Assembly: GCA_021234155.1 (NCBI GenBank)
Contig: JAJEKV010000218.1
Span: forward strand, 248,001-312,000
Source of the DNA: Isoetes taiwanensis
Taxonomy: Eukaryota; Streptophyta; Lycopodiopsida; Isoetales; Isoetaceae
Reading direction: 5' to 3'
Length of the DNA: 64,000 nucleotides
Shown: piece by piece, positions 1-64,000 of the stretch
Position numbering within the stretch: position 1 is the first letter of the stretch
Layout of the letters: the number at the start of each line of letters is the position of its first letter
Notes under the pieces: model-generated
The model's database searches: none
Told to the model about the DNA's origin: nothing
What the model saw: only the letters and a program-made list of their open reading frames with translations
Translations under genes and position numbers: made by a program

Positions 1-2592
1 AAGGAAAAGGGTTGGGGCAAACAAGAATGCCTAGCTTGTGTGAAGCAACTAGAGGTTCCAACTATTGTTGCATGGCCTAGGGACTTGATATTCAAGCTGG
101 AGGGAACTACACGTTTCCTTTAGATGTAGAACCATTGTCAACAATGTTCACACAGTGTAGCAAGAGGCCACTTCCAACTTTCAAACATTATCCCACCAAA
201 AGATGCAAGTCAGATTATGATTGTTCTCCTGAAGATATGATGAAGGTTAGAGGAGGTGAATGTTGGTGGTCTTCTTGTGTTAGAATGTTCACAATATAGG
301 AGTTGGTGGGAGCAAGAGCTACATATCAGGAACATAAGTGTGATAGCGGGGAGGAATTTCATGTACACCATATTTGGCTATGCAATTCGGGATGAAAGAT
401 CAAAAGAAGAAAAGATTCCCATTGAATGGAAAGTGGATATGTTCAAAAGCATGGATGGCTATACATGGAATTCCAACCTCTTCTTGGCACAACCGCAAAA
501 AAGAGACATGAAAATGGTAGTAAAATTGCATTGCATGGGAACACCGGCACAGTAAGGCCTACCTCAGAACTATAGCTGCAAAGGAAATATTTGAAAGATA
601 TGTGGATTTCAATGCAGAAAACATGCCACATAAGAGTAAGAAGGATGAGCAGGGGTAGAGTTATTGTTGAAAAGAGATTGCCATCCCATTGTACCCGGAA
701 AGAGCATATTAGAGGAAATAAATGCATTGCTTGGGAACTTGGGTGGCCTCTATATCCCAGCCCAGTTTTAGTAGGCTATGGAATAAGCATTTCAAGCATG
801 TGACCATAGCAACTTCAAACAACTTTGCCAAGTGCAATTTATGTGCTAAGCTGAAGGAGACACTAGATAAGGCTGTGCAACCAAGTCTAAGGGCAAAGAT
901 AAGGGAACATATGAAGGACCATATGACAGATCAACTATCATGTAGATCAACTTATTGGATGTGGAGGACCTTATACGCAATGGAACCTAATAACTATCTA
1001 TGTATTATACATGATAAAATGGACCAACGAAGACTTGTCTTCCACAATTCAAGTACATTCCTAAGTCATGTGGAAGATCATACCCTTTTGATTTCAATGG
1101 TGGGGCAATATTGCATGGGCGATCTCGAGACCTATTATGGCCATTTCAGTTTAGAGTTGTGGAGTGATGGTCCGATTTTCACATTGGGAGTATCATGAGG
1201 TGTTTAGAAACTATGAGAAGGGTTACAATGGTCACCCTACGGGATCCTCTGACTAGCTTGGGCACTACATAGTGCATTGTTGGATGGAACCCTAATAGTA
1301 TTGAAAAGTTTAGCAAGGCAAGATTTAGGAGGAATGGACCTAATGAGCATGTTGGAGCTTCAACATCTCGTGCTAAACCTCGAGATGCCTGAGAAAGCTC
1401 CTCTTGCAACTAGATAATTGTGTGGTCAAAATAAGAGCGGTGGATGTTTTCTTTCCTATCCTACTTAACATTTGTGGGTATTTTTGAAAGAGTCAATTTG
1501 GGGTTCCTAATGCCGGGACATACTCATGAGGATGTGGATGCATTGTTTGGAAAATATAGTCATGTATTGAGGCAATGACGGTTACCATCTTTCCCGAGGC
1601 TATTGGAAATATTTCATGGATGTACAAATCCATCTCCTATAGGATCTATCATAGAAGAAGTGCGATTGGAAGAGTTTTGTGGATGGTTATGCTCTCGACA
1701 TGGAAGGTCATTCTAGACCTCTTCAATTCACTTTTTTGGGTGAGAAGGGATTCCAATCATGCAATGGAAAATGAGACCTTGAGGAGGAGATTTGGAGAGG
1801 TGGGGCAGAAATTTGGCCTTGAGGGATGCAAATGGCAAGCCTATGATACCTCTGGTCAACCAAAAGCTCTAAAACCAAGCAAGAAGAAGTCAAGCAATTG
1901 GGATTGACTAAGGATGGCATCAATGACTACATCAAGCATTGGCAAACTAATTGAGATGACACTAATCGTGCATTGATAGATTATTGGAAGAAGGTGATCA
2001 ACTTGTTGGATGAGGTAGACACATCCTCACGAAAATTTGAAAGAAGGGTGGTTCTCTAAAAAAGTAAGTGGAAAACATTAGGCTGGTCTTGTGAAGATGA
2101 TGGTACCATTAGTAGCATTGTGAAGGCATATGCTCCTCCTCAATCTGATAAACACTATGTTGGTCCTAAGAAGGATAGGCCAAAATATCTAGGCATGGAT
2201 TCTTATGAACCTTCTCTTGGCGTGGAGTGCCACCAATTTGTAGTAGTAAAACCGGTGAGATCTAGAGACCTATCCGATTGTGGTTGGGATGGACTATCTC
2301 GGATATTTGCAAAGAAGAAGGTGATGTTAACTTCAATAAGGTGCTGCGTGGAATGGTGGTGTCGATTACATCAGTTGAGTAATGTCACTTAGATAAAGAA
2401 AGATATTCAGATTGTTGGACAAAGAGGTGGAGGAGAAATCCTAGTGATCCTGATCTTTGGCTAGACATTGAAACTGTATTGTACTCGTGGACTCCAAAAA
2501 CTATTCCTAGTAAAACAGCGAGAGTTACAATACCTCAGGATGTAAGGAATAAGGTTCTCATATCCTTGGGGATGTTGGTGGAAAAATGATAA
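1..2592 (+). pseudogene. DUF7869-like uncharacterised protein, decayed
   Basis: Three plus-strand frames carry successive pieces of one protein. Around 809-1200 a frame reads FAKCNLCAKLK, then a basic helix-like stretch and DKMDQRR, resembling the Cys-rich and 'DGMDQ' part of DUF7869-type proteins. Near 1517-1575 another frame reads GHTHEDVDALFGKYSHVLR, the hallmark 'GHTHEDID' block of that family. Further pieces follow (LPSFPRLLEIFHG, then KQLGLTKDGINDYIKHW), and a last open stretch ends with TGA near 2588. The frame changes several times and carries many stops, so this is a dead copy. The family is uncharacterised; its acidic and His motifs suggest an RNase-H-like or transposase-like fold, which is inference. 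The gene probably begins before the window. Family resemblance is fairly sure; function is unknown. Confidence 0.55.
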
Positions 2593-2839
2593 ACAGTTAC
2601 TATGTATCAATCACTTTTAATAAAAGTTGTGTACTACTTGAGTTTCATGATATATGAATTTGTAATTTGAAGTTAAGGTGTGAATTTATATTCCCGTGTG
2701 TGATTATATGTTAACGTCTATTCTAGTCTAAGGGCAACAAAGATACTAAAAAGTGAATTTAACAAAGTTACTAAAAAAGTGCAATATAAAATTTATCCCA
2801 AAATTAAGACATAATCCCAATTTAATTGAATGATAGTTT

Positions 2840-3142
2840 ATGTGCCTTTACAAAAAAATCACAGGCAGGAAGTGTGCCTGGGGAGGCATGGCCTCACAGA
2901 CTATGGCTGTTGCGTATTACCTTCACACAAAAGGAAAAGAAATAAACTGGTTGAGTTTCTGGCAACAGTTAAGAGAAAAAGGGTCTGAAGACTCTCCGTC
3001 CCAACGTAAGAGGAAGCATGCAAGCATTTCAAATAGTGAGGAAGCAGAGCAACCTGCCACAGATGATGCTTCCTCTCTTGAAATGTCAAGCCTCCTCAAA
3101 ATTTGTAAGAAGAATCCGAGGGGAAAATCTTTGAAAAAATAG
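2840..3142 (+). CDS. Hypothetical 100-residue ORF
   Basis: This is an open frame of 100 codons with no recognised domain. The first 35 residues are mixed, with Cys and Trp (KCAWGGMASQ), and the rest is Ser/Glu/Lys-rich and hydrophilic with a basic end (KKNPRGKSLKK), like a disordered nuclear tail. It could be the last exon of a longer gene, because a polypyrimidine-poor AG lies just before GCAGGAAGTG at about 2865. Overlapping minus-strand frames look like shadows. It may also be chance. Confidence 0.2.
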   Translation: MCLYKKITGRKCAWGGMASQTMAVAYYLHTKGKEINWLSFWQQLREKGSEDSPSQRKRKHASISNSEEAEQPATDDASSLEMSSLLKICKKNPRGKSLKK

Positions 3143-3439
3143 GTACTTTTCAACCCTCTTCTTCTGGAACCACCATATGATGCAATTTAATATTGGAACT
3201 GTTATTTTCCAGCAAGGTCTAGCAAGCTTGAACAATCAGGTACACCACTTACTTCTTCATTTGGGTGTGTTGTAAGTTATGTGTAGGAAATTTGTCTTTG
3301 CTAGTTTGAGTTGTGGTGGATAATTTCAGTTCCACAGTAGTATGTAGCTCAAATGTGTTACAGGGCGGTCATATGGTGCCAATTATATGTTAATAATGTA
3401 GTTTGTAGCATATGTAGTGTCACATATAGTACCAAACGT

Positions 3440-3930
3440 GGTACCTTATCTGAATAGTGAATTGGCTTCCATATGTTTCTATACTTAGTGTCATATGTGA
3501 TGTTAGATATGGTGATACTTGTGAATGGTGGATTGTCTGCCATATGTGGTGCCAAGCTCTTTGCGCTAAATATTGCACCACGCTATCGCCACATATGGGG
3601 TGGTGGATGCGCGGATGTGGTGCCTTCTTTGCATTGTGGTGCCACATGTGGTGTCTAATGTGGCACCACTATGGATCCACATTTTGCACCACATGTGGTG
3701 TCTTTGACGCCATTTGTGGTGCGAAGTAATGGATTGCCATATGTGGTGCCTTGGGTGCATTGTGGTGCCATAGGTGGTGTGTCATGTGGCACCAATTGCC
3801 ACACCACATGTGGTGAATATGACGCCACCCTGGTGCCACATGCCACACCACATGTGGTGAATATGACGCCATTTGTGGTGCAAAGTTTGTCATGATGGAA
3901 TTTGTGGTGTGTAAAGTGGTGCCTGTTGTG
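3440..3930. repeat. TGTGGTG-word array A with CACCACATGTGGTG palindromes
   Basis: The stretch is built from irregularly spaced TGTGGTG / CACCACA words. Three of them form the perfect 14-bp palindrome CACCACATGTGGTG (about 3687, 3803 and 3847). The repetition keeps frames open on both strands, so the 60-90 codon ORFs here are artefacts. Related word arrays lie at 6.1, 8.5, 10.6 and 12.8 kb. Confidence 0.8.
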
Positions 3931-3966
3931 TCATGTGGTACTAACCTTGGATTACTTTTCGGTTGA

Positions 3967-4158
3967 ATTCAACGAGGACCTTCGGGAGAATGGATCAACT
4001 CTACAAGATCAGAAGTGATTCAGTGTAAAGCAAGGTTGCAAACTTGTGATCAAAGCCTGCAGGTGCTACAAATGAAGGTTCAGCAACTTGAGTTCCAGAC
4101 CGAGAAGATGAATAAAGATTTAAAAAAATGGGAAGGAATGATTAAGGATAAACCTTGA
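3967..4158 (+). CDS. Coiled-coil ORF fragment
   Basis: A stop-to-stop frame ending in TGA at 4156-4158 encodes about 63 residues whose second half is a convincing coiled coil (CKARLQTCDQSLQVLQMKVQ, then QLEFQTEKMNKDLKKWEGM). There is no ATG at its head, so if real it is a 3' exon. The composition is far from the TGTGGTG array immediately upstream. The parent protein is not recognised, and a link to the ORF at 2840 is possible but unproven. Confidence 0.3.
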   Translation: MQRGPSGEWINSTRSEVIQCKARLQTCDQSLQVLQMKVQQLEFQTEKMNKDLKKWEGMIKDKP

Positions 4159-4578
4159 TAAGGCTGAAGATTATGGTAGTGGTCTGTCCATGCGCGGGCA
4201 AGATCCTCCGGTGGATGGGGAAACCACTACCAACTTTGATTCTTGAATGCGATCACCAATACCATCTTTCATGTCCTTTCGGCCTCTTGAGGTACTTCAT
4301 AACAAAATTCTGAAGTGCTTAGTATAATTGTATTCTCATTGACAAATTTATGTTCACTTTGCGGGATTTATAATCCTTTGTTGCATTGAGAATTCTTTGT
4401 CATGAATTTTCTCTGACATGGGTACAAGCCTTAGGTGTGAGTAGGGGGATCAAAAGCAACTTCAAGCTCTTTGAGGCACTTATAGGTGAGCACTTATAGG
4501 TAGCTTAGTTTACATGCTAAGGGGCGATGTAAGGGACGGATGCCAATTAGGATTAGTGGACTTCCTAATCTTTCACCC
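4159..4578. other. Stretch with no gene seen
   Basis: Nothing coding is visible. A short local repeat, 'cacttataggt' twice near 4480-4502, and a small imperfect inverted repeat (GGATTAG...CTAATC) near 4548-4570 lie just before the hairpin cluster. Confidence 0.4.
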
Positions 4579-4580
4579 GG

Positions 4581-4968
4581 CTTAGTCTCTTTTCGTTTGT
4601 CTGTTTGATGTGTCTAATTTGCCCCCTAGGATGAGGTCGCTCACTCATTTTAGGTGGCGAATTAGATACATCAAGGTGAAACTCAAAAAAGAGAGTAAGC
4701 GGGCTTAGTCTCCTTCGTTTTACGTTTGATGTATTTAATTTGCCCCCTAGGATGACGCCGGCTCACTCGGTGTGGCGAATTAGATACATCAAGCGAGAAA
4801 CTTCGAAAAGGAGTAAGCCCGACATAAAAACAAGATCTGGTGGCTTAGTCTCTTTTGCTTGTCTGTTTATTTGTATCTAAAGTGCCCCACAGGATGAGAT
4901 ATTTCGCTCATTTTAGGGGGCACTTTAGATATATATAAACAGGAACATCGTGAAAGAGAGTAAAAAGC
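4581..4968. repeat. Three tandem covarying hairpins
   Basis: Three units of about 120 bp (4581-4700, 4704-4820, 4843-4968) each open with CTTAGTCTC and close with its near complement GAGAGTAAG or GGAGTAAG, so each folds on itself. Inner stems: 4605-4623 with 4656-4674 (17 Watson-Crick and 2 G-U pairs), 4726-4744 with 4774-4792 (17 and 2), and 4863-4886 with 4919-4942 (22 of 24 plus one G-U). Apical sequence is partly shared (cccTAGGATGA, gCTCACTC). Unit 3 has AAAGTGCC where units 1 and 2 have AATTTGCC, and its other arm changes in step to GGCACTTT from GGCGAATT. The cluster could be a small-RNA precursor, a foldback-element cluster or a structured satellite; the strand used is unknown. Confidence 0.75.
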
Positions 4969-5264
4969 ACGGAGCTTAGTTAAAAAAACCAAAGCATAGT
5001 TACAATCAATTGTGATTCAATTCCAGGTTTTTGCGAGCATGGTGCCGATTTACTAATTCAGGTCTAGCTGTTCATACTTGGTGGCAATGACTTTGTGAGT
5101 CCATATAGCACACCAAAAGGGAATTATTTTCTACCCTCAAAGGTAACCAAGTCTTGTTTGATGCAATTGGGATATGTAGCTTACTTCTTCATCCCTACTT
5201 TGTAGATATAGAGGTACAATGTGGTTGGCTAGGGGACAAGACACTCACACCCCCTTCGAAAGCA

Positions 5265-5500
5265 TTAGACCATGGATAGAAACTCGGACAAATCGGAAGA
5301 TGCATCGAGGTTCGGGAAGCCGGACAAATCATTAGATGTCAACAAATCAAGAGGGTGCATCAAGTCAAGCTCCATGAGGGTGCTCCAACTGGACGACAAT
5401 CGCCAGATCAGCAGATGCATTAAGTCATGCTCCACACCAATCGCCAAATCAGCCAGATGCATCAGGTTATGATCTGAACAAATCGTTTGGTGAATGTAAG
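5265..5500. repeat. Degenerate AGATGCATCAAGTCA-type repeat
   Basis: Diverged copies of a unit around 'agatgcat(c/t)(a/g)ag(g/t)' and 'caaatc(g/a)' recur every 45-65 bp (near 5296, 5358, 5414, 5455). Open frames on both strands follow from this periodicity and are not treated as genes. Confidence 0.45.
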
Positions 5501-6095
5501 TCACAAAGGTAACTTCCAACCTTTTATTGCTGTCTTCTTTTTAATTTGACCCATATAGTTTCGAATCTGTTAAATTTTTTGGTGGAAGTGTCTCGAGAGA
5601 AAAAGCAAGAGCGAGAATTCCAAGCAAAAGACACCTCAAGACATTCGGAAGCATATATGTGTCTTGCTATATGTGTCTTTGTAAAGCATGTTGTGGTCGC
5701 GATGTCGCGAGACTTGGACATACTATCCCAATGCAAGGTGAGTTCGTAGAATTTGAAGGTATTACTCATCCAATGTGAGGCCTGATATGTTTGTTGCGTG
5801 GTGTACCAATTTCTAGTTGTTTGTTGGGTTGGTGAGAATGATGATTGATGTTGTGAAAACATGATTCTTTGTAGTAATAAAAGTCGAGGTTGATGGATCA
5901 ATAGATCTTTACTTGTAATCACATATTTGTATTATTGTAACCAAAGAGGTTATTCTTGTAACCTATTCTTTCATTGACACTCTAATGTACATTGTTGTAT
6001 ACTATTGTATACAATAAACTTTTTCGGTGACGAGCAACACTCGGGTGGAGTTCAAATCTCCGGAAGAAATTGATGTATTCAAAGATTCATGACAA
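5501..6095. other. Stretch with no gene seen
   Basis: No domain is recognised in either strand. A minus-strand frame (5524-5922) is open but low-complexity and its codon use is unconvincing. An AATAAA-like signal lies at about 6010 (caataaactt). Confidence 0.3.
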
Positions 6096-6735
6096 TGTGG
6101 TGTTACATGTAAGTGATAGATGTGGTGATGCTAATGGTGCATGTGGTGAATCATGTGGTGCATTTGGTGAACCATGTGGTGAATCAGGTGGTGAATCATA
6201 GGTGGCATCTTTGGAGCTTACGTGGCATGTTGGAGCCTAGGTGGCATGTTTGAGCCACCTTGGCATGTTTGAGCCTAGGTGGCATATTTGAGCCACCTTG
6301 GCATGCTTGAGCCTTTACATGACCTTTGTTACATGTTTGACTTTCATTGACCAACATGTTTGGTGATGCAAATGGTGCATGTGGTGAATCATGTGGTGCA
6401 TTTGGTGAATCATGTGACATGTTGGAGCCTAGGTGGCATATTTGAGCCACCTTGGCATGCTTGAGCCTTTACATGACCTTTGTTACATGTTTGACTTCCA
6501 TTGACCAACATGTTTGGTGATGCAAATGGTGCATGTGGTGGATCATGTGGTGCATTTGGTGAATCATGTGGTGAATCATGTGGTGAATCATAGGTGGCAT
6601 GTTGGGGCTACGTGGCATGTTGGAGCCTAGGTGGCATGTTTGAGCCACCTTGGCATGTTGGAACCCTAGGTGGCATGCTTTTCGGTCTATGTGGCATGCT
6701 TGACCCCTTTCTTGTGGCATGTTGGAGCCTAGGTG
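6096..6735. repeat. TGTGGTG / GGTGGCATGTT array B, 154-bp higher-order unit
   Basis: Two short motifs alternate: (G)TGGTGAATCATG and AGGTGGCATGTTTGAGCC. A higher-order unit of 154 bp is repeated nearly exactly (gcatgcttgagcctttacat at 6301 and 6455), with a partial earlier copy. The long open frames over it on both strands are repeat artefacts. This is one of the TGTGGTG-word arrays of the first 14 kb. Confidence 0.8.
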
Positions 6736-6912
6736 GCATGCATGCAAACGTCCCCTTTCCTCTTTTCGCCTCATTCCCAAAATCGTATGGATGCCTACGA
6801 TTTGCATCCCTTTATTCCCAAAATTCTGCCTGCAGACTTCATTCAATCCCCATCGTCTATTCGCCATCTCCTTCACTCCTTCCCCATTCCGTCCATCTCC
6901 TTCACTTCCGCC

Positions 6913-7212
6913 ATGGCCAAGTTCAAGACCACACTCGCGGGGAACACTATCCCGACCATTGTGCTTTTGCTCCCAAAGCCCGGACGCAGTGCGAATCCGT
7001 GGCTTCTGCGGAGGATCGGTGTCTTCCTCCACCGGAGGAGGCCGCCGATTCTGATGGTGGCCAAGTTCACTCCATCGGAGGTGGAGAAGCTCATCATGGA
7101 TCATCAAATTAAACCCGTTGCGGGTGCTCGAGTGGGTGCATGCGGGGTTATGATGACGGAGGCGACTCCTCGAAATGAAGATGTATGCCTGCTGAGGGCG
7201 ACCTCCATATAG
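6913..7212 (+). CDS. Hypothetical small basic protein, 99 residues
   Basis: An ATG in good context (gccATGG) opens a 99-codon frame ending TAG. It begins MAKFKTTLAGNTIPTIVLLL and contains MVAKFTPSEVEKLIMDHQIK, which reads like real protein (an amphipathic helix). The surrounding sequence is GC-richer than its neighbours and is followed by a 3'UTR-like T-rich stretch. No family is recognised. Two other frames are open across part of it, so the call is tentative. It starts right after array B and could be a gene fragment caught beside it. Confidence 0.3.
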   Translation: MAKFKTTLAGNTIPTIVLLLPKPGRSANPWLLRRIGVFLHRRRPPILMVAKFTPSEVEKLIMDHQIKPVAGARVGACGVMMTEATPRNEDVCLLRATSI

Positions 7213-7730
7213 AGCTCAAGATGGCCCCTTTGATTAGTTTAGATTTGTATTGTAATCCTGGTTTCAATTTTTTTGGCAATAGTCCTTGTGACTATTCTTT
7301 GTAAAGGCTTTTCATTAATGGCGAACTTGTTTTGCAATAGTCCTTGTTTTGCAATAGAACTTGTTTTGCTTTAATTGTTCTCTCGAGTTTCCCTTTGTTC
7401 TTTCGGTTAAATTTGAACTTTTGTCATTAATTATAAAATGCAAACAAGGAATTTGAAGGTGCAGAATCTATGATCTGCACACTAACAAAATATGGTAACC
7501 AGCTCAGCAAATAGGAAATGAGATGGGTGGCTCGGGTTCAAAAGAAATAGAGTTCAAAAGAAACTGAAAAAAAAAACAGAATTCCCTCGAAGCAAAAGTT
7601 AGTGGCCTTGCAAGAATCTTTGCACAAAGCAGAGCTCAATGAATTTTGGCCTCATATCAATTCAGGGACCTAATTTGGGATCCATATATTGCCAGGGATA
7701 GGTTCTGTACGTATGAAACTATTTTTTCAG
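7213..7730. other. Stretch with no gene seen
   Basis: AT-rich sequence with local repeats (TTGTTTTGCAATAG twice near 7325-7365), resembling a 3'UTR and intergenic DNA. Confidence 0.3.
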
Positions 7731-7794
7731 ACGTATAAAGTGCAAAAATACGTATTTTTGGGAAAATCACGTATTTTTGTATTTAATACCGCCG

Positions 7795-8335
7795 GGAAAG
7801 GAAAAAAAAGTTTGGCGTAAACGAAACCATTTAAACAGCGAACTTTCTTTCAGCGTAGCGAAGTCTAAGTTTTAAACACACGCGAATCCCTCGCCGACTT
7901 CGGCGTGGCGAAAGCCTTAATGTTAAACACTGCGAAACTCTTTTCGGCGTAGCGTTTTATAAAGGTTAAACTTTAGCGAAACTTTTTTTATTCGGCGTAA
8001 GCATTCTTTGCGTTTAAACTACCAGCGAGGCGGTTCGGTAAATTGGCGAAGTTTTTTTTTAGCGAAGTTTTCTATATATTTTCGGTATGAACCCGAAATA
8101 GTTTCGGCGAACGAAGCAATTTACGCTTCAGCGAAGATGTTTTCGCGTAAAGCGAAATAGTTCATTAAACTCAGCGAAACTATTTACAGTTGGCGTGGCG
8201 AAAAATCTTGTTTAAAACTTCCTTGAACCGGACCATAAAAGCGAAAAGCGGTTGTTTTAAACTACGCGAAAGTTTTCGGCAACGCCCGGAATTTTTTTTA
8301 GCCGTATTTTTGGCGTATTAAGCGTCAAATTTGTA
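7795..8335. repeat. Degenerate 45-55-bp CpG/T-run array (TTTAAAC...GCGAA...TTCGGCGTAGCGAA)
   Basis: TTTAAAC or TTAAAC recurs near 7830, 7872, 7922, 7965, 8013 and later. Each copy is followed by GCGAA, a T run and (T)CGGCGTAGCGAA, giving a loose period of 45-55 bp. The edges carry ACGTATTTTT/CGTATTTTTGG words (7735-7775 and 8310-8325). CpG is unusually frequent for this window. No coding frame survives. The origin is unknown. Confidence 0.6.
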
Positions 8336-8504
8336 CCGTATCAAGCGAAAAATGCGTGTGCATATAAAGCATTATCTGTTATTGAACCTATCCCGTATAT
8401 TGCTATCACCAAAATCGGTCAAGATACTATCGGGGAATCGAGAGCCATTCCATTTTTCGACCGGGTCAAAAAAATGGTCAATGCCCCCGGTGATTATGGT
8501 GAAA

Positions 8505-8572
8505 TCTGTGTGGTGAAAAGTTGTGGTGAAAAATGTGGTGAAAAGCGTGGTGAAGGCGTGGTGATGCAAGCG
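8505..8572. repeat. GTGGTGAAAA array C
   Basis: Five or six copies of a 10-11 bp unit, (T)GTGGTGAAAA, lie in tandem. The core word TGTGGTG is shared with arrays A, B, D and E. Confidence 0.75.
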
Positions 8573-8579
8573 TTGTTTT

Positions 8580-9719
8580 TTATATTTCAAAGGGAGAAAA
8601 ATACATATGGAAATCTACCACACCCGGTAGAATAGTTCATACTTCTTATGAAATGAAGTATGCGAGAAAAATCGGGGAAAACTATAACCACGAGCTTCTA
8701 GTATTATCAAAATGCATTAGAAATATAATAATAGCTGTTTTGAAGAGGTTAATGATGACATACGATTCTTGGGCCTCAATCGGATCCACGCATTGTGAGA
8801 TCACGTAACTCTTCTTCTTCAAGTATGTCCAAGATTTCATCAAGTTTTTCTGGCTGAATAGTTGGTGAAATCCAGCAACACTAAAACATGAGCCTCTCGT
8901 TTACGCTCCCACTTATGATCTGATTCACAAAGTATTGTCTCGGGTTGTTGTGTCTCCATGCGGTGGCTTTGTTGAGCACTTTTTAATGGCTGAATCATGG
9001 ATCATTTCTGCTTTAGTTCGATGAACATATCCTCTTCCTCAAGCATGGGGACAGCTGCGAACTCATCCTCGGAATCATCATCGCCACCTCCGAACCCACA
9101 GCCGGCTGCACCAGCTACTGTTAAGTCTCGGCGCATCGTGTAAAACAACATCATTAGTAATAAGAAAGGCAACCGCCTATCAGCGCCTTGGCTTCTAATT
9201 CTTTAAGCCCATCGGGGAATTAACCTATGTTTTAAGCCTAGAATACCTCGAATTCATGGGTCCTCCGCTCCTCTAATATCGCCTCTGTTCTTGGTTTATT
9301 TGCTCCGGTATAGGTCTTACCGGATCATTTGCATTTGAAGCTGGCGAAATTGTTTGTGCCGTGTTCTCCTTACTGTTTTCTTCCGCCATATTTGGATCGG
9401 GATAAGCCAATATGCATGCAAAACTAGATTTAGGGTTTCCCTCAATCTCTTTTGAATGATTGAACTTGCATTTGATGTGATGATTTCTAGTGGTGGGTTT
9501 CATCATGTGTTTCTCTGTCCCATTCCGTTCATCCTTAATGTAATTTTTACGTGTGTCACTTTCACCCCTGTCAATTAAACAAGTAAAGATTGAAGAGTGA
9601 AGATTTATATTAAACATATAAAATGATTATATAAGGTTACATTTCGGATTATATACACTTGTTTTCATTCCATGTGGGTCTATCAAAAGAGATCTGGGTC
9701 CAGCTCCTCTTAGTCATCT
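8580..9719. other. Stretch with no gene recognised
   Basis: Apart from a 114-codon minus-strand frame (9273-9617), rich in Asn, Lys and Glu and lacking a recognised domain, nothing convincing is seen. The minus strand of 8800-9300 reads acidic and Glu-rich in patches and may be decayed coding DNA belonging to the pseudogene further right. Confidence 0.25.
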
Positions 9720-10473
9720 TCTATGATCACCGGATCGGTGTTGCCGGGTCGACTTCGACCTATTTGCTCCCATTACGGAGGGAAAGCAAAAAATCATAAT
9801 GGTGGAGTGTTACCAAGCGAGAATAGCGACTTCTCCATGTCCATCCCGCAAGGCCTTGTGATGATAGTACATATCCCTGAAGTGAAGGAATTGGTCCTCT
9901 GTAAACAACCTATCATAACAAAGAGGAACTTTGTCTAAGCGTAAAAGGCTTGGTAGCCATTAAGCGAGAAAAGGTCTCAACCTTTGCAGATCTGGTCAAT
10001 AGTATGAGGAGCGGGCCAAAGATCTTTGGTGTGTAAAAATTTCGATTGGAGGCAGAGTAAGTTGAGAGGTCAGGGGCTGTGGTGTACAATTCAACCTCTG
10101 GTGAGAGTTTTCAGCATTTACGTGGTCATATTCTCATCCGATTGAATAGAGTAATTTCGTATCGAGCATGTCCATCCATTTCGCGCATGGCTGAAAAATC
10201 GGGACAAAGACGCCTAGGTATTATGGGCTCTTCTTTCTCGGTCACATTGTCCCATTCAGGCACTCCATCATTTTGCAAAGCATCAAGAGGTGAAGTTGGC
10301 CATGTCTCCGTAGTAATGGCTGTAAGTAAAAATGTAAACCGCTTCCCAAGGACTGCTGTGTAAAGTATGCGCTCGAAGCTTTGTAATAAAGCGTAAACTT
10401 CGGTCGGGGAGCAAGAAGAATGACATCTCGGGCCTTTTAGGTTACCCGAGGTCATTAATTTTCGCCATCCCAT
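9720..10473 (-). pseudogene. Decayed coding-like stretch, unknown family
   Basis: On the minus strand a 115-codon frame (10126-10473) reads like true protein (VYALLQSFERILYTAVLGKR, then FTFLLTAITTETWPTSPLDA). Further fragments continue below it in other frames, such as ALRDGHGEVAIL near 9850. Stops and frame changes interrupt it. It has the same orientation as the HGKG-family pseudogene just to the right and might be its 3' portion or a second dead gene. No domain is recognised. Confidence 0.3.
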
Positions 10474-10611
10474 AATGATTTTCGGGTACGGCTGTCAGCC
10501 AAAGAATGATGAGAGGAATTGATGGGACCGAGAGAATTTAAGGAAAAGGAAAGCATTTCAAGAAAAAGTTTGTTGAAGGATCTATCGTGTCGGGAGAAGA
10601 GACAGAAAGTG

Positions 10612-10692
10612 AAACACGTGGTGAAACATGTGGTGAAACACATGTGTCACCACATGTGGTGAAACATGTGGTGAAACATGTGGTGAACCTGG
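10612..10692. repeat. GTGGTGAAACAT array D
   Basis: Six copies of a 12-bp unit GTGGTGAAACA(T/C) lie here. One inversion in the middle creates the palindrome CACCACATGTGGTG also found in array A. Confidence 0.8.
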
Positions 10693-10947
10693 GGCATGTT
10701 ACATCAGGGACATCAAAATACAATTACATATTACATCAGAAGCAAACATATTACATTGAAACAAGGGACATCAAAATACAATTGAGCATGGAATTGAGTT
10801 TCTTATATTATTCCCAAACAAGGTAAGACACAACAACATATTCAAAATTTCTGAATCATTTCCTAACCTGTAAGAATGTGTTCAGCTATTCTTCATCAGA
10901 CATGCTATCTTCATCCCTCGGGCAAGTTTTCTAGAATCTTTTCCTCA

Positions 10948-13900
10948 TCACTTTGGTCTAGCACGTAAAACGATTCGAGCACCTTTCTTGATCTGCTGCA
11001 TGGGAACTCGAATAGCACAAATTTGAGTAGAGAATACAAGTGACTTTGGCTCGTTTGTCAACAACTCATACATCACCTTTGACCGAGGCTTCTTTCTATA
11101 GTAAATGCCCTCCACAACGGTTTCACCTTTCATAAACAAGTTTCCGTTCTGCTTGAAGTCATTTTCAACTTCAAATTTTGGCTTGGTGCATAGCAACATC
11201 CAAAATACAGAATCCTCCTCGTTCCCTTTAGGTGCAGCAACTGCAAAACTGTCTCTTTCTCTAAGTGCTTCTGCAAGTACATTTGCCAAGGTTGAGTATA
11301 GTGGCCTGGTAGACTTGGGGGTCTCTTCCACATCCGCATGAACATTGGAGGATGGTTCAACGACTACAAGGTCCCATTCATCTACATACAATTCATTCTC
11401 ACACATGTCCCATTTTCCATCCAAACAATTGCTGCAAAAATATGATAGCTTTACGGTATGTAGGCGTGTTGGATTTTCATCTTGAATCCATGGATTTGAA
11501 TGAATTTGCACGGTTTCTGGAATTGTCTCGCACCCCAAGCCTTTTTCCTGTTGATATCCTTAGGTTTTATTTCCCAGAAGTATCTCCGAACTTTTCTTCC
11601 ATTTTCAGTCCACTCAGATGTACCACATTGAAATTGTTTCTCTGCAATTTTCACCACATCATGGGCATTATCTAGTTTAATGTTAGGATGTTTATTTTGT
11701 GAACCTCATTATCCATCTTTTCAATTCTGCCGCCTTCCCATCATGTTCACCTTTTCCATGGTTTGATCCAAAGAAGTTCCACATCATGTTGACCCTCGTA
11801 TCACAAGCTTGTACCTTCCAACAAAATAAAATGATCATTGGCTTTGAATTGTGATGCGGCACCATCATCTCGAAAATACATAGTCTTTGTTTGGGGACAT
11901 TGCCTTTTCGCTTTAAGTACTCAAAATGTTTCATAAAACAATGTTGAACAAAAAGTGTGTCATGTTCCTATCATCAGACACATAGTAGTGTGTTTCCTTC
12001 TCAATGGTGTCAAATGCGTGGATCAACGATAGGTTATTTGAACAAATATAGTTATCGGTTGTTGACCCGGCGCATGGGTGAACTTCATTACGCTCCTTAA
12101 AAGTATAATTCTATCTTGAAGTCAACCACGGATAGGTAAGCATCTCGGGTAAGTTATCAAGGAGTTCTTTGTGCGGCACGCACGCCACTTATATCGAAGT
12201 TGTGTAAAGGAAATTTTGGAAGCTTCTCCAACATTTTGTTCACCGGTGGAAGACTTGCGGTTTCATTGTGTTGGTGAGCGAGCTTAGACTTCTTCTTTGC
12301 CATCTCTCGAATCTGTTTTTTTCATAGTCTAGGTATTCCCACTTCACCATGCCACTATCACTAGATTGTTCATGTGGGCGGATAGGGAACTTCTTAATCC
12401 CACACTCTTTACACTCACCCGAATGCATTCCCTCTTATGGTAAGGTTGGAAGCTAGTTTTCTCACATAAAATTCCCCCCGCCGGAGACTTCTTGTGCTAC
12501 TTATTTTGTATTGGGCACTGCATTCACCATATATGTCGACACCAAAGGCGACAAGTGCATTTTTGACTTTTTGGGTGCTTAGTTCTCATACTATTGAAGC
12601 CATCTATTAGCATCGCATTCTAACATGGTATATATGGCAGAGCAACTATTGAAGTCCTTTACTTTTACAACAAACCATGGTTTCGACTTTTCAAACATCC
12701 TCTGTTTGATCATAACACTAGGATGTTCCGTCTTGAATTTCTGAACAATTGCAAACTGCAAGGAAGATAACAAGGTGATCGGCATATTTATTGCACACTA
12801 CATTTTCCACCGCGACTAGGCACCACATAGCATATATTATGGACATTCATCTTACACCTCCTTATTCACCACACTAGGCACCACAACGCATATATTACAT
12901 AATTTATTGTACACCATATTTTTCACCACACTAGGCACCACATAGCATATATTCTGGACATTCATCTTACACCTCGTTATTCACCACACTAGGCATCACA
13001 TAGAATATATTACAAACATTTATTTTACACCATATTTTTCACCACACTAGGCACCACACTAGGCACCACAGCGGGCACCACACTAGACACCACACTAGGC
13101 ACCACACCATGTTATTCACCACACTAGGGACCACATAGCATATATTCTGACATTTATTTTTACACCATGTTATTCACCACACTAGGCACCACATAGCATA
13201 TATTACGGCATGTATTTTACACCATGTTATTCACCACACTAGGCACCACAAAGCATATTGTAAACATTTATTTCACACCACGTGCCTCACCACAGCAACC
13301 ACATATCACAAGCAATCACTAACCACATACCACATACCACATTAACAATAAAAAATGTGGTGAAGATGAAGAAATGAAATAACATGTGATTCTTCCAGAT
13401 AGTGAGTGGCATGATCCTCTCTTACATTTAGTTCCAATCTTCCGAACTTAACATCCTTTGCATTTGAGAGACCCTTTGTTTTCGGTCTAAAATTGCTTTG
13501 CACAAGTTCTATGACAGAATTGGGAATTGCATCTGCTCTTCTAACTCTTTTGTACAAAACCCATTTCCCCCCTTTGCAATCTATCTCTTCCCTCTTCAAT
13601 TTTGCTTTGGTAAGATTCCTAGGATGAACACCAATGCGGTTTACCAAAACCAGAGCACTTGTGGGGATTAGTACTTTTCGGTATTAATGCTTCCTCTTAC
13701 TGGCCATAGCAAGGCAACTACTCTTGGCGCTAAACTATCATTTGCTGTTAGACTTCTTCACAAGTTGAATGGAAGCCACGAGGTTCTTGACCACAATGCT
13801 CTTGGCTTGCAAATCTTTTCAGCTCTTAGCCAAATGCTGGCTGTCCATTGTGTCATCCCTGAGATAATCTAGTAAAACCTCTTTCTTATCATTTGTTGGA

Positions 13901-14110
13901 CAAGCCTTTAGTGGTGCTATGAAATGAAGATAACAATTTTAATACCATCCGATGCCTAGTAGAGGCCGTTCTGGTGGATCCTCCCTCTGCTGATGCAATT
14001 TTTGCTAATTCTTCTTTAGCTTCCCTTTGTCTTTTCCTTTGGCGTCTTTTATGATCCCGTTCTTGTTCTGGAGTTCTCTTTCTCTTACACGTGCTCGGTT
14101 TGATATTTTA
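10948..14110 (-). pseudogene. Uncharacterised 'HGKG' family (transposase-like) gene, decayed
   Basis: The minus strand carries consecutive fragments of a large protein. From the 5' side there is a very basic helix (KRKRTPEQERDHKRRQRKRQ) near 14,080, then RRADAIPNSVIELVQSNF (about 13,520), a Cys-pair segment (GECKECGIKKF, about 12,410), MMWNFFGSNHGKGEHDG (about 11,740-11,790), RRYFWEIKPKDINR (about 11,570), and a 196-codon open C-terminal piece (10,948-11,538) with CSNCLDGKWDMCENELYVDEW. The block 'W-x-F-x4-HGKG-x2-DG' and the Cys-rich tail typify a widespread uncharacterised eukaryotic family (seen in corals and seedless plants) that I think is transposase-derived; that is inference. Many frame changes show it is dead. 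A CACCACA array occupies an apparent intron at 12.8-13.3 kb. Confidence 0.5.
12795..13345. repeat. CACCACACTAGGCACCACATAGCATATATT array E
   Basis: About eight copies of a roughly 60-bp unit alternate CACCACACTAGG, CACCACA and TAGCATATATT(a/c) with TTTTACACCAT. It lies between two coding fragments of the minus-strand pseudogene, so it may have grown inside an intron. It shares the CACCACA word with arrays A-D. Confidence 0.85.
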
Positions 14111-14399
14111 GGCAGATTTGCTTCCAAATTAAATGATTGAAGGTATGAACAGGATTGATCCACAAGCCGGATTAAGCGCCATAGCCGTGTGCTTGAGGGA
14201 AAGAAGGGTGGGTGGTCGTGGGTTTAGAAATCGGTTCGGTGGAGATTGGAATGGGGCGGGTGGCGTAGAAAATTGGAATGGGGACGGGTGGCGTAGGAAT
14301 CGGGTTGTTGCAGTTCAAGAAATGATTGAATCCGGGCAGTACATGCACTAGGCGCCAAACAAACATTTAAAATCGCACCACAAATTTGATATCTCCCAC

Positions 14400-17230
14400 C
14401 ACATTTTTAGGGGGGACAGGGGGGACACCCAGGGTGTTCCACTACAACATGCTTTCACCCAGATCATTTGCAAGTGTAGGCAATAGAGCTAAGCAAGTGT
14501 TGGAGCTTGTCCACTCAGATCTTTGTGGACCAACAGAGGTGTCTGCGTGCCTTGGTAAGGCAGTATATTTCATCACGTTTATTGATGATTTTAGTCGGAA
14601 AACAATTGTCTATTTTCTAACCAAGAAAAGTGATGCTCTTGAGGCTTTCAAATTGTATAAAGCATGTGTAGAAAATGGGGCGGGGAGGAAGATCAAGCAA
14701 TTGCGCGACTTGATGGTGGTGGAGAGTCGAGGCGGGGGATTCGGCATCAATGCACAACGAGGGGCTACTCCTCAACAAAGCGGTGTTGCGAAGAGGAAGA
14801 ATCGCGCACTTTGTGCAATGCGGCAAGAAGTATGCTTCTTAGAAAGTCATTTGCCAAAGCATTTTTGGGCTGATGCAATTGCTGCGGCTGATTCACGTGC
14901 AAAGCAGATTGACCCACGGTTGCCTTGGATAATGAGATGACTCCGAAGAAGCTTGGTGCGAGAGAAACGGATGTTTCTCATTTGCGCACCTTTGGATGTA
15001 CCGCTTATGTACATGTTCCCGAGCATTTTTGTGAGAGAAAATTTGATGCCCGTAGCACCAAATGCACTTTCATTGGCTATGCACCTAATCATAAAAAAGC
15101 ATACTTGTTGTGGGATCAAAAGCGGAAAAAGGTATACACCAGCTCGAAGTAGTTTTTGATGAGTCAAATTCTATGTGTATTGATCCACTTGCAGATGGAA
15201 ACTTCATTCAAGACAAATATCTTGTTCTTGATGATCCTCCACTCGTTGAGCTTCAAGATTTGGGGCTGAACCAGCAGCAAGATGTGCCTTTGCCGCCGGA
15301 TGTGCAACAACCCATCAATGATGATCCACCTCATAATCAAGTTCTTCCTTATCCTCGGCTCATTGGAATGCCCCCCTCCTCTCGATCAACAGATTTGCCA
15401 CCACGTAGCAGAACACCTTCTCGTAAAGTTCTTGAAAATGTTGAACTTAATTTGGTTGAATGGTGTTGCTTGGCAGTGCAAGGTAAACCAGCAAGCATTG
15501 AGGAAGCATGGGCTTCTTCTGAAGCTTTACATTGGAAGCAGGCGCTGAGGTAGAGCTGCGATCCATGGATGCAAACCGGTATGGAAACTTGCTGATTTGC
15601 CCATTGGCAAAGCGATGGATTGCAAATGGCTATTCACAAAAAGTACAAGGCTGATGGCAGCCTTGACAAGTATAAGGCTAGGCTAGTTGCTCGAGGTTTC
15701 AGCCAAGTCAAAGGTCTTGATTATGATGAGACATTTTCACCGGTAGTGAGAATGAATAGCTTGCGTGTTTTGCTTGCCTTAGGAGCCAAATTGGAATGGG
15801 AAATTCATCAAATGGATGTGGATACGGCATTCCTGAATGGAGATCTTCTTGAGGACATCTATATGCTGCAACCTCCAGGTTTTGAACTACCCGGCCACGA
15901 AAACAAGGTATGTAAACTCCGGAAGGCCATTTATGGCTTAAAGCAGGCGTCTCGGGTTTGGTACAAGAAGTTTGATGATGCACTTAAGCATGAAGGATTT
16001 CAGGTTGCTACAACAGATTCTAATGTCTACATCAAGTGCATGGGAGGTATGTATTTGATTTTAGTGCTATATGTGGATGATATGCTTGCAATGGGCAGCA
16101 ATCTTCTTGATGTTCAAGCACTTAAATCTCAACTAGCTAGCAAGTTTAAGATGAAAGATTTGGGTGCAGCTAGCTCTTTCTTGGGTATCTTGAGATACAT
16201 CGCGGATAGGAAGAAGAGGCTAATTCATATCAGCCAACCTCGGTATGCTGAATTTTTGCTTGAGCAATTTCGCATGGCGATTGTAAGCTTTGTTTCCCGC
16301 CAATGGAAGCCGGGCCTCAAATTGTTTGAAGATGAACTGTTTGTGATAATGCGCTGATCATCTTCTCTACCATATAGGCGACTTGTTGGGAGTTTGATGT
16401 ATCTTATGACCATAGCACGACTGATCTTTGTTTTGTTTGTGATTGCATTGAGTCGGTTTTAACCAACATTATGAGTTAAAGCATTGGCGGCTAGCAAAGC
16501 GTGTTCTTCGCTATTTGCAAGGAACAAAAGAGTATGGAATCGTTATTATGATAACGGATCAGCAAGTCTTCATGCATTTATCGATGCAAGTTGGGGCAAC
16601 AACATGGATTCTCATTCCACTGAGGTAGCACATGCATGTTTTATGGAGGTGCAAGAATTTTGGATAAGCAAAAACAATCTGTTGTAGCACGATCTTCAGC
16701 GAGGCGAGAATACATTGCCTTATCTCACCGGAGTTGCGGATCTTATTTGGTATGACCACTTGCTTAATGATGTTGGTATTTCTGCGCAGCAACGTATTCA
16801 TGTTTATGTGGACAACCAAAGTTGCATGAAAATGGCAGAGCGACCAGGACATCATCCTCGGACAAAGCAATCATTTCATTAATCTATTTGCCCACAGGTG
16901 CAATGGTTGCAGATATCTTTACTAAGCCACTGGGCACACAAAAGTTTGTACAGTTTAGATCAGCACTTGGTGTTATACCATTGCAGTAGCTTCAGATTAT
17001 CCAGCTTGAAAGGGGAGTGTTAGAATATTCAAGCTGTACATTAGATACATTGATGTACATTAGATACATTGATGTACATTAGAAGTACATCATGTACATC
17101 TCTGGCCTTTGGCCTTACATTTCCATCGTTGGCCTTTCGATTGCCATTCATTCCATGTACTTATAGATTACATGCAATACATAGAACATCCAGATTGTTC
17201 CTATTCTATCATAGCCGTCGTTTTCCAACA
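14400..17230 (+). mobile_element. Ty1/copia LTR retrotransposon, 5'-truncated fossil
   Basis: The order of parts is typical of copia: integrase core (about 14,460-15,160, with VHSDLCGPTE and FITFIDDFSRKT), reverse transcriptase (about 15,620-16,220, with ARLVARGFSQVKGLDYDETF, AIYGLKQASRVWY and LYVDDMLAMG), RNase H remnants (about 16,490-16,900), a closing FTKPLGTQKF-like segment, a purine tract and the 3' LTR. No gag, protease or 5' LTR is seen, so the left side is missing. The coding part is broken in several places (roughly half a dozen to ten). RT motifs are still readable, which suggests moderate age. Confidence 0.9.
17018..17230 (+). repeat. Copia 3' LTR
   Basis: It follows the purine-rich tract AAAGGGGAG and begins TGTTAGAATATTC. 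It ends TTTTCCAACA near 17,230, so the ends are TGTT...AACA. It contains short tandem TTAGATACATTGATGTACA units. The exact right border is inferred, because no second LTR is available for comparison. Confidence 0.65.
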
Positions 17231-17740
17231 CTTCTTTGGCATGGCCATTTATCAAATTAATCCATAGTTATGGTAGTCCATCCTTGTTGCATCTGTTTTT
17301 CTTTAATATGACAAATGCTTTTTATCGCGGAATTTGTTATGCACTATGCAAGTATTTGGAAGGAGTTTTTGAAAATGTGATAAATGATGTTTGAAGTGTT
17401 GCATGGAGCTACAATTTTCCATGCATATCCTACAATTTGCTATGCAAATCAAATGTGTTTTTCACTAATTTCAATTTATGAACACAAGAGCATTACGGTA
17501 TAAGTGGATAATTTGCAATTCCCCGTTAACAAAAGATGTTATGTAATCTAATACTAAGTGTTCTTCGTGATGACCCAAGCCAAGTTGGAGATTAGAGTAT
17601 GGGAAGAGCTCTGGAAAAAATCTTTCACTCTTCAAGAGCTCAAACCACACAAAAGTTAATGGGTTCCAGCAAGTTAAGTTTACACGTAAGTAGGAACAAA
17701 AAGGAATGTAATGGGAAATACAAAAAATCAGGCCATTCTG
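17231..17740. other. Stretch with no gene seen
   Basis: AT-rich spacer between the copia LTR and the end of the GIL1-like gene; nothing recognised. Confidence 0.4.
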
Positions 17741-18036
17741 AGATTAAGAGACTCGTGAAGCTTTGGATGAGACACGGCTTTTTAAAGGCTTGATCTCGAA
17801 CACTAAATCCGGTATTACCATAAATCCGACAACTTGCTCTATTTGAAATCCATCCTCATCAACCACGCCGACGCTCTCCATAAATCGAGCATCAAATGGA
17901 GCGCCATCATCAACCCGAATAGCGAGGTGGCTGGGATAAAAGCGAATGCAACTTTGTGAATCAGCCAAACTTGTTTTGCCAACCGAAAAAAAGATTCAAG
18001 AACTATCAGCGATTTCTCTAAATCATTTCTTATTTC

Positions 18037-18121
18037 AAGCATTAAGTTTGACCACTTGAAGAGCAAAACTTCTCAGATTACCTCTTCTTTCAAGCTTTAA
18101 CCACTTCAAGAGCAAAACTTG
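18037..18121. repeat. Short tandem duplication inside the GIL1-like gene
   Basis: 'TTCAAGC(a/t)TTAA...CCACTT(g/c)AAGAGCAAAACTT' occurs twice, at 18,037 and 18,089, about 50 bp apart. This is a local duplication in the decaying coding region. Confidence 0.6.
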
Positions 18122-18461
18122 TAAAATGAAGAATCCTTCAACATATCCGGACGACTGGCTTCTCGGAATAGCTCATAGGTTTTAAAGCACCGCTTTCTCA
18201 GCTCTGCTTGGTCTCGCCCTGATACAATATCCATCATTTATGCCAAAATCATCATTCTCAAATCCGGCGGAATAATGTTACGCAAACTATGGATGCAATA
18301 AAATACACCCGGTCGCGTTCTCTTAGCAAATATATGAGCGTACAAGGGGGTTCAACATGGGGTTGAATAACCTTTGCAAAGGATAATGCAGCCTCACATT
18401 GAAAGTGATCATGGTCCGTGAAAAGAGTAGGAGTGGCGGATGAATCGGAATAAAAATTTCC

Positions 18462-18720
18462 AGGATTACGCGACGGCATTTTGAGACTCAATCTCGTCAA
18501 TTCTCTACCGGAAGGTTGGGATTCAACCTCCTACACTCGAGAGATCTTCCTCCGGGCCGTAGCTTATGCTTCTCGCTTACGGGTTCACCCAATTAATCAA
18601 GGCGTTTCCAGGATTTGAAGCTTCAATCTCGTTCATTCTGCGCCGGAGTTTCTCATTTGAGCTCTTACACTCTGAAAGATCCTCTTCCAGAGCTTTCCGA
18701 GCCCTCTGCTCCTCGCTGTG
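18462..18720. repeat. Duplicated coiled-coil segment of the GIL1-like gene
   Basis: A segment of about 120 bp (18,607-18,720) coding for the end of the coiled coil recurs in more degraded form at 18,462-18,580. Both start TTTCCAGGATT, share TCAATCTCGTC/TTCATTCT and CTCTGAAAGATC-like blocks, and end near TGCT(t/c)CTCGCT. Only the right copy keeps a clear frame. Confidence 0.6.
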
Positions 18721-18752
18721 AGCTCTTTTCAAATTCTGCAGTTGACAAGTTA

Positions 18753-19010
18753 TGCTATATGCTAAGGACGTGGAGTCCAAAGATGGCTTTTAGGCCAAAA
18801 GAGGGCCTTTAGTCCAAAAGGGGGCTTATGGTCCAAAGAGGGCTTTGGTCCAAAGATGGACCAAAGGGGCGTGCATGCTATATAGTAGCTCGGGGGAGAG
18901 CTTCACAGGGCTGTGGTCATAGCTGAGGGCTCGTGGTTGGGTGGTGAGATAGCGTGCCACGTCAAGTGTGTGTTTTAGGAGATAGCGTGCCACGTCAAGT
19001 GTGTGTTTTA
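18753..19010 (+). repeat. 5' LTR of the chromovirus
   Basis: Begins TGCTATATGC and ends GTGTGTTTTA just before the primer site. It has an internal minisatellite of GGTCCAAAG / GGCCAAAAG words and, at its end, a 33-bp unit (GAGATAGCGTGCCACGTCAA...) in tandem twice. AGTTA at 18,748-18,752 precedes it. Confidence 0.9.
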
Positions 19011-19011
19011 G

Positions 19012-19023
19012 TGGTATCAGAGC
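19012..19023 (+). other. Primer-binding site (initiator Met tRNA)
   Basis: TGGTATCAGAGC is the usual plant LTR-retrotransposon primer site, one base after the 5' LTR. Confidence 0.9.
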
Positions 19024-22000
19024 AACAAGTTTCGATGGCCGGTTCCCCTGCCAATGTTAACTTGGAAGATGAAGAGCTCAAGGAAAAACTTTTGAGTTAG
19101 AGCATGATAATTCGCTCATGAGAGAAAAAACTTGCAACCGCCGAGGCTCGAATTGCGGAGCTGCAAGAATTGATTCTCATGAGCCCAGTGGCTAGCTTGC
19201 AAAGAAGCTGCTGGGGCCCACGTAGTGGCATCAAAACGGGTGCCAATGTCAAAATTGAATTCAAAAAAGTATTCACGCGCCACTAGTGATGCGGATGAAT
19301 TATTCAGCGTGGCTTCGGATTTGAATTCATATTTTGCTAAGACTAAGGATGACGAGGACACTCGGTTATATTTTGCCGAGCGTCATCCGGATGGGGTTAC
19401 TAAGGACCGGTGGCTGGATATCCGTAAGAAGAACCAGCCGGTCGATCAACCTATTGTTACCTTTGGCGGAATTTGAAAAGCAAATCAAAAATCGTTTTGG
19501 GTCATAATTGGGAGCGCCGATCTTATCGCTGAATGGAATAAGTTGACCCAACAAAACATGGAAACTGTTTCGATCCTTCGCCGCCGCGACGAAGTTTTAA
19601 AGAAAGGACTTCACTTAGTAAAAATGATTTGAAGTCCGAAAAACTCATGGGTGGGGTGCATCGTTGGGTACGCGCAAAGCTCGACCGCAAGTTGCCAATC
19701 TTTCTTTTGGTGAGCTCGTAAGATGGCGGAGAAAGTAGAGGAGGAAGGTTTGGCCCCCATGAAGCCATTAATGCTCAACGTGGCCTCAAAGTTTCTATGA
19801 AAGAGGCGAAGTGGTTTTGGGATAAATCAATGGGATCTGCTCCGTGGTGCGGGCGTTCAAACGGCCGCATACGACGCGTTGCGGATAATGAACCGTTGGG
19901 GCCAAAGAGCCAAAGGAATCGTATCAAGCACGCAAGAAGCGGCTTATGCGAGAAAATAAGTGTTTTGTTTGTTATTCAACCGATCATAAGTTTTATGAAT
20001 GCCCTACTTATTTGGAAAAGAAGAAAGGGGAACGAAAGGAAGCTACACCTACTCTTAAGTCTGGGACTAAGAAAGAAGATAAAAGTAAGAAAGTAGCTTC
20101 TGTTCGCGGAGATGGAAAAGGGAAGAAGGTGGCTACGGTCCGGGAAAAATCGGATATGGATTCTGTTGAGAATAGTAGTCTCTTACGATTTTGGGCTACT
20201 ATTCAAGATCAAAAAGTACATGTCCTATTCGATCCGAGGCGGTGAGTTTGATTTTATTTTCGCTTTCGCTTGGTGAAAGAACTCAAATTAACTTCTATTC
20301 CTTTATCAAGTGATGTAGAATTAGCTTCTGCTTTCTTGAATGTTGCCCCTCCGCCTTCTTCATTTATGGTCAAGGATGTTGAATTTCAATTGCAGGGATA
20401 TATCTGTAAACGTTCTTTCATGGTTTCTGACCTTGGAGGTATGGATATTATTCTAGGCATGCCATGGCATAAGGCTATTAATCCTCTTATAGATTGGAAA
20501 GCGGGTATTGTTATGTTATCCTTGGAAGGGGTAAAAAGACCTTCCAGTTTGTGAAGGATGATATTGTTTCCCCTATTCCAACAGTTTCTGTTGTACAGTT
20601 TAAACGTTTGGCAATGAAAACTCATTTTGTGTATTTGGTGGTTTTCGTTCTAAGTTAGAAGTATCTCCATTAAATGAGCGTCAAACGGTCTTTTTGCATT
20701 ATTTTGATGATGTCTTTTCAAATGAAATTCCACAAACTTTGCCACCCCAACGTTTGGAGGACCCAGGATTGATCTTCTTCCGGGAAAGCACCTCCTAATC
20801 AAGCTCCTTATCGGAGAATGCATGGCCAACAAGTTGAGATTAGGGCCCGACTTGATGAGTTGCTTCAAAATTTGGATTGATCCGCCATAGTTCTTCACCT
20901 TTTGGTGCTCTCTGTCTTGTTGGTTAGAAAAAAGATAATTCCCGGCGCGATGTGTATAGATTATCGGCGCTTTGAATAAGATAACCATAAAGAATGGGTT
21001 TCCTATACCAAGGGCGGATGATTTGTTTGATCAACTCCAAGGTGCCACAGTTTTTAGCCGCCTTGATCTTAAGTCGGGGTATTGGCAACTTAAGGTTCGC
21101 TGAAGATGTTCACAAGACTGCGTTTGGGACAACCTTTGGACATTATGAGTTTTTAGTCATGCCATTTGGACTTACAAATCGCCGCCTTCTTTTTTGAGGC
21201 TAATGGGGCTTAATATTTGAAGATGTGCATGGTGTTTATGTTGTCGTGTTCTTTGATGACATATTAGTTTTAGTAAGTCCGAGGAAGATCATTACTTGCA
21301 TTTGCGAGAGGTTTTTCGTCGGGTTAAGGGCGGAGTCTATTACTCTTAATCCTAAGAAAAGTATATTTTTCCAATCGGAAATTGAATATTTGGGTCATAT
21401 TGTTTTTTACCGAGGGTCTTAAAGTTGATCCCAAGTAAAGGTACAAGCAATTGTGGATTGGCCTGTACCTACTTCCGATTGTCGTGATTGCGTTCCTTTT
21501 GGGCTTATGCGTTATTATAGGAAGTTTGTGCAAATTTTGCTCGTTTAGCCCGATTTATATTTGTTGCTACTTTAAAAGATGTTCCTTTCCAATGGAATCT
21601 TAATCATCGGTTTGCTTTCCAAGTTTTAAAGGATGCCATGGTTAATCCTCCCATTACTGCGTTTGCCAAAGTTTGGTCTACCTTTCTTGTTATGTGTTGA
21701 TGCAAGTGGTGTGGCTTTGGGGCTTTGGTTTTGATGCGAGGATGGTCATCCTATTGCTTATGAAAGTCGAAAAGTTTTCGACACGGAAAGTAGATATAGT
21801 GTTTATGATAAGGAATTTGGTCGTCATTCATGCTTTTGAAAGTGTGGCGACACTATCTTATAGGGTCAACAGTTCATATTTTGACCGACCACCAAAGCAT
21901 TAGGCACATTGTTTCACGTAAAACATTATCGGAAAGGCGGTTGAAATGGGTTGCTTTTATGCAAAGAATATGATTTCTCGATGGATTATCGTCCCGGTAA

Positions 22001-23625
22001 AGAGAATGTTGTAGCCGATGCTTTAAGTAGGACGCTTATGCGGTTTGTTCTCTTTCTATAGCACAATCCAACCATTTGAGGAAATGAAGCCATTGTATGC
22101 CATCGACCTTGATTATAAAGATATTTGGTTGTTAGCTCAAAGTGGCAATGCATATGGATATAAGATCGTTAATGGGTTCTTGTATAAAGGTCCAAAGCTA
22201 TGCATTGTAAAGCGGAACTTTCGGTCACTTATTCTTAAAGAAGTCCATGATGCACCTATCAGGGTCATCGTGGCGTGGGGGCAACTTTGGCAAAGCTTGA
22301 ACCATACTTTATTTGGCCCGGATTGCGGAGAGATGTTTTGGTTCATATTCGGCATTGTGTTACTTGTCAACGGATAAAGAAAGCTTAACAAGAAACCTCA
22401 TGGTGTTCCTTTATCCTTGCCTATTAGGAGGCAAAGTGGGAACAGATCACTATGGATTTTATTGTTGGTCTTCCTCCCGTTCTCGCGCAAGAACACCGTC
22501 ATTTGGACAATTGTTGATTGTTTAACTAAGCACGCTCATTTTATTCCTTGTTGGGATAAGTTGACGGCTTATAGTGTGCCACGCTCTTTATCAAAGAGAT
22601 ATTTAGGCTACATGGTTTGCCAAAGATTATTGTATCCCAATCGTGATACAAAGTTTACTAGTAAATTGCGGAAGGCATTATTTATGCAATTGGGGACGAG
22701 TTGAGGTTCTCCACCGCCACCCTAAAACCCGATGGACAATCAGAGGTGGTCAATAAAGTTATTTGTTCCATCTTTGGGGGTTTGTCAATGAACATCAAGG
22801 TCATTGGGAAGAGTATTTGCCTATCTTTGAATTTCAGGTATAATAATACCTATCGGTCTACCATAAAGATGACTCCTTTTCGGCGGTCTATGGTCACCAG
22901 TATGAGCCACTCTTTCGAAAGTGTGTGAAGATGTTTGTTGGCCGATGATTTGGTTATTGAGCATAAGGATCTCATAGACTTGCTTCAAGCTCAGATTCGA
23001 GATGCTCAAGCATCTTTGCAAATAAATCATCTAAGTCGGCAACCAATGGTTTTAAGGAAGGAGATTGGGTATGGATGAGGATCCATAAAGGCCACTTTAA
23101 GAAAGATGCGCCGCAAGAAGGATCTTAAGTTGGCACCCCGTTTCCATGGACCATTTCAAGTTATTAAAGTGGTCAACGAGAATGCATATCAATTAAGATT
23201 GCCTCAAGGTTGGAAAATGCATGATGTAGTGAATGTTTCATTCCTAAAGGCTTATCATGGTAAGGAGTTACCTCAACTTGGGAGGTTAACCGAGCCGTAA
23301 TTGATTGATGATTCAAGTTCTAGAGCCGGAAACAATTTTGGCGGATAAATCCACTAGTGGTTCAAGACAATATTTGGTTAAGTTCGGCCACAAACCTTTG
23401 GAGGACGCTTCATGGGTGCGGGTAATGTTTTAGAAGCTTATCGGATATTCTTAGAGAATATAAAGATCGGAAAGCAAAAAGGAAGCTCGGGGACAAGAGG
23501 AAGTCCAAGCACAAGCTTCTACCAGCCGGCCTAAGCGAGGGCCAAGGAAGGATTATGCTCGGATGGCTAAAGGTATTTAGATACCTTTGCAGCCAGAGGA
23601 CCTCGCCGCAATGTCAAGAGGGGAA

Positions 23626-23883
23626 TGCTATACGCTAAGGACGTGGAGTCCAAAGATGGCTTTTAGGCCAAAAGAGGGCCTTTAGTCCAAAAGGGGGCTT
23701 ATGGTCCAAAGAGGGCTTTGGTCCAAAGATGGACCAAAGGGGCGTGCATGCTATATAGTAGCTCGGGGGAGAGCTCTGGGGCAGCTGTGTCATAGCTGAG
23801 GGCTCGTGGTTGGGTGGTGAGATAGCGTGCCACGTCAAGTGTGTGTTTTAGGAGATAGCGTGCCACGTCAAGTGTGTGTTTTA
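23626..23883 (+). repeat. 3' LTR of the chromovirus
   Basis: Same length and layout as the left LTR. Differences are one base near the start and a small cluster in the middle. It is followed by AGTTA at 23,884-23,888, identical to the five bases before the left LTR. Confidence 0.9.
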
Positions 23884-24267
23884 AGTTAGTTCAGAAATTC
23901 TGGCCTCAGATTCCTGCTTTTCTTGTGCAGAAGACTCTTGGAATTTACGCAGCTGATCCTCTAAAGTTCGGCTGCCAACGATTAACTCGTTAGACCATTG
24001 CCGCCAATTCTTAAGAATCGACAAAACAGCCCCAATCGTGCAAATCCTTAAGAAAAAAAGGCGAAAGAGAGTGCGGCGAGCACAAAATCTAAATTGCCTA
24101 GAGCTCAATGTATCGTAGGCTATCGTAATTCTCGCCTGGGGCGAATCACTACAAAATTCTGTCATTTTTATCCGGCAACACCAAGGTAAAGCTAGGCTCT
24201 GTAAGTTAGACAGCAAGCAGGGAGTCGATTGAAAAATAATCCCGCCGAGAAGGAATAGAGGACACAA

Positions 24268-26200
24268 GCTTGAATTCTGATGTTTGGGCTACCTTATGAA
24301 TGTGTTTTGCTCGCCGGAACTGCCATAGCTACGAAGAAGCGGAACCCATAACAAGATCTCCATAGCCGGAGGAACAAGAACTCGCCATAGCCATAGCCAG
24401 TAAATCTGAGTCTAATAGCTTGCGATAGCCTGCTTAATCTTTTGCAGCGAAGAAACTGAGTCTACTTCGGCAAAGGAGAATATCAGAGAAATCTAAGCGT
24501 GAAATTAGCTTCGGCCGTTTTAGGGGCAAGAAATTGGTCCATTCATGAATCAAAGTGCTCGCCATAGCTGTTCAGGCAAGAATTTCCGCCATAGCTGATA
24601 TAGATCCTATCCATTTTCCTTCTGGCAAAGAAGATCAGTGAAGAGACGAGTGAGGATTACATCAGATGCAGCTTCAACAGAAAATATAAACAAGTTCTAT
24701 GGAAAATCTGAACTAGCCTGAGGTGGAAGGGTCGAAGAAACAGAGTCAAACAGCTCTGCACTGCACCAAACAACCGTCAAGCTTTGTCCATACGCCATTG
24801 CGAATGAAACTTCCAAAACCTTCTGGAAGTTTCTTGGCGGAGCTGAAGCGGCGCCGCCTGAGCTTCCAGAAAACTAGATGCCTAAAAAAATAGACACCGT
24901 AACCGCAATTTCCACCTAGCAGTATTCTAGAAGAAAAAATACGCGGTTTTTTTTTTGGAGAAAAGCAAAACAAAAAGAAACAAGGTGCTGCGCACGAGGG
25001 GTTGCCCTCCGATGGCGCGAAAGTGTGTTTTCATGGTTTCTGTTTTTCCAAGTTCTTAAGATTAATGTTGCTTATTCTTCGTATTTTAGCTTGTTACTAT
25101 CGAAAGAATTATATGTTCCCCATTATGATATTTTGAATGCCACAATTTTTCAATAAAATACAAGCTTATATGGCATTGCCATGATATCAGATTGTTGCTA
25201 TCAATGCAAGGTGTTAATTTCATTGGAGAAGAAAAACTAACTGTATGTGCAAGACAGTCCACCAGCTTTCAGTGTTACATCATGTGTTCTTGGAACAATA
25301 ATGAAAAAGTCTCATTACATTTCGAGAGCAAACAACAAAGAACATTGAATGCTCCCTTGCAACTGACCATACTCCAATTGACTTGATGGTTATCACACTT
25401 ATGGTGATGATTTATATCACATTTTCAATGTGTAAAATCTCAATTGGAAAGCCATTAATAAAATTGTATCCTTTTCAATGAAGAGCTATTTCGGCTATAG
25501 ACAGCAATGTCACGAGGGCTCAATAGCTGTGGGGGAACAAGGAGTCACCCTAGCAAAGGGCAAAAAAAAGGGCAAGGTATAAACTACATGCATTGCAGAA
25601 AATTGTGAACACAACTCATTGGATAAAGCAAGTGTGTCCAAAATAGATTAATAATACGCAAGAGCCCTCCCATACAAGTTTATTTAATCCAACATCTATG
25701 TTCCATATAAATTATCTGGCACCCACCATTAACAAGTTCTTTTGGATCCATAATTGTATTTCATAGATATATGGAGCCACCCTTAACAAGTTTTTTTCAA
25801 TCCAAGAATTGTGTTTCATAGATTATCTTGTATACAAATATCCCTGGGCAGACGCCATTAGAGAGAGGCCGAAAATGCAATTGCTTGCATAGTAAGGTTC
25901 AGTAAAGTGCAATTTTAACGGACGGGTGAAAATCTCGTAACATTCTTAAAAAAAATTATGCCACTTTGGCATCAGGCGTGCGAACTTGAAATGCATTTAA
26001 CTGGACTTCAAATGTAAGAGCTTCCTGAGATTTTTTCTCCCTCTTTTTTGTATGAACACAATTTTGGGATAAGAAATTATATCTGAAATGGGAATGCTGA
26101 AAGTAAATTATTGGAATGCTTAACCAGATCTCTCTAAGAAACATGGCTCTCTGAGAAATATGGTGTGCGAGACCACAGCATTAGTCAAACTATAACTTTG
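24268..26200. other. Stretch with no gene recognised
   Basis: It lies upstream of the GIL1-like gene. The octamer GCCATAGC or a one-base variant clusters at 24,325-24,600 (five or six times). A short minus frame at 24,746-24,973 and a plus frame at 25,192-25,386 have no recognised domain. 'caccattaacaag' and 'cacccttaacaag' mark a diverged direct repeat of about 70 bp at 25,725-25,830. Confidence 0.3.
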
Positions 26201-26329
26201 TAGATTTAATTTGTAATTGCTGCGATATGTCTCAACAACAAATGAGAATCAAATGACGTAACACTTGGTAAAACACTTCGTGCTAAAACACTTGGTATTT
26301 GTCAGTAATAAGCTGTGTCCTCGCTGCAA

Positions 26330-29300
26330 ACTTTACATCATCTCCATTCTGTATCTGAAACTTGGAGAGGTGAACCTAACATCAACTGGGAAAAATACAG
26401 ATGGATCTGCATGATACCAACAATAAGATATCAGAGTGGGGTAAAGATTAGGTTCATATGCAACCAATGATGCCTACGTTCTGTTGGTACTATCAATAAG
26501 GTCAATTGACCATTCCAATATTGCCTTGGGCATATATTGAGACCATAATATTCCATGAGAACAAGTTTTTTGAGAGAAGCTACTGCTCGGCTTCCTACAT
26601 ATTTCAGCATGTACTGATCTAACTTTATTCTATTCTCGACCTACGCAACATCTAAGGGAGGGACGAGTGCAATGTAAATGTACAATCCTATGTTGCGCAT
26701 ACGTTTGCACTCATCTTCAAATAGATTGGTAACGGCGAGTCTTGATCCGAACATTTGGGGATTTTCATATCTATCTGCACCTCCTGTTGCACAGATTCAA
26801 TCTCGTCGTTGATCATGATAGCATAGGACCTAAGTGCTGCATTTCCTGATGTAAAAGATATATGGTCCCATTATCATTGATTAAGATGAGTCTTAAGCAA
26901 ACCAAATCCATCTTTAGTGTCTACTATCAAAGTAGAACAATTGCCTTAGATGATTGTCTTGCCAAGACAAAAGAAACAGCCTGCTTTTTATTATAGACAA
27001 GCTAGCTTTAAGATTTAAGCAGAGAATAAATCCAGCACTTACCATCAGATATCAGTTTTAATTCACGATCTGGTGTTTGTGGGCATCCAGCAATTTGAAA
27101 TGAGCACTTGCTTCTAGTGCTGCATGTTTTGCTTGATGTCATATCATCTCCATATAATTCCTCGACAAGGTTGCCTCAAAGATATTGCCCTCTTTTGAAG
27201 GCAAATTACCTGCATGCCAGTTCTTTCTTACTGCCACAATTGGGCCATCCATGGCTGAAGTAAATATAATATCCCTCTTGCTAGAATATCCAAAACAGAC
27301 AAGTTTTCTGGCTCTTTAGTCTTTTTCACAGACGAATCCCTTCAGATCACCAAAATTCTTTGCTTCTGTGCTTCCTTATATCCAACACATGTGAATATAA
27401 TGATCCTGCTTTTTCATAGCGCAAAAGACATAATTCTTGGCTTCGCTCCCCTGTACAACACAATAGAATGAATAACGGAAAATTCTTTTAGGGATAGAAG
27501 AATCTATTCGACAATCTATTGCAAGCATGTGATTTCTTCTCCTATGTTGCTTTATACCTAGAAACATGGTATCGAATAACAGAGCAGGGATATAATATGG
27601 ATTGTAAAGCCTGCGCATTTTCTCACATGCAGTCTAGGAAATAAAAGTAGACGACCAAAATCCGGCTGAAAAGCTTCGTTAGATTCAAATAAATGCCACA
27701 GAAAGATCGCACCATTGATATACTATATTTCTAGAAAACAAAAACAACCTGGTATATTTCTTATTTGCATGTCAGATATCCAGCCAGAAAAGCCAAAATC
27801 TTACAAGGTGTCATTAAAGGCATGGGGTCTCGAAAAATTCAAGCTGATAAAGATGCACGAAGAAACAAACAGGGGAAGGAAATGCAGGACTGCCGGAATG
27901 CGGACAGTAAATCTAACCACAGTAACTTATGCATAGTCCGGTATGTAAAAAAAAAGTTGCACTTTGACACGCACATCATTACCATTTTCTCAGGTACCAC
28001 TTTGACCATGCGCAATGCAAAAATTACCTAATCATCATGTCATGGATGAGAATTTGTGGAGGCAAAATGAACCAGCTAAGGCACCAAATCGGTAAAACAG
28101 AGACAAAGAAAGTACTAACGTAAGTTAAACTGGAAAACTATGCATCAAACGCACCTTATGAGCGTAATGAGTAATAAATGTGACAGAATAATGTGTGCGC
28201 CTTGGCAAAGAGCATTTCTTTGCTACCTGCGTGACCGGCAATCAATTAACATAGTGCATACAAGAAGATTCGATTCTTAATCGAACATGAAGGAGTTGCT
28301 TCACCAAGCTTTTGCGACTCATCAAATAGCTTGCTCCCCGGCTTCTAGATACTCTGTTTCTTGCTATTAAATCTAATTTCTTGCTTGAATCCAAAAGCGC
28401 CTGTAAAATTTCCTTGTTCGATCATCCGGGTCTTAAACCGAAAGCAATCCCTACCGATTTCTTTCCCTAGTCATTTGGGTTTTTCCTCACGGACTTCTTG
28501 ATTCCATCATACGCACCAAGCCAAGACTTTGCTCTTTTCTACCATCTCTTAGAAGTAGAAGATCTGAAAAGCTTCTTGAATAAGAATCGTTATAGGGAGG
28601 ACCCCAAAGACCGTTCGCGGTTTCGAAAGTGGTGCGACCAACAAATGACCCACCGATCTTGCATACATGAATAAAAATAACAGTGTCAAATTGTTATATT
28701 CACTAAACAAAAGATAGGACCATAACAGAGCCTCACCTCCATAGCAAGCAATTTAGTTGGATCGTAAGCTCATTCAATCTACACCGCTAGCAAATGCCGC
28801 AAAACAAAAATTCAAGAGACAACATTAGCACGAGGCATTTTGAAATATGCAAAGCGATTCATTAAGTTGTTGATGTTGGATATAAACTCCAATCATGATG
28901 TTCCAACTAAAAGGATCTACTATGCATGTATTAAAAAAACTTGCCTCGCTTCTATTAGAGATCCAAATTTGCCATATATCTGCACCTTCATGCCTTGTGT
29001 ATTATTCTCGTTGACAACATTAAACCGATGTGTCTCAATTGCATCGAGAGCACACGGTTAGCATTTACGCCTAGAGACAAATTTTTCCTTCATTCGTAGT
29101 AGCAAGTACCATTGTACTCCATCACTTGCATTATCATGTTGTGACTCGTTCATAGCTTCTTTTGAACCAACAAAACCAGCACCCATTACGTGTGAAAGGT
29201 TTGGGATCTTTTAAGTAACATGTACTAGCTCATCAACGGCGGAAGTTTGAAATGTGATCGGCCCGGATGATCCGCAAACTTCGCATGAATTTTGCACCCT

Positions 29301-30120
29301 CTGTCTTGTTAGAAATGCCAAAATGACTTTGATTTGCGCTTGGATGCGTGTAGTGCAATGTAGATCACATGCACTATAACATTTTATAGACACTATTGAA
29401 TCTAATGATGATTCTAATCTGCATTAAATAGTGAGTTAAAGAAAAAATTCAAGTAACCTTTATCATCAAACATAATCCAAGACAAACTTCAGCCAAAGAG
29501 AGCATACTTACACCAAAAGATAACCACAAGTACTTATATCTTCAAGGCCATGTGGATCAATGCTAAGAAGCTCTGAACCTCTCAAGCCTTTATAGGGCTT
29601 AATAGCATCCTTGCTAATACAACATTCTGGACATAATCAATCTCCATCTGGCAAGGAATACTTTGGAATACCAAGACATCTAGAATGTTATGCAGCAGGA
29701 CACCCATCACAATATATCAGACTACCATGCATCCCGCAAAGAACACAATCGTCACTATTCCAATTACAAGGGGGCTTAAAATGTTGTAACTTCGATAGAA
29801 TATATACCTACGGCCATATTATTCCCTGCATCATTACAACTAGCATCTGGTAAATCATCATTATCTACAAAAAGCTTTGCCCTGTTTCAGTTTCCGATGA
29901 CCTTGTTTGAGGTTTCGCCTTTTCTTGAGCGGTGACAGATATATCGCTTCGATCTACCTCGGGCTCCAAAGTCACCCTTCTGAAACCTCGTCCCGATTTC
30001 ATCGGGTTTCCATTACATGATCACAAAGGAAGTTCAAAATTAAGAGTTTACTGCTGGCTTCTAACTTGTAATATTCATTCTTTCCAACACCTAATTTCGA
30101 AAGCTTCTGATCAAACTCCT
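26330..30120 (-). pseudogene. PTM-like DDT/PHD chromatin protein gene, decayed
   Basis: On the minus strand, 30,120-29,990 reads EFDQKLSKLGVGKNEYYKLE then KLLILNFLCDHVMET, like the DDT module. The next exon (about 29,850-29,512) holds a PHD finger: DDCVLCGMHGSLIYCDGCPA, HSRCLGIPKYSLPDGDWLCP, EC, then KGLRGSELLSIDPHG, very close to the plant protein PTM and related DDT-PHD regulators. That exon ends at a perfect GT donor (GTAAGT, 29,511). Another segment (29,393-29,211) has CDLHCTTRIQAQIKVIL and CEVCGSS, possibly the second zinc finger. A TAA stands where the PHD needs an aromatic residue (between AA and HSRC), and the DDT frame hits TGA, so the copy is not functional as read. Coding-like scraps continue to 26.3 kb, so that left limit is uncertain. 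In angiosperms PTM is reported to link the chloroplast envelope to nuclear transcription. Confidence 0.55.
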
Positions 30121-32750
30121 TGAAACCTATAATTCAGCAAATATCCAATCAAATAAACGGGCCAAGTGATAACATCAAGCATGTTCCAGACACATTGCCT
30201 GAAAATACACTATTGAATCCAATGATGATCCAACCCACCGCGATCGTAACCCGTAATCACGGGGCCCAAAGATCGATTCGGCTTGATGATTACGCCCCGA
30301 TTACGGTTGCGGCATCCGCGATCCCGAATCAATGCGAAACCGCCACATGAGGAACAAGGGGTTTTAGCGATCCCACAAGCATATCCTAGGTATATTCCAG
30401 CATATACCTAGGATATGCCAAAAACCCACATAAACAAGGGTTTGCCCCCTAGGGGCAACCCAAAAACACAAACATGTTAAAAGCCAAAGCAATTTCAGAT
30501 TTACACTGGTTCAAAATTACAGTAGATGATATTTAAGATGTTCGAACCATGGGGCCCAAGCACACAAGGCAGAGGAAAAAACAATGGCGAATAAGGATCC
30601 AACTTACAACGACCAGATCAATGTATAGGATCATTTCGATGAGCGAATATTTGTAGACCGCAACTTGGGCTAGATTTTGACGGCTTTCATGCCTTTTTTT
30701 GGAATTTTTGCCCATCAAACAGGTAAAAAAGCAATTTGTATGGCAAATGAATTGCAATACTTGGGCAATTACAAGACCCGCACGTCATTTGAAAGGCAAG
30801 GAACATAGAAATGCCCTTTTTTTTGGCATTATATCTACATAAATTATCTAACATATATAACTCTCCTATGAAAATGCTTTTGGCATATTCTTAATTGATG
30901 CTTTCTCCTGAAATTGACACGTACCGTTCTGAGGAAAAAATAGTGCTTAAAAAAATACAGAAAAAAAACAAGGAAGTAAGGCACTTGGCCGGCGTGCCAT
31001 GCGGCCGGATTTGGCTTGGCTATGCGCCTTGCATCACCATCGCTGGAGCTGGGAAGCGGCACAAGCTCCATCTATCGCAGAGAACCCAGACAGATATTTG
31101 TGATCTGCTCTTGGCAGTAGAAGCTTTGAACATGCAGAAGGGCGAAAATCGAGTATATATCTGTGCTTTTAGTAAATTATTTCAGCTTCTGTGCTTGAAT
31201 CTGCTGTGTATTTGCATCTGACATCCGATAGCCACGTTATGAAGAGGGGACGATATTTAGATTAGGGCATCCGGTGGATCTTCCCCTTTCTTCGTCTGGA
31301 AGCAAAATAAAATAAAATAAAAATTCCCCTGTAGCGACAAAAGCGACAAGGAGGAACTCTGGGTGCCATAGCCGCTGCTGGCCCGCTGCTCTTTTGGTGA
31401 CTTTCATGGCATAGTCTTTACAAGGTACAATATTCTGTCAAAATCGACTTCGGCAGACCTGGTGCAGTGTTCTATCCCAAAACAATTGCTTTCCAAATGC
31501 CTGATCAGAGTCCATGCAATTCACAGGTATATACAGGATTTCTTCTCCAACAAGGTATGTTTTCTATGCTTTTAAAATCCACCCAATTCTCCAAATGCCG
31601 GCAATGCAGTTCTGCAGGTTTGAGATCATGGTTCTATGCAGGCATATCTTCCATCAGATACCCTTGCCGGACTTGTGAAGCTGAGAAATATCGAATTGTT
31701 GAATTTGAGAGGAGATGGGAAAGATAAAAGGGAAGAATGGGACCGGGTTTATAATCTGCTTTTGGCACCGGCTTCTGCTCCTATGGAGCTTCTGAGCAAG
31801 AAAAAGCGAGGTTTGCTCTGGCACTCTGTCGCCATAGCCAAGCCGAGCTGAGGTTGGTCTGTGTTATGTTGGAGATGGTAGTTTTAACCTTGCAAAAACT
31901 GTTGCAGACTTTCCATGTACTGCTGCATTTTCTATCCACCATTGTAGTACCTCCATTGGGTGTGTTCACCACGAATACATCAAGTGGACCTGTCAAAGTT
32001 GCAGTATTTTGCAAAGCCTGCACATTTGAGCTTGCATGTGTGATAAATAAGCTATAATGCAAGTTGATGATCTTCTAGGATAGCACTCAATGCAGGTTAA
32101 TGATCTTCTGGAATAGCAGACAATGCAAGTAAAACACATTCTTACATATCTTTTAGATATTTTACAACTTGCAGTCCACTGTCAGTTTTCATATTATGGT
32201 TCTGTCATTGTAAAACATCCAGGATAATCCACATTTGAGATAGGATCAGCGTAGCAAAATTCTTTGCAGGCTCAGAAAGCAATATGTCTAACGGTCACGC
32301 ATCAGCTTCTTTAACCAATGCCAATTGCTGTTTCATGTGAGTTCTGGGTGCTCATCCTTTGATATTTCAACTGGATTTTGAAGATCAGGATGCTCTTGAA
32401 AAAATAAACACTCTTTCTTTTTCAGGACGACATCCACTTGCTCTATAGTGTAAGCATTATCGTATTCAAGCGGTTTTTTCCATCCGTAGAGGAATAATCA
32501 CTCATGCTAAGTTGTTCCTCTTGAAGAAGCATGGAATGGTTTATGTGAGAGGCTAATTTGTCCACCTGTCTTTCCTGGATTCCTCATCTTGTGCATCTCC
32601 AATTCCACTCTCTATTTGAAATTTCACAGATCCAATTCCAAACAAATTCTAGCTACAAATATGCAATTAGTCAATGTTCTTTGTACTAACTTTAGAATAT
32701 TAAATCCCCTTTGTACCTCAAATTTCCATTAAGGCCAATCTGTTTAGAGT
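30121..32750. other. Stretch with no gene recognised
   Basis: Contains 'ccatataCCTAGGATATG' palindromic copies at 30,383-30,420, an AAATA run at 31,300-31,320, and plus frames at 30,895-31,221 and 31,636-31,851 without known domains. Two diverged 'gcaagtt/gatgatcttctgGAATAGCA' repeats occur near 32,058-32,125. Confidence 0.3.
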
Positions 32751-32755
32751 ATTAG

Positions 32756-32985
32756 TCAAACAAGGATATTCTAAGCACATCGGCCTTAACAAGAATTTAT
32801 ATGATAACGAGCATAAATTCATTAAGTACGGTGTCTTTCAAAGTAACTCTGATATGGTCGTATTGTCAAACAAATGAAAACCCTCAAAACCTTATAGATC
32901 ATTTCGTCAAAAAAGAATATTCTAAACAAATCAGCCTTAATAAGAATTTGTATAATAATGAGCACAAATTCATTATGTACACTGT
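32756..32985. repeat. Diverged direct repeat, about 78 bp, 151 bp apart
   Basis: TCAAAcAAGgATATTCTAAg... at 32,756-32,834 recurs at 32,907-32,985 with roughly 84% identity by eye. Both end in ATTCATTA(a/t)GTAC. Confidence 0.75.
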
Positions 32986-33371
32986 AACAACGCACTTCAT
33001 ATTCTCAAAGTTACATTGTGCGTTGGATTTCCATATGTTTCTTGAGGCAACCTTTGTTGACCCAAGTGTTTTATTTCGTTAAATTCAAGCATTTCTAGTA
33101 GGACCTTTATTTCATTTGCATGATATAACTTTAGACTGGGGTGTAGATTTTTAGTTGCTTTCCCAATTACATTGATGTGTTGTGAACACGTGATCCTTGA
33201 ATAACAAAAAGTATTGCCCAGCTTTTTAAAAGACTAGACTAAATATTGTATTGTGCATGATTTCTAAATTAGGGCCTTAGAACATAAGATGCTACTAAAT
33301 TGCTTTTGGATATTGCATTAACAAATATTGGACATTAAATTGGGGTCCAAGTGCGCAAGTCTTGGACGAAA

Positions 33372-33415
33372 GAAATGTTCGCGGCGGCCTTAGCCGCCGC
33401 GATAAATTTCTTGTA
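33372..33415. repeat. GC-rich hairpin in a SINE-tail-like sequence
   Basis: CGCGGCGGC-CTTA-GCCGCCGCG (33,380-33,401) is a perfect 9-bp stem. It is set inside GAAATGTTCGCG...ATAAATTTCTTGTA, and the outer bases also pair partly. The same flanks occur without the GC core at 42,674-42,699, in the tail of a SINE. Confidence 0.7.
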
Positions 33416-33504
33416 CAACTTATCCTACCTTATGTTCTTGAGTCGCAATCTAAAATACTTTATGAATGACACGTGTGTAGAAGAAACTAAGTTTAAACAA
33501 CACG

Positions 33505-33638
33505 AGCAACTATATAGCATACACACACGCCCCTTTGGTCTTCCTTTGGACCAAACCCTCCTTTAGACAAAGGGCCAAAGGCCCACATGGCCCAAAAAGG
33601 CCCAAGGCCTTTTGCCATTATGTCTTTGGCATATATCA
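33505..33638 (-). mobile_element. Relic LTR of the 18.7-23.9 kb chromovirus family
   Basis: Read on the minus strand it begins TGATATATGCCAAAGAC and carries the same GGCCAAAAGG / GGTCCAAAGG minisatellite. It ends in GTGTATGCTATATAGTTGC, matching GCATGCTATATAGTAGC of the intact LTRs. It is clearly more diverged than the two LTRs at 18.7 and 23.6 kb, so it is an older insertion. No internal region lies beside it, so it is a solo or truncated LTR. Confidence 0.7.
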
Positions 33639-33690
33639 GCTTGATCTTCTTCTATATCTTCATATGCAATATGGATCCGCTGGATTTCTT
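33639..33690 (+). pseudogene. Duplicated 5' end of the HSPA12-like gene
   Basis: GCTTG(a/c)TCTT...CATATGCAATATGGATCCGC resembles 35,203-35,250, the last 5'UTR bases and first codons (M-D-P) of the HSPA12-like gene. After three codons the similarity ends. It starts exactly at the border of the relic LTR, so a former second copy of the gene start was cut or displaced by that element. Confidence 0.6.
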
Positions 33691-33769
33691 CTTCTAAATT
33701 GTCAAAGTCATTGCTTTGTCGTCTTACATTGATTGTGATCAAGTTGGCAAAGCAAGATTTACAACTACC

Positions 33770-33930
33770 ATACTTTTTGGAATATCTTACGCCACTATGT
33801 TATTTCGCAATTATTGATTGTGATCAAGTTGACAAAGCAAGATATCGTACGCCAATATGTTATTTCGGAGCAATTATTCTTGAAAAGCAAGATACTTTTT
33901 GGAATATCATACGCCAATATGTTATTTTGC
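33770..33930. repeat. CGCCAATATGTTATTTCGGAGCAATTATT repeats, copy set 1
   Basis: Three units built on TACTTTTTGGAATATC, (TA)CGCCAATATGTTATTT and GCAATTATTCTTGA. The same units recur at 35,078-35,195 immediately before the HSPA12-like gene, so the two sets bracket 1.15 kb of other repeats. Confidence 0.8.
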
Positions 33931-34028
33931 ATTATCGGGCACATGTTTCTAGTCTACATAACAAACAAGATCCATTCCACCTTGAATTCAACCTCAATAC
34001 ACACCTTACTATGCACACCCTATTATGC

Positions 34029-34140
34029 TTTTGGTCTAGTGGTAAAACACTAGTCCTAGAATATATATATCTCGAATTCAAAACCGCCCAGAGTCGGACT
34101 ATGTATAGACTCGTCCCATGGCCTGCTGTAAGGTCTATGA
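34029..34140 (+). mobile_element. tRNA-derived SINE-like sequence
   Basis: GGTCTAGTGGTAAAAC (A-box type, 34,034) followed by TCGAATTCAAAACC (B-box type, 34,072) is the usual pol III head of plant SINEs. The tail (ggtctatgatatagcccactgtaagg) contains a short repeat, and the 3' limit is uncertain. Confidence 0.5.
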
Positions 34141-34204
34141 TATAGCCCACTGTAAGGTCCTCTATGGACGTTAAAATAATATCTATTTATTTGTCTACTA
34201 TTAT

Positions 34205-34645
34205 TACGCACTACAAATAATTTCGCAGAAGGTGATGGTTTAAAAAAGGAAAAGCATGTAGCCTTGAAAGGATAATTCAAGAAAAATTGCATTGAACAAA
34301 TAATCTTGCAGAGGTTTGAAAAATGAAAGTGTGGTCTTAAAAGGACCCTTCAAGAAAAAATCTAGAAGATAAGTAGGGACAAGTTTTGAGTTGGGAGTAT
34401 TGTTGGCCTTTCTTCTGCCCACTATAGGGTTTCCGTTAAAATAATATCTATCTATCTACTATTATTTTATTCTACAAATAATCTTGCATAAGTTTTGAAA
34501 AATGAAAAGCATTTAGCCTTAAAATGACAGTTCAAGGAAAAATCTTAGCTATTATTCCACAAATAATCTTGTAGAAGGTTTGATAAATGAAAAGCATGTA
34601 GTCTTAAAAGGACAGTTCAAGAAAAATTCTTGGAAGATAAAAGAT
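34205..34645. repeat. About 80-bp tandem repeat, four copies
   Basis: ACAAATAATCTTGCAGAAGG, TTTGAAAAATGAAAAGCATG and TAGCCTTAAAAGGACAGTTC make the unit. Copies start near 34,214, 34,297, 34,475 and 34,560. TAAAATAATATCTATCTATC links also repeat (34,170 and 34,438). Confidence 0.8.
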
Positions 34646-34882
34646 AAGTAGGGAGAGGTGGGAGCATTAATGCTGGCCTCTCAATTACATTTACAGATTC
34701 CCAAACTTATACATATCAAAATATAAGCTTAGCTCAAGCACATTCCCCCACGTAATGAGAGGGGGCAGGAAATTTCATGATGACGCCCAGCATGCTAGAC
34801 ACGTTGCAAAAAACAATAAATAAAGTCAGCAGGACCCACCGGTTAACACACCCCTGCATTACTTAATTATTTAATAATGTAA

Positions 34883-35040
34883 TATAGGCTTGATGAAATT
34901 CACCGACATTTCATGTCCCTTTTTGTTACATTGAAAATAGAATAGAATAGAATATAGGCTTGATGAAATTCACCGACATTTCCTTTTCGTCTTGTTACAT
35001 TGAAAATAGAATAGAATAAAATAGAATAAAATAGAATAGA
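34883..35040. repeat. 70-bp tandem duplication with AATAG microsatellite
   Basis: TATAGGCTTGATGAAATTCA starts at 34,883 and again at 34,953. Each copy ends in an (AATAG)n / (AATAA)n run. Confidence 0.85.
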
Positions 35041-35077
35041 TTTTTTTAACGTCCACGAAGACCAATAGGTCATGGGG

Positions 35078-35195
35078 CTTGAGATACTTTTTGGAATATC
35101 GTACGCCCGCCAATATGTTATTTCGGAGCAATTATTCTTGAGACTTTGTACGTCAATATGTTATTTCGGAGCAATTATTCTTGAGACTTTGTAAG
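35078..35195. repeat. CGCCAATATGTTATTTCGGAGCAATTATT repeats, copy set 2
   Basis: Two units with TTCTTGAGACTTTGTA spacers end about 35 bp before the HSPA12-like start codon. They probably form part of its promoter or 5'UTR region. They match 33,770-33,930. Confidence 0.8.
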
Positions 35196-35230
35196 TATAT
35201 TAGCTTGCTCTTTACATTTTCAAATGCAAT

Positions 35231-36997
35231 ATGGATCCGCCGGCAGTGGTAGTGGGGCTTGATTTCGGAACCACTTATTCTGGTTTTGCATATGCTCATC
35301 GAAGTGATCCTTCCGATGTCCATATTTTGGAAAATTGGCCTTCTTCTGATGCTGTCGCAGGAAAATTATATTGCAAGACCCAAACTAGCTTGTTCTACGA
35401 AAGAGTAGGGGGTTCGCTGGAGCTAAAAGCTTGGGGCTGGCCTGCACTTTTGAAGTTTCTTCAAGCGCAAGGCGCTGGCTATGGCTCTGCTAATTCTGGT
35501 GGGCACGAAGATTTGGCACAGGCAGTCAGCATAGTGGGTGAAAATAGAGCTGTTTTTGCTACCAAATTTAAGCTGCTGCTAGCTCCAGATTCTGAGGAAC
35601 AAGAGTTGCCTGATGGGCTCTCTGCTCGGAGACTTATATCGGACTATCTAAAATGCATGTCCGATTTTATTATGGTTCATCTCAAGGACAAATATGGCAA
35701 ACATTTTAAAAAGCAAAATGTGCAGTGGTGTGTAACAGTGCCTGCAATTTGGGATCATGGTGCAAAGCAGCAGATGAAAATCTGCTGTGAAATTGCTGGA
35801 ATAGTGCAAGGCAAATATTGCACGGATAGTTCTGCAAGCTCTCATGATCTCCGCATAGTCTTAGAGCCTGAAGCTGCATCCATGTACTGCCAGAGAAAGC
35901 TTCATGATATTTCTCTACGAACTGGGGATGAATTCATGGTTGTAGATATTGGAGGTGGAACTATCGATCTAGTTGTGCACCAAAAAGCCAACGATAATCT
36001 CTACCAAGTACATGAAGCAGCAAGGAACTGTGGCAAAATGGGTGGAGGTACGTTTGTAGATATGAATTTCTTTTGTTATTTGGCAAACAGAATTGGTTGT
36101 TTTCAAGAGTTTGTTAGGCAAGATTCAATGCTCTTTGCCAAAGTGCTTGATTGGTGGCTTCGGAAAAAGTGGTCGTTTGATGGCTCTCCTTCGTCTGTGG
36201 GCTTGGGTTGGGATATTCCGTCTAAGCTTTCTGCTGCGTGGAAAAAATATGACAGATCAAAGGGGATTATTAGGCCGGAAGATGAGTACGAAGTACTAGA
36301 CTTGAGCGCTCAAAAGTTGAAGGAGTTATTTGACACTGAGGTGGATAAAACAATACAGCTAATAAAACGACAGCTAGAACTGTGTCCAACAGTGAAGTGC
36401 TTGTTGATAGTAGGAGGATTTTCTGAAAATTCTTACATGACTAGCCGAATAAGGGAGAAGTTTGGTCGTAAAGTGGAGGATATTATTATTCCAGTAAATC
36501 CTGGAGCTGCTGTTTTGCATGGCGCTGTCAGGTTTGGATTTCAATCAAATCTTGTGCTCTCCAGGAAATCCAAGAAGACCTATGGAATAGGCACTTCGCA
36601 TAAATTCAAAGGTTGTCATTCGAAACATGTTACAACAGATCCTGATGGAGTTCAACGCTGTGAAAAGATTTTTGCGAAGTACGTTCGGAAAAATCAATCT
36701 GTATTAATGGATTCTTGTGTTAAGCATAGTTTCTTCCCAATCTATCACGACCAGAAAAAAATAAATCTCTCTTTATTTTCGTCAGATGATAAATATCCGA
36801 TTCACACAACAGACAAAGGCTGTGTAGAGGAATCTAGTTACTGCATGGATATCCGAGAGGATTTACACTTGGGCATAGAAAGGAAAATAGAAGTGAAGAT
36901 GTATTTTGGGCGCAGCACAATTGAAGTGACAGCCAGACGACTAAATTTTGGGGACCCAAAGCCAGAAAAACTGTATTTTGTGAAATTTGAAACCTAA
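35231..36997 (+). CDS. HSPA12-like atypical HSP70
   Basis: An uninterrupted 588-codon frame. The actin/HSP70 ATPase fold is clear: phosphate-1 VVGLDFGTTYSGFAYAH (residues 7-23, D11), connect-1 CVTVPAIWDHGAKQQM (about 166-181), LEPEAASMYC (about 212), phosphate-2 MVVDIGGGTIDLVVH (about 235-249), GGGTFVDMNF (about 270), adenosine motif LLIVGGFSENSYMTSRIREK (about 390-409) and NPGAAVLHGAVRFG (about 423). The last 150 residues do not resemble the HSP70 substrate-binding domain, as is usual for HSPA12, so canonical DnaJ/NEF-driven client folding should not be assumed. There is no signal peptide or membrane segment, so the cytosol is likely. The start has good context (caatATGG). An AATAAA lies at about 37,268. 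A stretch of tandem repeats directly upstream and a copied gene start at 33.64 kb suggest a rearranged promoter. It is the only clearly intact long gene here. Confidence 0.93.
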   Translation: MDPPAVVVGLDFGTTYSGFAYAHRSDPSDVHILENWPSSDAVAGKLYCKTQTSLFYERVGGSLELKAWGWPALLKFLQAQGAGYGSANSGGHEDLAQAVSIVGENRAVFATKFKLLLAPDSEEQELPDGLSARRLISDYLKCMSDFIMVHLKDKYGKHFKKQNVQWCVTVPAIWDHGAKQQMKICCEIAGIVQGKYCTDSSASSHDLRIVLEPEAASMYCQRKLHDISLRTGDEFMVVDIGGGTIDLVVHQKANDNLYQVHEAARNCGKMGGGTFVDMNFFCYLANRIGCFQEFVRQDSMLFAKVLDWWLRKKWSFDGSPSSVGLGWDIPSKLSAAWKKYDRSKGIIRPEDEYEVLDLSAQKLKELFDTEVDKTIQLIKRQLELCPTVKCLLIVGGFSENSYMTSRIREKFGRKVEDIIIPVNPGAAVLHGAVRFGFQSNLVLSRKSKKTYGIGTSHKFKGCHSKHVTTDPDGVQRCEKIFAKYVRKNQSVLMDSCVKHSFFPIYHDQKKINLSLFSSDDKYPIHTTDKGCVEESSYCMDIREDLHLGIERKIEVKMYFGRSTIEVTARRLNFGDPKPEKLYFVKFET

Positions 36998-38140
36998 AAC
37001 TGATAGCTCTATTATGTGCCAAAATTTGAATTTTGAAGGTTTGAATTCGAAATGTTAGCTTTCATCAAAGCATTGGTATCATGAAATTGGATGGTCTTGT
37101 CCACAAAAAAGAGGAATAATTTAAATGATGTTTTTTGATAGACAATTCGCACATGTACCGTTCACCGCTCACCCCTCTTGTAACCTATATCGCAGACCGT
37201 TAAGATAAAAAATCAATGGATAAGGTTTGTTTGCACTGTAATAGGGCTGAACTACGAGTGGGTCTGGAATAAAAGTGTCATAATTTCTTATTCCCATCTT
37301 TGTTTAGCATATGGACATGTGCATGTGAAAGCTATTTGAAAGGGCTTTTTGGGGATGTAAAAATTTGCCACATTTGCCTTTTAAATCTCTTTAAAAAGCT
37401 TCAAAAAAGAGGATGGATACCCCTATGCAATAAAAAGAGACCCCTCTCATGAAGGGGGCCATCAGACCCCCTCCCTTTTCGCCTATTCTAGTTTTTTATA
37501 GATATGTCAGAATCAAATGAGACATTGGTCAACTCTGCCCTGTTTGCTTCGACAAACAACCAACTCTATTGTTTCAGCCATCCGTTGTTGCCCTGTAGTG
37601 CATAACAACTCAAGGAGATCAAGTTCTCGAAGACATTTCACCACTTTTTTCTCGCATAGGAAGCCGAGTCATTGAAAATAATAGTTTTCTCGTGTGAGGG
37701 TAAATCACTTTACCAAGACATTTCGACCTTTTTTCTCAGATGCATAGGCAAGAAATCACAGACTCCAACAAAAATTAAGAATTCATATTTACAATTGGGT
37801 TCATTACAATGTATATTAGAGCAAATGAAGAGACCATAGCGGTTGTGCTGTCACAATGATGTCATAGCCGATGTCATGTTCGAAGCCACAAGAGCAACTT
37901 GAACACGATAGAAATGTGTATGAAGAGGTGCTTCATGGGCCATGCGCTGGCCTATCCAACCAATGTCATCACCCTCTTCTCGCCTCCTTCCTTCAATGAG
38001 TAGGTCTTTGCATTGCTCACGAACATGTACTACTAGTCGGGATACGGAATGCAAAAGACAGAATCAAGTCAGTCAGGTGACGCTACAGACAAGATAAATG
38101 AAATCAAAACCAATTGTGAAGGCCATTTTTAAAAAACACA
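36998..38140. other. 3' flank of the HSPA12-like gene; no other gene seen
   Basis: Includes a poly(A)-signal-like AATAAA near 37,268 and a short hairpin CCCCTCTCATGAAGGGGG near 37,442. The frames at 37,851-38,054 on the minus strand lack a recognised domain. Confidence 0.4.
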
Positions 38141-38149
38141 TGTCTAAGA

Positions 38150-38545
38150 GCCTTTCTTGACTCGTGAGTCAAGAAAGGCAGATCAGAGTGAAAAAGACAG
38201 GTTTGAGGGCCTTTCTCGACTCGCAAGATGAGAAAGGCAGATCAGAGTGAAAACGCAGGTTTGAGGCCATTTCTCCACTCGCGAGTTAAGAAAGGCGGCT
38301 CAAAGTGAAAACAAAAACCAAAAAGCCATTTCGAGTTAAAAATTCAGGTCCGAGGGCCTTTCTCGAGTTGAGAAAGACAACACAGAGTGAAAAACGTAGT
38401 TCTGTCTCGACTGCAGCTCAGAGTGAAAAACGTAGCTCTGAGGGTCGAGAAACGCAGTTGTGAGGGTGAAAAAAATAGTTTTGAGGGCCTTTCTAAAGTC
38501 GCAAGTCGGGAAAGACAGCTCACGGTCAACAGTTCTGAGGGACAT
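38150..38545. repeat. Satellite of near-palindromic hairpin units (about 65 bp)
   Basis: The first unit has 14-bp perfect arms around a GT centre (GCCTTTCTTGACTC-GT-GAGTCAAGAAAGGC, 38,150-38,179). Five or six further units keep a GGCCTTTCT...AGAAAGGC stem with varying fill and are joined by a spacer (CAGAGTGAAAAACGCAGTT(C)TGAGG). Period is roughly 60-70 bp; middle units lack one arm. Confidence 0.8.
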
Positions 38546-38559
38546 AGGTTATTTTTGCA

Positions 38560-41500
38560 GAGGCGCCATTCTAGAATGGTTCACTAAAGCTATTAAAGCT
38601 ATGTATTTAACATATGCATTAAACCGCATTAAACCTATGTAGACTGCATTAAACCTATGAAAGCTATGTATTAAACAAAATGACAACATAATATGAGCTA
38701 GAATAATATAGACAATATAATATGAGCTAGTATTATCTATATAATATAATATGAAATAGAATCTATAAGAAAGGATGGATAAAAGGTAGCACAAAATTCC
38801 ATATCACTCTAAATAACTCCTTACATAAGGTTACAAGGGTTAACTCTTGAATTCTAGCAAGGGTATGAAGTATGAAGATGAAATATTATGTGATGAAATA
38901 GAAGTATGACGATGAGTCTCTATACCATTGCATCTGGATTGTTGGTCCAGAGAATAAACTTGAGGATATACCGTATTCTCAAACCCTGACCGTAGACCCA
39001 AAAAGAAGATGGGGTCAAACCCCATTTTCCACGTCACACTATGATTATGCAACCATAGCCATGAAGTCAAGATATTTCGAAATCAATAAAACGTATCAAA
39101 TTATACAACTGTCATTAGAGATCAAATTAATGTCTGATGCAAAAGGAGTAAAGAAGATGCCAGAGTCAAATAGTTCCACAAAAATTTCCATGAAGTGTGT
39201 TCATTCCTTTAGCAAAAATTTCCATGAAGTGTTTTCATTCCTTTAGCAATTTACAGCAGTGCATATATGTAAACAATATACATTCACATCAAAATAACAT
39301 GAAGCTCTGACAGACCCATACATGATACCCTGATCTCTGCCACATAATTTTTGCATACATTGACATTAAAAAAACATGAATCTCTGATAGAGTGAAACAT
39401 GAAGGCCTGAGCTTTGCCACGGGATTTATAGTAGTGAAGGATAATGTGTCAACAATGCCCATCAAACTGCTCCTCAAACGTTCGTCAGCTTGCCTCTTGG
39501 AAGGGCAATACAGAATCGTAGAGTTTCTAGACTATGCTAAAACGTGATATAACATGAAAAAGAACCCCTTCTTATGTCCAAACGGATGTAATTCCAATGC
39601 TCCAAAGCTTTACCATTTCCCGATCCATAATGAAATACACATCGGCATTGGGCCACATTGAGGCAAGCTAGAAGAATAAGAAAATTGATTCAATCTTAGT
39701 AGCTAGTGTAGAGATCTGCAGTGAGAAGCTGGCAAGTAACAGAGCTAAGTTCTTCATCCAAATCCAAAGCTGCAATGGCAAGAGCCTTCTTGAACATCTA
39801 AGAGGAGCCCAATGAGTCTTGTGGAAATCCATTTCCTCAGAACTGCAGATTATATTAGTAATGTTTTAAATTTCCACCCATGCATCTCCGAAATTCGGCC
39901 GCTGTGCATCGCACCTTGCCATGACCATGCTTCTCCCCTGCCACCTTGCCCTAAAATATTCTTACCCCTGCGGCCATAGCCACACCGCCCTACCCTACCA
40001 CTGAAAATAGACACCTAGCTTCTATAATATAAAGAAACTAAAAATAAATAAATAAATAAAAACCATAAGACATTGGAAAATCAAAAAATATATTTCTGAC
40101 GTCAATATATACGGCCTCGGCATACTCATACTTGTGAAAACAATATAAAATCTTACGTAGTACCTGCTCCTTTCTTTAATTGCAGAAGATGATAGGAATT
40201 TCAAGGATAAAAGCTAAATAACTACCCAATCATTTAAAACAATGTCCATTAATAAACCCTCCTCTTATTTCCATCATTATTTTCTAAACATATATAAGGC
40301 AGTGTCATTTTTTGTTTGAGGGTAATATTTTTCGCCAGGAAAAAACATAAGAGAGACACGTGTCCTTGAAAAAAGCATAAACAAATAATGACAGTATATT
40401 TTTACTTCAGGCGACAAGCTTTCTTGCTTGGGAAGCAATCCCCTGCTCTACTCTATGCATTTGCCGGATCCTACTTTGTGGAAGCAATGGCAAATCCGTC
40501 CCGGATATGCCATTTAAGCGGCCACCCTTCTTCCATCTTCCATTTCTTCTTTCTTCAGGACCTTACGTGAAGCGGTCAGTTCCATCCATCTTTTCTCCTT
40601 CCCTGCTTCCTTCTTTTCTGTCTAAACCGAAGATAAACACAGGGTCCCCTAGTCCACAATATGTTATCCGGATTGGCCGAAAGAAGGGAGAGAAACAATA
40701 TTTGAAAAAACCTAAAAATGATGGATCTGGGTTTTGTTGCAAATTACCGCGGTTCGAGAATTGCAAGGGATGCTTGCAGATCCCCAAAATTAACCAGGGC
40801 AGTCTTGAAGGTGCCTTTCTTTTATCTTTCGCTACGCTCCGGCCCAACTTGAGGAACTAGGTTTTGATCTAGAGGTATGGAACTTGGTTACTTTTCAGTG
40901 AAGATGAATTAGTTCATGCTCATGTCTTTAGATTTTTCCTATGGCAGGACACAAGAACACAGTTTGCTATTTGATCTTCCTCAAGGTTTTGCTACTTAAC
41001 GTCTTCCAGTTTTGAAATAAAGTTTGAGAGGAACAGGTGTTAATCCAGCAGATTGCTTCTAGGTAGTTGGTGTAGAATGATAATATGGCCAAGGAGGCTC
41101 TTAAGGAAGATGTTTTTTCCTCTAGAGTCCAGTCTGCAGCAAGCGAAATCATGTTCTATCAACACCAGGGGGTGGCTTTCACCCGCTATGGAAAGGAATC
41201 TAAGAAAATGAGGAAAATTTTCACTTATTTATATTCAAGTCTAAACGGAATTCTATTATGCAACTTGATGGGTCTTTCATAGACTGTATAGACTCCCATT
41301 TGGCAAGAGTGAAGCCTCTGTGAACCTCTCGTGGGAGTCTTTTATTCTTCCTTTTTTGCATCTGAGAGTAGTTAGAATAGCATCAACGCAACAGTTTGTT
41401 GTGTATCATCGAAATTTGTTGAGCAAGAGACCTAGTTGTTTACCACTCAGTCATTTGGAGTTGTTGCAAGCTTGCAAGACAAGGCAGAGACAATGCAAGT

Positions 41501-42000
41501 ATGTTCATACTTGCAAACTGACACATGACGTCCTCTATCTAAAACAGGTTAGAGGATAATATATTTAATATGCTTTACTAGATACAGAAGATGTGCACTG
41601 CAGAAGATAGTTTACTGCGGGGATTTAAATACTTTGAAAAGTTCTGAGGCATTGTAAAAATGGAATGCAAGTAGATTGGATTGATTGTTTCAAAGATAGA
41701 ACATTACGTCATTAGACATCATATGCAGATACCTAATATATAATATATTTGTTATGGGATAATAATGATCCTTTACACTACAACTATGCTTTGTATTTGA
41801 ATATGTTTGTGTCTTTTTTAAAAGGAAATCTTGCAAACTTAATAATTGCACGTAGAATTTTTAATGCATGTTAACGTGCTACACACATATTTGTATGGTG
41901 GAGCACATTTATTCAATATAATCTATTTCTTTTATCATTACCGTCTTTAAATCTTGCCCACTTAATAGTTCTTGATCATTTTTTTGTGCTCAAGAACCAC
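38560..42000. other. AT-rich stretch with short duplications; no gene recognised
   Basis: Holds small repeats: CTATGTATTAAAC / GCATTAAACCTATG units at 38,590-38,680; a 36-bp tandem (CAAAAATTTCCATGAAGTGT) at 39,178-39,247; a diverged repeat of about 77 bp (ACATGAA(g/t)CTCTGA...CTTTGCCAC) at 39,297-39,430. A plus-strand frame at 40,507-40,860 is open for 117 codons, with a basic C-terminal half (KPKNDGSGFCCKLPRFENCK) but no known domain. Plus frames at 41,085-41,559 look like transcribed non-coding DNA. Confidence 0.3.
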
Positions 42001-42008
42001 TCCTTGCC

Positions 42009-42033
42009 ATATATATATATATATATATATATT
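42009..42033. repeat. (TA)n microsatellite
   Basis: About twelve uninterrupted AT dinucleotides. Confidence 0.95.
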
Positions 42034-42386
42034 CTGTATTTTGTTGTCAAGTATTGAAATTCATGTTGGGTCTTTTTGGCAGTCTGCATTTGCTCAAAAC
42101 CTTCAATATATGTTGTCACCTTGCCTCTAATATCTAGAGAGGCTCTGTTCAATTTATTTGTTGTGTGGATAATCATTTGTCGTGTGGATATTCAAACTGG
42201 CAAAACTTAAGACTACTTTTGAAGTGATGCCTTTGTATTGAAAATATATTCCTCTATTGTAACTTTCACATCGTTAGCCTTTTCAGATACGTTAACTTCG
42301 TAACGAAATTATACCATTGGGAACTTAATTAAAAACAAACCCACTAACTATTATTGGGTGGCATGCATGATCTGTGTTCATGGTGA

Positions 42387-42521
42387 TCATGGCCTGGTGG
42401 TCAGACCATTGGATATGAGTGTCCGTCCCCCCCTCCCCCCCCGCCCCCAGGTTCATAACCCACCGGCTATCATTGCATGGCATATTTGGAAGAGAGAGGA
42501 GGAAAAAAAAAAAAAAAAAAA
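42387..42521 (+). mobile_element. tRNA-derived SINE with poly(A) tail
   Basis: A-box TGGTGGTCAGACC (42,395), B-box GGTTCATAACCCACC (42,450), a C-rich insertion between them, then GCATGGCATATTTGGAAG and a 19-A tail. This is the standard plant SINE head plus a retroposed tail. A CTTT microsatellite (42,556-42,588) follows. Confidence 0.7.
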
Positions 42522-42585
42522 CCGGGAATCTTGTAGTCGTTATGATCAGCACCCTTCTTTCTTTCTTTCTTTCTTTCTTTCTTTC

Positions 42586-42715
42586 GTTCTATAGTCCAGG
42601 CACTGTAACACAAGGCAAACGAATGCAGGTTCAAATCCTGTGTGTTCTAGCGCGTATAAACGACTGGTGAAGAGAAATGTTCGCGATAACTTTCTTGTAA
42701 TATATTATTGTACCC
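42586..42715 (+). mobile_element. Second SINE-like sequence
   Basis: TAGTCCAGGCA (A-box type, 42,593) and GGTTCAAATCC (B-box, 42,628) within a tRNA-sized span, followed by the tail GAAATGTTCGCGATAACTTT. The same tail, expanded by a GC palindrome, occurs at 33,372. It does not fold as a full tRNA cloverleaf. Confidence 0.5.
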
Positions 42716-43929
42716 CTTTTTCGAACATACCTTTTTTAATATATTACGTACCTCTTTTTTGAACTTTAAATAAATATAGACCACAATCACTTAATATAAC
42801 CACTCTAGAGTTGTCCCGGGGACCATTTCCGGTCCATGGACCAGAAATGATCCACCATACCCCCTACCACTTAAACCCATAAATCTCACAAAAGAGATTT
42901 TAATTTTAAGATATACCACCATTATTTGAGTCTTTACTTGATTCTTAACGACCTGTGAGAATTTCATGATCACTGGATTCACCTTTATATTGATATGATT
43001 GTTTAAACTTTGGAGAATTTGGCAGTTTTTACAGCACTCTAGAACTGCATTCTTCGATTTTGTAGCATAAAAGTGCCTAAACCTTGCTAAATTTGAAATT
43101 AATTGATATATTATGGTAAAACATATCGATTTGCATGTTTCCATGTTTGGCCGTTATCATTTGATATCAATTGAAGTCGCCAAACCCTATTTTGCTTAAA
43201 AATGCTGCATGAGGTTCAAGAATTATTTATCTCTTATTATTACAAGTTAGATGTTTATATGTTATATTAGTATCGTTATTAACTAAAGAAATTATTGTAC
43301 AGAATTCGCTCCAATAAACCCATCTATAAGTCTCATAAGGATAGTAAATGATGCATTCTAATCAACTCTATATAGGAATTTACTTTATCAGCATAAATAT
43401 AGTGTAACTAGGGTATAACAATGCATTATCTAGATCTAAACAAGATCTAATATAACAAGATGAACACAAAGAAAGGTTCCAAAGTGCGTTGATTATACCC
43501 TTATAGGTCTAAAACTCAACAATGATGTAGGTAGTGATGGTTATCGATAAATGGAGGACAATATTATGAAGTTTAGCCATGACTATAAATAAATAGATCA
43601 AAAGACTTTCCGTACCTGTTTTTCTAGTTCATCTAAAATATTAACTTCACTACATTTCTTCCATAAGCCTTTTAAATGGCACAACATATGATAAAAATGG
43701 ATATTGAGGTCCATGGTATAGTCTTATTAGAAAAAAAAATGAAGAAAGCTACTTAATTTCCACTAAATAAAGTTAGTTAATGTGTGGTTGCTCCAAAGTG
43801 TTGTAGTCTAAGTAGAACCATAGTACATGTAGATCACCTTTTATGAATAGGCTATAATTTTTGTAAATTTGAACCTTTGCTGGCAATATATATCTCAAAT
43901 TTCATGTTAGAATAATATATTGAGAATGT
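42716..43929. other. AT-rich stretch with no gene seen
   Basis: A 37-bp imperfect tandem (TTGTACC(c/t)CTTTTTTGAAC) lies at 42,708-42,768. A minus frame of 117 codons (42,791-43,144) has no recognised domain and is AT-rich; I do not call it. Confidence 0.35.
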
Positions 43930-45393
43930 TGCGCCCTAACTAGGGCGGCGGCCGCCGCCGCCGCCCGAGCACCTGAAGGATCGAAAGTCTTGTCTCGTAG
44001 GCTGGAAGGGCAGCGATCAAGCTCCCTCTGTCTCGCAGTTACCATAGCAGATCCAGAGGTTTTTTCCAGCACCATTTCACTTGGGTCTGTTGCAACAGGG
44101 ATTAGGCTGAAGTATGGCCGCTACTTCTAACTTTTCTTCCACGAGCAACAGGCTGAGAATGGGTAAGGGCTAATCTCATTTTCTGCCATGAGATTCTTTT
44201 GTTCAGACAGAGCATAGTCTAGGTAAGCACCATGTTCGGCTGCTGCTTAAGGCTCTTGGTGATATTTAGACATATTTTTTCAGTCATGTCTTTTGCATGC
44301 TGGTTGGCTAAAGGCTTGGTTCTCTTTATTGCACTCACTGCAACGGGAAGAATGCACTCACTGCCGTATGTTTGCAAGGAGCTGGACTGTTGCACTCATT
44401 GCAATGGATAGGCCGCACCCCCTGCGGTGCTTCTTGCAATACTAATCAGATTTTGGTTGATACATCTGCTGCATATGTAAATTGCAAGGTACAGAGCTTC
44501 TGTGTTGGTGTCTTTGTATCAACACTGAGCCATCCCCCCTCTTCATCCCAGTTGGAGTGGGAGTTACGGCTGCCAAAGCATAGCAAGGGAGAGATGTTCT
44601 AGTCATTGGAATTGTTATCAGCTTTCTCCTGTAGTGTTCTGAACTGTTAGATATGTGCTTCTTTGCCTTGAGGTTTTACCTGGAAAGAGTAGCTTGGTCT
44701 ATAGTACCTCTATTGCAGAGAAGAGGTTGAGGCATTTACACAAGTGGAATAGTGGGCTGCTCTAATATTGAAGGGTGCTCTTGGAGAAGTGCCTATAGTA
44801 CCTTGCTAGTGGGAAGACAATTGGCAATCTTGCCTAGTACAATTATACTTCTGCTTAAAATCTTGCGGGCTGGGCTTCTTGGTAGTGGAGTGTATTTCTG
44901 GAAGAGGAAGTTAGCCTGTATAGTACTGCTAATAGGAGAAGAAGGCAGATCTTCAGGTGTTCCCATGCAGTCTAGTGCATCCTTTTAGCAACATATCTTA
45001 TTCTTCTAGGTATTCCTTCAGCTGCGTTCTTCAGGATCTTGAGGAATGATTTTTTGTTGCACTCTACAAATGTTAGTACTCTCCCATAGTACCTTCAACA
45101 GTTGGGAAGAAGGCCATGCACTAAAGTACTAGAAGAACTAAAACAATGAGGAGCATATCATCTTGTAGGGACGAAGAAGAGGTTGAGGACTGTGACCATA
45201 GTACATGGATATGATCTTAAGGTAGTTTTTCAGTTTGATGGCTGCTTGTATTTCTCGTGACAATTTTGTCTATCTGGTGACCAAGAGCATTGTATACTTC
45301 CTATCTGGCCTATTGTGGAGCCCACAAGAAGGTCGTGTACCATTTTTATATTAATCAAAAAATTTCTTACCCTCAAAAAAAAAAAAAAAAAAA
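43930..45393 (+). mobile_element. Candidate retroposed sequence with poly(A) end
   Basis: Begins near a GC-rich block (GGGCGGCGGCCGCCGCCGCC, 43,948) and ends ATTAATCAAAAAATTTCTTA followed by CCCTC and a run of about 19 A, the 3'-end style of plant LINE-mobilised copies. Between them, recurring phrases (ATAGTACCT, TTGCACTCA(c/t)TGCAA) and plus-strand scraps lack a domain. No clear target-site duplication was found, so the left end is a guess. Confidence 0.35.
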
Positions 45394-45661
45394 CTAGCAA
45401 GAGGCACACCAGAAGGCTTTAGCAAGGTAAGGCATTAGGTTTTTATTTAGGCTTAGTCTCATTAGACTGCGACTGGTGGCTAATCTTTTTCCTTTGTGTT
45501 AAGTTAAAGACTGTATCCTATTTGGGTACAGACAAATATAAAAAACCAAGCGCAAGGTCTGTCTCGCTCTCGAAGTCATCATCAAACGGCTTGTGATAAG
45601 TTTGTGGTTGTGAATAATTGTATTTTGTTGATGGCAAAAATCACAATGTTATTTTAACATA

Positions 45662-46060
45662 TTAAATTTTTCTCTTTCGCAGAAGGAACCAGTATTTCTT
45701 GGACTTTCTAGGATTTGAGTTGAGGTTGTTGTAGCCATGTTGGGTGGATTGGTGCTTTTGAATTAGAATTTTTTCTATTTGATGGGCTTCCATTTGCGAG
45801 GTTGTGGTATGGAGGATGTCAATGTCGAAGTAGTGGTCGAATGGTTTGTATTTGCAAACGTCTGGGGCCATTTTTTTGTTTGGATTGTTTTTGTGTTGGT
45901 AAATCCTTTGCTTTAAGTTTCTTGTTTGGCCTATATACTTCTTCATAGTTGGTCTGCATGTTATCGAGTATGTTGTAATTTGTTTTTGTTCCTTTTCGCT
46001 TGTACCTAATTGAACATTTGGAATTTTGTTTTAGTTTTTTTTTAAACAATGTCATTTGGA
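45662..46060 (-). pseudogene. GIY-YIG nuclease domain remnant
   Basis: One minus-strand frame runs without a stop from about 46,040 to 45,662. It reads TTYSITCRPTMKKYIGQTRN, then LKQRIYQHKNN, a middle with FDHYFDIDILHTTTSQMEAH, and QIEKILIQKHQSTQHGYNNL. The spacing of 'YSI' to 'YIG', the following Arg (LKQRI), the His and the late Glu before GYNN fit the GIY-YIG endonuclease fold. Such domains occur in phage, large DNA virus and organellar homing nucleases, and in Penelope-like retroelements. No reverse transcriptase is seen beside it, and the GYNN tail looks more like the homing or viral type. It has no Met in good position upstream, so it is a fragment. Its origin is unresolved. Confidence 0.6.
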
Positions 46061-46129
46061 ACTTTGACTCATGAAGATTAGTAACAATATGGTCGATTAT
46101 AAAATTGACAAACAGTTCGAGTCCAAGGC

Positions 46130-46450
46130 GTCCAGATAGGCACATCCCTACGATCCAGAGAGTGTCAGACCCATACCCAGCCCACACACAGTGACTGGTT
46201 ATAAGCCTAGCACACTGTAGGATTCCTGTAGCCACGCTAGGCAAGACCTCACCCCCGATTCACCATCATACTCGTTATCTGGTGCTAAATCACATCATAG
46301 CATCTTCAGCCAGGTTGGCTCTTGTGCACAGGCCGCATTTATTGGGTATTAAGGGATCTAGCTAGAGACATCTCTACTGCTAAGAGGCTTTTAGGTTTCT
46401 ACCCTTCCCTTAATTTCCTAATACACGGAAGAAGTGGAAAGAAAGAATAT
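46130..46450 (-). mobile_element. Relic end related to the 53.7-55.2 kb element
   Basis: GCACAGGCCGcATtTATTG, TAGAGACATCTCTACTGCTA and TTTTAGGTTTCTACCC match the region 55,160-55,240 (GTACACAGGCCGAATCTATAG ... TTTAGGTCTCTACAC) in the same orientation. This looks like a diverged copy of the same LTR-like terminus. Confidence 0.5.
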
Positions 46451-46936
46451 AAACACCATCTAAGTATTCAGAACAACGTACAAAAGAGAATTTAATCATT
46501 CCATCTATTCAAAGAAGAAGTGCCAGAATAGAAGCTATCTAAAACTAACCGGGCCTCTTGGTCGGAGTCACACGGAAGGCTTCCATAGATTGAGGCTGTT
46601 GGTAGGTATTGGCAAAAATAGGCTAAAGCTGGTAGCTACTGCGCCTCCTCATTCTCCAATTCGAATTTGGGTTGAAATGGGGAAGGCCCCTATTTCTCCA
46701 ACCAAAAATAGCAAGTCCCTCCTGGCCAATTGATTTGGGCCAGGTGGCACCCCTCATTGGTGATATTTAGTTAATTAGACCAAATTAGCATAATTAGGTT
46801 AATTATGCCAATAAAATCCATAATTATCCATTGGTTTTATTAGCATATCTAATAAAATCCATTTTAGGTGAACCCCATTTGGGCCTCTAGGCCTACTATA
46901 TGCTGGTGACGTGTCATGGTATGCATACGTATACCG

Positions 46937-46944
46937 TATAAATA
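46937..46944 (+). promoter_or_regulatory. TATA box upstream of the recombinase gene
   Basis: TATAAATA in CCGTATAAATACCTGG, about 90 bp before the first ATG of the tyrosine-recombinase segment. It sits just after a palindromic ATGCATACGTAT stretch. Confidence 0.4.
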
Positions 46945-47027
46945 CCTGGAATGTCACAGTTTTGAGCTGAGTGTGGAGAAGAATCTCCCAGTCAATCAGC
47001 AGAGAGTTGCTTTAAGGGATATTTAGA

Positions 47028-47895
47028 ATGTACCTGTTGGTTCTGGAAAGGAGAATGCTGGTAAAGATGTGTCTAATGGTTCTAGGAAAGGGAAGCAAGT
47101 TTCTGAAACAACTAGCTTTGGTACATTTGTTGCCAAAGAGTCTTCAAGCAGAGGCCTCTCAGATTTTTAGGCTGATTTGGTTTCCAGCGGGCTGGATGAA
47201 ATATATGTTGAAAACGGTTGGAGTTGATGGAAAGTTTTCAGGCAAGTCTAGTCGCATCACTGCTATCTCTAGAATGGCGAGGGCTGGGGTTCCGCAAAGC
47301 GTAGGCATGCACATTATAGGCCAGAGAACAGCTGAGGCATATAACATGTATTTCAATTATATTTGTCTTTGTGTTTGTCGTTGATTCAATTTTTGACATT
47401 TATCTTTATATTTTAGGTATGACAATACTAAGGAGGTACAAGCCAAGTGCGCAATGTCAGTTGTTAGCAATCCATTCAATGAAAATGGACAATGCAGGAT
47501 GTAAGAAGATGTTTATTATGAGGAATTGAGCAGGCTAGACGAGCAGGACCGTGTTGGATCAGGTTGTATTACCTCCTGCAATTCAGCAAGTGAACAAGGT
47601 AGTTGGGGAGAAAGTAGATTCAGGTAGCCTTACCTCTGCTGTTGCTAGTCTGGTAGACAGTGTGCACATTAATTCATCTAGTGAGCTTATTCCTGGTCAT
47701 CCTTCTGTTATTCAACTAGTTTCTGGTGTTGCTTCTGCGATTGAAGATGCTATTATCCAGTTGAACAATGATATTGATGCATTATTTCAGATTAATCCTG
47801 TTGTCAAAAAAGCTATGGGCATGGAAGTTAATGTTGGCAGTATTACAGGTGGATCATTCCAGAACTGCAACATTCTAATGCCATGTGTTTCTTAG
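47028..47895 (+). mobile_element. Tyrosine-recombinase gene fragment (Crypton- or DIRS-like)
   Basis: The plus strand reads YMLKTVGVDGKFSGKSSRIT, AISRMARAGVPQSVGMHIIG, QRTAEAYNMY (about 47,197-47,350). This is the C-terminal catalytic block of tyrosine recombinases: the 'HxxR' helix (here SGKSSRITA), 'GH+' (here GQR) and a Tyr-containing YNMY. A short GT-AG intron candidate (47,348-47,416, 69 nt) is followed by YDNTKEVQAKCAMSVVSNPF. The next frame (47,551-47,895) is Val/Ser-rich and ends AMGMEVNVGSITGGSFQNC, typical of the tail of such proteins. The two usual His residues appear replaced. The first part of the recombinase is not recognisable. No reverse transcriptase is nearby, favouring a Crypton-like element or a domesticated gene. 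It looks broken in a few places. Confidence 0.6.
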
Positions 47896-48136
47896 GAGCA
47901 GTTGAATGAGATAATGGTGACCATGATGAGGAATAAGAAGAATTCGTAAATCGGAAGCTTCTTTTTAAAGTCTGTAATGTGATTCAGTGTAAACTTTTTT
48001 TAAAACTCAGTAAATGTGATGCAGTAATATGTTGTAATGAGCAAATTTGAATGTCTTGGTCATGTTGTCCCTGAAATATCAATGAAGTTCTATTTTCATT
48101 GTTGATCCTCATTTATATGTTAGTAACATATAAAGA

Positions 48137-48345
48137 ATGCAAGTAGAAAAACTGAGAATGCAAATTAAAAAAATTGAGAATACGTGTCAGTCTAGGATTG
48201 CTAAAAAGAAACGTCATATTGATCCAGATTCCACTCCGGTGGAAGATCAGATCAACCTGAGAGCTCCACGCCAGCAAGAAATCTTGATTTCTGCATTCCA
48301 CTACAGTCCAAGAATTTCTGATGTGGCACCAAAATCACTGATTTA
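48137..48345 (+). CDS. Hypothetical ORF of 69 residues
   Basis: Starts MQVEKLRMQIKKIENTCQSR (a helical, basic segment), then KKKRHIDPDSTPVEDQINLR. The wording is protein-like and the frame stops just where the LINE's 3' end begins. It could be a last exon of the recombinase unit upstream or an unrelated fragment. No domain is recognised. Confidence 0.25.
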
Positions 48346-51300
48346 ACTCCCGGGCAAGATCCCCCGGGAGTTTCTGTTACCACCTTTTAAGATCTGCCAC
48401 ATAAGCATATCAGTGTTCTTAAGAAGACTGCCGGAGCTGTAGTGGAATCGTGAGTCCTGAAATAATGCTGCTGGATGAAAAGCCTGGCCTTGTAACTCTG
48501 TCCAGGTACTTGGGTAAATTGCCAAAAGCAGTTGTTGACTTGTTAGTGAAACCTGAAAAAGGGAAAACAACCAGTCCCATACCTGTCTAAGGTGTTCACA
48601 CATGAAAAAGCAATGCTCAATGGTCTCAGATCCACGCTTGCATACTGGACACTGATTTGATATTCTAGGGTTAAACTTATGGACAAGCACATTAACCCGC
48701 AGACACCTATGAAGAATCTGCCACCAAAGAACTGCCACTTTAGGATGAAGTAGCTTGTCCCATGCCCAAGACCACACCTTCTGCCATTGAAGAGGAGGAA
48801 GTTGAAGAGACCACTTATTAGACAGAGGAAGAATATCAGTATCAAGCAACAACTGATACATAGAGTTCACAAGTTTGCACTCCTTAATTTCTTCATGACA
48901 AACCCATACCAAAATATCTTCTTGGTGTGGCAGAATATAGGTAGAAAATCAGCAACTTTTTGCCAAAGAACTCTATCCCATCGCCCCAATAGAAACTTAC
49001 CAAAAAGCCTCCCATGTCAAAGAATCGGGTTCGAAGTCATACCATCTTTGCAATAGTTAAGATTCCAAAGCACTTTTCCAACGTCTTTGAGTCAATGGGT
49101 GCCAGAAAGCAAAGTGGTTGATTGTCTACCGAGAGGGATCCATTAACAAGGTGCAATCAATCGTATACAAGCAGATTGGACTGATGTGAAATAAAGTTTT
49201 GATGTGTGCCGTGAATCTAACAATCCCTTTAAGAATGGAGAAGCATTATGATAAGGCCGCAACTCATAAAATAAACTCCATGGAAGAACATGTTTGAGTG
49301 TGACTTTACCAAAGGGATACTGATGAGGTAAGAGCACGTGCAATAAGCCGTAACCCGGAGAATCATCCTTACCTATGAGAAGCCGCCAAATGAATTTTGA
49401 GATCATAACCTTACTCTCGCAAATGGAAATCTGTCATGCCCAAACCTCCAGCAGCTTAGGTTTTATACACTTAGACCATGCAACCTTCACCACTACCCCC
49501 TCGCTTCATTTCCACCCCGGATAAAGTTTCTAATAACACCCACAATCTCCTGAAACTTTGAGTGGGAAGCAAGAATGGCGAAGCCATATAGACATGTGTG
49601 TTGCTTAAGACATGCTTAGCAAGCTGTTACCCTTCCGGGCATAGATAGCTTAGCCGTATCCCACCAAAAAGGTGCCTCCGCAACCCCTCGATTATAACAT
49701 CCCAAGCATCGGGTTGAAATATGAATACCCTTCGGGATACCAAGAAGCTTGGTTGCCTTCCCATGAGGCAACACCTTCCGGGGGTAAGCAAGAACACATG
49801 GTGGGACTTCATCATCTAGAGTCCACAAAGCGAACACTTTTGCCAACGACCAAAACTCGAGGCTAAGGAAAATGTGTCAAGCGTAAGCTTTGCATTTGGA
49901 GATTATCGGCATCTGCTTTCAAAAATAGAAAGGTATCATCGCATACCGATTAATAATTTCTTGAGAGCCATTTTCCATAGGAAGACCCCCGATCACATCA
50001 TCCTCAAAGAAAGACTAGAAAATAATTGTGAAAGCACCTCCGCCACTATTGTAAAAGCAATGGAGCCAAGGGGGGCAACCTTGACGAACTCCTCTACCCA
50101 CGGGAAAGACAACAGAGGGCTCTCCCCGGAAGAGTCTTGTAGATCATCTTTGAAGTATGCAACTTCATGACATCTCTTGTGAATGGGATACCAAACCCTA
50201 AAGCCAATAAACACTTCTCTAAAAAATCCCAATCCCACCTTTGTCATATGCCTTGGCAAAGTCAAGTTTGAGATACACAATCACGATGGGCCTTTAGCCT
50301 TGCCCAATACATACCTTCATAGGTTTGCAACATTATCAAGAATACACCTTCCGGGCAAGAACCCGGTTTGGGTGGGACGAAATTGACTCAGCAAGAAGAA
50401 CAACACACAACTTCTCTGCCAGAGCTTTTCGCAGAAAAAATCTTATACAATCAGAAAGCAATGTTATAGGACGCCAATCCAAAATGGTCTTGGGCTCTTT
50501 ACACTTGGGAATGAGGGAAATAGCTTTTTGTGTTAAGAATTTTGTCCAAACTTCGTATCTTCTAAATTCACAAAATGCATTATATATATCATCTCCAATC
50601 CGCTCCCAATATTCTTGAAAAAATTCTACTTGGAAAACCATCAAGACCGGACATTTTCCTTTCTCCAATAGGTGAGCATTGCGCTAGATCATCTCTAGTG
50701 ATATTTGTCTCTAAAATTGAACGTTGCTCTGCTGAAACAATAGAATGCACTTTAGTTAACACAGCTGATTGCATGTCCTCCTGAAATGGTAAGCGATGTC
50801 GAGCAAAGAATACTGCAAAATGATTATGTAGGTGCTGCTTTAGGTGCACCGGATCGTAAAACCTCAGGAGCCATCCGAGAGAGTGAGAGAGTTAATAGAA
50901 GTAGCCATCCTCCTCCGTTTTGCCGCCCTAAAAAGAAATGAGAACACCTATCACCAGACTTAAACCATTGCAAACCAGCCTTCAACTTCGCTCCAGTAAC
51001 CTGCGCAGTCTCAATATCTTTAATTTCTTGTAAGATCTGTTTCTCTCTAATGCCAGAAGAAGGAATGTGAGCTCTGCATATTTGTAACTCCTGATATAAG
51101 GCTGTCAAATGACCTCTGGCCTCAACCACTTTACGATGACCCCATTCCTTAGCAAAGGATTTTACCGCCGCCATGGCAGCTACAACCCCTGACATCCCCC
51201 GGATGAAGCTTTAATGCTGTGACCACGCATCTTTCTGACTGTTTTAAACTCTTCGTTCTTGGTGGCGGTATTGAGCTTGAAAAATGTTTTAGTGGGCCTT

Positions 51301-51526
51301 CTATTATTTGCCAGCGCAGAAGAAAACCATTGTGGGTTGTGATCTGAAACAGAGCTATCCAATAGATTAGTCCTGTGAAAAGGAAGTACCAAGCCAGCAG
51401 CAATAACATTATAATAGCCACGATCATGGCGAGCATAGGCTCTACCATAACCCGTCCAACCATTACACCATGTGTATGATCATCATTGATCTTTCGATGT
51501 ATTGGAGTGGATTTTCTCAAAAACAT
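48346..51526 (-). mobile_element. LINE, plant L1 type, decayed
   Basis: Read on the minus strand: the end of the apurinic-type endonuclease (LLDSSVSDHNPQWF, about 51,340, the SDH motif), a basic linker, reverse transcriptase blocks (MSGLDGFPSRIF, about 50,650; SWLCISNLTL and GLGFFREVFIGFRVW, about 50,200; GESPLLSFP and PLGSIAFTIVAEVLSQLF, about 50,060) and the zf-RVT domain near the C-terminus (WDKLLHPKVAVLWWQILHRC, CPVCKRGSETIEHCFFMCEH, about 48,570-48,800). This order is that of plant L1-clade LINEs. The frame changes about every 200-300 bp and stops are frequent, so it is inactive. The 5' end (ORF1, first part of the endonuclease) was not found, so it is 5'-truncated. It ends after LKGGNRNSRGILPGS and a stop at about 48,343; no poly(A) is seen. 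Confidence 0.85.
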
Positions 51527-51664
51527 AATGTGGGGTTTCAGTCAGCTGCTTCATGTTCAGGTTCTTGCTATCTCTGTATTTTCATTCTGCCTAATCTCCT
51601 TTTGTACGGTTGTTGAACAGCTATGACGGCATCATGACAGTTAAACGGTGCATTTCTGTAAGCA

Positions 51665-51815
51665 TTTTTCTAAGTCTACTGGTGTTCCAGAATGCACGGA
51701 TTCAAGGGCCCCTCTGGTGCAACCATTCCGCCATTGTTTTTTCTAAGTCTACTGGTCTTCAGGAATGTACAGATTTTAAGGGCACCTCTGCTGCAACCAT
51801 TCCGCCAGTGCACAA
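51665..51815. repeat. Diverged tandem duplication, about 73-80 bp
   Basis: TTTTTCTAAGTCTACTGGT, then AACCATTCCGCCA at the end, occurs twice in a row (51,665 and 51,738). Differences include GTTCCAGAATGCACGG versus CTTCAGGAATGTACAG. Confidence 0.8.
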
Positions 51816-51829
51816 CATGAAGTAAGCAA

Positions 51830-52890
51830 TTTCGAAATAAGAGTGCATTTTTTATGGTGGAGAAAAGATGTTAGCAGAATACATTGGCTACTCCTCCCTT
51901 CAAGCTCTCCAATGTCTTCAAGCTAAATGCAGTATATGGAACTTCAAAATCCAGAACTGAGCAATGGAGCATGGAGTAAACACAACTGGATTCATTACAT
52001 GAGCGATTTCTACCAGGTTTGAAATGCTTCTCTCTTTTTGTCTATAACAGGAAAGTACTGAAAGCGATATTTAATTGATAAGGGAAGTTCTAAGCATCTG
52101 CATGTAATAGGTGCTACAGATAGATTTGTTTTAAGTGATAGTAGGTTGATGGCTTGCATATGGCATTGCAGAAGAGAGTGCAGTAGGTGCTGGCATTTAG
52201 ATTAGTGGGCATGCATAATTGCTTAGATAAGATGTTGTGTAACTAAGTTGGAGCGCTTTTCAGATTTGTCATTTTATGTCTAAGAGAATGCAATACTCAA
52301 ATCGTGCTTCTTAGGTGCAGATTGTGATGGGTACCATTGTCTATTTGGACTATTTGATTTCTTTTTTCTTCTACGATTTATTAAGGAATTGCATTGTTGT
52401 TGTCTAGCTAGGCATGAGTGGATTTAGAGATCTCATATTATGTATGCTTAATGCAGGAGGCCCAGCTGCCATGGAAGAAGGGATCAATGCGTGGTAAAGG
52501 AGGTCTAAAGAATGCCAAAACATTCCTTCCCTAAATATTCCACCCCCTGCATTTTAATGTTGATAGTTCTGTCCAAACCTATATTAATTATAAAGCTGAA
52601 ACATGCCTTTATGTCGATCAGCTCAAGCGTATCTTTTCTCAGACCCATCTGCGCATTTACATCCAATAAGAAGCTTCCATTCCAGATGCCTATACATTTT
52701 CAACTGGATCAAATGGCAAGAGCAGTGTGCAAGATTGTGAATTGCAAAGATTGGTAAAGCAATTCGGAAGAAAAAGGAGCTATTGGTACTTATATTGCAT
52801 GTCATGAAGGATGAATATGCCACATATACCTCAGAATTTACTAAGGATTTACTAAGGATTGCGTGTGTTGCTGGATATCCGTAGAACAGT
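51830..52890. other. Stretch with no gene recognised
   Basis: AT-rich sequence resembling intron or intergenic DNA. A plus frame of 81 codons (52,512-52,757) is hydrophobic and Ser-rich without a domain. ATTTACTAAGG is directly repeated at 52,836-52,858. Confidence 0.35.
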
Positions 52891-52898
52891 ATCGTTGC

Positions 52899-53718
52899 TT
52901 AAGACCTGGTTTGCAACACTATAGGGTCTATCACATATGCCTCCCGGTGGGGTCGCGGGGCCTTAACTATATCCCACGTCGGGAATGGTGGGGGCTTCAC
53001 CGCCTGTCCGGCCTCCTCCTGCTCCTGTGCTACCTGCTCAGGTGCCTCTTGCTGGGGCACTTCCTTCTCCACGGGCGCGGGTTTTGAAGAACTCGCCCCC
53101 TCTGTGTTGGGGATGTAATCCTCGTCCGAATCGTCGGTAGAAGGCGGGGTCTCTTCGCCTGATGGTTCGTTGATGACGGGCCCTACCGCTCGCTTCCCGA
53201 CCTTCACAACTTTTCTCTTGCCTGCTTTAATGGCTTTGGCCTTCCTCTTCTTTGGCTCGCTGGCAGTGGTTGGGTCGTCCTCCCGATTCTTAGTCCCTAC
53301 GCTCCGGCGTCGGCTCTTTGGCTTCATACTGGCGATGAAGCGCCAAAGATCTGCTTCTTCTGCGCGGGGCTAAGAGTCGTGGTCATTTGCTCTTCCCTTC
53401 CTTGCTCCTCCTGCGAGGTGGGTCTCGATCACGGTGTTGCTCTTATTTTGTTGGCGCCTGCACGCTCCCGTTGCTCCCTGCTCCTTCCTTCCTCCTGTGC
53501 GATCTCCTCGAGGATTTGATGCATGATGTCCGGTCGGTCGTCCTCTATGATCTCCGTATGGTCGCCTCCGTCGATCCTCTGCATCTTAATTCGAAGAAGA
53601 TTCGCCTTCTCGGAAAAGGCGTTCTTGAAGGACCCTCTGAAAGAGGCCAGAACCGCTGGCGCTGGAGGATCCGCTTCGACTAGGCTTCCTTGCAGTCTGT
53701 TTCGTGCGGGCCATCATT
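52899..53718 (-). mobile_element. Gag-like first ORF with a histone H3 tail at its N-terminus (fossil)
   Basis: The minus strand opens at 53,718 with MMARTKQTARKP and a Ser/Gly-rich linker. Residues after the second Met are identical to histone H3 residues 1-9 (A-R-T-K-Q-T-A-R-K), including both Lys4 and Lys9. Further along are an acidic helical stretch (EIIEDDRPDIMHQILEEIAQ), a very basic part (KPKSRRRSVGTKNRED, KKRKAKAIKAGKRKVVKVGK) and a Pro/Glu-rich acidic end (DDSDEDYIPNTEGASSSKPA). This is not a histone: no histone fold follows. A TATA box and LTR-like sequence lie just upstream. I read it as the first (gag-like) ORF of an LTR-type element, but a host or DNA-transposon origin is possible. 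It is broken in about two or three places. No pol region is seen. Confidence 0.5.
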
Positions 53719-53739
53719 TGATGGTTCGTCGATCGGAGC

Positions 53740-55240
53740 TAAGCGCCAGAAGATCGCCTCGGCGAATACGAGCAAACTTCTAAGGAAGAGCGCGAAAATG
53801 GGAGGGGTCTAGGTCTATTTATAGGTGTCAATTTTAGGTCAACTTTTAAACTACCTTTTGGGGTGCTTAAAACATCTAAAACACCTAATTAAGCAAGGGT
53901 CTCACGTTAAGCCCGGCCAGAAAATGAAAAAGTCATTTCTGTCGGCGCCGGCGTGTGAGAGACATGGTGGGACCCACTACTAAATTTTGTACTTTTTAAA
54001 CAAGTAACATGCTAATTCTACCGATTCTTAGCTCTAATTTAGAATTATCAAGCTATTTTTTCTTTGTAATTTACAACTTTTGGTGTGTTTAATTTGAATG
54101 TCTCACCGCGTTGCTTGCCCGAAAATGAAAATCTCATTTCACGTCTGGGCGGCGTGTGACCACCTACTTTTGGATGTTGGCTCACCAATTCTTAATCTTT
54201 TTATGTTTTCATTCATTTTAATGTTACTAGCTTAGCATAAACTACAAAAATGAGAAAAATTTTCCCATTTTTTCGAGGTTTAAGGATCCTATCGAGGTTA
54301 GTACTATCGGGAACATGGCGGTGCTTTGCTCTTGGTCTCCAAGAACATTGCTCGATACCCACCGTGGCGTCCCCCTACTCGCATCACGATTGCACTCACA
54401 GGTATACAACAGAGTTCATCCCCATACCGGCTCCATGCCGATCTGGGGGCCCTCCACATAACACCGCAACTTCGTGGCGGGTTCAAGTGGGAAGAGTGAA
54501 GGGTCATTTTACCCGTCTCCCTCGGGGTCTACCTAGGCTGGAAGCGTAACATACATGTCGATTACACAACATAAGCACATATCCCCTCGAAGGGTGGTCC
54601 ATCACATCTGCATAAACAAGGTGAGCCAATACATAAGGGAAGTTCTACCCAAGGCTCGGACTCAGGGGATAACCGGCGGCTTGGGTCTCGAGTTCATTGC
54701 TTGAGGCGAGAATTCATGGCAATGGATTTGGGCGGCATATGAACATGGCCTAGGGTTGTCCACTCCATCCGCCCCTCACTGTGCACACTTTGCGAGTAGG
54801 CTGAAAAGTGTCGGGACTGGCCCAGTAGCCAGCCGGATGCATAGCCAAAAGGGCTATTCACGGGTTTCATCTCTCGGTTCCGATGGGGCGGGAAGGGTCA
54901 CCCCCCGAGAGATCTACATCTTTGACTCAAGGTGACTAGAGGGCCCCTTGCCCGTGATTCGGTGAACCCACCGGAAAGTGTACACCACTTCACAGTGTCG
55001 AGTCCATGCCTCACCCGCTTTTCGGTGGTGAGCCATTAGACCTAGTCACAATGATCCTCGGTAGGCCTTACACACCGGAGGGATCGTTCAAGAGTCGAGG
55101 ACATGAACCTCCTTCTCGGCCCGGTCGGCCCCTTCACCCACAACCAGGTGTGGTTCTTGTACACAGGCCGAATCTATAGTGTGCTAGAGAGGCTACTCTA
55201 GGAGCATCTACTACCAAGCTTTAGGTCTCTACACATGGAT
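53740..55240 (-). mobile_element. LTR-like region of the H3-tail element
   Basis: On the minus strand the region begins TGTAGAGACCTAAAGC at about 55,236. It carries a TATA box (TATAAATA, 53,823-53,816) about 100 bp before the ORF and has a TGGCGCT primer-site-like word at 53,749-53,743. Two diverged copies of an (a)AAATGAAAA(a/t)(g/c)TCATTTC...GGCGTGTGA block (53,911-53,965 and 54,117-54,165) sit upstream of the TATA box, as in many U3 regions. Its start matches 46.13-46.45 kb. No partner LTR was found on the left, so the element is incomplete. Confidence 0.45.
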
Positions 55241-55259
55241 AAAGGAATTTACAAAACTA

Positions 55260-55930
55260 TGTTTCATTGCATGTTGGTATTTTGCCACATGATAAATACT
55301 GGCTCTTTTTTTTGCATAAAAATGTTACGCTTTCTATTGCATATAGCCATTTTTGCAGGAACAACATGGCATAGCACCAGATGTGGACTTAAGTAGTTTT
55401 TATAAATGTTCTAGGGCATGCAGGCATCTAGCCATCCTTGCGTGAACAATATGTCATAGAACCTAGATTTGGACTTGATAATTCCACATCTAGCACATGC
55501 TTTAAACAAGTAAACACCCCGATGTTTGAAAGTGCAAACACCCCGATGTTTGAAAGGATCCACTTAGCGCGTGGCAATTTTGAGATTGAGGGCTTTTATT
55601 TCAATGAGATCATGCAGTTGGATACCGTTGTTTTCCATAGTCTCAAAAATGTATGAACTTGGATGTCACATCCACATCCACAATCGGAAGAATTCTTTCA
55701 GCAATATAATGATAAATTACATGGTACCTTGAATCTAAAGCAAGGAACCAAACCATTACCATTATCTTGAGTTTACAAACACCCCAATGCTCCATTATTT
55801 TATCCACTGAATGCAAATTAATTAATTTATCATACGAAATGTAAATGACAAGCTATGCAATATCACAAGTACGTAATATCTATTTCTATTCCGTTATATT
55901 TAAGTCGTACACTACAATGTTCAAACCAAC
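55260..55930. other. Stretch with no gene seen
   Basis: AT-rich. ACACCCCGATGTTTGAAAG(t/g) is directly repeated at 55,515 and 55,540. If the terminus at 55,973 is a Helitron 3' end, this stretch would be the inside of that Helitron; no TC...CTACTA-type 5' end was located. Confidence 0.4.
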
Positions 55931-55973
55931 AGTTGCCCAGCTTATGCCCAGCAACGCTGGGCACCATTACTAG
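55931..55973 (+). mobile_element. Helitron-like 3' terminus, plus orientation
   Basis: Hairpin TGCCCAGC-AAC-GCTGGGCA (45 to 63 of this hundred), six bases, then CTAG followed by T. Plant Helitrons end in just this way: hairpin, short spacer, CTRR, inserted before a T. The element would lie to the left. Confidence 0.55.
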
Positions 55974-56066
55974 TCATTTATTATCATCAGTGAGACATTG
56001 CGAGGATAAAAAACCAGGGAGGAAAAAACCTTAGCAAAGATTCACTGATTATTATAACAAATTTAT

Positions 56067-56891
56067 TTATTTAGGATGATCTCCCAAATATGGAAGTAGA
56101 GCGTCCCTCACTGTTGACAGCTCAGCTTGACGTAGTCGCAATATTTCAGCAGCCTTAGAGTGGCCATCGACTGATTTGGATCCTTGCACTATGTCAACGA
56201 CGGCGAAAGCAATAGTGAGAACACTAGCAGCGCCAGCAAATGTTCTGCCAACGGTTTTGGCAACGGTGTTGGCCCCCTTTGTAGTTATCTCTATACTTTT
56301 CACCGATGCTGTAGTTAAGCTTATACCTTGCATTTCTCCCATAGACGTGACAATCATATTCCTTGCAACTGCTGCTGAAGCAGTAACACTTGTGTTTACA
56401 ATAGTGGTACTAGCGTAGATTCATTCTTGGGGGTAACAAGGGCGTTCCATAATGCACCCTTTGCAATGTCTACACCATCCGGGCCTTGCCCTTCAAATTT
56501 TTCTTGATTCCTCGATCGCCTCGAGATTCCTTGATTCCTCAAGATCTGCCCTATGCAAGTAATGAGGTACCACCGGTGAAAGGTCTGGAACACTAGTGCA
56601 TTTGCTCCGATTAGCCCACCGACTAGTCTTAGCTTCCACCGCGCATTTAAAAAAGCATCAAATTAATCACCTCATATTGCATTATAAACCGATTCATGCT
56701 TTCTTGCCTGTTATCTTTGCCACACCCGTTTCCCATTCCCTTTTATCAAGAACATCGCAATCCGTAGAGAATGCGTGATTGCCTCGTTCCCTAATCTTAA
56801 CCAATCCTTGGCATCAAATTTCATCAATTTATCTAGCTCATTCCTTAACCTTTTCTCGCTTATCGTCCCCATAACTAGCCTAAGACCCACT
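56067..56891 (-). pseudogene. Apolipoprotein-L-like membrane protein gene, copy A
   Basis: Minus-strand pieces in order: EKRLRNELDKLMKFDAKDWL and EWETGVAKITGKKA (about 56,890-56,694), then a hydrophobic Ala/Gly segment (compare copy B), GPDGVDIAKGALWNALVTP (about 56,470), and an open C-terminal piece of 96 codons (56,067-56,357) with GANTVAKTVGRTFAGAASVL, TIAFAVVDIVQGSKS and SKAAEILRLRQAELSTVRDA. The layout - a helical N-part, a Gly/Ala hydrophobic hairpin, then 'V-D-I-V-x-G-S-K-S' and an amphipathic C-terminal helix - recalls the apolipoprotein-L family of membrane-inserting proteins. This is resemblance only. The C-terminal part exists once in the window, and the N-terminal part twice. It seems broken in at least one or two places. 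Confidence 0.4.
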
Positions 56892-57544
56892 GCCTTTGAT
56901 GCCTTCGATAATAATAGAATATGAGACCTATATACGCCAAAGTTGGAGTTAGCAGTTAGTAGTTACCTAAAGGTTAACGCGAAAATAACGTATAACAAGT
57001 CAGCGGAGGTGATAACGAGTTATTTTTTTGCCAAAAAAAAACAATCGATTTTTAACAATTTGAAACTTTTTCTTTACTAATTCGAACACGCTGAATTCAA
57101 ATATGCAATCAGAATTCTCAAATACCTACTCTAACCTAGCAATGAACGTCGTTAAGAAGTTCGTCCAAGATTTATCAAGTATAAGGAAGAGTTGGGGACT
57201 GTTGCAAAACCTTGAATAATTCGTCCAAGCGGAAGAGTTGGGGACTGTCGCAGAAACCTTAAAAAAACTAACATGTTTTCTATGCCGACCTCTTATCAAA
57301 AACCTTAAATAATTCGTCGGAGTTGGGGACTGTGTTCCAAAAGAATACGTGTTGTTTTCTATGCGAGCTTGTTGACTTCTTATATCCTTACTAGCAGGTC
57401 CCATACTATTGAAGAAGGAAAGCCAAGTTTTGTTTGTAAGTTTGTGGACAAACCACAATGCCGCTCGTGATGACATGTAACCAAATCTCACCCTCACAAA
57501 TAAACCAAAACAGCCAAATATGCCAATTGGGGTGGAAAACCAAT

Positions 57545-57763
57545 TGGGACTTGTGGAATAATGTTGGGCCATGACCATGTCAACATTACATGAAAGATTA
57601 GGTTTCTGATATTAATTCTCACCATGTGGGACTTGCGCAATAATAATGGGCCATGACCATGTGAACATGACATGAAAGATTAGCTTTTCCATATTAATTT
57701 CACCGTGTGGGACTTGTGGAATAATGTCGGGCCATGACCATGTGAACACGACATGAAAGACTA
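57545..57763. repeat. About 80-bp repeats beside the Helitron end
   Basis: GGGACTTG(t/c)G(g/c)AATAAT(g/a), GGGCCATGACCATGTGAACA and TGAAAGATTAG recur three times (57,545, 57,629, 57,708), and again in copy B (60,256, 60,340, 62,565). Nearby, GAGTTGGGGACTGT recurs three times (57,188-57,330). Confidence 0.75.
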
Positions 57764-59033
57764 GTAATGGTGCCCAGTGTTGCTGGGCATAAGTTGAAGC
57801 CTATAAATGTTTTGGCCACAAAAGCGTGCAATAATAATTCAACTTTTGCATTCTAACAAAAAAGGTCGCTTAAAAGAAACTTTCATGTTAGATAGTGTTG
57901 TGTCCCCAGTGATAAGAACTTACATTACCAATGAACACTCTATGGAGTTCAAGAACCATCTGCATTGTCTTACATCAATGAAGCAAAAGGAACAATACAC
58001 TTCCTAGAAACTTACATCATCATGACACAAGCTCTAAGCAAAAGAACAATGCACTAACTCAAAACCGTATCCCCATAACTCAACCTCTAGCAACTCACAG
58101 ACACTACTACCTTAACTTGGTGCTTGGTGCAAATATTATATTGCATTATAGAAGAAGTAATTGTGCAAAAGTTGGTAACCTGTAAATGATGATCCTGCGG
58201 ATTCACTTTGGAAACACGACGTCTTGAATTTGAATGCATTGTAGCGTATTGGTGAAAGCATGTTTCTCAAATTGCAAAGTCAATGTCAAGCATACAAAAG
58301 AAAACAAAATTTTAATATAAAGATATATGCTTGCTTCTTGAATTGTTCTGCAATACAATGCTTCATAATTCTTTGAGGCTTGCACTTATGGTATATGGAG
58401 TAGCTTTGGCATAGATTTCTACACCTTAACATTTCTTCATGTGTCTCAAAACATGTAAATAAAGCTTCTTGTTTTTTTTGTAGGCAAGCTTTTTTAATTT
58501 TCTATTAATCTAAAAAACACAGTACATGACCTTATTGGAGTAGGCTCCACAATAGGCCTGATAAAAATATTTGCAAGAACAATGGTCTACCAGATCAAAA
58601 AAATAGTCGCAGTAACACACCAATTCAAGATAAGAGTCTGAAGAGTAGTGCTGTCCCTTCAATTTCAAGCAAGAATGCAGCCACTATAAATTCTACAAGC
58701 ATGGCCCTTTGAAGCTCCAACACCGACAAATGCAAGCAAATGGAGAGCTTAGGCGAGAAAATGTCATACTATGCGTTAAATTGACCTGGAAGTCATCCTG
58801 CATTGCAATACTATAAGAGCTCGGCACCCCTTTCCAATCCTGTACTAGAGAGTGAGTTCATGACTCCATCTTCCTGCTTTGCAAGAACTCATACAGGTCT
58901 ATCTCAAGGAGGTGGTCTACTTGCTCTTCTAATGCTCCTCCACACACTGGCATAGGCCACGTCTGCAGTATGATTAAAGGAACCAAGGTCTTCCGCCCAA
59001 GGCTTCTTTAAATGGCCTCCTTCTTTGCTACTG
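57761..59033 (-). mobile_element. Helitron-like element end and body, copy A
   Basis: Read on the minus strand the terminus is TGCCCAGCAACACTGGGCA, six bases, CTAG, then T (57,760). The sequence to its right (to the duplication edge at 59,033) is shared with 62,619-63,890. Short protein-like scraps in it have no recognised domain. The 5' terminus was not found, so the body limits are provisional. Confidence 0.45.
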
Positions 59034-59040
59034 GGGTAAC

Positions 59041-59430
59041 AAGGACGTTCCATAATGCACCCTTTGCAATGTCTACACCATCTGGGCCACCGGTGAAAGT
59101 AATGAGGTACCACCGGTGAAAGGTGCAGACACTAGTGCAGCTGCTCCGATTAGCCCACCAGCTAGTGCTGCGCTTCCACCTGCATTTAAAAAGCATCAAA
59201 TTAATCACCTCATATTGCATTATAAACCAGATTCATGCTTTCTTGCCTGTTATCTTTGCCACACCCGTTTCCCATTCCCTTTTATCAAGAACATCTGCAA
59301 TCCGTAGAATGTACGTGATTGTCTCGTTCCCCAATCTTAACCAATCCTTGGCATCAAATTTCATCAATTTATCTAGCTCATTCCTTAACCTTTTCTCGCT
59401 TATCGTCCCCATAACTAGCCTAAGACCCAC
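59041..59430 (-). pseudogene. Apolipoprotein-L-like gene, copy B (N-terminal part)
   Basis: Carries MGLRLVMGTISEKRLRNELD and EWETGVAKITGKKA (59,430-59,233), a candidate AG acceptor (TGCAG, about 59,185), and the hydrophobic hairpin GGSAALAGGLIGAAALVSAP followed by FTGGTSLLSPVAQMV. It then runs into unrelated duplicated sequence at 59,033, so the C-terminal half seen in copy A is absent. The hairpin is best preserved here. Confidence 0.4.
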
Positions 59431-60382
59431 TGCCTTTGATGCCTTCGATAATAATAGAATATGAGACCTATATACGCCAAAGTTGGAGTTAGCAGTTAGT
59501 AGTTACCTAAAGGTTAACGCGAAAATAACGTATAACAAGTCAGCGGAGGTGATAACGAGTTATTTTTTTGCCAAAAAAAAACAATCGATTTTTAACAATT
59601 TGAAACTTTTTCTTTACTAATTCGAACACGCTGAATTCAAATATGCAATCAGAATTCTCAAATACCTACTCTAACCTAGCAATGAACGTCGTTAAGAAGT
59701 TCGTCCAAGATTTATCAAGTATAAGGAAGAGTTGGGGACTGTTGCAAAACCTTGAATAATTCGTCCAAGCGGAAGAGTTGGGGACTGTCACAGAAACCTT
59801 AAAAAACTAACATGTTTTCTATGCCGACCTCTTATCAAAAACCTTAAATAATTCGTCGGAGTTGGGGACTGTGTTCCAAAAGAATACGTGTTGTTTTCTA
59901 TGCGAGCTTGTTGACTTCTTATATCCTTACTAGCAGGTCCCATACTATTGAAGAAGGAAAGCCAAGTTTTGTTTGTAAGTTTGTGGACAAACCACAATGC
60001 CGCTCGTGATGACATGTAACCAAATCTCACCCTCACAAATAAACCAAAACAGCCAAATATGCCAATTGGGGTGGAAAACCAAATCTCACCTATGCAGGTA
60101 AACCAAACCAGCCAAACACATCAGTCATGGTGGAACCCAACCCAAGTTAGAACTTGGCTAGTTGACCATGATATTTTTGCTAAAGGTCAATTTTTGCGAG
60201 TGGGTGGGATCGGTGCTTAAGTTTGATGTTTTTTTATATTAATTCTCACCTTTATGGGACTTGTGGAATAATGTTGGGCCATGACCATGTCAACATTACA
60301 TGAAAGATTAGGTTTCTGATATTAATTCTCACCATGTGGGACTTGCGCAATAATAATGGGCCATGACCATGTGAACATGACA

Positions 60383-61195
60383 AACAAAGTTTAAAATGAA
60401 ACGCACTAATTTGCTATAAACGCACTTTAAAAGGAATCTTTGAAAGATTCCCTAAAATCCCCCCAAAAAGGTCCCTTTTCGTGGTATATTTGTGACAAGT
60501 GTGACAATTTGAAAATTTTAGGCATCATTTTTGAGGGGGGGTGTGAACTTAGCTTTCATTCAAAATTGTTTGATATCCCTTTTTGGCCCCCTAGTTTGGT
60601 TTGAGAAATAGTAATATTTTCAAAAACTAAACAAAATAGACATTGAAAAAAACAGCAAGCACACTAAAGTGCCAAAAAGATATTTTATTCAAAGTTTTCA
60701 AAATCAATACAAAACTATGAACAAAATCGTAAAAAATGCAACACATTTTGACATTGCCTCATCGAAGCAAACATTTTTTCACATGAAAGTATGCCTCATT
60801 GAACAAACTTACACTTTGAAGTGTAAGTTGGAGTCAAGACGCTTCGCTCTTCATCTTATATACTTGCTCTTTATTTGCTCATTCGTCTTGCTATAGACTG
60901 ATGTATACCGCGATGACAATGCGTGGACATAACGTCTTCAAAATAAATTTCTAGATGGCATAAATTTATACTACAATAGATAGTGTTGTGTGGATATAAC
61001 ATGCCGAGAGAGTTCGCGATGGTATAAATTTATACCTTGAAGTGGACTCGGCGGTATAAATTTATACTGCGAGAGGATTGAAGCGGTATAAATTTATCTG
61101 CATGAGAGCTCTCTCGATATAAATTTATACCATGACGGCTCTCTCGGTATAAATTTATACCATGCAGATAACCTTCGACAACCAATTTATATACA

Positions 61196-61231
<36 letters not shown>

Positions 61232-62526
61232 ACACATACTTACATATATATATCCGAGAAAAAAAAAGAGAACTCTTGCGCAGATAAATCTATACGGAGA
61301 AACGGTATAAATTTATACCGAATTTATATATATATATAAGACTTTTTATATATATATGTATATATATATGCAAAATCAGAGGCAAAAATATATATCGTGT
61401 AAAATCTTTTGGGGTCTTTCTTGCTTTCGCCAAAGGGTTTGGTAACTGAAAACTACTAAAGTAACACACACATAAGGGATAATTTTACACACTTTTCTTG
61501 GTTTTTTAGTCTAAAAAGTTCTAAAAAACGGTTCTAAATTTTACGAGCTTGTAATGCAATGTTAGAGCATAAAGTAGTCGAATCATGTTGTTATTTCTAC
61601 TTTTTTTTCTCTATATACATGCGAACTTCACTTCGTGTAGCTCAAAAATTGCTACTAAAGGCAAAGAACTCCAAAATGTTATGGTGACATGTGTGTTTGA
61701 CTAAAAGGAAACTACATGGTTTATCCAGAGGGATGCGAGGAGTAGAAACCCCTAAGTTTACCTATTTATTTGCAAATATATAGGAAAGGGTAAAGGCAGA
61801 CGAATACTTCCTTCGCCCGGAGAAATGTGCATGGTGCCCATCGCTATGGATGGCGTAATTGTGATGAATATGCTCAACATTACTAAAGAGATTGACTATC
61901 TTCGAGCATCACCATGTTGTAGAAAGACATGTGCATTCAAAATACATCTCGAGAATAAAAAGGAGGGCATGTAATCACTGGGGCTTCATTACTTCAACTT
62001 TTGTATCCCAGATAAATTTATCTTGCATCATCAACTAAAACTTCAAACTTAGCTACAAGATATCGTGGATGTATTGGCATTTATAATACTATGTGATGCA
62101 AAAACAATGGTTTGTCATTCAAGAAGTTTGTTCAACTGCCTCCCAATGTGTTTTAAGGTCCATTAGGATGTTTAGCAAAAATGGTTGTAAAATAACAAAT
62201 TTCTTGTCTTCTAAAATAGCTAATATAAAAGTTTTCAGGGACAAGGTACAAAAGCATCTAATTTCTTCATACGAATTTGCCCCATAGTAAATCTTTGAAT
62301 TTCATTGTAGTTCTTTCCCCCTCTAAAATGGGATTTTTTTTGTTTTGTGTTTTTCCTTAATACTAAGTCTTCTTAAAATGTCTGTTTTCACGAGCAATTT
62401 TATAAATCTTTGGACTAATGGTAATAAAAGGGCCCTTTTTAGAGGGATTTTAGAATTTTATAAATTTTCAAAAGGAATCTTTCAAACGCACTTCTTAAAT
62501 AAGTGCGTTTCATTTTAAACCTTGTT
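60383..62526. mobile_element. 2.1-kb TIR DNA transposon, non-autonomous
   Basis: Starts AACAAAGTTTAAAATGAAAC and ends with its inverse (GTTTCATTTTAAACCTTGTT); 24 of 25 terminal bases match. The inverted similarity continues for about 100 bp (GAAAGATTCC, CTAAAATCCC, AAAAAGG.CCCTTTT). It is flanked by GACA on both sides (60,379-60,382 and 62,527-62,530). Copy A of the surrounding duplication has the undisturbed site (AACATGACATGAAAG, about 57,665), which fixes both borders and shows the element jumped in after the duplication. The interior has no transposase that I recognise. The 4-bp target duplication does not fit hAT, Mutator, CACTA or Mariner; Sola- or Ginger-like groups use 4 bp, but the family stays open. 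Confidence 0.85.
60955..61320. repeat. GGTATAAATTTATACC palindrome cluster
   Basis: Three perfect 16-bp palindromes (61,021, 61,146, 61,304) and four near copies (60,958, 61,053, 61,085, 61,116) lie inside the TIR element, spaced about 30-60 bp apart and then 158 bp. TA-rich runs follow (61,200-61,370). Confidence 0.9.
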
Positions 62527-62618
62527 GACATGAAAGATTAGCTTTTCCATATTAATTTCACCGTGTGGGACTTGTGGAATAATGTTGGGCCATGACCATG
62601 TGAACACGACATGAAAGA

Positions 62619-63890
62619 CTAGTAATGGTGCCCAGTGTTGCTGGGCATAAGTTGAAGCCTATAAATGTTTTGGCCACAAAAGCGTGCAATAATAATTCAA
62701 CTTTTGCATTCTAACAAAAAAGGTCGCTTAAAAGAAACTTTCATGTTAGATAGTGTTGTGTCCGCAGTGATAAGAACTTACATTACCAATGAACACTCTA
62801 TGGAGTTCAAGAACCATCTGCATTGTCTTACATCAATGAAGCAAAAGGAACAATACACTTCCTAGAAACTTACATCATCATGACACAAGCTCTAAGCAAA
62901 AGAAACAATGCACTAACTCAAAACTGTATCCCCATAACTCAACCTCTAGCAACTCACAGACACTACTACCTTAACTTGGTGCTTGGTGCAAATATTATAT
63001 TGCATTATAGAAGAAGTAATTGTGCAAAAGTTGGTAACCTGTAAATGATGATCCTGCGGATTCACTTTGGAAACACGACGTCTTGAATTTTTCCACATTG
63101 AATTTGAATGCATTGTAGCGTATTGGTGAAAGCATGTTTCTCAAATTGCAAAGTCAATGTCAAGCATACAAAAGAAAACAAAATTTTAATATAAAGATAT
63201 ATGCTTGCTTCTTGAATTGTTCTGCAATACAATGCTTCATAATTCTTTGAGGCTTGCACTTATGGTATATGGAGTAGCTTTGGCATAGATTTCTACACCT
63301 TAACATTTCTTCATGTGTCTCAAAACATGTAAATAAAGCTTCTTGTTTTTTTTGTAGGCAAGCTTTTTAATTTTCTATTAATCTAAAAAAACAAAGACAT
63401 GACCTTATTGGAGTAGGCTCCACAATAGGCCTGATAAAAATATTTGCAAGAACAATGGTCTACCGGATCAAAAAATAGTCGCAGAACACACCAATCCAAG
63501 ATAAGAGTCAAGAGTAGTGTTGTCCCTTCAATTTCAAGCAAGAATGCAGCCACTATAAATTCTACAAGCATGGCCCTTTGAAGCTCCAACACCGACAAAT
63601 GCAAGCAAATGGAGAGCTTAGGCGAGAAAATGTCATACCATGCGTTAAATTGACCTGGAAGTCATCCTGCATTGCAATACTATAAGAGCTCGGCACCCCT
63701 TTCCAATCCTGTACTAGAGAGTGAGTTCATGACTCCATCTTCCTGCTTTGCAAGAACTCATACAGGTCTATCTCAAGGAGGTGGTCTACTTTCTCTTCTA
63801 ATGCTCCTCCACACACTGGCATAGGCCACGTCTGCAATATGATTAAAGGAACCAAGGTCTCCCGCCCAAGGCTTCTTTAAATGGCCTCCT
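62619..63890 (-). mobile_element. Helitron-like element end and body, copy B
   Basis: The same minus-strand terminus as at 57,761 (hairpin, CTAG, T), and about 1.27 kb of near-identical sequence. After about 63,890 the two copies part company. It exists by segmental duplication rather than by separate transposition. Confidence 0.45.
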
Positions 63891-64000
63891 TCTCTGCTCT
63901 ACTTATATGTTTCTGCACTACCTGCAGATACTAATCTCCCCTAGCTGGGATAGGGATGGACGAACTCTAGAATAGCTCAACCAAAGTACACTCCAAAGTA

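Follow-up and report, generated by a model that had tools for sequence, protein, structure and literature searches.

The 64,000-nucleotide stretch of Isoetes taiwanensis DNA analyzed here (the window) contains an LTR retrotransposon of the chromovirus type in truncated form. The first open reading frame of this element (ORF1) encodes a histone H3 variant, and in the family of this copy both the H3 tail and the H3 fold have been under purifying selection. ORF1 is thus almost certainly a selected, element-encoded H3 variant. Intact copies encode the exact first nine residues of H3, an insert of ~300 residues in which charged residues and proline abound, and a divergent H3 fold at the C terminus, so that the remainder of the canonical tail is replaced by the insert.

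The window copy and its retrotransposon family

As originally predicted, the peptide ARTKQTARK, identical to histone H3 residues 1 to 9, lies on the minus strand at 53711-53685 (GCC CGC ACG AAA CAG ACT GCA AGG AAG), directly after the second of two adjacent ATGs (53717-53715 and 53714-53712); the start contexts described at that time, weak for the first ATG and strong for the second, also agree with the sequence. A proline and a Ser/Gly linker follow, and the reading frame of the window copy meets a stop after 43 codons. The remaining, decayed part of the histone ORF (52923-53684, minus strand) belongs to the insert region, and the element piece, which spans 55232-52923, breaks off at 52923, short of the H3 fold. 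Upstream of the ORF are an LTR fragment (54363-55232, minus strand), which is the 5′ LTR without its own 5′ end and aligns to other copies from 55232 onward, a degraded tRNA-Met primer binding site (54350-54361, minus strand; TGGGTATCGAGC, compared with TGGTATCAGAGC in the complete copy described below), and, 109 nt ahead of the second ATG, a TATAAATA box (53816-53823, minus strand) that may belong to an internal promoter. The end of the LTR in the window was carried over by eye from an LTR-to-LTR comparison in a complete copy.

Several candidate features around the tail were discarded. A tRNA-Arg primer site near 53748 was equalled in score by 256 of 2,000 shuffled sequences, and the real primer site lies near 54361; an apparent 8-bp target duplication near 55252 and 52841 is not the element's end. 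Homology to H3 in the final residues of the 43-codon ORF was matched by 327 of 2,000 shuffles, and a periodicity hint of coding in frame +1 around 53650-53430 was dropped in view of relatives, most of which stay in frame 0 there. A tblastn search with H3 gave no convincing H3 fold elsewhere in the window (best non-tail match, E = 0.058 at 37321-37374), Pfam found no histone domain on the minus strand between 47.1 and 57.0 kb, and neither Rfam nor the viral contigs gave a match. The window reading had no match in protein databases at E ≤ 1 and ≤ 10, values that a ten-residue identity hardly reaches in so large a database.

Other parts of the window contain a decayed Copia-like integrase and reverse transcriptase, in pieces, at 14371-16357 (plus strand; judged from ORF reading), and a long intronless Hsp70-like ORF at 35204-36997 (plus strand), whose nearest proteins come from Selaginella, Adiantum, and Diphasiastrum (41 to 44%), as fits a seed-free vascular plant. 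Direct repeats of ~97% identity (56554-57543 with 59094-60082, and 57668-59029 with 62526-63898) reflect recent local duplication.

The description of the tail-bearing frame as a mobile-element ORF proved correct: the window copy belongs to an LTR retrotransposon with many relatives in the genome. A complete copy is covered by three readings (L051, L042, and L050), with a summed length of ~13.3 kb. Its LTRs (TGTGACGT..ACGTCACA, i.e., TG..CA) are 93.0% identical, a 5-bp target duplication (GATGC) flanks the element on both sides, the TGGTATCAGAGC tRNA-Met primer site follows the 5′ LTR, and a purine-rich tract (GGTGGGGAGAA) precedes the 3′ LTR. In related readings (L040 and L031) gag, protease, reverse transcriptase, and integrase occur in this order (PF03732 and PF19259, PF08284, PF00078, and PF00665), and in L050 a chromodomain (PF00385, E = 2.7e-10) lies behind an integrase-type SH3 domain. 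By domain order, we assign the element to the chromovirus-type Ty3/gypsy group. Most chromoviruses use tRNA-Met, and extra ORFs have been reported in plant elements, according to the accessible part of PMC6317226.

The element resembles chromoviruses in its LTRs, tRNA-Met primer site, gag, protease, reverse transcriptase, integrase, and chromodomain, and differs from them in the two ORFs between the primer site and gag: the histone ORF1 and ORF2, a protein of 511 codons (L037:4355-5887, minus strand) that belongs to no known family. For ORF2, Pfam searches with pieces of L031 and NCBIfam and PDB searches with L037 returned nothing convincing, with no match at all in NCBIfam. The TATAAATA box is present 104 to 110 nt upstream of the second ATG in all 20 copies read over a long distance; it also occurs before ORF2 in the five copies examined, and again near 5.55 kb in three of these. 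In L042, the oriented segments 1580-1850 and 3441-3708, before ORF1 and ORF2, respectively, form a promoter-like repeat of ~72% identity, each with a TATAAATA box, and both ORFs thus look as if they were equipped with internal promoters.

Histone fold and selection in the family

Relatives were collected from the host genome assembly (1.66 Gb, 1,110 contigs). With a 501-base query the best 40 of 832 candidates were scored, the window included; 20 of the 39 other copies were read over 9.9 kb and 19 over 421 bases. ORF1 is open for 417 to 426 codons in 9 of the 20 long copies, and its C terminus is a histone fold (PF00125; E = 1.2e-26 in L036 and 2e-26 in L042), as also seen in L041 and L049 and in an alignment of eight copies; in the PDB, H3 chains rank best (E = 7e-28). 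The original prediction that no histone fold follows the tail therefore holds for the truncated window copy and fails for the family; likewise, a bare tail mimic without a fold describes the window copy only. When the L036 protein was searched against the host genome, 36 of the best 99 places scored, among 13,887 candidates, matched its residues 1 to 422 without an internal stop (counted manually), and many family copies are decayed.

Within the fold, alignment to H3 shows that C110, H113, D123, L126, and R116 to T118 are kept, and that H3 R63 is replaced by proline. We take C110, H113, D123, and L126 to be H3-H3 contact positions. Structure models were poor (pLDDT of 51 and 63), and Foldseek searches with them gave no match at E ≤ 0.001, the two best rows being nucleosome entries.

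To the 31 frame-intact copies among the 40 (9 were set aside by the frame criterion) we added 10 divergent copies (74 to 84% protein identity), whose tails were hand-picked from open-frame rows of the L036 search. In these 41 copies pN/pS is 0.034 for the tail versus 0.52 for the next 13 codons, the linker (codon permutation, P = 0.0013). The expectation voiced with the original prediction, a tail that is kept as the linker drifts, is thereby borne out. The 31 copies on their own give 0.056 for the tail and 0.59 for the next 13 codons. An unaltered tail occurs in 36 of 41 copies, the others carrying A7T (three copies), T6I (one), or K4E (one), and the residue after K9 is proline in 40 of 41; with decayed copies counted, the exact tail is found in 30 of the 40 copies and in 9 of the 10 divergent ones. 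The contrast with the linker is weak when few copies are compared (0.165 versus 0.227 in the intact copies and 0.296 versus 0.365 in all), and eleven-codon windows as conserved as the tail number 16 of 390 in 21 copies and 110 of 399 in the eight intact copies.

This exactness bears on the idea that the protein compacts the nucleic acid of the element, either inside virus-like particles or immediately after reverse transcription, the tail being a basic binding segment. Both tail and insert are basic, and ORF1 is located beside gag in the same element, as such a protein might be; a basic segment, however, would allow the exchange of lysine and arginine and other changes as well, and we regard packaging as very unlikely.

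Rates were also obtained for ORF1 as a whole and for its fold. In the eight intact copies, a set chosen for open frames and hence biased low, pN/pS is 0.158 for ORF1 and 0.077 for the fold (L045 was excluded, as a portion of its insert lies in a different frame); in 20 copies taken regardless of intactness the values are 0.285 and 0.203. ORF2 (16 copies) and gag-pol (12 copies) gave 0.395 and 0.375, respectively. A functionless captured histone fragment, whose tail is a relic or an accident, would be compatible with the decay of many copies and with the occurrence of chance tails in other DNA (two in 257 Gb; see below), but it is contradicted by the rates for ORF1 and the tail, unless gene conversion between copies or the alignment distorts them, and is extremely improbable. 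The conservation of the fold is also more than would be needed if abundant ORF1 protein acted outside nucleosomes, titrating host writers and readers of H3K4 and H3K9 in solution and so weakening silencing. Such a decoy would account for the tighter constraint on the tail relative to the linker, and the length of the insert might keep the tail accessible; given the fold and the proline at position 10, we consider it unlikely.

The second Met is present in all 50 copies read and the first in 36, which fits translation from the second, as had been proposed. With the conserved start at the second Met, removal of this Met could plausibly leave ARTK as the free end.

The probability of nine exact residues at the very N terminus had been judged to be small, and our estimates concur. 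The codon pattern of the tail is found a single time in the window and never in 100 shuffled sequences, and about 3e-7 exact 9-mers are expected in the window. As an empirical control, the pattern of ATG plus tail was sought in 257 Gb of prokaryote contigs and was found nine times. By translation, seven of the matches are real H3 genes (one of them, L008, cut by the contig end), presumably eukaryotic contamination, while two are accidents: in L001 (6061-6090) the stretch is out of frame within a long ORF, and in L004 (728-757) it lies opposite a long ORF, in antisense orientation. These two accidental stretches in bacterial DNA help to gauge how often famous motifs arise by chance. Chance tails exist, then, and are very rare, and their odds rise if many famous motifs are sought over many windows; for the tail in the window the selection data decide, and together with the shuffles and the prokaryote control they lead us to reject a chance origin.

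Source of the histone and a second histone-bearing family

The host genome has 15 full-length matches to canonical H3 (96 to 98%), all intronless. One of these genes was read for codon comparison; it agrees with the element in 20 of the 30 bases of ATG plus tail, and where one has an arginine codon of the CGN type the other has AGR, or vice versa. The codons of the element thus differ from those of this one host gene, a check that had been suggested earlier, and the tail was not copied from it recently. Since tail and H3 fold are encoded together in one ORF, a captured histone gene is favored over convergence.

Which histone gene was captured is less clear-cut. The ORF1 fold is identical to host H3 at 50 of 89 positions and to a provisional Arabidopsis CENH3 sequence at 47 of 89. 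In a small tree it joins two CENH3 sequences (support of 0.933), and it has KEIRHFQ, LLIP, and TLMR in common with this Arabidopsis CENH3, as would be expected if ORF1 derived from a CENH3-like gene and directed the element to, or mimicked, centromeric chromatin. The CENH3 sequences in that tree were provisional too, long-branch attraction may have produced the grouping, and the host's own CENH3 was not found. Loop 1 of the ORF1 fold has the length of that in H3, and the alignment score is 217 to H3 versus 152 and 163 to the provisional CENH3 sequences. We rate centromere targeting as quite unlikely.

A search of the host genome with H3, in which the best 150 of 9,022 candidates were scored, yielded 135 H3-like matches (71 to 86% identity) beyond the 15 H3 genes, many of them in open frames of 420 to 567 codons. 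Six of these (L072 to L077, on contigs C1044, C1065, C907, C974, C1074, and C1061) share an N terminus of the type MAITKSAPDP and lack the H3 tail; their C-terminal H3 fold is far closer to host H3 than is that of ORF1 (76 of 89 and 77 of 89 identical residues in L072 and L074, respectively). In the one case followed downstream (L078), the next ORF after the histone ORF is an ORF2-like protein (E = 2e-4, an N-terminal relative), and hence the two histone-bearing families seem to have this gene order in common; a search over 4.45 kb detected no gag-pol domain. Family members without the tail had been named as grounds for rejecting the mimicry idea. Such relatives do exist, but they constitute a separate family with a different N terminus, and they imply that the tail is not needed by every histone-bearing family. 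Perhaps one family arose from a CENH3-like gene and the other from a canonical H3 gene.

A possible role in chromatin

Overall, we lean toward an H3 variant of the element that resides in nucleosomes and uses its tethered tail for targeting, for relief from silencing, or for both. ORF1 would be expressed from the LTR or from the internal TATA box, and Met removal would expose the free ARTK end. The H3 fold would then pair with host H4 and enter nucleosomes, a step that we consider somewhat probable. There, the tail on its long tether would recruit the element's own chromodomain integrase, or else engage host writers and readers of H3, and the element would gain favorable targeting, relief from silencing, or both. 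That ORF1 serves in targeting or in escape from silencing is a possibility to which we give a little less than even weight.

It is tempting to regard the element's chromodomain as the reader of the tail, for which it is an attractive candidate. It looks like a type II chromodomain, a class whose binding partners are described as unidentified in the accessible part of PMC6317226. In an alignment read by eye the cage tryptophan is evident and the other aromatics are not clearly so, a pattern like that of the type II domains, and for this reason the domain may not read methyl-lysine. A scheme in which the element both writes and reads its own chromatin address, with the H3 variant loaded and its tethered tail docking the chromodomain of the element's integrase, is accordingly rather doubtful.

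The proline at position 10 bears on the choice of lysine. Around the modified lysine, the motif of the animal enzyme EHMT (G9a) is [GCSAKLN]RK[TGQSVMALNKER] (PMC10611923, accessible part), and the ORF1 tail falls outside it; the motif is that of animals, and the enzymes of plants may have other requirements. This weakens the mimicry idea as far as K9 is concerned, while K4-type reading needs only residues ahead of position 10. Counting against the model as a whole are this proline, the chromodomain aromatics, the tail-less second family, the poor structure models, the weakness of the tail-to-linker contrast in small sets of copies, and the replacement of R63 by proline.

ORF1 has residues 1 to 9 of histone H3 and an H3 fold, and is set apart from H3 and CENH3 by the insert of ~300 residues, by Pro10, and by its location in a repeated mobile element. 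Host-type domains fixed in plant elements have a precedent in orchid Ty3/gypsy elements with an AlkB-type domain (PMC9289625); the domain acquired here is instead a core histone, and the domains named in the accessible part of that paper (CHROMO, PMD, AIR1, AlkB, G-patch, KOW, ArgoL2, and B3) do not include one. Histone mimicry by pathogens, such as that of influenza NS1 (PMC12937675, accessible part), likewise places an H3-like tail on a foreign protein, whereas in the present case the tail is N-terminal, exact over nine residues, fused to a histone fold, and encoded by an endogenous element. We found no retrotransposon-encoded histone in the open-access literature, a scope that does not establish its absence from print.

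Core histones are host genes, and here a retrotransposon family bears one whose residues 1 to 9 are identical to those of H3 and are kept by selection. The family thus offers a natural experiment on what these nine residues do when severed from the remaining tail, as well as a candidate for what the type II chromodomains of plant chromoviruses, still poorly understood, may bind, and the idea that transposons manipulate chromatin with histones of their own becomes directly testable.
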